Positions 1-38,616 of a stretch of DNA of 38,616 nt are shown here, piece after piece. The number at the start of each line of letters is the position of its first letter. Positions within the stretch are counted from its first letter, which is position 1. The notes below the pieces were generated by a model. The model did not search any database. It worked only from the letters and a program-made list of their open reading frames with translations, and was not told the DNA's origin. Source of the DNA: an uncultured Planctomycetaceae bacterium (GTDB taxonomy: Bacteria > Planctomycetota > Planctomycetia > Planctomycetales > Planctomycetaceae); assembly GCA_903896675.1 (NCBI GenBank), contig CAITYU010000021.1, positions 1 through 38,616 on the forward strand, given 5' to 3'. Position numbers and translations under genes: made by a program.

Positions 1-7
1 CGAGCTT

Positions 8-56
8 GCCTCGCCGTCGCATAGCCTTCACACCTGAGGCGATGCGACGGCGAGGC
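8..56. repeat. Perfect 15-bp inverted repeat (hairpin)
   Basis: Bases 8-22 (GCCTCGCCGTCGCAT) and 42-56 are exact reverse complements, separated by 19 bases in which GCCT (24-27) and AGGC (37-40) can also pair. The arms are GC-rich and there is no T-run on either side, so it is not a typical intrinsic terminator. It may be a dispersed palindromic repeat or the tail of something left of the window. Confidence 0.8.
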
Positions 57-68
57 GAAAAGGGGCGG

Positions 69-77
69 CCCCCCCCC
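69..77. repeat. C9 homopolymer tract
   Basis: Nine consecutive C bases lie about 90 bp upstream of the lipoprotein start, directly after a G-rich stretch. Such tracts can slip during replication. This one is outside any coding frame, so at most it could alter promoter spacing. No clear promoter boxes were seen around it. Confidence 0.6.
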
Positions 78-168
78 GTTTGCTGAACCCGAGCGGAGCT
101 TTTAACGACCCTTTTTACCCACAGATTCGGGTGAAGAACCGACTATTTATCCACCGGAGGAATAGTAA

Positions 169-606
169 GTGAAGCTAATTCTGTCTCTCGTCAATTGTCT
201 CGCGGTGCTGTCGACAGTCCTATGGGTCGGGTGTCAGGAACCTGGCTACGACTTGGAACTTGAAGGGTCCGAAGGGTTGACTCAAGTTGAATTGACAATC
301 GACACGGATTGTGAAAATGAACCAATCTTTATAGGAGGAAGAGTCTACAGGATTCGTTTGGATGCGAATGGCCATGCAACAATCAATGACCCATGGCCAA
401 TTAGGCGATTTCACAAGACATTTTTAGTCATGCCAACACGCCGTCTAATCGAAAACGAAGATTTTCGTATTACGGAGTCCAGATGGGACATGGCATCCAC
501 GACAAGCCGACATGAAGATGGTTCAGTTCGTTCTACAAGTACGATCGACGGTTCAAAGTTGGTCATGACAATTGAATATCCACCTGAGGCGGGAAATGAA
601 GAGTAG
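169..606 (+). CDS. Small predicted lipoprotein of unknown function
   Basis: A 145-residue protein starting at GTG, chosen because GGAGG lies at 156-160, eight bases upstream. The N-terminus is a short basic start and a hydrophobic stretch ending in W-V-G-C at residues 19-22, a slightly atypical lipobox, so lipidation at Cys22 is likely but not certain. The rest is polar and beta-rich in appearance with no motif I recognise. The reading frame is AT-richer than most of the window. It overlaps the next gene by 11 bp, so the two are probably co-transcribed and translationally coupled. Confidence 0.7.
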   Translation: MKLILSLVNCLAVLSTVLWVGCQEPGYDLELEGSEGLTQVELTIDTDCENEPIFIGGRVYRIRLDANGHATINDPWPIRRFHKTFLVMPTRRLIENEDFRITESRWDMASTTSRHEDGSVRSTSTIDGSKLVMTIEYPPEAGNEE

Positions 607-1687
607 CTGTCCAGTCGCTTTGTCAAAAAAGGGCGACAGTTTGTTGTTTGTTGGCATTTTGCTGGTGTTCGTCCTCGCGGGCCGCGGTGGCGCAGATGAA
701 AAATCTAATTGTGAGAGATATTTGGAACTAGACACAACAGGCCCAGTCGCTATTTCGGACGACGGTGATTTGCTTGCAATTTTTGCGGAGGGTGCCTATC
801 CACCAGATGACTCGAGCATTGTGCAGATTCGGAACGCCCGTACAACATATCCGAATGGCACGATGATCCGGAGCTCGCAGGGTGTGAGGCACTTGGCTTT
901 TGTTTCCAAGGACTTCGGGTTCTTGATGGCGACTTCGAATGAGCGGAGGGATGGGAGCCGTGCGACGTCTGCTCGAATGGAGCAGTTGAAACTGACCGGC
1001 GAACGAAAGGTGGTTTTTCAGGAGTTTTCATCGCAAGTCTCCTCGCTAGCTGTTTCAACAGACCGCACGCTTGTGGCAATTTGTATTCAGCCGCCGGACG
1101 AGTCCCTTCAAGGTGCAGAATGCCACATTTTCTCTTTGGAAGACGGCCGGAAACTAGCAGATTTTGCGCCTGGTGGCATTGGAATGATGCAAGGTGTGTT
1201 TGTTGGAACGACCAACAACCTGCTTTTGGCTGCGAAGGTAGAGAACGGAGGAACTGCCGCCTACCTCGTTGAGGCACGTACAGGCCAGTTATTGCAGGAG
1301 TGTCCAATTAGCCCGATCAGTCAGACAGTGAATAGCATCGTGGCAAGCCCCGTGCTGAATGATGTCTTCATATCCGTGAATGGCGGGATCTATCGCATTG
1401 ACGCACGATTAGGGCACATGTCAGCAGACGTTTTCTATACGACGACTATTCGTGGTGGTACTCAACTGTGTGCTTCATGGCTTGCTGTCAATCCGACTGG
1501 CACTTTGCTGGCCGTAGGTGAGAGAGACTTTGGACGTGGCGTCGGTGCCGGAACGCAGATTATCGAGATTCCAGTGGCCCGACGACGATCACCAATTCTG
1601 AAAACAGTTGGGCCAATGGTGTTTTCGCCCGATGGTGACTGGCTGTGTTTCGGCGATAGACGTTTTCAATTGCAGCAACTTCGCTAA
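596..1687 (+). CDS. Secreted WD40-like beta-propeller protein, unknown function
   Basis: A 363-residue protein. The frame is open from a TTG at 572, but the ATG at 596 is preferred: a GAGGCGGG purine run sits just ahead and the first residues form a signal peptide (basic and polar start, hydrophobic core LLFVGILLVFVLAG, then GADEK). The mature part has repeated blade-like segments, for example V-F-S-P-D-G-D-W near the C-terminus and 'AISDDGDLLAIF' near the N-terminus, typical of WD40/PD40 propellers. It starts inside the 3' end of the lipoprotein gene, which suggests an operon. Base composition is lower in GC than the planctomycete core genes downstream, hinting at recent acquisition. The ligand or partner is unknown. 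Confidence 0.75.
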   Translation: MKSSCPVALSKKGDSLLFVGILLVFVLAGRGGADEKSNCERYLELDTTGPVAISDDGDLLAIFAEGAYPPDDSSIVQIRNARTTYPNGTMIRSSQGVRHLAFVSKDFGFLMATSNERRDGSRATSARMEQLKLTGERKVVFQEFSSQVSSLAVSTDRTLVAICIQPPDESLQGAECHIFSLEDGRKLADFAPGGIGMMQGVFVGTTNNLLLAAKVENGGTAAYLVEARTGQLLQECPISPISQTVNSIVASPVLNDVFISVNGGIYRIDARLGHMSADVFYTTTIRGGTQLCASWLAVNPTGTLLAVGERDFGRGVGAGTQIIEIPVARRRSPILKTVGPMVFSPDGDWLCFGDRRFQLQQLR

Positions 1688-1697
1688 TCTTCGGGAG

Positions 1698-1726
1698 CAG
1701 CCGCTGGGCTCGCCAGGCCCGGCGGC
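1698..1726. terminator. Hairpin between convergent genes, probable bidirectional terminator
   Basis: An 11-bp stem (1698-1708 with 1716-1726, one G-U pair) closes a seven-base loop. It lies 10 bp after the stop of the propeller gene and 53 bp after the end of the minus-strand coiled-coil gene. No real T-run follows in either direction, so intrinsic termination is plausible rather than proven. Confidence 0.5.
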
Positions 1727-1779
1727 TGATTGCATGTTATGGTGAATTGTCAAAGATCAGTGTTCCACAACGGTGACGA

Positions 1780-2490
1780 TCACCACTCCCGCATCTGTTG
1801 CTCGATGCGTTCGCTGCGTTCGGCCAGTTCGAGGCTCTGCAGTGAATTGGCCTTCATCGTCCGGCGAAGTTCGTCGGCTTCCTTCAGCAGGTCTTTTGCG
1901 ATCTGCTTTCGCGACGCTTTCGTGACCTCGTTGGTCTCTTTATCAGCTGCTGCTGACTGCTGCTCGGCCCTGCTTTGTAAGTAAGCTAGGCGACTCTGCA
2001 GACCCTGATTCTCCTGGACGAGTCTCTGCCCTTCTCGACTGAGCTCCCGCAACTGCTGCCACAGCGATTCATCGTCGCAGGTATCGAACAAACGCGACCG
2101 AGCGGTGGACGCATCGTTCATGCCATCTTTTATCTGAGCGAGCTCACCATGCAGCGGCCCAGTCACTTCACTGTGATGTGCTTCCGCTTCTTCCAGGACT
2201 TTGTCAGCAGCGGCGATCTCGCGATTCAGCCGATCACGCTCCTTCTCCAGCGACGGCACCATGGCGACCTGAGCTTTCCACGTCATTCGCTGTTCGTACA
2301 GCCTGACCGCCTTCTGCAGGTCCTCCAGGGATTTGCCAGCGGCTTCCAGTGTGGCTTCGACCGAAGCTGGATCCGGTTCTTTGCCACCGGCCGCGATCTG
2401 CTTCACCAGATCACGATAGGACTGAACCTTCTGCTGCTGGCGTTCCTTCTGGCGACCAGCAATCTTCGCAATCAACTGAGCAACATTCAT
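1780..2490 (-). CDS. Coiled-coil protein of the accessory block
   Basis: A 236-residue protein rich in Glu, Gln, Lys, Arg, Ala and Leu with heptad-like spacing over most of its length, so it should be largely alpha-helical coiled coil. The start (MNVAQLIAKIAG) is fixed by an ATGA overlap with the stop of the upstream metallopeptidase gene and by a GGAG upstream; the frame is also open 11 codons further up. No signal peptide or membrane helix is seen. Coupling to the metallopeptidase suggests the two act together, perhaps as scaffold and enzyme. I do not recognise the family. Structural or tethering roles in a mobile element are possible but unproven. Confidence 0.75.
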   Translation of the reverse strand: MNVAQLIAKIAGRQKERQQQKVQSYRDLVKQIAAGGKEPDPASVEATLEAAGKSLEDLQKAVRLYEQRMTWKAQVAMVPSLEKERDRLNREIAAADKVLEEAEAHHSEVTGPLHGELAQIKDGMNDASTARSRLFDTCDDESLWQQLRELSREGQRLVQENQGLQSRLAYLQSRAEQQSAAADKETNEVTKASRKQIAKDLLKEADELRRTMKANSLQSLELAERSERIEQQMREW

Positions 2491-3251
2491 GACAACACTC
2501 CATTCAGGGTTTGCGAACAACATTCGAGGTAACGACTGACATCATTGAGCCACAGGGCGATGAAGGCTTCGGGCGGCGGCGATCGTGAGATCTCGGCAAA
2601 TGGGATCTCCAGCAGATCCGCAGGTTCGTCCCCGAACGCTTCGATGTAGCGATGGGCATGTGACAGGCAGTATCGCCGGCCAGCGCACAGCAGATTGGGA
2701 ATCGTCTCCACGCCGGCGAGTGCTGCCCGGTAATGCAGGTGCAGGGCGATCCGGATGAACTGATCTTCATGGCCGAAGTACGGAGTCGGCAGCGGCCGAG
2801 ATTCATGCCGTGCCGCATTGGCGATCACCATGGTTTCGAATTCGATGCGGTCGTCCGATGGCAGCGACTGCAGATCGACCGGCATCGGCCGATCAAGGAT
2901 GTGGGCCAGTTCATGGAGCACAATGCTCATTGCCACGATGTCCACATCTTCCGGGAAGTACTCGTCGACGATGAAAACATCGTTCAGGACCATGCACGGG
3001 CCACGGCCGTGCCAGCGATCGCCGATGACGGATCGGAGGTTTAGGTCCAGATTCGGCGTGGTGTAGCCATCGGAGAAGTTCTCTCGGCCCATGACATCAG
3101 CGACTTCGGAATGCAGCAGGATGTACAGCGGCAAACCGGTGAGGTCGCGACCGGCCACGGTCCGGCAGAGTGCGGTAGCCCGGGCGGCGAAATCGGGCCA
3201 CAGATCGCCCACGGTGGCCACTGACGCGTTGTGTTCGGAAACTCGGGACAT
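2487..3251 (-). CDS. Putative zinc metallopeptidase (HELAH motif)
   Basis: A 254-residue protein. H113-E-L-A-H117 sits in a hydrophobic helix (SIVLHELAHILD), the classic zincin signature in which the two His bind Zn and Glu is the catalytic base. A third ligand may come from the acidic stretch about 15-20 residues later (DDRIEFE), but this is not certain. There is no signal peptide, so it is probably cytoplasmic. The start at 3251 (MSRVSEH) is preferred over an upstream extension that runs into the repeat-rich intergenic region. Its stop overlaps the start of the coiled-coil gene (ATGA). The family is not one I can name; it is a zincin by motif only. Confidence 0.75.
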   Translation of the reverse strand: MSRVSEHNASVATVGDLWPDFAARATALCRTVAGRDLTGLPLYILLHSEVADVMGRENFSDGYTTPNLDLNLRSVIGDRWHGRGPCMVLNDVFIVDEYFPEDVDIVAMSIVLHELAHILDRPMPVDLQSLPSDDRIEFETMVIANAARHESRPLPTPYFGHEDQFIRIALHLHYRAALAGVETIPNLLCAGRRYCLSHAHRYIEAFGDEPADLLEIPFAEISRSPPPEAFIALWLNDVSRYLECCSQTLNGVLS

Positions 3252-3371
3252 TGGTGGTCTTTCGGACTTCGGACAAACAAAACAAACTGTGCTCAATCTG
3301 GCGACTGTTCCCCGTGGGTATGGGGAGAGGGGACGGGCCGGGGAGTACCTATCGCTCAGTGAATATTGCTT

Positions 3372-3469
3372 CGACCTTGCCACCTCGCCACACGTCCCTT
3401 GCCTTACTCTGGTGGCGACATGGATCGAACTGGCAAGATGGCCTGGCCTGCCTCACCCCCATCTTGCCA
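3372..3469. repeat. Left cluster of 11-bp iteron-like repeats
   Basis: Copies of CCAYSTYGCCA lie at 3380-3390 (+) and 3459-3469 (+), and in reverse at 3413-3423 and 3431-3441, the latter two exactly 18 bp apart. A 10-of-11 copy at 3372-3382 overlaps the first by three bases. Confidence 0.85.
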
Positions 3470-3547
3470 CTTACTCCCTATAAAAATCCATATAGCCATA
3501 CAAAGCGCTTAAGAGAGAGAGAGTTTGTGTGTGTGGTATGGAGGAGA
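3470..3547. other. AT-rich and simple-repeat core between repeat clusters
   Basis: The stretch 3470-3505 is markedly AT-rich (CCCTATAAAAATCCATATAG at its centre), unlike the GC-rich surroundings. It is followed by an AG run (3511-3523) and a TG run (3524-3536). Position and composition suit a DNA-unwinding element if the flanking repeats are iterons. Confidence 0.5.
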
Positions 3548-3630
3548 CCATCTTGCCAATTGGGTCCATGTCGCCAATTCAAGTATGTAAGAGCCACTGG
3601 CAAGGTGGTGGCGAGGTGGTGGCAACATGG
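3548..3630. repeat. Right cluster of 11-bp iteron-like repeats, three in perfect tandem
   Basis: Forward copies of CCAYSTYGCCA at 3548-3558 and 3566-3576 are 18 bp apart, the same spacing as in the left cluster. Reverse copies follow head to tail with no gap at 3598-3608, 3609-3619 and 3620-3630, each 11 bp (TGGCRASRTGG). A further TGGCAA starts at 3628. Confidence 0.85.
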
Positions 3631-3647
3631 CAACGCCCCCGCTGTGC

Positions 3648-5252
3648 TCAAAGGTCGGGATAATCCAACGTGTCTTCATGTTCAGGTGGCTGGTCGGCTG
3701 CTGGTGTGAGCCGCCATAGCCACGGACCATCGAATGATTCCTTGCGGGCTGGGATGCCGATTGCTTTGTACGCTCTACGGAGCGTTCGATCAGTGAAGCC
3801 GACCTGCTGACCAGCTTCGATCACTTCATTGGCTGCCAGTGTTTTATCGGTCAGGTGTTCACGCAGCCACGCGATCGCTTCCCTTCGTTCGCTGCCTCGC
3901 TGCGAGGGCTTCTGATTGGCTGTCTCAGCAGCGAAGGCATCGTCGGCATGCATCTTCACAGGATTGAATTCCCAGGCGACCCGACCATCATCGATGCGAT
4001 AGGCAAGTCCATCCGGATCTTTGGCAAGGTTCAATTTGGCCGGCAGGAGCAGTCGTCGCTCAGGGTTGTCAGGATCTTTGGTGATCGCCCAGACGGCTCG
4101 TGCGGCCGCTGCGAAGGCCAGGCTGCCCATGGCTCGATAGACCGCCTTGGTACCGCCAGTCTTTGCCAGGTGTGTCACGGTCAGGATCGCCACGTGGAAA
4201 CGACTGGCAAGGTCCGCCAGCGGAGCCAGCATGCCACGGACTTCGCCGTTGTTGTGGGAGTCGACTTTGCCCAGAAAGCCGGCGATCGGGTCGATCACGA
4301 TCAGGCGAACATCGCGATGTGTGGTAAGCACTTCCTCAAGCCGTGGAATGTCAGATTCGAGGGAAAACAACCTTCGTTTGTTCAGCATCGAGACGCCTTC
4401 CACTGCCAGGATCTTAGTGTCATCGGCATTAGCTTTGTCCAGCCGTGGAGCGATCGTGTCAGCGAGGTCATCTTCACAGTTCATCAGAATCACTTTGCCG
4501 GCAGGCTGTCGCTGAAGCGGATTATCGGGCCAGCGTTCACCCCGAGAGACTCGGGCGGCGATGTCCAGTGTGACAAAAGATTTGCCGAGGCCCGGGTCGC
4601 CGGCCAGCAGTGTCAGCTTGCCGAGCGGGATCCGACCGGGCCAGAGCCAGTCAAGCTGTTCGCGGGTCACGCCGTTGAGCATTTGCAGAATGACATGTGG
4701 TTTTGCTGGATCACTCCTCGCGATCACCTTCTTCGCTTCTTTGAGCATCCGACGCTGTTTTGCAGCGAACAGATGTTCCGGGGCTTGGGGGACGGTCTGG
4801 CGATTGGGCTGCAATTGCTCTGATGCCCATGCAACGATCGTGCTGATCCATGGCCGGATAATGTTGGTCGCGATCTGCTGATCGCTGAAGCCTTTCTTGC
4901 TCAGCTCCTCCCAGCACTGACGGACGAACTCGAACCCGTGTACTCGGCCACGAGAGCGAGAGGCTGGAATCATGTGATTTTGCTTGTACGCGATCTGCTC
5001 GCTCTCAAGTTCTGGTCTCTGGAAGTACACAGACGACGGAACGAGAACTTCCGCTTGTTCGCGAACTTTCCGTCGCTCGCGATGAGCAGCTTCGATTGCT
5101 CCGTAGTTGATGCGTTTCCACGAGCCGCCCTCCTGAGCGGATCGCAGGAACGCTTCACGGTAAGCCAGCTCAGCTTCCACCTGCTCTGGAGTGTGATTCC
5201 AGCGCAGGCCGTCTTCGTAGAACTGAACAAGGTTGTCAGGGAGATGTGGCAT
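3648..5252 (-). CDS. RepA-like RecA-fold ATPase/helicase (AAA_25 type) with C-terminal winged helix
   Basis: A 534-residue ATPase. Walker A G-D-P-G-L-G-K-S is at 218-225, Walker B RLIVID ends at D321, and a motif VTHLAKT (sensor-like) is near 359-365, as in hexameric RepA/DnaB-type helicases and AAA_25 proteins of plasmids and phages. Residues 1-200 are a helical, charged region that may bind DNA or partners. The C-terminal part (about 450-515, TLAANEV...TDRTLRRAYKAIGI) looks like a winged helix. ATG 5252 is preferred to a TTG at 5279 because the latter overlaps the upstream gene. The gene lies between two small genes and the repeat array, as expected for a replication protein beside its origin. 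A general regulatory RecA-like ATPase is the alternative. Confidence 0.8.
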   Translation of the reverse strand: MPHLPDNLVQFYEDGLRWNHTPEQVEAELAYREAFLRSAQEGGSWKRINYGAIEAAHRERRKVREQAEVLVPSSVYFQRPELESEQIAYKQNHMIPASRSRGRVHGFEFVRQCWEELSKKGFSDQQIATNIIRPWISTIVAWASEQLQPNRQTVPQAPEHLFAAKQRRMLKEAKKVIARSDPAKPHVILQMLNGVTREQLDWLWPGRIPLGKLTLLAGDPGLGKSFVTLDIAARVSRGERWPDNPLQRQPAGKVILMNCEDDLADTIAPRLDKANADDTKILAVEGVSMLNKRRLFSLESDIPRLEEVLTTHRDVRLIVIDPIAGFLGKVDSHNNGEVRGMLAPLADLASRFHVAILTVTHLAKTGGTKAVYRAMGSLAFAAAARAVWAITKDPDNPERRLLLPAKLNLAKDPDGLAYRIDDGRVAWEFNPVKMHADDAFAAETANQKPSQRGSERREAIAWLREHLTDKTLAANEVIEAGQQVGFTDRTLRRAYKAIGIPARKESFDGPWLWRLTPAADQPPEHEDTLDYPDL

Positions 5253-5257
5253 TGTGG

Positions 5258-5491
5258 TTATCGCTGCAGAGTGATCCAACCGTACAAATGATGAAACTTC
5301 AGCAGGCGTTGACGCCGGGCCTGATTCAGGGGTGATTGAATCTCGGACGCCTGCAGCCCGAAGGATTCAGCGACGATCTCGATCGTCACGGGACGCAGCC
5401 CGTTGTGCAGAGTGCTGACGCGAGCAGCGACCTGGCTGGCAGACGGGATCATGTTTCCGTAGTTGTAATCGCCGGTGATGTACTGGGGCAT
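5258..5491 (-). CDS. Small winged-helix-like protein
   Basis: A 77-residue protein starting at an ATG with AGGAG eight bases upstream; the frame is open much further up but that extension is Arg-rich and looks like a shadow of the neighbouring gene. The segment VTIEIVAESFGLQASEIQ, followed by LNQARRQRLL and then KFHHLYGWITL, has the helix-turn-helix-wing pattern of small DNA-binding proteins. It overlaps the preceding gene by 43 bp and ends 5 bp before the ATPase start, so all three are translated from one message. It may bind the element's DNA as a regulator or replication accessory. The family is not identified. Confidence 0.65.
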   Translation of the reverse strand: MPQYITGDYNYGNMIPSASQVAARVSTLHNGLRPVTIEIVAESFGLQASEIQSPLNQARRQRLLKFHHLYGWITLQR

Positions 5492-5661
5492 GCGGCGTCT
5501 CCTTTTGCGTTGGCGTCTGTGATCGCCGTGTTGACTGTCTGAGCTTCGCTTTCGTCGGCTGCGAGCTTTTCTGCCACGTCGATATAAACAGCAGCCCATG
5601 CATCGCTGAATGCGTCCGGTGCTGTGGCGATCAAATGGGGGTCTGCGGTCGTCGTCGTCAT
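5449..5661 (-). CDS. Small protein of unknown function, first gene of the accessory operon
   Basis: A 70-residue Thr/Ala-rich, acidic protein (starts MTTTTADPHL) with GAGG upstream of the ATG. A helical middle section contains FSDAWAAVYIDVAEKLAADE. No known motif was recognised. The last 43 bp overlap the next gene in another frame. This gene is short and rests on its ribosome-binding site and position, so it could be spurious. Confidence 0.5.
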   Translation of the reverse strand: MTTTTADPHLIATAPDAFSDAWAAVYIDVAEKLAADESEAQTVNTAITDANAKGDAACPSTSPAITTTET

Positions 5662-5882
5662 GCCACAATCCTCAGTTGAAAACGGTACAGGTTGGTGTCC
5701 GCCGGCTGCCGGGCGGGGAACTGTGCGGGTTAACCTGACTGTCGCACGGAAAACGTGACAGCAGGGGATGCTTTGCCTGAAACGCGATCTGCGGTTATTG
5801 TGAGGCACCGCAGGCCGTCAGAATGGCCTGTCTGCACCGCTCAGCAATCCCGCCGCCGTCATCGCTCCGCTGGAATTCGCCT
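5662..5882. promoter_or_regulatory. Divergent intergenic region with candidate operators
   Basis: This 221-bp gap lies between the accessory operon (minus) and the large redox gene (plus), so it must carry promoters for both or for the accessory operon at least. It holds the 8-bp palindrome GGTTAACC (5728-5735) and an imperfect inverted repeat, CTGTC at 5739-5743 with GACAG at 5757-5761. No confident -35/-10 pair was identified. Confidence 0.3.
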
Positions 5883-8800
5883 ATGTCTCGACTGCCATCA
5901 ATTTCCGTCGTTCTGCTGGCTCTGCTGGCAACCGCTGTGACCGCGCGAACCGCCGCCGCTCAGAACGTCGCCAACGCCCCCGTCAACGTTCTTTCGGATC
6001 CTGGCAAACCGTTTCCGCAGAATCGCATCCGGGACTTTTACAGTCGCCAGGCCGAAGCGTTTCTGGACAGTGGCCTCAGGGCTCCGGCCGATCTGCTGCC
6101 CCAGTTTCCGGGGCTGGATGGCGGGGGCTTCGGGCACTGGGGCCAGAACCCGGAAGATGTCAGTTTTGACCGCTCGCTCAACGAAACCAAAACAGGAAAT
6201 GTCGTTTGCCAGCTCACGCGGCATTTCGGACGCACGACGGCAAAAGCCGTCAATGTGCTGCTCGATCCCGGTTCCGGAACCTCGGTGATGTTTGATCCGG
6301 AGCAGCACACCTTTTCGGAAGCCTGGGACGGTTCGTTTGTCGTCTGGGGCTTTGTGCGTTTCGGATTGATGGACGGGGTTCGCATCGAAGGCCGGCGTCT
6401 GTGGCCGCATGCGACCGGGCAGTGGCTGCTTCCGGAGGGCACTTCACGGCGGTACGTGGGTTATTATCGGGCCGGCGAGCGCGTGGTATTTGTGTCACAG
6501 ATTGGTCAGGCGCGGGTGCTGCAGGAGTGTCGATATGACAACGGTCGACTTGTTCGCAGTCTGCTGCTGGATGGTGCTCTGCCTGCCGGGACAACGCTGC
6601 AACTGGCCACAGCCGGTGCGGCAGCGGAACTGCTCAGCGGAGAGCAACTGCATGGTGCCGTACGCATCACGGAAAATGGCCTGACCGAACGGCTGGTGCT
6701 GGCGAAAGACTCAGGCACCGCAGAACTGCAGACTCAGGGCGGCAATGTGCGGCTGGTGTTTGGAGAACGTCCGGCACGGCAGTTGACGCTGCTGCTGGAA
6801 ACGTTTGACGGGGACGCTGCTGCGCGGGATGCCAGCCCGTTTCCCGAGGGCTTGTTGACTTCCGCCGAACTGCTGCAATCCATCGCCGGGAATGTCTGGC
6901 CGCGGGATATTCGCGGACAGTGGGCAGAACAGCGTGCTGAAACGCTGGCGGTGCCGGGAACTGAAGCGGGGCCACTGGCCATCGATACGCTGACGCTGCC
7001 ACACTATCCGAACAACCCGTTCCGATCGGCGATGCGGATTGGCGGAGTTGGCTGTCTGAGTGATGGTCGAATCGCGGTGGCAACGCTGATGGGAGAAGTC
7101 TGGCTGTGCAGCGGTGCCGAGAACATCGGCGGCAGTAACAGGCTGTCATGGCAGCGGATTGCTGCCGGGCTCTATCGGTCCCTCGGACTGGTCGTGCAGC
7201 AGGATCAGATTCTGGTGCTGGGTTCCGATCAGATCACTCGTCTGCACGATCTGAATGGCGATTCGGAAGTCGACTTTTACGAATGCGTAACCAACGAGTA
7301 TCCGACGACGGGTGGTCATGACTTCTGCACCTCGCTGCAGCAGACTGCGACCGGTGAATTGTACTGGTCGGTCTCGTCGCGGGATTTCGGAGTGGCACAT
7401 CGTGACAGCTCGGGGCGGATTGAGTCTCTGGGTAGTGGGCTGCGCAACTCCAACGGGATCGGGGTCAGCCCGGACGGTGCGGTTGTGCTGGCTTCCGTTC
7501 AGGAAGGCACGTGGACGCCGGCATCTGCGATATTTGAGGTCAGTCGCGGCAGTTATCACGGGCTGAACGGGCCGCGGCCGAATCATGGGCGTTATGGCTA
7601 TGATCTGCCGCTGCTGTATCTGCCGCGGGGGGTGGATAATTCGTCGGGTGAAATCGGGTATCTGCCGCGGGACCCGCGTCTGGGGGCGCTGTCCGGGGCT
7701 GCTCTGGGGACGTCCTTCGGCGCGTGTCAGTCTTATGTGGTGCTGAGAGATGTTGTGGGTGGTCGCAGTCAGGGGGCGATTGTGCCACTTCCCGGAGACT
7801 ATCTCAGTGGCATCTGTCGAGTGGCGTTCAGCAGCCGCGATGGCAGTGTGCTGCTGGCCGGTACGGAGGGCTGGCAGAGTTATGCGGCCGAGGATGGCTG
7901 TCTGCAGCGACTGCGTCGCACGTCCCAGCCTCTGGTACTGCCGCAGTCCTTTGAAGCGTGGGGCAATGGGGTGCTGGTACGGTTCAGCGAACCTCTGGAC
8001 CCGACCAGCGTGACGGCGGCCGGCTTTTTCTGCCAGCAGTGGAACTATCTTTACAGCGCGGGATACGGGTCACCGGAGTATTCGGTGAAGGAGCCTGGGC
8101 GTCAGGGGCACGACTATGTGCCGGTGAAGTCGGCACGACTGCTGGACGATGGACGCACGGTTTTTCTGGAGATTCCACAGTTGCATCCGGTGATGCAGTT
8201 TCACCTGCATGCTCGTCTGCGCACCAGCGGTGGTGTGGAGATCCGGCCGGATGTGTTTGCAACGATACTGAATCAGCGGGAAGACTTCCGTGACTACGAT
8301 GGGTATGTGAAAACGGCAAAACGTCCGGCACCCGACTTTCCGATTGCGGAAAAGTACGAGCAGGATCCGCGGCTGGTGCAGCAGGAGCAGTATGGTACGA
8401 ATTTCGGCTGGGTCTCCAGTTCCCTGAAGTTGTCCTTCGGGGCAGCCCCGGGGTTGCAGTATGAGCCGCGGGTGCTGCGGGTACCTCCGGGGGCACGAGT
8501 GTCGCTGGCCTTCCGCAACTCGGATCCCGGGATGCCGCATAATGCGGCGGTCGTGCGAGCTGATGCGGTGGAGGAATTCGGGGAGCAGTCGATGCAACTG
8601 GCCAGCAACCCGCGGGCGATTGCCACGCACTATGTGCCAGAGGATCCGCGGGAACTGTGTTTCACGCCGATTCTGCAGCCCGGTGATGCGTACACGATGT
8701 ATTTCGAGGCACCGCAGGAGCCGGGAGAGTATCGGATTGTGTGCACGTATCCGGGGCACTGGCGGGTGATGCAGGCGACGTTGTATGTTCTGCCTGCAGA

Positions 8801-9350
8801 TGCTCCGCTGCCCGCTTCCGCAGCAGCTCCGATCCGCAGTTTCGTGCGGATGTGGGCGACAGCGGAACTGGCCGACGCGGCCGATTCACTGCGGGGACGG
8901 TCGGCCGAGCAGGGGCAGGCCGTGTTTGCCTCGGCCGGCTGCGTCAAATGTCATCGGTTGGGTGATCAGGGCTCGATGCTCGGGCCCGATCTGACAAAGA
9001 TTGCCGAACGCTATCGGGGTGCGCGTCTGCTGCAGCAGATTCTGGAGCCTTCGCATGAGATCAACAAGCAGTATCAGACGTGGGTGGCCGTGCTGGAAGA
9101 TGGTCGGGCAATGTCAGGACTGAAGCTGGAGGAGTCAGCGGAGTCTGTGACGCTGCTGCCCAATCCTCTGAAGCCGGAAACGAAACTGGTGTTGCCGCGA
9201 GCGGAGATTGAAGAGCTGGAGGCCTCGCTGATTTCCACGATGCCTGCGAATCTGCTGATCACGTACTCGCGGGATGAGATTCTGGATCTGCTGGCGTGGG
9301 TACAGGCAGGTGGTCGGGCGGATGACAGCGTGTTTGCCGCCGGCCGCTGA
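5883..9350 (+). CDS. Secreted multi-domain redox protein: DUF6797-like, sugar-dehydrogenase-like propeller, cupredoxin, cytochrome c
   Basis: A 1155-residue exported protein. The ATG at 5883 is chosen because it begins a clear signal peptide (SVVLLALLATAVTARTAAAQ); the frame is open 20 codons upstream. The N-terminal third (PGLDGGGFGHWGQNPEDVSF and onward) resembles planctomycete DUF6797. The middle is a propeller like PQQ-dependent sugar dehydrogenases (NGIGVSPDG, LPRGVDNSSG). Residues about 860-970 form a cupredoxin with azurin-type copper ligands: H886, C954, H959 and M963 in CTYPGHWRVM. A c-type haem site C1020-V-K-C-H1024 follows in a planctomycete haem-binding domain. It probably oxidises a sugar or alcohol and passes electrons from propeller to copper or haem in the periplasm. 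The substrate is unknown. Confidence 0.8.
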   Translation: MSRLPSISVVLLALLATAVTARTAAAQNVANAPVNVLSDPGKPFPQNRIRDFYSRQAEAFLDSGLRAPADLLPQFPGLDGGGFGHWGQNPEDVSFDRSLNETKTGNVVCQLTRHFGRTTAKAVNVLLDPGSGTSVMFDPEQHTFSEAWDGSFVVWGFVRFGLMDGVRIEGRRLWPHATGQWLLPEGTSRRYVGYYRAGERVVFVSQIGQARVLQECRYDNGRLVRSLLLDGALPAGTTLQLATAGAAAELLSGEQLHGAVRITENGLTERLVLAKDSGTAELQTQGGNVRLVFGERPARQLTLLLETFDGDAAARDASPFPEGLLTSAELLQSIAGNVWPRDIRGQWAEQRAETLAVPGTEAGPLAIDTLTLPHYPNNPFRSAMRIGGVGCLSDGRIAVATLMGEVWLCSGAENIGGSNRLSWQRIAAGLYRSLGLVVQQDQILVLGSDQITRLHDLNGDSEVDFYECVTNEYPTTGGHDFCTSLQQTATGELYWSVSSRDFGVAHRDSSGRIESLGSGLRNSNGIGVSPDGAVVLASVQEGTWTPASAIFEVSRGSYHGLNGPRPNHGRYGYDLPLLYLPRGVDNSSGEIGYLPRDPRLGALSGAALGTSFGACQSYVVLRDVVGGRSQGAIVPLPGDYLSGICRVAFSSRDGSVLLAGTEGWQSYAAEDGCLQRLRRTSQPLVLPQSFEAWGNGVLVRFSEPLDPTSVTAAGFFCQQWNYLYSAGYGSPEYSVKEPGRQGHDYVPVKSARLLDDGRTVFLEIPQLHPVMQFHLHARLRTSGGVEIRPDVFATILNQREDFRDYDGYVKTAKRPAPDFPIAEKYEQDPRLVQQEQYGTNFGWVSSSLKLSFGAAPGLQYEPRVLRVPPGARVSLAFRNSDPGMPHNAAVVRADAVEEFGEQSMQLASNPRAIATHYVPEDPRELCFTPILQPGDAYTMYFEAPQEPGEYRIVCTYPGHWRVMQATLYVLPADAPLPASAAAPIRSFVRMWATAELADAADSLRGRSAEQGQAVFASAGCVKCHRLGDQGSMLGPDLTKIAERYRGARLLQQILEPSHEINKQYQTWVAVLEDGRAMSGLKLEESAESVTLLPNPLKPETKLVLPRAEIEELEASLISTMPANLLITYSRDEILDLLAWVQAGGRADDSVFAAGR

Positions 9351-9393
9351 ATGCATCGGGACCGCGCAGCCCGACTGCAGCAGGAGAACAGAT

Positions 9394-11010
9394 GTGAGCG
9401 ACCGGATACGGATTGTGATACTGGGCGGTGGATTCGGGGGCGTTTACACCGCGATGCATCTTGAGCGTCTGCTGAGGCGGGACAGTCGCGTGGAGATCGC
9501 GCTGGTGAATCGGGAAAACTATTTCGTTTTTCAGCCGATGCTGGCGGAAGTTGTTTCCGGGAACATCGGCCTGCTGGACACCGTCAGCCCGATCAGTCGG
9601 CTGATTCCACGCTGTCGGCTGTACGTGCGGGAAGTGGAATCCGTTGACCTTGAGTCGCGTACGGTGACACTGGCTCCCGGATTCCGGCCGCAGCCGCTGG
9701 TTCTGCAGTACGACCATCTGGTTCTCGCTGCCGGTACGGTGACCGATTTTCGGGGCATGACGGGTTTGCAGCAGCATGCCATGCCGTTCAAGACGCTGGC
9801 GGATGCTGTCCGACTCAGGAATCATCTGATCAATGTACTGCATGAGGCGGATATTGAGCCGGACGAAGTGCGACGGCGGCAACTGCTGACTGTCGTTGTG
9901 GCTGGGGGTGGTTTTTCCGGTGTGGAAGTCGCCGCCGAAATGAACGACTTTCTGCGGGCCGCTGCGGCAAGGCTGCACACGGACCTGTCGTCGGAAGTTC
10001 GTGTCCTGCTGGTGCACTCGGGCCAGCGGATTCTGGAGCGTGAACTGAGTGCATCGCTGGGGCTGTATGCTCAGAAGATTCTGCAGGGTCGGGGTGTGGA
10101 ACTGCGACTGGGGCAGCGACTGCAGACCGCAACTTCAGACTCCGCTGTCCTCGCAGGCGGGGAACGTATCCCGACGCGAACGGTCGTTTCGACGGTACCG
10201 GCCTTTGCCAATCCGCTGCTGGCGACTCTGCCACTGCCGCAGGAAGGCGGGCGGATTGTGGTGGATCAGCACCTGGAAGCAGCCGGGGCGACCAATGTGT
10301 GGGCTGTCGGCGATGCCGCCCGAATCCCCAACGGTGCCGCTGGCGTGTTTGCTCCACCCACCGCGCAGCATGCCACGCGGGAGGCTGCTGTGCTGGCTGC
10401 CAACATTGCCGCACGCATTCGCGGTGGTCAGCTCACGAAGTTCGCCTTTCCGGGGCTTGGCAAAATGGGCTCACTGGGTCATCGCTCGGCCGTCGCTGAA
10501 CTGTTCGGAAAGATCCGCCTGTCCGGGTTTCCCGCATGGGTTATGTGGCGCTTCGTGTACTGGTGGAAACTGCCGGGACTGGATCGTCGACTGCGAGTGG
10601 CCTTTTCGTGGCTGCTGGATCTGCTGGTCCCGCCGGAGACTGTGCAACTGCGGCTGGAGTCGCAGGGTGGAGTTCAGGAACTGCATTTTGAGCCGGGTGA
10701 ATATGTGTTTCGCCAGGGTGATCGCGGTGATTCCCTGTATGTGATCATCAGCGGCACGGCCGAGGTGGTGGGTGAGGCAGCGGAAGGTGGTGCAGAACGC
10801 ATTCTCAGTGTGCTGCAGGCCGGTGAATTCTTCGGTGAAATCGCCATGCTGCAGCAGCGAACTCGGACCGCCTCGATTCGCTGTCGCACTGCCATGAACG
10901 TGCTGGCCATGCCGCAGCGGCAGTTTCAGACACTGGCAAAGCACCTGCCGCAGTTCCGCGCCGGCTTTGAATCCACGATGGAAGATCGCCTGCAGCGGGA
11001 TCAGCAATGA
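9394..11010 (+). CDS. NDH-2-like FAD/NAD(P) oxidoreductase fused to a cyclic-nucleotide-binding domain
   Basis: A 538-residue protein starting at GTG, with AGGAG seven bases upstream (9382-9386). Residues 11-16 GGGFGG bind FAD, a second Rossmann motif GGGFSG is at 171-176 for NAD(P)H, and A-V-G-D307-A-A is the late FAD motif of type II NADH dehydrogenases. After a linker with hydrophobic/amphipathic segments (about 380-420), residues about 425-535 are a cNMP/CRP-type sensor domain (EPGEYVFRQGDRGDSLYVI, GEFFGEIAML with RTRTASI). The domain order suggests quinone reduction gated by a cyclic nucleotide or a related ligand. It follows the redox protein by 43 bp in the same direction, so they may share a transcript. 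Confidence 0.85.
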   Translation: MSDRIRIVILGGGFGGVYTAMHLERLLRRDSRVEIALVNRENYFVFQPMLAEVVSGNIGLLDTVSPISRLIPRCRLYVREVESVDLESRTVTLAPGFRPQPLVLQYDHLVLAAGTVTDFRGMTGLQQHAMPFKTLADAVRLRNHLINVLHEADIEPDEVRRRQLLTVVVAGGGFSGVEVAAEMNDFLRAAAARLHTDLSSEVRVLLVHSGQRILERELSASLGLYAQKILQGRGVELRLGQRLQTATSDSAVLAGGERIPTRTVVSTVPAFANPLLATLPLPQEGGRIVVDQHLEAAGATNVWAVGDAARIPNGAAGVFAPPTAQHATREAAVLAANIAARIRGGQLTKFAFPGLGKMGSLGHRSAVAELFGKIRLSGFPAWVMWRFVYWWKLPGLDRRLRVAFSWLLDLLVPPETVQLRLESQGGVQELHFEPGEYVFRQGDRGDSLYVIISGTAEVVGEAAEGGAERILSVLQAGEFFGEIAMLQQRTRTASIRCRTAMNVLAMPQRQFQTLAKHLPQFRAGFESTMEDRLQRDQQ

Positions 11011-11045
11011 AACGCCGCGTGTATGACCGGACGCAGCATTGCACA

Positions 11046-11597
11046 CTACCAGCGAAGAAAGGGTGGTGGAGACAGCGGATGACGCAGGAACCAGCCCGCT
11101 GCCGTCTTCGCCAGAAACCAGTGGAAGCCGGCATTCGGGAACCTGTTGCGCAGTTGCCGCAGTACGCCTCCGGCCAAGCCAAAACGAATGCAGTGCAGCG
11201 AGAAATCCACGAGGTCAGCCTGTCTGAAAACTTCCACCAGCGGCCAGCGTTCGTCCTGGAACGTCCGCAGTTTGTGATGGTTGTCGATGATCAGACGGAT
11301 CTCTTCAACCCACTCAGGCAGACCCCGGGACTGCAGCCATGCGGCGGCCCGAGCTGATGAGGGCGGCAGGTAATCGACCGTCTGATCGGACCACAGACCC
11401 AGATCGTGGAATGCTGCAGCCACTGCCAGCTTTGTTGTCTCTTCCGTTGAACATGCACGCAGAGCGAGGCAGCAGTTGAACATACGGTAAACGTGGCCGC
11501 GATAGCCGGACCACTGGGCCCCGATCTGCTCACGCCACTGCCCCAGAATCTCTTCAATCAGCGGATGTTCGACAATCAACTCAAATCCAGCGGTCAT
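11046..11597 (-). CDS. HD-domain protein, putative phosphohydrolase
   Basis: A 183-residue protein with the HD signature: H35 in YRGHVYRM, H64-D65 in AAFHDLGLW, a following D-N-H-H near residue 100 and a late Asp in QADLVDFS. These are the metal-binding positions of HD phosphohydrolases. ATG 11597 is preferred (GAGG eight bases upstream); another in-frame ATG at 11615 lies inside the end of the SMR gene. It is the last gene of the receiver-SMR-HD run and converges on the NDH-2-like gene, whose stop is only 35 bp away. The substrate (nucleotide or other phosphoester) cannot be read from sequence. Confidence 0.8.
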   Translation of the reverse strand: MTAGFELIVEHPLIEEILGQWREQIGAQWSGYRGHVYRMFNCCLALRACSTEETTKLAVAAAFHDLGLWSDQTVDYLPPSSARAAAWLQSRGLPEWVEEIRLIIDNHHKLRTFQDERWPLVEVFRQADLVDFSLHCIRFGLAGGVLRQLRNRFPNAGFHWFLAKTAAGWFLRHPLSPPPFLRW

Positions 11598-11607
11598 ACT
11601 GCAGGCC

Positions 11608-11937
11608 TCACACATGAGCTCCGGAGAACAGGTGGATTACCAGCACACCAGTTGTGATCAGCAGAATCCCGGCAATCGCGGCTGCGTCCGGTTTCTGGCC
11701 AAACGCAATCCAGCCGATTACCGAAATCAATGCCACCCCGACGCCCGACCAGATCGCATACGCTGTTCCCAGGGGAATCGTGTTCAGCGCCTGCGACAGG
11801 AAGTAAAAAGCCAGCCCATAACCTGCCGTCACCAGCAGTGAGGGCCATGGGCGAGTAAAACCGGCAGACGCCTGCAGTGCAGATGTACCCACCACTTCAC
11901 AGACAATTGCCACAGCCAGACTGAGCCACGCGGGCAT
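11608..11937 (-). CDS. Small multidrug resistance (SMR) family transporter, EmrE/QacE type
   Basis: A 109-residue protein with four hydrophobic helices, the family's usual size. The essential proton/substrate-binding Glu14 is in CEVVGTSAL, and Tyr40 and Trp63 (AYAIWSGVG) match the EmrE positions that separate Qac-type exporters from guanidinium (SugE/Gdx) exporters. It should work as a dimer in the inner membrane, exchanging protons for cationic drugs. GGGAG precedes the ATG. The gene is 20 bp after the receiver protein and overlaps or abuts the HD protein, so it is the centre of a three-gene operon. Confidence 0.93.
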   Translation of the reverse strand: MPAWLSLAVAIVCEVVGTSALQASAGFTRPWPSLLVTAGYGLAFYFLSQALNTIPLGTAYAIWSGVGVALISVIGWIAFGQKPDAAAIAGILLITTGVLVIHLFSGAHV

Positions 11938-11957
11938 CACCAGACTCCCACTGCTGC

Positions 11958-12335
11958 TCAGACTCCCAGTGCTTCCGCCACCCGCTGCCGCGTTTCCGGC
12001 CGATTCAGTTCGGCCTTGCCAAACCCCGGCAGGGCTCCCGCCGCCACCGCCTTCTGCTGCCATTCCGCATAATTTGAGACCAGCATGACCGGGAGCTCCT
12101 GCCAGCGTTCCTGTCGGCGGATTTCGTGAAGAATCTGCATGCCCTCGCTGCCATCCGCATCCAGGATCCGGTTCAGCAGGACCAGTTGAAAACTTCGCTC
12201 GGCAAGTAACTGCAGTGCCGCAGCAGCAGTATCCGCTGTCACCACCTCCGCTCCAAAATTGCTGCGCAGGTAATGTCCGATGGCTGCCGAATCCGGTCGA
12301 CACTGGCCCACACTCAGTACCACTTTGTCCGCCAT
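11958..12335 (-). CDS. Degenerate response-regulator receiver protein
   Basis: A 125-residue stand-alone receiver-like domain starting at ATG 12335, with GGGGAG upstream. The strand that normally ends in the phospho-accepting Asp reads L-V-L-L-N55-R-I-L, so the acceptor is Asn. The acidic pair after strand 1 is also missing (VLSVGQCRPDS). The conserved Ser/Thr (S88) and Lys (K107 in GFGKAEL) remain. It therefore probably cannot be phosphorylated in the usual way and may act as a constitutive binding partner. There is no output domain. It is the first gene of the run with SMR and HD genes, only about 24 bp after an upstream terminator. Confidence 0.8.
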   Translation of the reverse strand: MADKVVLSVGQCRPDSAAIGHYLRSNFGAEVVTADTAAAALQLLAERSFQLVLLNRILDADGSEGMQILHEIRRQERWQELPVMLVSNYAEWQQKAVAAGALPGFGKAELNRPETRQRVAEALGV

Positions 12336-12359
12336 CACCGAAACTCCCCGTCTGAACCC

Positions 12360-12400
12360 AAAAAAACGGGGCTTCCGATGATCGCTCATCGAAAGCCCCG
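12360..12400 (-). terminator. Strong intrinsic terminator after the metalloprotease gene
   Basis: On the minus strand a 15-bp stem (12400-12386 with 12381-12367, one mismatch) with a four-base loop is followed by seven T (12366-12360). It begins 24 nt after the metalloprotease stop and ends 24 nt before the receiver gene start. That leaves little room for a separate promoter for the receiver-SMR-HD operon. Confidence 0.93.
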
Positions 12401-12424
12401 CAGTGAATGCACCGGTCTGCTGAA

Positions 12425-15298
12425 TCAGCGTTCGCCGGCTTCCGTCTCACGACCAAACAGCATCAGTTCCCGACCGCCACCGCCACCACTGCCGGGATTC
12501 AGGATGTAGTCAGCATCCAGAGCCTTGGTGATGCGATCACGAGCCTGCTGCAGGTGAGCAGCAGTGTAGGGGTCATGCTTGTCTGCCGCAGCCTGCTGAG
12601 CCGCTTCAATCTTCTGCAGGATGCCGCGAAGCTGCTGAGCCGCCAGTGAAGAAATCACCTTGCCCGCAGGGCCCTGAGAACGACCGGGCAGAGTCAGGTC
12701 AATCAGTCGCTCAAGCTGCTCACGCTGCAGGTTGCGACGAAGACTGGTGACCAGCGGCTTGCGAGCCGTGTACTGGCCTTCCGCCTTCACATCCAGCTCG
12801 GACCAGACTGCAGCCGTCACCGTCTGCAGCAGTTCCGGCAGAGTCAGCGAATCTGCGTCCGCCGGGACCCGGAACTCGTTGTCGTAAACGCGACGCAGAG
12901 TCGTGGGGTTCAGCAGCGAGGTCATCATCGAAGACTGAATTCCCATGATTCGATCATGAATCGGCCATGTCGACTCTTCACTCATCGAACCCTGGTTGTC
13001 ATACCACTTGTCCAGACCCATCGCTGTGGTCAGCTCAGGAGTCAGGCCGAAAGCTTCGTCCCGGAAGGCGTTCTGCAGCACGAAGTTCAAAGCAGCCCGC
13101 TGAGTCTCAGCGGGAACCACTTCAATCGGACGACGACCGTTGGGATCGCCCTTCTTGTCCCGATTCACATGCGCACCACCCACCCAGATGGACATCATGG
13201 ACAGTGAACGAGTCTGCAGTGACAGAATCATTTCATAGCCATAACGAATCCGATCCCAGCTGTCGCCGTCCTTGATGAAGTCCGACAGCAGCTTCGCACG
13301 GTGATGATTCACCAGACGGATCTGCTCGTTCGCGAAGTCCAGAGGATTCTTCGAGAAGTCATAGCGACGAGCCAGCGGGTCCGGACCACCGGTGTCTTCG
13401 TCAGTGGCAAACACCAGTTCCGGTTCCGCCACACGAGCGAGGATGGGCTTGGTGTCGCCGAACGTGTAACCGTACTCGATCGCCCACATGTCGTACGGGC
13501 CAACACCCGTCATGCAGTAATCACCCTGCAGCGTGCCCGAATCCAGCCGCACGTTCGTACCAATGTAGTCCATCACCGAGCCGGCAAGCTGCTTTTTGCC
13601 CTTCACTTCTTCGCTGTTGATCTGCGCCAGAGTATACACGCTGGACGCCTTGAAGTTGTGACGCAGACCCAGTGTATGGCCGACTTCATGAGCCACAAGG
13701 TGAGCCATCAGCGGGCCCACAAAGGACTCCGGCATGCCGTCCAGCATCTGCTCCTTCGGTGCTTCCGGCTTCTTCTCGCCCGCAGGCGCCGCCGGGGTTG
13801 CCGGAGGATCCTGTGCCAGCCCGCCCAGAATGTCGAAAGTCATCCGCGCCATGGCGACTTCCATCGCCAGGCCGTCAGCCGCCATGCACAGGCCGTTCAC
13901 CTGGCTGGGCCGATTCAGACCATCATACTCTTCATCACCCAGCACGTCGGAATTGGCGGAAAACAGCGGATGTCCGGCATACGGCAGTGCCGCATTCTTC
14001 GCGATCTGACGCTGCACGCTGGCACGCATCGATGGCGGAGCCAGTCGCACACGCGGATCCCACTCCGGATGCTCAGCCAGCCACGCCAGCGTGTCCGGAC
14101 CATATCCTTCCATTGCGATCTTCGGCAGGTTCTCGGTGAACTGCTTCTTGTAATGACGAATCCAGCCGTCCGTCAGAATGATGTCGGCATCCAGAATCTG
14201 ACCCGTCAGCGGATGCACTCGGCTGGGGCCAATCGCAGTGCCAATGTCATTGTTCAGCCAGCGAACGAAATTGTACTGCACATCTTCAGGATCCTTGTCC
14301 ATGTGGGCACCGGACGCGGCATCCTGATAGTACACCTCAATCGCGTTCGTAATGCCCACCTTCTCGAAGGCTGCATTCCACGCGAGGATCCCGTCACGCA
14401 CCCAGCGACGATATCGCACCGGTGTCGTGTGCTCGATGTAGAACACAATCGGGTTTTTCGGAGGACTGAGCTGCAGGCGAGGATCGGCCTTCTCAAGATG
14501 CCAGCGGTTCACGTAGCGAATGCGAGTCTCGCGGTCGTCGTACTTCGCAAGATCCGAATACGAGGTCGTGAAGAAACCTACTCGGCTGTCCGCCGGACGA
14601 GGCTGGTAACCCGTGTTGTCGGGAATGTTGCTGATCGAAAAATGCAGGATCTTCAGGCCACCGTCCTGAGCAGACGGAACCTCAAAGGCAATCTCCACAT
14701 TGTTCTCAAACGCCTTCGCGGTGCGGATCGAGAAAATCCCGCGCTGAGTCAGCGAAGGATTGAACTGAGCCGGTCCGATGTTGAACCGCGGATCAGGATT
14801 CAGCAGCATCGAATCCACATCAATCACCGGGCCACCGTTCGGACCCATCGTGATGATCGGCACTTCCATCAGCACGCGGTCTGTGAACAGTCGCTTCACC
14901 GAAGATTCAGCCTCCCGATCACCCGCCGCCCGATACTCGATATTCGGAGCAATCAGGGCCAGATGACGGTCGTAGCGACGCCAGTACACGTAAAGATCAC
15001 CGGCCTGCAGACCGGCGTACTCTTCACCACTGGCAACCGTCGTGGCAATAAAATACTTCCGCATCTGGAAGTCGCGAGGCAACTCGGCGTACATCTGGCC
15101 GTCCTTCGCACGCGTGTAAAGCGTGTACATCGGAGTGATGTTGGCCTTCGTGACAACCTTCTCAAAACCCTCAAGCACCTTGGCAAACGGCGGATACTCA
15201 GGCTGCGGACCCGGGTCCTGAGCCTGCACGTCTGCCGCCGCACACGCCAGCGCTGCTGTCAGCGCCAGATTGCGAAAACCCTGCAATTTTTTCAGCAT
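12425..15298 (-). CDS. Secreted zinc-dependent metalloprotease (DUF5117/DUF5118 type, metzincin motif)
   Basis: A 957-residue protein. The ATG at 15298 opens a signal peptide (MLKKLQGFRNLALTAALACA, cleavage after ADVQAQ) and has AAGGTGGG upstream; an upstream extension of the frame is discarded. The N-terminal half fits the DUF5118/DUF5117 family (MQMRKYFIATTVASGEEYAG-like region, FTDRVLMEVPI). The catalytic motif H537-E-V-G-H541-T-L-G-L-R-H547 has the three Zn-binding His and the Gly of metzincins. A conserved downstream S-V-M-D-Y may be the Met-turn. It is probably exported and degrades extracellular protein. It is monocistronic by its strong terminator. Confidence 0.88.
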   Translation of the reverse strand: MLKKLQGFRNLALTAALACAAADVQAQDPGPQPEYPPFAKVLEGFEKVVTKANITPMYTLYTRAKDGQMYAELPRDFQMRKYFIATTVASGEEYAGLQAGDLYVYWRRYDRHLALIAPNIEYRAAGDREAESSVKRLFTDRVLMEVPIITMGPNGGPVIDVDSMLLNPDPRFNIGPAQFNPSLTQRGIFSIRTAKAFENNVEIAFEVPSAQDGGLKILHFSISNIPDNTGYQPRPADSRVGFFTTSYSDLAKYDDRETRIRYVNRWHLEKADPRLQLSPPKNPIVFYIEHTTPVRYRRWVRDGILAWNAAFEKVGITNAIEVYYQDAASGAHMDKDPEDVQYNFVRWLNNDIGTAIGPSRVHPLTGQILDADIILTDGWIRHYKKQFTENLPKIAMEGYGPDTLAWLAEHPEWDPRVRLAPPSMRASVQRQIAKNAALPYAGHPLFSANSDVLGDEEYDGLNRPSQVNGLCMAADGLAMEVAMARMTFDILGGLAQDPPATPAAPAGEKKPEAPKEQMLDGMPESFVGPLMAHLVAHEVGHTLGLRHNFKASSVYTLAQINSEEVKGKKQLAGSVMDYIGTNVRLDSGTLQGDYCMTGVGPYDMWAIEYGYTFGDTKPILARVAEPELVFATDEDTGGPDPLARRYDFSKNPLDFANEQIRLVNHHRAKLLSDFIKDGDSWDRIRYGYEMILSLQTRSLSMMSIWVGGAHVNRDKKGDPNGRRPIEVVPAETQRAALNFVLQNAFRDEAFGLTPELTTAMGLDKWYDNQGSMSEESTWPIHDRIMGIQSSMMTSLLNPTTLRRVYDNEFRVPADADSLTLPELLQTVTAAVWSELDVKAEGQYTARKPLVTSLRRNLQREQLERLIDLTLPGRSQGPAGKVISSLAAQQLRGILQKIEAAQQAAADKHDPYTAAHLQQARDRITKALDADYILNPGSGGGGGRELMLFGRETEAGER

Positions 15299-15563
15299 TG
15301 CCCACCTTTCATAAGTTGTCTGGCCGGAGTTTTTCGAGCACAGAATACGCTGCGCACCGAAACCTCGCTGCTGTTGTTGCCGACTGTCCGGACCCAGCAT
15401 CGCCAAAGTTCCCAAGTCTACAGGGTTTCCTGAGAATGGAAAGCAGAACCGGGGGTTTCACGCAACTTCGGTGAACTCGGGGATTTCGGGTTCGCTGCAG
15501 GCGGTGCCGCTGGAGAAAGCTTCCCAGCTCCTCCAGTTTCCGTAAATCACCCGGCGGCCACCG

Positions 15564-16106
15564 CTATGGCCCCGCCGACAACACCCCAACCGACTGCCCA
15601 CTGACCGGATCCAGCCGCTGCACGTCCCGCAGCAGCCACGTGCCCCCGTCCCGCTCCCACGTGGTCTTCCAGCGAGTGGCGATATACATCGGCTGCCCGG
15701 AGTCCCGCAGCGTCACATTGCCGTTCGCCCGCAAATGCACGGTGGCCCGCTGCTCGCCACCCTCCAACTGCACCTGCACCTCCTTCAGATGCAGCCCCGC
15801 CGAAACCTGCACCAGCTTCAGTCCGTCCTCCGCCAACCCGGCGAGATCCGGATGTTCCGGTGACAGGTACGACCTGATCTCAGCCAGATCGTCATGCACA
15901 AACGCAAGGCGAATTCCATCCAGCCGCAGCTCCAGTTGTTCCGGCACCGTCACAATCTGTAACTCAAGCAGATACACCCCACCGGCCGCCAGCAACAGCA
16001 GCCCCGCTGCTCGCCATCGCTGACGCAACTGCAGCACCACACAAATCACCGCTGCACTGATCAGAATCAACAGTAATGGCCACGGATTTTCTGTGAACCA
16101 GTTCAT
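15564..16106 (-). CDS. Membrane-anchored NTF2/SnoaL-like protein, unknown function
   Basis: A 180-residue protein with CAGGAG six bases before the ATG. Two hydrophobic helices occupy the first 55 residues (LLLILISAAVICVVL and AAGLLLLAAGGVYLL), and the rest is an alpha+beta domain ending in YIATRWKTTWERDGGTWLLRDV-like strands that resembles NTF2/SnoaL folds. The soluble domain should lie outside or inside the membrane depending on topology, which cannot be decided here. It is 141 bp after the kinase gene on the same strand and may belong to the same operon. No catalytic residues were identified. Confidence 0.7.
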   Translation of the reverse strand: MNWFTENPWPLLLILISAAVICVVLQLRQRWRAAGLLLLAAGGVYLLELQIVTVPEQLELRLDGIRLAFVHDDLAEIRSYLSPEHPDLAGLAEDGLKLVQVSAGLHLKEVQVQLEGGEQRATVHLRANGNVTLRDSGQPMYIATRWKTTWERDGGTWLLRDVQRLDPVSGQSVGVLSAGP

Positions 16107-16247
16107 GAGCGATCTCCTGAAAATACCATCCCCCGGAAATCACGCGGTTGCCACTGATATCCCAGAGTTCCAGTTCCGCTGATTCTGTCTGAAAATCGTC
16201 CGTCGGACTGAAAAAATGCCTGTACCCGACCGCGCCCGCACCGTGTC

Positions 16248-18056
16248 TCAGCGACGACCCCGCCGCTGCTGTCGGTAATACTTCAGACCCGGCACAAAAA
16301 AGGTCACCGCCGACATCACTCCGAACAGCGACACACTGACGTCCGGCAGATCCGATGCCGCAATCGCTGCCATCACGAGGGACGTGCCAAACATCAGCAG
16401 CGATTCGACATAAAACCGCCCCGACAGAATTCCGGCCTTCGCCAGAAACACCATCCCCGCAATCACTCCCAGCGCCGGAGAAAACTCCAGGACCCGCAGA
16501 CCCATGATCGACTCCACGCCAAACAGCATGGAGGATGCAATCATACTGCCACCCCACAGATGCGCAATCTGACGCTCCACCGCCGTAATCGGTCCGGCCC
16601 GATGTCGCAGATTCCAGAAAATCAACGCCCACAGACCCAGACCCACCACCCATAAAGTCACAAACGGCCACCGCGCTGACACCCCGTTCAACTGCATCCC
16701 GTTCGTGATCAGACACAGCAGCAGCACGACCAGACTGTGCCACATCCACAGCAACCCCCAGTTCTCCAGAATCGCAGCGTGATGCGATTCGCGGAACAGG
16801 CGAGTCATCACCTGAGCGATGGTGGAGGATCGTGCGGTGATGGGTTCACTGTTCAGCCACGCACGCAGGTCCGCAGCCAGCGCCGTCGTCGATGCATAAC
16901 GCAGGTCCTGCGGCTTCTGCAGACACTTCAGCACAATCATTTCCAGATCCGAATCCACCGCCCGATTCAGCATGCAGATTCCCGGCGGATCCTGCTCCAG
17001 GACCATCAGCACCGTATCCAGCGGAGAAGCTCCCTGGAACGGCGGACGCCCCGTCAGCATCGCAAACAGAATAGCCCCCAGACTGTATACGTCCGCCGCC
17101 ACGCCAATCGCATCGGTCTGACCTGCAGCCTGCTCAGGAGACATCCATGCCGGAGTCCCGAGGATGGCGCCGCTCTGAGTCAGGCTGTGCAGGTCCGCTG
17201 CCCCCGCTGACACGTGATCGTCCACGCTGACTCGCTTCGCCAGTCCGAAGTCCGTCACAAACGGAGTCCCGTCTTCGGCAATCAGAATATTGCCCGGCTT
17301 CAGATCCCGATGCAGCACTCCCGCCCGATGCGCCGCACCGATCGCGTCCACCACCGGAATCAGCAGCGAAACCGCTTCACGAGGTGGCATCGGCCCCCGC
17401 TGCAGCCGCTCTGACAACGTCGATCCGGGAATGTACTGCATGCTGAACCACGGCTGCCCGTCCTGCTCGCCGACTTCATACACCGGTACAATGTTCGGAT
17501 GCCGCAGCCGCGCTGCCGCCAGTGCCTCCGCGCGCAGTCGCTGCAGGTCAATGCTGGACGCCAGAGCCGCATTCGGGATCATCTTCAGCGCCACCGTTCG
17601 CTGCAGACTGCTCTGCCGCGCTCGATACACCACACCCATCCCGCCCCGACCCACCTCAGCCTCGATCGAATAGTCTCCGATCTGACTGCCAATCAGCGAA
17701 AACAGCGAATTGCGGCCCGCACGCAGACGACCGCTGGCCACCTGCAGCACATCCGCGTCCGACATCCAGCTGCCACTGCCCCAGCCACCGTCACTGCCCG
17801 CCCGACGAACCGATGATCCACCCGGATTGCCCAGACTGAGCCCGTCCGCAGGGTTCCCGGCCACCGTCTCCAGCAACGCCAGATCCTCTGCCATCCGCGC
17901 CGTCGCAAATAACTCACGCAGATCACGCTCCAGATCCGGATTCCGCCGAATGGCGTCCTCCAGACGCACCACTGCCTGACCCCCGCGAGAATCATGCATG
18001 AGCTGGTCAAAGACCACCGCCAGACGCTCGTCCCGTTCGTCCGCCGTTTCCGCCAT
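16248..18056 (-). CDS. Membrane Ser/Thr protein kinase (Hanks type)
   Basis: A 602-residue protein with a complete kinase domain: Gly loop GRGGMGVVY (136-144), catalytic Lys158 in VALKMI, HRDLKPGN (249-256), D269-F-G and a G-T-P-A-W-M-S-P-E activation end (300-308). Residues 1-120 are a helical and Gly/Ser-rich N-terminal region of the kind common in planctomycete kinases. After residue 430 there are about six hydrophobic segments, so the kinase is tethered to the membrane. GAGG precedes the ATG. The start is 7 bp after the stop of the DUF1080 sugar-enzyme gene, so the two are co-transcribed. Substrates are unknown. Confidence 0.92.
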   Translation of the reverse strand: MAETADERDERLAVVFDQLMHDSRGGQAVVRLEDAIRRNPDLERDLRELFATARMAEDLALLETVAGNPADGLSLGNPGGSSVRRAGSDGGWGSGSWMSDADVLQVASGRLRAGRNSLFSLIGSQIGDYSIEAEVGRGGMGVVYRARQSSLQRTVALKMIPNAALASSIDLQRLRAEALAAARLRHPNIVPVYEVGEQDGQPWFSMQYIPGSTLSERLQRGPMPPREAVSLLIPVVDAIGAAHRAGVLHRDLKPGNILIAEDGTPFVTDFGLAKRVSVDDHVSAGAADLHSLTQSGAILGTPAWMSPEQAAGQTDAIGVAADVYSLGAILFAMLTGRPPFQGASPLDTVLMVLEQDPPGICMLNRAVDSDLEMIVLKCLQKPQDLRYASTTALAADLRAWLNSEPITARSSTIAQVMTRLFRESHHAAILENWGLLWMWHSLVVLLLCLITNGMQLNGVSARWPFVTLWVVGLGLWALIFWNLRHRAGPITAVERQIAHLWGGSMIASSMLFGVESIMGLRVLEFSPALGVIAGMVFLAKAGILSGRFYVESLLMFGTSLVMAAIAASDLPDVSVSLFGVMSAVTFFVPGLKYYRQQRRGRR

Positions 18057-18063
18057 CAGGACC

Positions 18064-20040
18064 TCACTTCGTCGACGTCAGCCGGTAAATCCCCTGACCA
18101 TTCACCGTCTCCAGCATGTAATACAGCTCGCCGGATTCATCCTGACCAAAGGCCAGCACCGGGAAACCCGTTGAGGCAATCGATTTGTTGCTCACCACCC
18201 GGCCACTGGCAGCGTCGTACTGCAGTGCCCAGATACGGCCACTGATGAAGTCCGCGTAGACATACATGCCCTGCAGTTCAGGCAGCTTTGCACCGCGATA
18301 CACAAACCCGCCAGTGATGCTCTTGCCCAGTTGATGATCATACTCCCACACCGGCGGAATCAGCGGATCCTCGGCCGTCGCAGGCTTATTATTGAACGGA
18401 TAGGACGCCTCACGCACGCTCCACCCGTAGTTCCCGCCCTTCTGCACCAGATTCACTTCCTCCCAGAAATCCTGACCGACGTCCGCCGCCCACAAATCCC
18501 CGGTCTGGCGATCCACCGTCAGACGCCAGATGTTGCGGAATCCGTACGCGTAGATCTCCGGCTGAGCCCCGGCACGCGACACAAACGGATTGTCCGCCGG
18601 AACCGCATAGTTCTTCCCGGGCTGGTGATGATCCACATCAATTCGCAGCAGAGATCCCATCAGAGTGCCCAGATTCTGACCATGTCCCAGCGGATCGTTC
18701 CGACCCCCACCGTCACCCAGAGCAATGTACAGATATCCGTCATGCCCAAAGGCAATCGAACCACCGTTGTGATTCGAAAACGGCTGCGGAATCTTCATGA
18801 TCACCGTTTCGCTGGCCGGGTCCGCTTTGTTCGGATCGTCCGGCGATACGGCAAAGCGGGAAATCACGGATGTTCGCAGCTCCTGCGAAGAACTGTAACA
18901 CACGTACAAATATCCGTTGCTGCGATACTGCGGATGAAACGCCAGTCCCAGCAGGCCTTCCTCGGCATCCTTGCGGAAGTCCTGCACCCGGTCCCGGATG
19001 TCCAGAAACACTTTGGCTTCCCGCACCGACTCGGCACCCGGCAGCACAAAGATCGTTCCGATCTGCGAAGCCACAAAGATCCGCTGACTGCCGTCACCCG
19101 CATGAGTCAGTTCCAGCGGCCGCATCGTTTGAATACGCCCCTCATCGTCAACTCCCTCAAAACCTTCCCACGTGATGTCGGGAAACGCCGGAGTCCCGGC
19201 GACGTTGAGCTGACCGTCCACCGGATCCGCGACCGTGCCGTCCTCCGACAGCTCGCGAATACGAATGTTACGGTATGACACCGGATCACCATGATCCTGC
19301 AGGCAGATGTGGCCCTTCGGGGCCTTGCCGAACTGCGGAAACTTCGCAAATTTGCTGGCTGCAACGCGTTTGTTCCAGTCGTCACTGCCAATGTTGAAGT
19401 AGTAGTAGCTGACCCCGTTGACCGCCACTTCACACTGCTTCGGAGACACTCGCAGATACACGTGATTCCATTCCCCCGCCGGTCGCGTGGCATCATCCAT
19501 GTCAATGCCCTTGAAACCGACCTGGTTTTCGAACTTCACGGCCCACTCGGGCTTCTGCGGCTGATACAACTGGTACAGCCAGCCGGCCTTCTGCGGATCA
19601 CGACCGTCAACGTTGTCCTGCACCTGCACTTCCGGCCCCGATGCCCACGGTCGCGGATCATCTTCAGTCACCCGAAACATGATGCCGCTGTTGCCGCCCT
19701 TCGAGATCTTATACTCGAGCGACAGTTCGAAGTTCTGGTACTGCTGAGCCGTGACGATGTCGCCGGCGCCCGCGCGAGTCTTCTCCAGAGCACCCTCGCG
19801 AACCTGCCAGCCATCGCTGAGCCTGTCCGAACGGTAATTCCGCCAGCCATCGGTGGTGCGCCCGTCAAACAACAGCTTCCAGCCACCGCGAACTTCCCCG
19901 GCCGTCAACTGCGGCAAATCCCTGTCCCCGGCCTGACAGGATGCACTGCAGGCCACAGTCAGCCCGGTCACAGCACAGGCAGCGGCAACGCACAAGGTCA
20001 GCGCCAATCGACGAAACGCACAAACACAGGTCGCAGTCAT
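18064..20040 (-). CDS. Secreted DUF1080 (3-keto-disaccharide hydrolase) and PQQ-dependent sugar dehydrogenase-like fusion
   Basis: A 658-residue exported protein. The N-terminal signal region ends in a Cys-containing stretch (VTGLTVACSASC), so a lipoprotein is possible. Residues about 50-260 are DUF1080 (GWKLLFDGRTTDGWRNY, GNSGIMFRV, EVQVQDN, NHVYLRVSPKQCEVAVNG), a jelly-roll domain linked to 3-keto-glycoside hydrolysis. Residues about 275-655 are a glucose/sorbosone dehydrogenase-like propeller (GLLGLAFHPQY, GDGGGRNDPLGHGQN, AYGFRNIWRL, WEEVN). The pair suggests successive sugar oxidation and cleavage of keto-glycosides outside the cytoplasm. AGGA lies ahead of the ATG. It heads the operon with the kinase. 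Confidence 0.87.
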   Translation of the reverse strand: MTATCVCAFRRLALTLCVAAACAVTGLTVACSASCQAGDRDLPQLTAGEVRGGWKLLFDGRTTDGWRNYRSDRLSDGWQVREGALEKTRAGAGDIVTAQQYQNFELSLEYKISKGGNSGIMFRVTEDDPRPWASGPEVQVQDNVDGRDPQKAGWLYQLYQPQKPEWAVKFENQVGFKGIDMDDATRPAGEWNHVYLRVSPKQCEVAVNGVSYYYFNIGSDDWNKRVAASKFAKFPQFGKAPKGHICLQDHGDPVSYRNIRIRELSEDGTVADPVDGQLNVAGTPAFPDITWEGFEGVDDEGRIQTMRPLELTHAGDGSQRIFVASQIGTIFVLPGAESVREAKVFLDIRDRVQDFRKDAEEGLLGLAFHPQYRSNGYLYVCYSSSQELRTSVISRFAVSPDDPNKADPASETVIMKIPQPFSNHNGGSIAFGHDGYLYIALGDGGGRNDPLGHGQNLGTLMGSLLRIDVDHHQPGKNYAVPADNPFVSRAGAQPEIYAYGFRNIWRLTVDRQTGDLWAADVGQDFWEEVNLVQKGGNYGWSVREASYPFNNKPATAEDPLIPPVWEYDHQLGKSITGGFVYRGAKLPELQGMYVYADFISGRIWALQYDAASGRVVSNKSIASTGFPVLAFGQDESGELYYMLETVNGQGIYRLTSTK

Positions 20041-20404
20041 GTGGGATTCCTGCAGAAACAGCTCGGTAAACAGCGCCAGTCCTCCGGGGACTCACTGTGG
20101 CAGAGTCTACGGCAAACGGCGGCGGAAATCCAACCGATCCATGCCGGTCCATCAGGTGATTGCGTTTCGCCGGTCCGTGCAATGACTGAAAGCCCGTCGC
20201 GGGCGATCCGTCGTCAAAGCCTCCTGAGGCCTGCAGGTGATCGGGTACTTGCCCCGATTTCCCTCGTCACTGTCTGGCCAGGACGGCAGGGCTGTTCTAA
20301 ACTGGCGCCTGTTTCAGCCACCGTCGTCCTGTTCCCCGAAACAGACCGCCAGTGCCGGTGGTTGTCACGATCCTCATACTGCTTCCGGTTCCGGGCCTGC
20401 CTGC
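20041..20404. promoter_or_regulatory. Divergent intergenic region (364 bp)
   Basis: It separates the minus-strand sugar-enzyme/kinase operon from the plus-strand helicase gene and so should carry both promoters. I see only a small hairpin (GCCCG at 20192-20196 with CGGGC at 20200-20204) and no convincing promoter boxes. The helicase reading frame is open from 20237, but the extra residues show no conserved character. Confidence 0.3.
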
Positions 20405-23400
20405 ATGAATGAATTGATTCGAGCATCTGCCGGCAGCGGCAAAACCTATCAGCTCTCCAGCCACTTCCTGCGGCGGCTGTTCCAGGGCCAGCGTCCCGAT
20501 TCGATTCTGGCCACCACGTTTACTCGCAAGGCCGCCGGCGAGATTCTCGGCCGCGTGCTGCTGCGGCTGGCGGACGCCGCTTCGTCTGCGGAAAAAGCCG
20601 CCGAACTGCAGGCTGCACTGGATGCCGGCACCATCACTCGCACGACCGCACTCGGCATGCTGACCGACCTGACTCGCAGCCTGCACCGGCTGCGGATCTG
20701 CACGCTGGATTCCTTCTTTCAACAGGCTGCTCGCGGGCTCACACTGGAACTGGGGCTGACTCCCGGCTGGACCATCGTCGATCCGCATGTCGATGCGGAT
20801 CTGCGGGAACAGGCCGTCGATGCCGTACTGGCTCAGCAGTTGCCCCAGGATGCTCAGCAACTGATGCAGATGCTGGCAAAGGGCAGGCATCGTCGCAGCG
20901 TCCGTCTGCTGATCGATGAAACTGTGCAGAATTATCACGAACTGTATCAGCAGACGACGGAATCGGCGTGGCAGCAGATTCCTCGCGGACAGCGGCTGAC
21001 CGCAGACGTCAGATCGCAAGTGATGCAGGCCCTGCAGGCCGCCGAGCTGCCGGCTGACAAACGCATCGCAAAAGCTCGCGAGGATGATCTGCGGCGGTTT
21101 CAGGCCGAGCTGTGGGACGATTTTATTTCGCAGGGAATCGCTGCCAAAGTGCTGGCTGGTGAGGGAACCTACTACAAAAAAGAACTCAGCGACGAAGTCC
21201 TGCACCTGTATCAGCGGCTGCTGCAGCATGCCCGGGCTGAAGTGCTGGAACGACTGGCTCTGCAGATGCAGGCTATTCGCAGCCTGATTTCACGATTTGA
21301 CACCGAGTTTTCGAGGCTGCGAGCGGAACATGGCTGGCTGGGTTTCAGCGATGTCACTCGCACGCTGGCTCGTTCGGTTGATGCTGCCAGCGGCAAACGG
21401 CTGAACTTTCGCATGGACAGCAGTCTCCGCAATCTGCTGCTGGACGAGTTTCAGGATACCTCCGGCGATCAGTGGAAGGTGCTGCGGCGACTGGTCGATT
21501 CGCTGCGGCAGCATGCGGATTCCAGTGTCTTCTGCGTGGGGGATGGCAAGCAGGCCATCTATGGCTGGCGCGGTGGCCTCGCGGAAATTCTGGATGCGGT
21601 GCCGGTGGCGGTGCCCGGGATTCGTGAAACCGGTCTGAACGCCAGCCGTCGGTCGGCTCCGGCTGTGATGGATGCCGTCAACCGCGTGTTTCAGCATGTG
21701 GCCAGCCATCCGGAACTGGCGGAATATCACGATGCCGTAGCTCGCTGGCAGGAACGCTTTCCGGAACATTCCACCGTGCGCAGCAGTGAATCCGGCTACG
21801 TGGTGTTTCGCACGGAGCCGGAATTTGCCGGTGAGACCGTGGCAGAACGTCGTGGCCCGCGGTTTGCATGGCTGGCACAGCAGATTGCCGAGCTGCATCA
21901 GCAGTTGCCCGGAAAGGAAATCGGCGTACTGACTCGCAGCAACGCCACCGTCGCCCGGCTGGTGCATGAATTGACGGCGCTGGGAGTTCCGGCCAGTGAA
22001 GAGGGCGGTACTGCGCCCACCGACAGCCCTGCTGTGCTGGCCGTCCTCGCCATGCTGCAGTTTGCGTCGCATCCGGCCTGCACGGTGTCACGCTTTCATG
22101 TCAGCCAGTCGCCACTGGGAGCTGTGGTGGGGCTGACTGACTGGCAGGACGATCGGCTGGCTGGTCGAGTGGCGGCGCGGTTGCGGGAAAAGCTGGTGGA
22201 CGAGGGGTACGGTCCGTTTCTGCAGTCGATTTCGGAAGCCATCCGCAGTCGGTGTTCTGCTCGTGACCGCCTGCGGATGTCGCAGTTGGTGTCGGCCGGC
22301 TGGCAGTTTGACGGCACCGGTTCACTGAATCCCTGTGACTTCATCCGACTGCTGGAGAACAGTCGATTTCAGAAGAAGCGGAAGGCTCCGGTGCGTGTGA
22401 TGACGATTCATCAGAGCAAGGGGCTGGAGTTTGACTGTGTGGTGCTGCCGGAGCTGGACACCAGCCTGTTCAAGCCTCCGGAGGCGGCTGCTGGCAGTCC
22501 GGCGACGGGGGAACCTGCCGACCGTGTCTGTGTGTGGGTGAACCGGAATGTGCGGCAGCTGCTGCCGGACAATCTGCAGGCAGCATTCAGCGAGACCATC
22601 GGGCAGAAGGTGGCGGAGAGCCTGTGTCTGTTTTATGTGGCCATGACCCGCGCCCGTCGTTGTCTGGTGATGTTGTCGCCACCGGTGGAAGGTGGCAAAC
22701 CTCCGAAGACTTTTGCCGGTCTGTTAGTGGCTGCGCTGTCGGACATGACTCAGGTCGGCCCGGCGGAGACGATCTGGGAGACGGGTGATCCGCAGTGGTA
22801 TCTGGAAACGCCGTCGTCGGGGAAATCACGGGGTTCGCAGGCTGCCCCGGCGGCTGCCCCGGCAGTGGGAGCTGGGCAGGCTGGTGTTCGCGGGCCGGGG
22901 TCAGTGGCTGGTCGGATTCTGCTGTCACCGATGTCGGATGGTCGGCGGCGTGGGCTGGCGCGGTCGGCACCTTCGCGGCACGATCAGACGACACTGACGC
23001 TGCCCGTGCTGGCCCCGGCTGCACCGCGACCGGTGCGAGGCCGGGGTCCGGCGAGCCCTGCCGGCCGTGCGGGTCGCGGTGCTGCGGTGGCGGTGCCGGC
23101 GGTCGAGTCGGTGGAACCGCGCATTCGCGGGATTCTGCTGCACGGCTGGTTTGAACTGCTGCAGTGGCTGGATCAGCAGCCTGAGGATCAGCAGTTGCTG
23201 GACGTGGCGGTGCGACTGCAGATCCCGCGTGAGACAGCTCAGGCACTGCTGCCGGAATTTCGCCGACTGCTGCAGTCGGAGTCGGTGCGGCGGACCTTTG
23301 ACCGTGGGTTGGCCGGAGCAGCGACGGTGTTTCGACCGTGGCTGGCGGAGCTGGCTTCCGGTGCAGCGCAGCTGGTCGTGGATCGCGAGCGACCGTTTGT

Positions 23401-23680
23401 GCTGCTGGAGCGATCCCAGTTGATTCGCGGCACGATTGACAGGCTGGTGCAGTTGAAACTGGGCGGTCGCGTGGTGGCAGCCGACATCGTGGACTTCAAG
23501 ACGGATCGTGTTTCCGGGGAAGTGGGCGAGTGGATTCGTGGGCGAGTGGAGTATTATGGGTCGCAGTTGCAGGAATACCGTCGTGCTGCCGCTCGCATCT
23601 GCCGGCTTGACCCGGCCCATATACAGGCCCGACTGCTGCTGCTGCAGGCCGATGCGGTCGTGGAGGTGGAGGGCGGCTGA
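20405..23680 (+). CDS. AddA/RecB-like UvrD-family helicase with C-terminal PD-(D/E)XK nuclease
   Basis: A 1091-residue protein. The ATG at 20405 puts Walker A (ASAGSGKT) at residues 7-14, as usual for RecB/AddA. Other SF1 motifs follow: TTFTRKAAGEI, CTLDSFF, LLLD347EFQDTS, GDGKQAIYGWRGG, MTIHQSKGLEFD from 666, and YVAMTRAR. Residues about 805-895 are a low-complexity Ala/Gly/Pro/Arg-rich linker. The nuclease module has G-I-L-L-H-G-W, G-T-I-D-R, V-D1030-F-K1032-T-D and Y-x-x-Q-L-x-x-Y, all expected for an active RecB-type nuclease. It should process double-strand breaks for recombination. No AddB/RecC partner gene lies in the window. No good ribosome-binding site was seen. Confidence 0.88.
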   Translation: MNELIRASAGSGKTYQLSSHFLRRLFQGQRPDSILATTFTRKAAGEILGRVLLRLADAASSAEKAAELQAALDAGTITRTTALGMLTDLTRSLHRLRICTLDSFFQQAARGLTLELGLTPGWTIVDPHVDADLREQAVDAVLAQQLPQDAQQLMQMLAKGRHRRSVRLLIDETVQNYHELYQQTTESAWQQIPRGQRLTADVRSQVMQALQAAELPADKRIAKAREDDLRRFQAELWDDFISQGIAAKVLAGEGTYYKKELSDEVLHLYQRLLQHARAEVLERLALQMQAIRSLISRFDTEFSRLRAEHGWLGFSDVTRTLARSVDAASGKRLNFRMDSSLRNLLLDEFQDTSGDQWKVLRRLVDSLRQHADSSVFCVGDGKQAIYGWRGGLAEILDAVPVAVPGIRETGLNASRRSAPAVMDAVNRVFQHVASHPELAEYHDAVARWQERFPEHSTVRSSESGYVVFRTEPEFAGETVAERRGPRFAWLAQQIAELHQQLPGKEIGVLTRSNATVARLVHELTALGVPASEEGGTAPTDSPAVLAVLAMLQFASHPACTVSRFHVSQSPLGAVVGLTDWQDDRLAGRVAARLREKLVDEGYGPFLQSISEAIRSRCSARDRLRMSQLVSAGWQFDGTGSLNPCDFIRLLENSRFQKKRKAPVRVMTIHQSKGLEFDCVVLPELDTSLFKPPEAAAGSPATGEPADRVCVWVNRNVRQLLPDNLQAAFSETIGQKVAESLCLFYVAMTRARRCLVMLSPPVEGGKPPKTFAGLLVAALSDMTQVGPAETIWETGDPQWYLETPSSGKSRGSQAAPAAAPAVGAGQAGVRGPGSVAGRILLSPMSDGRRRGLARSAPSRHDQTTLTLPVLAPAAPRPVRGRGPASPAGRAGRGAAVAVPAVESVEPRIRGILLHGWFELLQWLDQQPEDQQLLDVAVRLQIPRETAQALLPEFRRLLQSESVRRTFDRGLAGAATVFRPWLAELASGAAQLVVDRERPFVLLERSQLIRGTIDRLVQLKLGGRVVAADIVDFKTDRVSGEVGEWIRGRVEYYGSQLQEYRRAAARICRLDPAHIQARLLLLQADAVVEVEGG

Positions 23681-23848
23681 GTGCTGTTGCCGCGTCATCA
23701 CCGCCCTGAAAAACCTGAAACACCCCAAAATTCGCGAGTCGCTGGATTGTGAGTCTGCTGATGTTGCTGCAGAATATCCATGCGCATTCGCAGGCCCTGC
23801 GTCTGTCGGTTGCCAGCATGTTTTGAAGTGGTTTGCGGAGATTGTCCC

Positions 23849-24787
23849 GTGTTGAATGTTGCCAACGTCCTCGCCCTGACCTCACGTTATGCCCGGGTGG
23901 ACGCTGCGGTCTGCAGTTCCGTGCCGGTACGTCGTGCCTGTCTTGCGCTGCTGACTCTGCTGCTGGCGGTCCCGGCTGTTGCCCAGGAAACTGCTCCGGC
24001 GGTGACCGAATTCCAGTATCCGCTGGCGGTTGCAGCGCGTGCGGACGGCGTTGTGTTTGTGGCGGACCGCAATCTCCCGGGAATCTGGAAAGTCGAAAAT
24101 GGGCAGAAGTCCATCTACTTCCAGGCTTCAAAGAAATTCCGGACTCCGCTGAACGCTGTCCGCTGTCTGGCCTTTGACCATCAGGGCAGGCTGCTGGCCG
24201 GCGACTCGGCAACCCGCGACGTCTACCGCTTCGACGACACTGGAACTCCGCAGCCGCTGACCAAAGGCTGGATCGGCATTCCCATGGCCATTGCTGTGGC
24301 GACCGACGGCACCATCTTCACGGCGGACCTGGAACTGCACCGCATCTGGAAGATGCCGGCTGAGGGCAGTGAGAAGCCCGTGGAATTTGCCGTGATCAAT
24401 TCGCCGCGCGGGCTGGCACTGGATCCCGACGGTACACTCTGGGTCCTGTCCACCTCCAGCAAGGATGGGCAGATCCAGAAGGTGGCAGCCGACGGCAAAG
24501 TGGAATCCGTGATCAAGGATCATCCGTTCAATCTGCCGCACAATCTGGTTCGCCTTGCGGACGGTGCGATGTACGTGACGGACAATTACGAGCATTGTGT
24601 GTGGAAGGTGACGGTCGGGGCAGCGCCTGAAAAATTTGTGGCAGGTGCGCCGCTGGACCGACCGGTCGGTCTGTGTGTCGCCGGTGATCGACTGCTGGTA
24701 GCGGATCCGCACATTCGGACGATCTTTGCGATTGGCATGGACAGGGCGGTCAGCGTCCTGATCAGTTCACCGGTGGCAGCCAAATGA
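23849..24787 (+). CDS. Exported NHL/SMP-30-like beta-propeller protein
   Basis: A 312-residue protein. GTG 23849 is chosen for CGGAG eight bases upstream (23836-23840); the frame extends 23 codons further up without a better start. A long basic N-region leads to a hydrophobic core and cleavage site (CLALLTLLLAVPAVAQ). The mature part has about six repeats of the type A-V-A-T-D-G-T-I-F-T-A-D and G-L-A-L-D-P-D-G-T-L-W-V, typical of NHL and SMP-30/gluconolactonase propellers. Its stop overlaps the ATG of the next gene. Binding or lactonase activity cannot be decided; clear metal ligands were not identified. Confidence 0.8.
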   Translation: MLNVANVLALTSRYARVDAAVCSSVPVRRACLALLTLLLAVPAVAQETAPAVTEFQYPLAVAARADGVVFVADRNLPGIWKVENGQKSIYFQASKKFRTPLNAVRCLAFDHQGRLLAGDSATRDVYRFDDTGTPQPLTKGWIGIPMAIAVATDGTIFTADLELHRIWKMPAEGSEKPVEFAVINSPRGLALDPDGTLWVLSTSSKDGQIQKVAADGKVESVIKDHPFNLPHNLVRLADGAMYVTDNYEHCVWKVTVGAAPEKFVAGAPLDRPVGLCVAGDRLLVADPHIRTIFAIGMDRAVSVLISSPVAAK

Positions 24788-25143
24788 GTGGTCGAGGTCG
24801 GCAGAGGAAAAGCCGACAGGCTCTGGAAACCGCCATCAGTTGGTTTCTGCTGGCTTGTGCTCTGGATGTGGCCATGACGCATATCCTGCTGCATCAGAGT
24901 GCGGCTGGAAACACCACAGTGACCTTTGTGGAAAGCAATCCACTGGCTCGGCACGTACTGCACCGCTGGGGATTGATGGGAATGGTGCTGTTCAAGGCGT
25001 CTCTGTCACTGCTGGTCGCCGGCATCGCGGTCGTGGTGCATACTCGACGTCCGTGGCTGGCACTGGGCCTGCTGTACTCCGGTACGACTGTCGTTGGCAC
25101 GGTCGTGGTCTATTCCGTGCGTCTGTTGCTGCAGCACAGGTAG
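24784..25143 (+). CDS. Small membrane protein, DUF5658-like
   Basis: A 119-residue protein with three hydrophobic helices (SWFLLACALDVAMTHILL; GMVLFKASLSLLVAGIAVVV; LALGLLYSGTTVVGTVVVYSV). The pattern A-L-D-x-x-x-T in helix 1, E-S-N-P-L-A in the loop and F-K in helix 2 resembles DUF5658 membrane proteins. It starts within an ATGA overlap with the NHL propeller stop, so it is translationally coupled to it and may anchor or assist that protein. Function unknown. Confidence 0.75.
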   Translation: MSGRGRQRKSRQALETAISWFLLACALDVAMTHILLHQSAAGNTTVTFVESNPLARHVLHRWGLMGMVLFKASLSLLVAGIAVVVHTRRPWLALGLLYSGTTVVGTVVVYSVRLLLQHR

Positions 25144-25344
25144 CAGGGATGGATTGATCAACAATCGCGGTCCTGGGTGGGGCCGTCCCGATTTTTGCCT
25201 CCGCCTGAACGTTTTCCGATCCGCATTTGCTTTGTTCCGACTTACGGGCGAGAATATCAGACACGACGGTTCTGCAGGCCCGCGGGCCTGCATCTGTTCG
25301 TCCTCCCCGGTCCTCCTCCCCGGCCTCTTTCCTGTCGGTGCGAT

Positions 25345-28300
25345 ATGACTCCCCGATTCTTCAGCGTTTCTGCGTATTTTGCAGTTCTGTTTGCTGCGAC
25401 TGCTGCCACTGCGACCCCGCAGGAACCGTCTGCCGAACAGGCTCAGTTTTTCAACGAAAAGATCCTGCCCCTGCTGGAGTCTCGCTGCTTTGAATGCCAC
25501 GGCGACGGTGACGTCGAAGGCGGGTTGCGGGCGACATCCAGGGAATCGCTGCTGCAGGGCGGAGAAACTGGCCCGGCGATTGTGCCCGGGGATCCGGATC
25601 GCAGCCTGCTGATTCAGGCTGTTCGCTACGAAACTCTGCAGATGCCGCCGCGCGACAAGCTGCCTGATGAGGAAGTCACGCTGCTGGTCAAATGGGTGGC
25701 TGATGGTGCTGTGTGGCCTGCCGCCTCCTCGGCAACAGCTCCGGCTGCCATGACCCGTACTCAGTTTCCGCTGCAGGAACGCATCCACGCTCACTGGTCA
25801 TGGAAGCCCATTCAGCGTCCGTCGATTCCGCAGGTGCAACGGGCCGACTGGCCGCGTGCGGATGCCGACCGCTTCATTCTGTCTCAACTGGAAGCTGCCG
25901 GGCTGGCTCCGGCTGCCGATGCCGATCGTCGCGTGCTGCTGCGACGTCTGTGTTTTGATCTGACGGGGCTGCCCCCTGCACCCGAGCTGCTGCAGAAGGT
26001 CATGGCCGATCCTGCTGAAACCCCCGTGGTGCTGGAAAAGGTTGTCGATCAGTTGCTAGCCAGTCCGCAGTTCGGTGAACGCTGGGCACGCCACTGGCTG
26101 GATCTCGTACGCTACGCCGAAACACTCGGCCACGAATTTGATTTTCCGCTGCCGCATGCATGGCGGTATCGGGATTATGTGATTCGTGCCCTGAACGCTG
26201 ACGTGCCATGGGACCAGTTCGTGCGGGAACATCTGGCCGGCGACCTGCTGCCGAAGCCACGCCGTCATGCAGAGCAGGGATTCAACGAATCAATCATCGC
26301 CACAGGTTTCTGGTACCTGTGCGAAGACAAACACGCTCCGGTGGATGTGAAGCTTGAAGAAGCCCTCAGAATTGACAATCAGATCGATGTTTTCGGTAAG
26401 GCATTCCTCGGGCTGACCATCGCCTGTGCGCGCTGCCACGACCACAAATTTGATGCCATTACCACCGAAGATTACTATGCATTGTCGGGTTTTCTGCAGA
26501 GTTCACGGCGGCGAGTTGAGTGGCTGGATTCCGGCAATCGAATTCAGTCGCTGGTGCATGATCTCGATCAGCAGCGTCTGCAGGCTGACCGTCTGACGAC
26601 AGCAGCTCTGCAGATCTGGAATCCTGCGGCTGTCAGTCGACTGGTGGCAGCGACACTCGATCCGCAGCAGCCACAGGAAGCGCCTGTCACACCTGAATTG
26701 GTGCAGAGGCTGCGTCAGCAGTTGCAGGATCCGGCTCTGCCTGCTGCGGGTGCCTTGCTGTCGCTGCCCGCTGTCCTGCAGCAGAAGTCGCAGGACCTCT
26801 CGGATGCTCAGGCTGTGGCGACGTGGCATGCAGCCGTGCAGCAGGTACGTCAGCAGCAAAGCGTACCTGCTCCGCAGACTCCACAGGACGTGCAGGTGTT
26901 TGCCGATCTGCGTCAGGGCCTGCCATCGGGCTGGTTCACGTGGGGCGAGGCCTTCTCAGTTTCGTCAGCGGCGCAGGCTGCGGGGGGGGCGGCGCCGGGT
27001 GGCTGGCAGTGGCAGCCGGCCGGGTTGCAGGCGGTCACCGGTCAGGACGTCTCATCAGCAACTGTGTCACCACGGCTGCGGGGTGCTTTGCATTCACCCG
27101 AGTGGGACCTGCAGCACAGTGAAATCCTGATTCTGGCCGCCGGTCAGAATGCTCGTCTGCGACTGGTTGTTGACGGTTACGTCATGAACGAGTTCACCGA
27201 GCTGCTGTTTGGCGGGCTGCGTCAATCCATCAATACGGACGGACGGTTTCAGTGGATTCGAATTGCCGGAGATCTGGGGCGATATGCGGGGCATCGCTGT
27301 CACCTTGAATTTCTGGACGAGGGTGATGGCTGGTTTGCAGTGCGCGAGGTTCGGCTGGTGGCCCCGGGAGTGAATCCCGGGGTGCCTCTGGAACTCTCGG
27401 CAGCGGCCGATCAGGCAGTGACACTGGCCTCTGATCGTGCACAAATGCTGCAGGCATGGGCGGACGCTGCAGTCCGTGATCCGGCCTGGCCGGCGACAGC
27501 GGTGTCGCTGGGACTGGCTGGTGACCCGGGCGCTGGCGAATTGGCGACGGTGCTGAATCGCTGGCGGGAACTTGCGGGTGTTGATCCGGGTGGCGAGCCA
27601 GTGCTGGTGATGTGCGATGGGACGGGTGAGGACGAGCGAATTTTTGTGCGTGGCAATCATCGCAGTCTGGGCAAGCTGGCCTCACGACGGCTGTTGACAG
27701 CGCTGGATGCCGGGGCACCGCTCAACAATCCGGCGGCCAGTGGGCGACTGGAGCTCGCCGAGCGAGTGCTGGCGGACAGCAACCCATATCCGGCTCGAGT
27801 GGTTGTCAATCGGGTTTGGCAGCACTTGTTCGGACGCGGTCTGGTGGGCAGTTCAGATAATTTTGGAGTGCTGGGCGAGAAGCCGACGCATCCCGAGCTG
27901 CTGGATCTGCTGGCCGATGAGTTCCGACAGGATGGCTGGTCACTGAAGCGGCTGATTCGTCGCCTTGTGCTGACTCGCACTTATGCTCAAAGCAGCGTTC
28001 GCAATCCCGCCGCCGAAGAACGTGATCCGGCGAATCTGCTGTGGCATCGGGCGGAGGTCCGGCGGCTGGAAAGTGAAGCAATGCGAGACACGATCCTGAC
28101 GATTTCCGGTCGACTGGATGCCGCGATGCACGGCCCGCCGGTACCCGTGTATCTGACTGCGTTCATGCAGGGACGCGGGCGTCCAGGGCAGTCCGGTCCG
28201 CTGGACGGAGCCGGTCGTCGCAGCGTCTATCAGGCGGTGAATCGCAATTTTCTTAACCCGTTTATGGTGACATTTGACACACCTCAGCCAGCCTCGGCAG

Positions 28301-28617
28301 TCGGTCGTCGCAGTCAGTCCAACGTGCCTGCGCAGGCCCTGATTCTGCTGAACAGTGAATTTGTACACCAGCAGGCCACGGTCTGGGCCCAGCGACTGAA
28401 GGCACAGCAATCGCCTGACCGCCGTGTGGAAACCGCGTGGCTGCAGGCCTTTGCGAGGTTACCTGAGCCGGCGGAAGCGGCAGCGGCCACTGAGTTTCTG
28501 AAAGTCGCTGCTGCTGAGCTGGGGGCGCCCGCTGAGTCAGCGACGGACAATGAGGCCGTGCTGGCACAGTTGTGTCACGCCCTGTTGAACAAGAAGGAAC
28601 TGATCTATCTGGAATAG
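25345..28617 (+). CDS. PSD1 and planctomycete cytochrome c domain-containing protein (PSCyt1-DUF1549-DUF1553)
   Basis: A 1090-residue exported protein; the ATG at 25345 opens a signal peptide (FSVSAYFAVLFAATAATA). The PSCyt1 domain contains the haem motif C48-F-E-C51-H52 and a later M-P-P as possible axial ligand region. DUF1549 follows (DRFILSQLEAAGLAPA, LCFDLTGLPP, RWARHWLDLVRYAET, CARCHDHKFD with another CxxCH). The C-terminal third is DUF1553/PSD1 (NPYPARVVVNRVWQHLFG, THPELLDLLADEF, RLVLTRTYAQSS). The middle (about 410-740) holds an extra beta-rich insert that may bind carbohydrate. The family is a planctomycete hallmark thought to act in extracytoplasmic polymer breakdown. The usual partner, a DUF1501 protein, is not next to it. 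Confidence 0.92.
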   Translation: MTPRFFSVSAYFAVLFAATAATATPQEPSAEQAQFFNEKILPLLESRCFECHGDGDVEGGLRATSRESLLQGGETGPAIVPGDPDRSLLIQAVRYETLQMPPRDKLPDEEVTLLVKWVADGAVWPAASSATAPAAMTRTQFPLQERIHAHWSWKPIQRPSIPQVQRADWPRADADRFILSQLEAAGLAPAADADRRVLLRRLCFDLTGLPPAPELLQKVMADPAETPVVLEKVVDQLLASPQFGERWARHWLDLVRYAETLGHEFDFPLPHAWRYRDYVIRALNADVPWDQFVREHLAGDLLPKPRRHAEQGFNESIIATGFWYLCEDKHAPVDVKLEEALRIDNQIDVFGKAFLGLTIACARCHDHKFDAITTEDYYALSGFLQSSRRRVEWLDSGNRIQSLVHDLDQQRLQADRLTTAALQIWNPAAVSRLVAATLDPQQPQEAPVTPELVQRLRQQLQDPALPAAGALLSLPAVLQQKSQDLSDAQAVATWHAAVQQVRQQQSVPAPQTPQDVQVFADLRQGLPSGWFTWGEAFSVSSAAQAAGGAAPGGWQWQPAGLQAVTGQDVSSATVSPRLRGALHSPEWDLQHSEILILAAGQNARLRLVVDGYVMNEFTELLFGGLRQSINTDGRFQWIRIAGDLGRYAGHRCHLEFLDEGDGWFAVREVRLVAPGVNPGVPLELSAAADQAVTLASDRAQMLQAWADAAVRDPAWPATAVSLGLAGDPGAGELATVLNRWRELAGVDPGGEPVLVMCDGTGEDERIFVRGNHRSLGKLASRRLLTALDAGAPLNNPAASGRLELAERVLADSNPYPARVVVNRVWQHLFGRGLVGSSDNFGVLGEKPTHPELLDLLADEFRQDGWSLKRLIRRLVLTRTYAQSSVRNPAAEERDPANLLWHRAEVRRLESEAMRDTILTISGRLDAAMHGPPVPVYLTAFMQGRGRPGQSGPLDGAGRRSVYQAVNRNFLNPFMVTFDTPQPASAVGRRSQSNVPAQALILLNSEFVHQQATVWAQRLKAQQSPDRRVETAWLQAFARLPEPAEAAAATEFLKVAAAELGAPAESATDNEAVLAQLCHALLNKKELIYLE

Positions 28618-28745
28618 CGATGCTGGCAATTCATTTTTCCTTTTGCCGTCATCCGTGGTTTAAAAACTGCCTCGCTGGTTGCGGGCAGAATTTTGCTGCC
28701 GAGTTTGGGGCGATTTGCGTGCCGCCACCTCGCATTTCGGGTTGG

Positions 28746-28764
28746 TTTCAGAGAAACTCTGAAA
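28746..28764. promoter_or_regulatory. Perfect 8-bp inverted repeat upstream of the subtilase gene
   Basis: TTTCAGAG at 28746-28753 and CTCTGAAA at 28757-28764 are separated by AAA. It lies about 140 bp before the subtilase start, in the gap after the PSD1 gene. A dimeric regulator could bind here, or it could form a weak hairpin. No T-run follows. Confidence 0.45.
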
Positions 28765-28902
28765 TTCGCGGAAAGTCCTGGCCGGTGATTCCGGGATTTC
28801 GGCCTTTCCTGTGCATGGCTCGATCGATTGTCGAGACGTGAGAGAGGGATTCGGGGGGATCTTTATCGGCTGTCACGGGCCGATTGGAAGGACGCAAATC
28901 AG

Positions 28903-31900
28903 ATGCGTAAGCGCAACAGCAGGCGGAATCGACTCAGTCAGAATGGAAGCCCGACGGCACCGGAAATTCTGGAAGCCCGAGTGCTTCTGGCAGGCAAGGG
29001 AGGTCCTGAGTTTGTCGCGGGTGAGCTGCTTGTGCAGTACAACTCAGGGACCACGGCGGCTGGACGCAATGCCACTCGGGCCGGTATGGGGCTGCAGGTT
29101 GCCGAGACGATTCAAACGAAGTCGATGCAGAAGGCTGGATTTGGGGTGATGGAGCGGGTGCGTGTCGGAAACGGCATGACAATGGAGGCTGCTATGGCAC
29201 GCCTCAAAACCAATGCTCGAGTGAAATTTGTCGAGCCGAACTATATCTATAAGCCATCGGCTGTCAGCAATGACACCTACTACACCAACGGCAGTCTGTG
29301 GGGGATGTATGGCAGTGATTCGCCGGGTGCCTCAGGTCCCGCCGGAACCACGAACCAGTACGGTTCCAACGCTGAGGCCGCGTGGAATACGAATCTGACG
29401 GGATCCCGCAGCATCGTGGTGGGTGTGATTGATGAGGGTGTGCAGATTGATCACCCCGATCTGGCTCCCAATGTCTGGACGAATCCTGGTGAAGTGGCAG
29501 GCGACGGCATCGACAATGATGGTAATGGTTATATCGACGACACAAACGGCTGGGACTTCGTCTCGAACGACAGGACGGTTTACGATGCTGGCCAGGATTC
29601 GCACGGCACGCACGTTGCCGGCACGATCGGTGGCGTTGGTGGCAATGCCAGCGGTGTCGTGGGTGTGAACTGGGCGGTCTCGATGATCTCCTGTAAGTTT
29701 CTCGGCCCGACTGGCGGCACAACTCTGAATGCTGTCAAGGCGCTGGACTACCTCACCGACCTGAAGACTCGCCACGGCATCAATCTGGTGGCCACCAACA
29801 ATTCGTGGGGTGGCGGCGGATACTCGCAGTCTCTGCATGACGCCATCATTCGTTCGGCGAAGCAGGACATTCTGTTTATCGCTGCGGCGGGTAATGCCAC
29901 GGCGAACAATGACACGACCGCCTCCTACCCTTCGAATTACAACACAACGGTTGGCACGTCAACGCAGACTGCTGCTGCCTATGACTCGGTGATCGCTGTG
30001 GCGTCCATCACCAGCACTGGGGCAATTTCAAGCTTCTCCAGCTACGGTGCGACGACAGTCGACATCGGTGCGCCGGGTTCGTCCATTGTTTCAAGTGTGC
30101 CTGTCAGCACCTATGCCAGCTACAGCGGCACCTCCATGGCAACTCCCCATGTCACGGGTGCGGCGGCCCTGTATGCTTCGGCTCAGTCCGGCCGAGTTTC
30201 TGCGGCATCCATTCGTCTGGCACTGCTCAGCAGTGCCGTTCCGACTGCATCGCTGGCCGGCAAGACCGTCACTGGTGGTCGTCTGGACGTGTACGAAGCC
30301 ATTCGCCGTTCGTCGTTTCTGGATCTTGATCGACCGGTTTACGGCCCGACTCAGACTGCCGGAATTACGCTCAGCAGTGCTGCCGCCAATCTCAGTCCCA
30401 CTGTGGCTGACACCGTGACCGTGACCGTCAGCAGCACCACCGAAACAGCTCCACTGTCGATTGTGCTGACGGAAACTGCTGTGAATTCCGGGTTGTTTGC
30501 GGGAAGCGTTCAGCTTGGCAGCGGAGCGGCCGCAGCAGACTCCATCCTGCAGGTCGCTCACGGAGACGTGATTACCAGCAACTACGCGGCCCTCAATCTG
30601 ACTGACACTGCCACCGTGGATGGCGTGGCACCTTCAATCGCTGGCGTCTCGGCGACTCCGTCCACCGTCAGTGCGGTGATCAACTGGAGCACCAGCGAGT
30701 CAGCGACGGGCAGGGTTCGCTATGGTACCAGTTCCGCTGCACTGAATCTTGTGAAGGCCGGCAGTGCCACCGGGTTGACTCAGTCGATCTCCATCGGCGG
30801 TCTGACTCCGTCCACTGTCTGGTACTACCAGGTGGAATCAACGGATGCTGCGGGCAACGTGGCGACGTCAGCCATCTACAGCTTCACAACCAACGCTCCG
30901 GCACCGATTCTGTTTGTCGATGACGACCACGGAGCCACCTACGAGCGATTCTTTAATGCGGCTCTGGCCGCCGGGTCGCTCAGCTATGATACGTGGAACG
31001 TGGCCAGTGCCGGAGTTCTTCCGACATCGGCCGATCTGACGAAATATCAGACTGTGATCTGGAACACCGGTTATGACTACAGCAGCACGAATGCCGGGCT
31101 GTCAGCCGCCGAGCAGACTGCGATTTCAGAGTATCTGAATGCCGGTGGCCGCATCTTCATCAGCGGACAGGATATCCTGTACAATGGTGTCACAACTGCG
31201 TTCCTGCAGAACTACCTGAAGGTTTCCACATTTGCCAGCGACGTGGTGACTGTGGCGCACACGGAAACCGGCGTCACCGGTGACCCGATCACAGCGGGAA
31301 TGTCACTGGCCGTCGCTGCTCCTGCTGATTTCGCTTCGCTGTATGTGGATGCAGTCACTCCGATGACCGGGGCCACGGGCATTCTGCAGCATGGAGTAGC
31401 CACTGCCAGCTCGCCGTTCTCGGCCGTCAGTTACCGCGGCGATTATTCGACCGGCGGCTTCGGCGTGGTCTTCTCGACCGTACCCTTCGAAAGCATCAGC
31501 TCGACCGCGGCTGCTCCGAATAACCAGGCGACGTTCCTGAAGAATGTGCTGGACTACCTGAACGGCCAGACGATTGCCGTGCGAGTGTCTCCGCCTTCGG
31601 CCACGGCCACGACCGAAGCAGGTGGACAGGTGACGTTCACTGTCAGTCTGTCGGCACAGCCTGCGGCGGATGTGATCATTCCGGTCAGTGTTTCCGATGC
31701 CACGGAAGCCACAGTGTCCGTATCGTCTCTGGTATTCACAGCAGCAAACTGGGCAACGCCCCAGACGGTCACTGTGACCGGCGTGAATGATAACGTGGAT
31801 GATGGCAACATCGCCTATCAGGTCGTACTGGGGGCTGCAACGTCCGCCGACACCGCGTGGAACGGGATTGATGCCAGTGATGTGTCACTGTCCAACACGG

Positions 31901-33336
31901 ACGACGACACCGCAGGTATCACAGTCGGAACGATTTCCGGCACGACCACCACGGAAGCTGGTGGGGCAGTCAGTTTCACGATCAGACTGAATTCCGAGCC
32001 GACAGCGGATGTCACTCTGGCCTTCAGCAGCTCAGATGCAACCGAAGGCAGCGTCAGTCCGGCGTCAGTGACGTTTACGGCAGCCAATTGGAACACGCCA
32101 GTCACGGTGACCGGAACCGGAGTCGACGATACGATTTTTGACGGCAACATCGTTTGGACTCTGGTCATCGGGGCTGCGACCTCCGCAGACACTCTGTACC
32201 ACGGTAACAATCCGGCAGATTTCTCGCTGACAAACCTCGACAATGAAGCGCCACCGGCCACGAAGTTCTACGTGGTGGATGACGCCACTGCCAATCGTAC
32301 GTTTGAATATGACAGTGCCGGGGTTCCAATCGAGAACTACGCACTCAATTCGGCCAACACCACGCCTCGTGGGCTGGCCATGACCGCTGCTGGTGACAAG
32401 GTCTGGGTTGTGGACGCGGCTCGCCGGGTGTACGTCTACAATACCAGCGGGGCACTCCTTGGGAACTGGGCGCTGGGAACTCTGGCGACCAATGCCACGG
32501 TCGAAGGTATTGCCACTGACGGAACCCACATCTGGGTCGTTGATGCGAGGTCGGACCGAGTCTACTATTACGCGAACGCTGCAGCTCTGACGACCGGCAC
32601 CATGACGGCGACCTCCAATTTCGCCCTGACTCGCGGCAACGCGATCCCGAAGGATATTGTCTGGGGCCGTCAGAACAATGTGTCCTACCTGTGGGTGGTC
32701 GACGACACGTCGACTGCTGATCGAGTCTACCGGTATACTTTGAATGCCAGCGGTGTCGCCACCGCAGTGTCATCGTGGGCCATCAGCACTCAGAATACCG
32801 CTCCCACTGGCATTGCACTGGATCCCGCAAACGGCGTGATGGACCTGTGGATTTCCGACAGTGCCACCGATCGAGTCTACCGTTATGCGGACGGTCGGAC
32901 GCTGACTGCTCCGGTTTTGACCAGCTCCTTTGCTCTCGGTACTGGAAACGCAAATCCTCAGGGGATTGCTGACCCGCCGCCGGTGGCCGTCGAATCTCAG
33001 TTGCCGGGATATCGGATCGAGCAGCGTGGCGTTGCGGACGACTCCCGGTTTCCCACGGTCATCAATCGTCGCAGTACCCTGCCGACCGCAGGTAACAGTG
33101 GCGAACAGTCCGCGTTGACGAGTCTGCTGTCACCCACTACTCGCCGATCTGCAACAGCAGCGACGAAAAAGTCTGAGCCGACGGTCACTGCCGGTCTGGC
33201 CAGCGAAGGTTCCAGTCGAGTTGCCGAATTCAGCCGGACCGCAGCGACTGTTTCTGACAGCGGTGCGGATTCCCGTGAACTGCTGGATGACGTGTTTGGA
33301 CAACTCAGCAGCAGCGGTTTGAGCTGGCTGAACTGA
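28903..33336 (+). CDS. Secreted S8 subtilase mosaic with FN3-like, ThuA/GATase-like, Calx-beta-like and propeller modules
   Basis: A 1477-residue protein. ATG 28903 follows GGAAGGA, and the N-terminus carries L-E-A-R-V-L-L-A, a form of the L-E-x-R-x-L-L motif seen at the start of large exported planctomycete proteins. A fervidolysin-like propeptide (about 35-120) precedes a full catalytic set: D177 (VIDEG), H234 (SHGTHVAG), oxyanion N299 (NNSWGG) and S411 (GTSMATPHV). Then come a FN3-like domain (about 570-665), a ThuA/GATase-like fold (667-890), two Calx-beta-like repeats (893-1115) and an NHL-like propeller (1120-1360). The tail ends with D-D-V-F. It should be an active surface or secreted protease with binding modules. 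A strong terminator follows. Confidence 0.9.
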   Translation: MRKRNSRRNRLSQNGSPTAPEILEARVLLAGKGGPEFVAGELLVQYNSGTTAAGRNATRAGMGLQVAETIQTKSMQKAGFGVMERVRVGNGMTMEAAMARLKTNARVKFVEPNYIYKPSAVSNDTYYTNGSLWGMYGSDSPGASGPAGTTNQYGSNAEAAWNTNLTGSRSIVVGVIDEGVQIDHPDLAPNVWTNPGEVAGDGIDNDGNGYIDDTNGWDFVSNDRTVYDAGQDSHGTHVAGTIGGVGGNASGVVGVNWAVSMISCKFLGPTGGTTLNAVKALDYLTDLKTRHGINLVATNNSWGGGGYSQSLHDAIIRSAKQDILFIAAAGNATANNDTTASYPSNYNTTVGTSTQTAAAYDSVIAVASITSTGAISSFSSYGATTVDIGAPGSSIVSSVPVSTYASYSGTSMATPHVTGAAALYASAQSGRVSAASIRLALLSSAVPTASLAGKTVTGGRLDVYEAIRRSSFLDLDRPVYGPTQTAGITLSSAAANLSPTVADTVTVTVSSTTETAPLSIVLTETAVNSGLFAGSVQLGSGAAAADSILQVAHGDVITSNYAALNLTDTATVDGVAPSIAGVSATPSTVSAVINWSTSESATGRVRYGTSSAALNLVKAGSATGLTQSISIGGLTPSTVWYYQVESTDAAGNVATSAIYSFTTNAPAPILFVDDDHGATYERFFNAALAAGSLSYDTWNVASAGVLPTSADLTKYQTVIWNTGYDYSSTNAGLSAAEQTAISEYLNAGGRIFISGQDILYNGVTTAFLQNYLKVSTFASDVVTVAHTETGVTGDPITAGMSLAVAAPADFASLYVDAVTPMTGATGILQHGVATASSPFSAVSYRGDYSTGGFGVVFSTVPFESISSTAAAPNNQATFLKNVLDYLNGQTIAVRVSPPSATATTEAGGQVTFTVSLSAQPAADVIIPVSVSDATEATVSVSSLVFTAANWATPQTVTVTGVNDNVDDGNIAYQVVLGAATSADTAWNGIDASDVSLSNTDDDTAGITVGTISGTTTTEAGGAVSFTIRLNSEPTADVTLAFSSSDATEGSVSPASVTFTAANWNTPVTVTGTGVDDTIFDGNIVWTLVIGAATSADTLYHGNNPADFSLTNLDNEAPPATKFYVVDDATANRTFEYDSAGVPIENYALNSANTTPRGLAMTAAGDKVWVVDAARRVYVYNTSGALLGNWALGTLATNATVEGIATDGTHIWVVDARSDRVYYYANAAALTTGTMTATSNFALTRGNAIPKDIVWGRQNNVSYLWVVDDTSTADRVYRYTLNASGVATAVSSWAISTQNTAPTGIALDPANGVMDLWISDSATDRVYRYADGRTLTAPVLTSSFALGTGNANPQGIADPPPVAVESQLPGYRIEQRGVADDSRFPTVINRRSTLPTAGNSGEQSALTSLLSPTTRRSATAATKKSEPTVTAGLASEGSSRVAEFSRTAATVSDSGADSRELLDDVFGQLSSSGLSWLN

Positions 33337-33378
33337 GCCCGGTGTGAAAGAGCGGTACTGAAGATCATCTGCCGCAGA

Positions 33379-33407
33379 CGGCCCGGAGCAATCCGGGCCG
33401 TTTTTTT
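33379..33407 (+). terminator. Strong intrinsic terminator after the subtilase gene
   Basis: A 9-bp GC-rich stem (33379-33387 with 33392-33400) with loop GCAA is followed by seven T (33401-33407). It begins 43 nt after the subtilase stop. Confidence 0.95.
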
Positions 33408-33769
33408 GGCTCAACGTAAAAATGAAGTGCGCGGTGTGAAGCAGCATTTTCACCACGAAAGGCACCAATTGCAGAGGCGAGCCGTTGGCGGAAGCCAGCG
33501 GGTGTTGTCCTGCAGGGGAAGTGCTTTCTGGTCGACCTTGGGAGGGCGAGGCTCCTGCCGAGCCGTTCAACCCTTGGGAGGGCGAGGCTCCTGCCGAGCC
33601 GAAGGATTCAGCAGCTTGAGGGTTTGAGTCCCTGATCCAGCAACGGCACGGAGCGTAAATCCGGCGGTTGTGCGCGGGCGGACGTTTAACTTCACTCGGT
33701 AGGTCTGCCGTATGTTCCGGAATCGGCGGTGGAATCAGAGGCGAGACACTCGTTCGAAAGGACGATCGA
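33408..33769. other. Non-coding debris zone between terminator and intron remnant
   Basis: No gene is supported here. The stretch holds a two-copy tandem repeat (33536-33601) and otherwise short unconserved frames. A GTGCG at 33427-33431 fits the 5' consensus of group II introns, but five bases are too few to call an intron end. Confidence 0.5.
33536..33601. repeat. Two copies of a 30-bp planctomycete-type repeat, 36-bp period
   Basis: Bases 33536-33565 and 33572-33601 are identical and share the core GGGAGGGCGAGGCTCCTGCC followed by GAGCCG. Inside each unit, GGCGAGGCTCCTGCCGAGCC is partly self-complementary. From memory, translated forms such as G-G-R-G-S-C-R-A recur widely in planctomycete genome annotations, which suggests a dispersed repeat family rather than coding sequence. 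Confidence 0.85.
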
Positions 33770-34326
33770 CTGCTGAATGGGACTCATCAGCCTCAACCTG
33801 TGAACCGAGTGGAAACTTCGAAGGCCGACGGCGGTGTGCGAAAGCCTCGCATTCCGCCCGTTCAGGATCGCTTGATTCAGCAGGCGTTGCTGCAGGTTGT
33901 TCAGCGTGACTGGGATCAGAGGTTTCTGGAAGCAGCAACGGTTTCCGACGAGGGCGGTCGGCTCATCAGGCGATCACAGTGGCCCAGGGCTTCATCACCG
34001 AGCACTTGCGTTGGGTGGTGGATCTCGAACTGGAAAAGTTCCCTGATCGAGTCAATCACGACGCCCTGATGAGTCGGATTTCGCGTCGAGTTCGCAATGT
34101 TCGAGTGCTGCACCTGATCCGTGCGTTTCTGAACGCCGGCGTGCCGTGGAACGGCACATTGAGGAGTGCGGTGGATCGTTCGTGGAGTCGGAAGTTTCTC
34201 GGGTACAGTTTTACGAACCACTAAGCTCCAAAGCGTCGCATTGCGTCCAGGGCGATTCTGCGTTTCAAAGACTGAATTCGTGAGCTGACTCGTCGTACTT
34301 GCGGGATTGCTTTGGAAGAGATGATC
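33770..34326 (+). pseudogene. Group II intron reverse transcriptase/maturase remnant
   Basis: The order of conserved LtrA-type motifs is clear, but the frame is broken. Frame one (33770-33930) reads LLNGTHQPQPVNRVETSK, then DGGVR and DRLIQQALLQV. After a frameshift near 33930, frame two reads SSNGFRRGRSAHQA, VVDLELEKFPDRVNHDALM and HLIRAFLNAG. The palm segment with the catalytic Y-x-D-D is missing: at about 34160 the sequence jumps to SAVDRSWSRKFLGYSFT near the C-terminal end. The rest (APKRRIASRAILRFK, IRELTRR, GIALEE) is interrupted by TAA at 34222-34224 and TGA at 34273-34275. It is a dead relic of intron mobility. Confidence 0.85.
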
Positions 34327-34610
34327 GTGCAGGACCACGATGCGCGTTCGAGTCCCCGCCGGGCCTCAGAACCCCCGGTTTCGGGGGGCGTCCCCTCACG
34401 AAGGGCTACCGGAAACCGACCCTTCGGGCCGGAGTCGCAAACCACGCAAAACGAACCACCACGTAAGGCGCCCACAACCACCGCTTCGCGCCACAGAACG
34501 ACTTTTGTCGGTGCCGGGCAGGAATGCCCGGGCTGCGGTGATCGCCCCATCCGTGGATGTCCGTGTGCATTCCACGTTAAAACACTTGTGGCAACCAACA
34601 CACACCGGCG
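34327..34610. other. Non-coding region with three perfect hairpins
   Basis: No gene is supported in these 284 bp. Hairpins are at 34372-34387 (CCCCCG/CGGGGG, four-base loop), 34399-34426 (CGAAGGG/CCCTTCG, loop of 14) and 34514-34531 (CCGGGCA/TGCCCGG around a GGAA tetraloop). None has a T-run. They could be remains of intron RNA domains or a separate structured RNA. Confidence 0.5.
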
Positions 34611-36260
34611 CTACTGCGGCTGCAAAGTGAGCAGGTCAATGCTGCCACCGTTTGGGATGGTCACATACAATTTGGCGGCTTCGTCCACGCTCTTCGGCAA
34701 CTGCTCGGCCGTCAGCCCCTGCAGGCGATCGGCTCGCACAAAATGTGCCGAATGCTGCCCGACAACTTCCGCTTTTGAACCCTGCACAACGATGGCCGTG
34801 GCTTCGTCGAGTCCGACTCCCAGCATCTGCGGATGTCGCTGTATGACCGGCAGCAGATCGGGCTGGCGACCGCGCTGAGCAAAGTGCTGGTCAATCGCAC
34901 TGCCAGGCAGAAATGCAAATCCGCGTTCGTATCCTTCCGCCATCATCACCTGATTGCCCAGTGGATGGCCGCGAACCAGGAATTCTCCCTGAATTGTGGC
35001 CCCCGCCGAACTTCCGGCAATCACTCCACCACGCTGCAGCACTTCATGAAATGCCGCTACAGCGTCCGTGTTTTCGTAAGCGTCCACAAAATTCCACTGC
35101 CGACCACCGCCAAACCAGATGCCTGTGGCTTCCTTCAGGGCCGTCCGAAATGTGTCGCTGCTGACTTCTTCCGGACCACGCTGGTCCAGTGCGGTCACTT
35201 TTTTCACCCCCGCGCGGGCCAGAAAGCCGGGGATCCGCAGATCCGTCTGATCTCGTGGAACGGCAGTCGGCAGCACCACGATGTTCGCATTCTCGCCACC
35301 AGCAAGCTGCACAAAACGATCCACGATTGATTGCGGCATACCTCCGCCACCAACAATTACCAACGCACCTTTGCTGACGGTGCTGGGACCGAACTGGGGC
35401 AACCCGGGATCCACCCCGGCAGCCCGCTGGCGAGCAGCGCGACGCAACTGAGTCCAGTCAGCGATGGCACCCGCCGGCAACACAATCGTTTCTGCAGGGC
35501 GGTAACCGGTTGCGCCCAGTAGAATCGTAACATTGCCATTTCCCACTGTACGCAGAGTACGACCGGTCAGCAGCACCGCCGTGCCTTCGTCCACACCCAG
35601 ACCTGTTGTTCCCGGATGCAGGCTGACGGCCTGCTGGCTGCGAGCAATGCGATTCCGCTGGCTGAAATGCTGGTCCACAATGGCTCCCGGTATCAGGTCC
35701 CAGCCGGTGGCCAGCTGCGGAGCCTCCCTGCCGGAAGCGATCATGATCCGCGACATGATGGCGGCACCCGCCGAGCTGCCGGCGATCATGCCCCCGCGCT
35801 GCAGCAGTGCCTGAAGCGATGACTCAAGAGTCGTGTTCTGCCACGCCTCATACAACCGCGATTGCTGGCCACCGGGAATCCAGACCGCTTGAGCCGTCAC
35901 CAGAGCCTGCAGCACCTGGCCACGAACGACATCATCCAGTGCTGTACTGCGCCCGACAATTGCTGCCGGCTTCACGCCGGCTTTCTGCAGATAGTCTGCA
36001 GCCTGAGCTGCTGCGGACACCGGATCTTCAGCCGCATCCGGCAGGATGACTACCGAGCCGTTGTCGCCGACTGCCTGCACCACAGCCGCTGCGATTTCCG
36101 GCGGCAGGTCGCCGCCACCGGCGGCAATCACCGTACCAGGTCTTCCCGAGTACTCAAAAAACGCCCGATCAGAAGTTGTCTGGGCCCGTGCGATTGAAGT
36201 CAGCCAGCTGCAGCTCAGCAGCACAACGCTGCAGACAACCGTTTGTGATTTGGTGCGCAT
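34611..36260 (-). CDS. Secreted tandem cyanophycinase-like peptidase (family S51)
   Basis: A 549-residue protein starting at ATG 36260, with AGGCGG upstream and a signal peptide (TVVCSVVLLSCSWLTSIARAQ). Two similar S51 domains follow, about 255 residues apart. Each has the nucleophile motif G-S-S-A-G-A with active Ser at S163 and S418, an upstream G-G-G or G-G-Q substrate loop, and D-Q-H-F-x-Q-R, all features of cyanophycinase. Both copies look intact. Cyanophycinase cuts beta-Asp-Arg dipeptides from cyanophycin; here export suggests use of external cyanophycin or another isopeptide polymer. No cyanophycin synthetase gene is in the window. Confidence 0.88.
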   Translation of the reverse strand: MRTKSQTVVCSVVLLSCSWLTSIARAQTTSDRAFFEYSGRPGTVIAAGGGDLPPEIAAAVVQAVGDNGSVVILPDAAEDPVSAAAQAADYLQKAGVKPAAIVGRSTALDDVVRGQVLQALVTAQAVWIPGGQQSRLYEAWQNTTLESSLQALLQRGGMIAGSSAGAAIMSRIMIASGREAPQLATGWDLIPGAIVDQHFSQRNRIARSQQAVSLHPGTTGLGVDEGTAVLLTGRTLRTVGNGNVTILLGATGYRPAETIVLPAGAIADWTQLRRAARQRAAGVDPGLPQFGPSTVSKGALVIVGGGGMPQSIVDRFVQLAGGENANIVVLPTAVPRDQTDLRIPGFLARAGVKKVTALDQRGPEEVSSDTFRTALKEATGIWFGGGRQWNFVDAYENTDAVAAFHEVLQRGGVIAGSSAGATIQGEFLVRGHPLGNQVMMAEGYERGFAFLPGSAIDQHFAQRGRQPDLLPVIQRHPQMLGVGLDEATAIVVQGSKAEVVGQHSAHFVRADRLQGLTAEQLPKSVDEAAKLYVTIPNGGSIDLLTLQPQ

Positions 36261-36355
36261 ATTCCGCCTGTCGTGCTTGTCAGAAGGAGCAGGATATCGG
36301 ATGCTGTCAGCCTTTGAGGACTCTGTCAACCCGTCAGCGGGTGCGGATCGCAGAT
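36261..36355. promoter_or_regulatory. Short divergent intergenic region
   Basis: This 95-bp gap between the peptidase (minus) and the BFD-like gene (plus) must hold at least the peptidase promoter and probably both. A TTGTCA lies at about 36278, but no matching -10 box was confirmed. Confidence 0.25.
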
Positions 36356-36646
36356 ATGAAGCCGGACGACAAATTGTGCTACTGTTTCCACGTGACGCAA
36401 CGCAAGGTTGTCAACTGGATTCGCCTGCACCAGCCGCGGGTTCCCAGTGAAATCAGTGAATGTGGTGGTGCGGGGACCGGGTGCGGCTGGTGCGTACCAT
36501 TCCTCCGCAGGCTGTTCGATGCCGCTCAGCAGGCCCAGCCGGCTGCCGCAATTGAGCTGGATGCTGCTCAGTATGCTGCACAGCGCGAGGCTTACGTGAA
36601 GCGCGGACGCAGGCACTCGGACCAGTCCGCTGCACCGGATGCCTGA
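36356..36646 (+). CDS. BFD-like [2Fe-2S]-binding protein
   Basis: A 96-residue protein with C8-Y-C10-F near the start and C43-G-W-C46 in TGCGWCVPF, the pattern of BFD-like [2Fe-2S] domains (as in bacterioferritin-associated ferredoxin); C36 is an additional Cys. The C-terminal 35 residues form an Ala/Gln-rich helix. ATG 36356 is chosen because it places the Cys motif at the N-terminus as in the family; the frame runs further up without conserved residues. It may handle electrons for iron release or another reductase. No bacterioferritin gene is nearby. Confidence 0.8.
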   Translation: MKPDDKLCYCFHVTQRKVVNWIRLHQPRVPSEISECGGAGTGCGWCVPFLRRLFDAAQQAQPAAAIELDAAQYAAQREAYVKRGRRHSDQSAAPDA

Positions 36647-36730
36647 CCAGCTCGCTTCAGCCCGCTGGCACAACCGCTATACTTGCAGCCTCAGTATGTG
36701 TTTTCACGCCGTAGTCGTTGATCGTCGGTT
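36647..36730 (+). promoter_or_regulatory. Possible promoter for the BatA/VWA gene
   Basis: TATACT lies at about 36678, a good -10 match, with a weaker TTCAGC about 18 bp upstream. The BatA/VWA start codon is about 45 bp further on and lacks a clear ribosome-binding site. Confidence 0.3.
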
Positions 36731-38616
36731 ATGTTTCAGTTCTTCCTCAATCCGTGGCTGCTGGCGGGACTGGTGGGCATTGGTCTGCCCGTGGCAGCGC
36801 ATCTGATCAGCCGCCGTCGGTTTGACGTGGTGGACTGGGGAGCCATGCAGTTTCTGAACCCATCGCGGAAAACCCGGCGACGGATGAAGCTGGAAGAACT
36901 GCTGCTGCTGCTGCTGCGAATGGGTGTGATCGGTCTGCTGGTTCTGGCCGCGTCGCGTCCGTGGCTTCCCGGGGGCTGGCTTTATGGTTTTCGTTCTGCC
37001 GGTTCCCGCACTGTGGTGCTGGTGATTGATGGTTCAAATTCCATGTCGCGTTCCGACGGCGTCAGCTCGGTGCATCAGCAGGCTGTGCGGCGGGCGATCG
37101 AATTCCTGCAGACGTTGCAGGGTGGCGACACCGTGGCCGTCGTGGATGCTCGCGATCAACCGCTGGCCGTCGTGGAATCTCCGCTGCAGGACACAGCGGC
37201 CGTGGCCGAACAGTTGCGGGCCCTGCCACCACCCGGGGGAGCCTGTGCGATGCTGCCGGCGCTGGAGCGGGCTCTGGCGATACTGGGACGCAGCAGTGCC
37301 CTGTCCCGCGAAATTGTGGTGTTCACGGATCGACAGGCTGGTGCGTGGAAGACCGAGGATACGGCGGCATGGCTGCGATTTGACGATCTGCTGAAGCTGC
37401 CGGCGGTCAGGCCACGAATCTGGGTCCTCGATGCCTCCACTGGCCTCGCGGAATTCAGCAGAAACATCGCGGTTGGTCGGCTTGAGTTGTCGCGGGAATT
37501 GACCGTACCCGGATTCCCTCTGCGCATGCGGACGGTCATTCGCAATGAATCGGATCGGGAATCGGTGGTGCCTGTGCGACTGCTGCTGGATGGCCAGCCA
37601 CTGGCCGGACGCGCTCAATCGCTGCGGATTCCACCGCACGGAGAAACCGCCGTGGAATTTGAGTATGCGCTGCGGGAGGCGGGCACGCATCTGCTCAGCA
37701 TCGCAGCAGAAACCGGGGACGAAGCGATTCGAGCGGATGATGTCAGTCATGCGGCCGTGCGTTCCATGCCCTCGTTGCCGGTACTGGTACTGAATGGTCG
37801 AGCGGCAGTGAGCGAAGAGCAGCGGGCCAGCTTCTTCGTACAGACTGCATTCGGGGCGATGGAGGCTGGTGAACCGTGGGTTGCGGCGGAGGTCCGCGAT
37901 GCCGATGCTGCCACGCCACTGGATCTGCGAAATCGAGCGGCCGTGGTGTGCTGCGGAGTGTCCCGACTGAGTCCGGCGTTTGCGGCGGCCCTTGAACAGT
38001 TTGTGCGGACCGGCGGAGGCCTGCTGGTGTCCTGTGATGATCAAATGACGCCAGCGGCATTTGAGGCCTGTTACAAAACGGCCGGCATGCTCGGCGGGTT
38101 GCAGGTGGCCCGCATGCGGCAGGCACCGCCAGCGGCGCTGGACCGAGTTATGGTGGCGCCGTTGTCAATTCAGCCCGGCTGGCTCGAACGATTTCGCTCT
38201 GATCCCGGACGCACATTCCTCAAATCAGACTTTCAATCATGGGCGGTGCTGAACATTGTTCGCCAGCCAGGTCCGCAGCAGGGCGAGGCTGCGTCAAAGG
38301 AAGATTCCCGCTCGGCTGTGGCCCCTGCGGTCCAAGCCCAACTGACGACCGGAGATCCGCTGCTGGTGGAGGCCGAGCATGGGGACGGGCGGATTCTGGT
38401 GCTGTCGTCGTCCCTCGACCGTTCGGGGAACGATCTGCCGTCCCGCGCCGACTTTGTGCCGTTTCTGCACGAAGCTGTGTTTCGGATTGCAGCAGCCAGC
38501 AGCCGGCGGAATGTGTCGGCCGGGGAATCGCTGATCGTCTCGGCGGTGAATCCTGACCCGCCGTCCAACCCGCAGCAGCCCGCTGCTCAGGCCCCGCGGG
38601 ATCCCGAACCCAACCC
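36731..38616 (+). CDS. BatA-domain and VWA-domain membrane protein, 3' end outside the window
   Basis: The frame is open from ATG 36731 to the last base, so at least 628 residues with no stop. The start MFQFFLNPWLLAGLVGIGLP and then HLISRRR is the Aerotolerance/BatA N-terminal motif, with a second membrane helix at about residues 57-76. A VWA domain follows, with the metal-binding MIDAS motif D100-G-S-N-S104. Later segments resemble the long periplasmic part of planctomycete BatA/VWA proteins, with a GATase-like section (AVVCCGVSRLSPAFAAALEQ). Such proteins usually sit with MoxR ATPase and DUF58 genes, which may lie to the right. The tail at the cut is Pro/Gln-rich. Confidence 0.88.
   Translation, partial: MFQFFLNPWLLAGLVGIGLPVAAHLISRRRFDVVDWGAMQFLNPSRKTRRRMKLEELLLLLLRMGVIGLLVLAASRPWLPGGWLYGFRSAGSRTVVLVIDGSNSMSRSDGVSSVHQQAVRRAIEFLQTLQGGDTVAVVDARDQPLAVVESPLQDTAAVAEQLRALPPPGGACAMLPALERALAILGRSSALSREIVVFTDRQAGAWKTEDTAAWLRFDDLLKLPAVRPRIWVLDASTGLAEFSRNIAVGRLELSRELTVPGFPLRMRTVIRNESDRESVVPVRLLLDGQPLAGRAQSLRIPPHGETAVEFEYALREAGTHLLSIAAETGDEAIRADDVSHAAVRSMPSLPVLVLNGRAAVSEEQRASFFVQTAFGAMEAGEPWVAAEVRDADAATPLDLRNRAAVVCCGVSRLSPAFAAALEQFVRTGGGLLVSCDDQMTPAAFEACYKTAGMLGGLQVARMRQAPPAALDRVMVAPLSIQPGWLERFRSDPGRTFLKSDFQSWAVLNIVRQPGPQQGEAASKEDSRSAVAPAVQAQLTTGDPLLVEAEHGDGRILVLSSSLDRSGNDLPSRADFVPFLHEAVFRIAAASSRRNVSAGESLIVSAVNPDPPSNPQQPAAQAPRDPEPN

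Follow-up and report, generated by a model that had tools for sequence, protein, structure and literature searches.

The repeat array at positions 3372-3630 of the window (the whole stretch of 38,616 nucleotides analysed, from an uncultured Planctomycetaceae bacterium) is, with a probability of about 0.7, a replication origin that acts in cis for a small integrated mobile element, and the 534-aa RecA-type helicase encoded just upstream of the array would serve as its initiator. The array is clustered, mirror-symmetric, and under selection, and arrays recur at the 3′ end of genes encoding this helicase family. In the proposed mechanism, a C-terminal winged helix of the helicase would bind the TGGC(A/G)A(C/G)(A/G)TGG sites of the two mirror-image clusters, and this binding would bring helicase rings onto the DNA at both flanks of an AT-rich core. 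The core would then melt, allowing replication to start, most simply in both directions.

The repeat array and its conservation

The motif CCAYSTYGCCA occurs in nine exact copies within 251 bp of the window, in both orientations, along with one degenerate copy that matches at 10 of 11 positions. All of these lie where an earlier note on this DNA had placed them. The copies fall into two clusters (3372-3469 and 3548-3630) that mirror one another across the AT-rich core. The first cluster harbors the degenerate copy CGACCTTGCCA (3372-3382, + strand), CCACCTCGCCA (3380-3390, +), CCATGTCGCCA (3413-3423, −), and two copies of CCATCTTGCCA (3431-3441, −, and 3459-3469, +). The second harbors CCATCTTGCCA (3548-3558, +), CCATGTCGCCA (3566-3576, +), and a perfect 11-bp tandem of three copies on the − strand, namely CCACCTTGCCA (3598-3608), CCACCTCGCCA (3609-3619), and CCATGTTGCCA (3620-3630). 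This tandem and the 18-bp spacings within the pairs 3413/3431 and 3548/3566 were correctly described before. Missing from that description is a large imperfect palindrome that spans the clusters, in which 3413-3444 and 3545-3576 are 88% complementary.

The core (3473-3547) carries AG and TG runs and is a putative DNA-unwinding element. Its previously proposed AT-richness is borne out by a GC content of 41% versus 60% for the window, and only 71 of 38,546 70-bp segments have lower GC (the lowest 0.2%). The equivalent core has 41% GC in L010 and 42% in L011, the two close copies of the locus used for comparison. As in iteron origins, clustered near-identical short repeats thus lie in non-coding DNA with an AT-rich region between them; no DnaA boxes are found within the array. 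The set had also been described as bracketed by CTGTGCTCAA. Both copies are present (3287 and 3642), but the bracket is probably incidental, since the two nearest relatives lack the copy on the ATPase side. Between the array and the following gene, ATAGGTACTCCC (3341-3352), which occurs once in the genome, is conserved together with the sequence after it in L010 and partly in L017.

The clustering is specific to this locus. A single other exact copy of the motif occurs in the window, at 26816, and the 5.89-Mb genome contains 67 matches compared with 52 for a reversed control pattern. At the genome-wide rate, 0.003 copies would be expected per 260 bp. The earlier note had set its reading against a motif scattered through the genome without linkage to the ATPase; no second cluster exists in the 5.89-Mb genome, where the remaining matches are scattered singly at the background rate.

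The array location is identical in L010 and L011. The copies at 3380, 3413, 3431, 3548, and 3609 are conserved in both. The copy at 3459 is exact in L011 and has one terminal change in L010, that at 3566 is conserved in L010 and has one change in L011, and that at 3598 has one change in each, while the third tandem copy (3620) is specific to the window and absent from both relatives. The non-coding array is 90% (L010) and 89% (L011) identical to the window, compared with 80% and 79% for the ATPase gene and 58% and 56% for its third codon positions. Because a non-coding stretch evolves more slowly than the adjoining ATPase gene, the array is under selection. The expectation that it would accompany close homologues of the ATPase is likewise upheld, as it is present and strongly conserved in both of the copies with a sequenced 3′ flank; a third close copy, cut off by a contig end, is left out of the array comparison.

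The integrated element and its helicase

Close copies of the ATPase (80-84% identical) are found in three other planctomycete genomes in unrelated surroundings. L010 and L011 have approximately 4.5 kb in common, and the DNA on both sides is unrelated. The left-hand 0.9 kb of these two copies is missing from the window, where other sequence takes its place. The part shared with these copies ends at 1698-1700, and homology with a genus relative that is free of the element starts at 5706; therefore, the unit in the window is placed at approximately 4 kb (1698-5705). Its end harbors a GC-rich hairpin (1698-1745) that is common to L010, L011, and a remnant in another genome, G120. In the genus relative that has the right flank without the element, nothing corresponds to the left flank (1-1697), and thus no clean two-sided empty site was obtained. 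The element has changed location, supporting the earlier reading of the array as the origin of an integrated replicon, with origin activity as the probable function.

Several further features surround the element and its sister copies. The start of the far end is the same in the sister elements of three genomes (TGCGWTTCGTTTGAACC; L010:7040-7200, L011:7050-7200, L012:7045-7190) and falls inside the apparent 3′ part of a truncated ORF. A 371-aa gene (572-1687) flanks the element in the window, and the element-end remnant in G120 (contig C19; L143:409-912) lies beside a gene that resembles the end of this 371-aa gene. Positions 8-140 of the window are a dispersed repeat with copies in contigs C34, C141, and C175 of the same genome and in genome G127.

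Four genes of the element lie on the − strand. The 77-aa protein encoded upstream of the ATPase (5258-5491) has counterparts in the closest copies alone. Next after the array comes a gene (2487-3251) for a 254-aa protein with a metallopeptidase-like HELAH motif and no Pfam match, and the last gene of the element (1780-2523) encodes a 247-aa protein whose Pfam matches are weak and below the cutoff. Among the element proteins scanned, neither an integrase nor PICI regulatory or packaging genes are recognised, and a crude scan for recombinase motifs gives mostly unconvincing matches, which were set aside.

The 534-aa ATPase (3648-5252) is single-copy in its genome. It matches AAA_25 (E = 2e-36) and, weakly, KaiC, with no match to any other Pfam family, and it also matches phage primase/helicase families. 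It has the Walker A motif and the RecA-like fold of AAA_25 RecA-type helicases. A Prim-Pol domain, present in the homologues from plasmid pCG2 and locus L043, is absent by Pfam from the window protein, which has its own 180-aa N-terminus. The AlphaFold model has a mean pLDDT of 73, with mostly 79-87 across the C-terminal unit. Its core is DnaB/RepA-like (target TM 0.67 to 1nlf at 15% sequence identity), and residues 449-514 adopt the helix-strand-helix-helix-strand-strand order of a winged helix.

On the basis of this model and of the linkage between gene and array, the C-terminal winged helix probably binds the array sites. The constant partner of the arrays across loci is the ATPase, whereas the 77-aa protein is limited to the closest copies and the next gene varies. 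How far homology reaches into the winged-helix region shows no association with the presence of an array (Fisher p = 0.27). Because this reach fails to predict arrays, the winged helix remains a candidate binder. One locus (L042:8692-10098) encodes a 66% identical ATPase that ends before the winged helix; no array comes after it, and the next gene is serine-recombinase-like. This locus is the single case of joint loss of winged helix and array, with no general association across loci.

Arrays at homologous loci

Repeats were sought at approximately 190 homologous loci in 400 bp across the ATPase stop codon (60 bp before and 340 bp after). Stretches upstream, within the coding sequence, and at a distance served as controls. 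An array was defined as at least five copies of a 9-mer, with one mismatch allowed and both strands counted, exceeding any of 20 shuffles. In genomes of the family, arrays lie at the ATPase 3′ end at 26/79 loci, versus 4/81, 2/90, and 0/64 control stretches. The corresponding counts for viral contigs and plasmids are 26/85 versus 4/84, 2/88, and 4/73, and planctomycetes outside the family have arrays at 5 of 22 loci versus 2 of 63 controls. The rate in control stretches is 0-5%. Both counts and controls include a few near-duplicate loci, and a few of the array matches are of low complexity or lie partly inside coding extensions. The relatives on viral contigs were obtained with an alignment query; scans of these contigs with the window ATPase alone or the L049 protein alone return no relative. 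In the genomes of three relatives (G076, G143, and G146), AAA_25 homologues number seven or eight per genome, and several of these genes have a repeat array of their own on the 3′ side.

The array consensus varies from element to element. A core, TGnnCAnSTT, occurs in at least three copies at 18/79 family loci versus 0/235 control stretches and at 7/85 viral or plasmid loci versus 0/245; it was picked after inspection of these two sets. In the hold-out set of planctomycetes outside the family, the core is strong at 2 of 22 loci (10 and 11 copies) and at none of 63 controls, a result that backs a shared core in a suggestive rather than conclusive manner. The TGGCRASRTGG of the window looks like a variant of this core that is one base shorter. 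Window-like sites, e.g., TGACGAACATGG and TGACAAAGATGG, occur 3′ of an AAA family ATPase on the Streptomyces plasmid NZ_CP058979.1 (L128:5500-5640), and the circular plasmid pCG2 encodes a Prim-Pol and AAA_25 protein followed by a both-strand array 3′ of the gene. No mapped pCG2 origin is found in the literature searched.

Judged from sequence, similar arrays follow ATPase homologues in other phyla, and their occurrence after related helicases in mobile elements, phage contigs, and plasmids makes them a candidate for a widespread origin type. The odds are evenly balanced that they constitute an unnamed, cross-phylum origin class, in which AAA_25 helicases that carry a winged helix at the C-terminus, some with Prim-Pol and some lacking it, would use their own 3′ iterons, often with a TGnnCAnCTT core and element-specific flanks. 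Approximately two thirds of the homologues have no array by the 9-mer test; this counts against the origin reading, as do the absence of a recognised integrase, which makes excision to a replicating circle hypothetical, the lack of a DnaA box in the array, and the missing association between winged-helix reach and arrays.

Alternative readings and related systems

The array could instead be an operator or enhancer, i.e., a set of repressor or activator sites for the 77-aa protein or the ATPase that controls the ATPase operon or the HELAH gene and has no origin function. The array does lie directly upstream of the 254-aa gene, and the sister copies have a second, related pair of facing repeats approximately 700 bp upstream of the ATPase start (L010:7293, L011:7294, and L012:7291 and 7311), a possible autoregulatory site that is absent from the window. 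Such regulation is nevertheless unlikely: arrays repeatedly lie 3′ of the ATPase with different next genes in different elements, more distant array-bearing loci lack the 77-aa protein, and ten sites in 260 bp around an AT-rich core exceed what an operator is generally known to need. A partition or recombination site, in the form of a centromere-like site or a recombination enhancer, would also consist of repeated protein-binding sites, as such elements generally do. This is the least probable of the readings, as no ParA, ParB, or recombinase match is found among the element proteins scanned, the array lies away from the element ends, and its constant partner is a helicase-like ATPase.

The repeats could also be a by-product of a palindrome that acts as a long RNA stem-loop or as a cruciform in DNA, as in pRN1, whose 100-nt stem-loop origin lies on the 3′ side of the gene for a winged-helix Prim-Pol helicase (PMC4234260). 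The array folds far better than its shuffles (z of −6.5 as RNA and −4.6 as DNA). However, the differences among the three copies mostly break predicted pairs, the covariation term is unfavourable, and 1 of 81 pairs is changed on both sides and kept, in a comparison of three sequences only. No Rfam match is found for the array, and at several distant loci the arrays are in a single orientation, making a palindrome impossible there. A structural role is thus improbable, and an RNA or cruciform as the conserved feature is rejected: the fold is strong, but covariation does not support it and the sequence itself is conserved. In pRN1-type origins it is the structure rather than the sequence that is conserved, which is not the pattern of the array in these three sequences.

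For the preferred reading, a replication origin used by the adjacent helicase, the closest layout is that of the SaPI/PICI origins. In PICI origins, an AT-rich region has iterons to either side (PMC6092414), and SaPI Rep uses its C-terminal domain to read iterons that directly follow its own gene (PMC7581432). The window shares the two iteron sets, the AT-rich region between them, and the position just 3′ of a proposed initiator-helicase gene. In contrast, the SaPI Reps are assigned to the DUF927 or Primase_Cterm/D5 types (PMC7581432), while the window helicase is a RecA-type AAA_25 protein, and the window element has no recognised integrase or PICI regulatory or packaging genes. In its sequence organisation, the element follows the PICI layout, but its helicase differs and no PICI genes are recognised in it. 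The earlier view of an unrecognised type is thereby narrowed: the layout is of a known kind, but the helicase is of the RecA/RepA type (AAA_25).

The other systems are more distant. The SCCmec protein Cch2 uses its C-terminal domain to bind short repeats that lie in the intergenic region just after its own helicase gene (PMC7581432). The position of this putative origin is the same; however, the Cch2 helicase is of the D5 type and its site consists of three 5-nt direct repeats, compared with ten 11-bp sites in both orientations and an AT-rich core in the window. The pRN1 origin is also 3′ of a replication gene (ORF904), whose product combines a helicase with a winged helix at the C-terminus (PMC4234260), but that helicase is of the SF3 type with Prim-Pol and the stem-loop origin has no iterons. 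The Prim-Pol helicase replication proteins of mobile elements (pCG2; PrimPol-PV1 supergroup) have an AAA_25 domain homologous to the window ATPase, and pCG2 has a both-strand array at the 3′ side; the window protein differs in its N-terminus, which has no Prim-Pol match. The available portion of PMC5862659 suggests winged helices as origin readers in Prim-Pol helicase proteins of mobile elements and does not mention 3′ iteron arrays. RSF1010 RepA and the DnaB helicases have the RecA-like fold of the ATPase core, but sequence identity is low and in the window protein a winged helix follows the core in the same chain.

No prior description of 3′ iterons with AAA_25 helicases or in planctomycetes is found in the literature searched, which covers few subscription papers. 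If the origin reading is correct, the origins of many integrated elements, phages, and plasmids with AAA_25 helicases would be predictable just 3′ of the helicase gene. Element-specific iterons paired with a compact winged helix would provide a system for the co-evolution of initiator and origin specificity, and the element could yield a replicon for planctomycete genetic tools.
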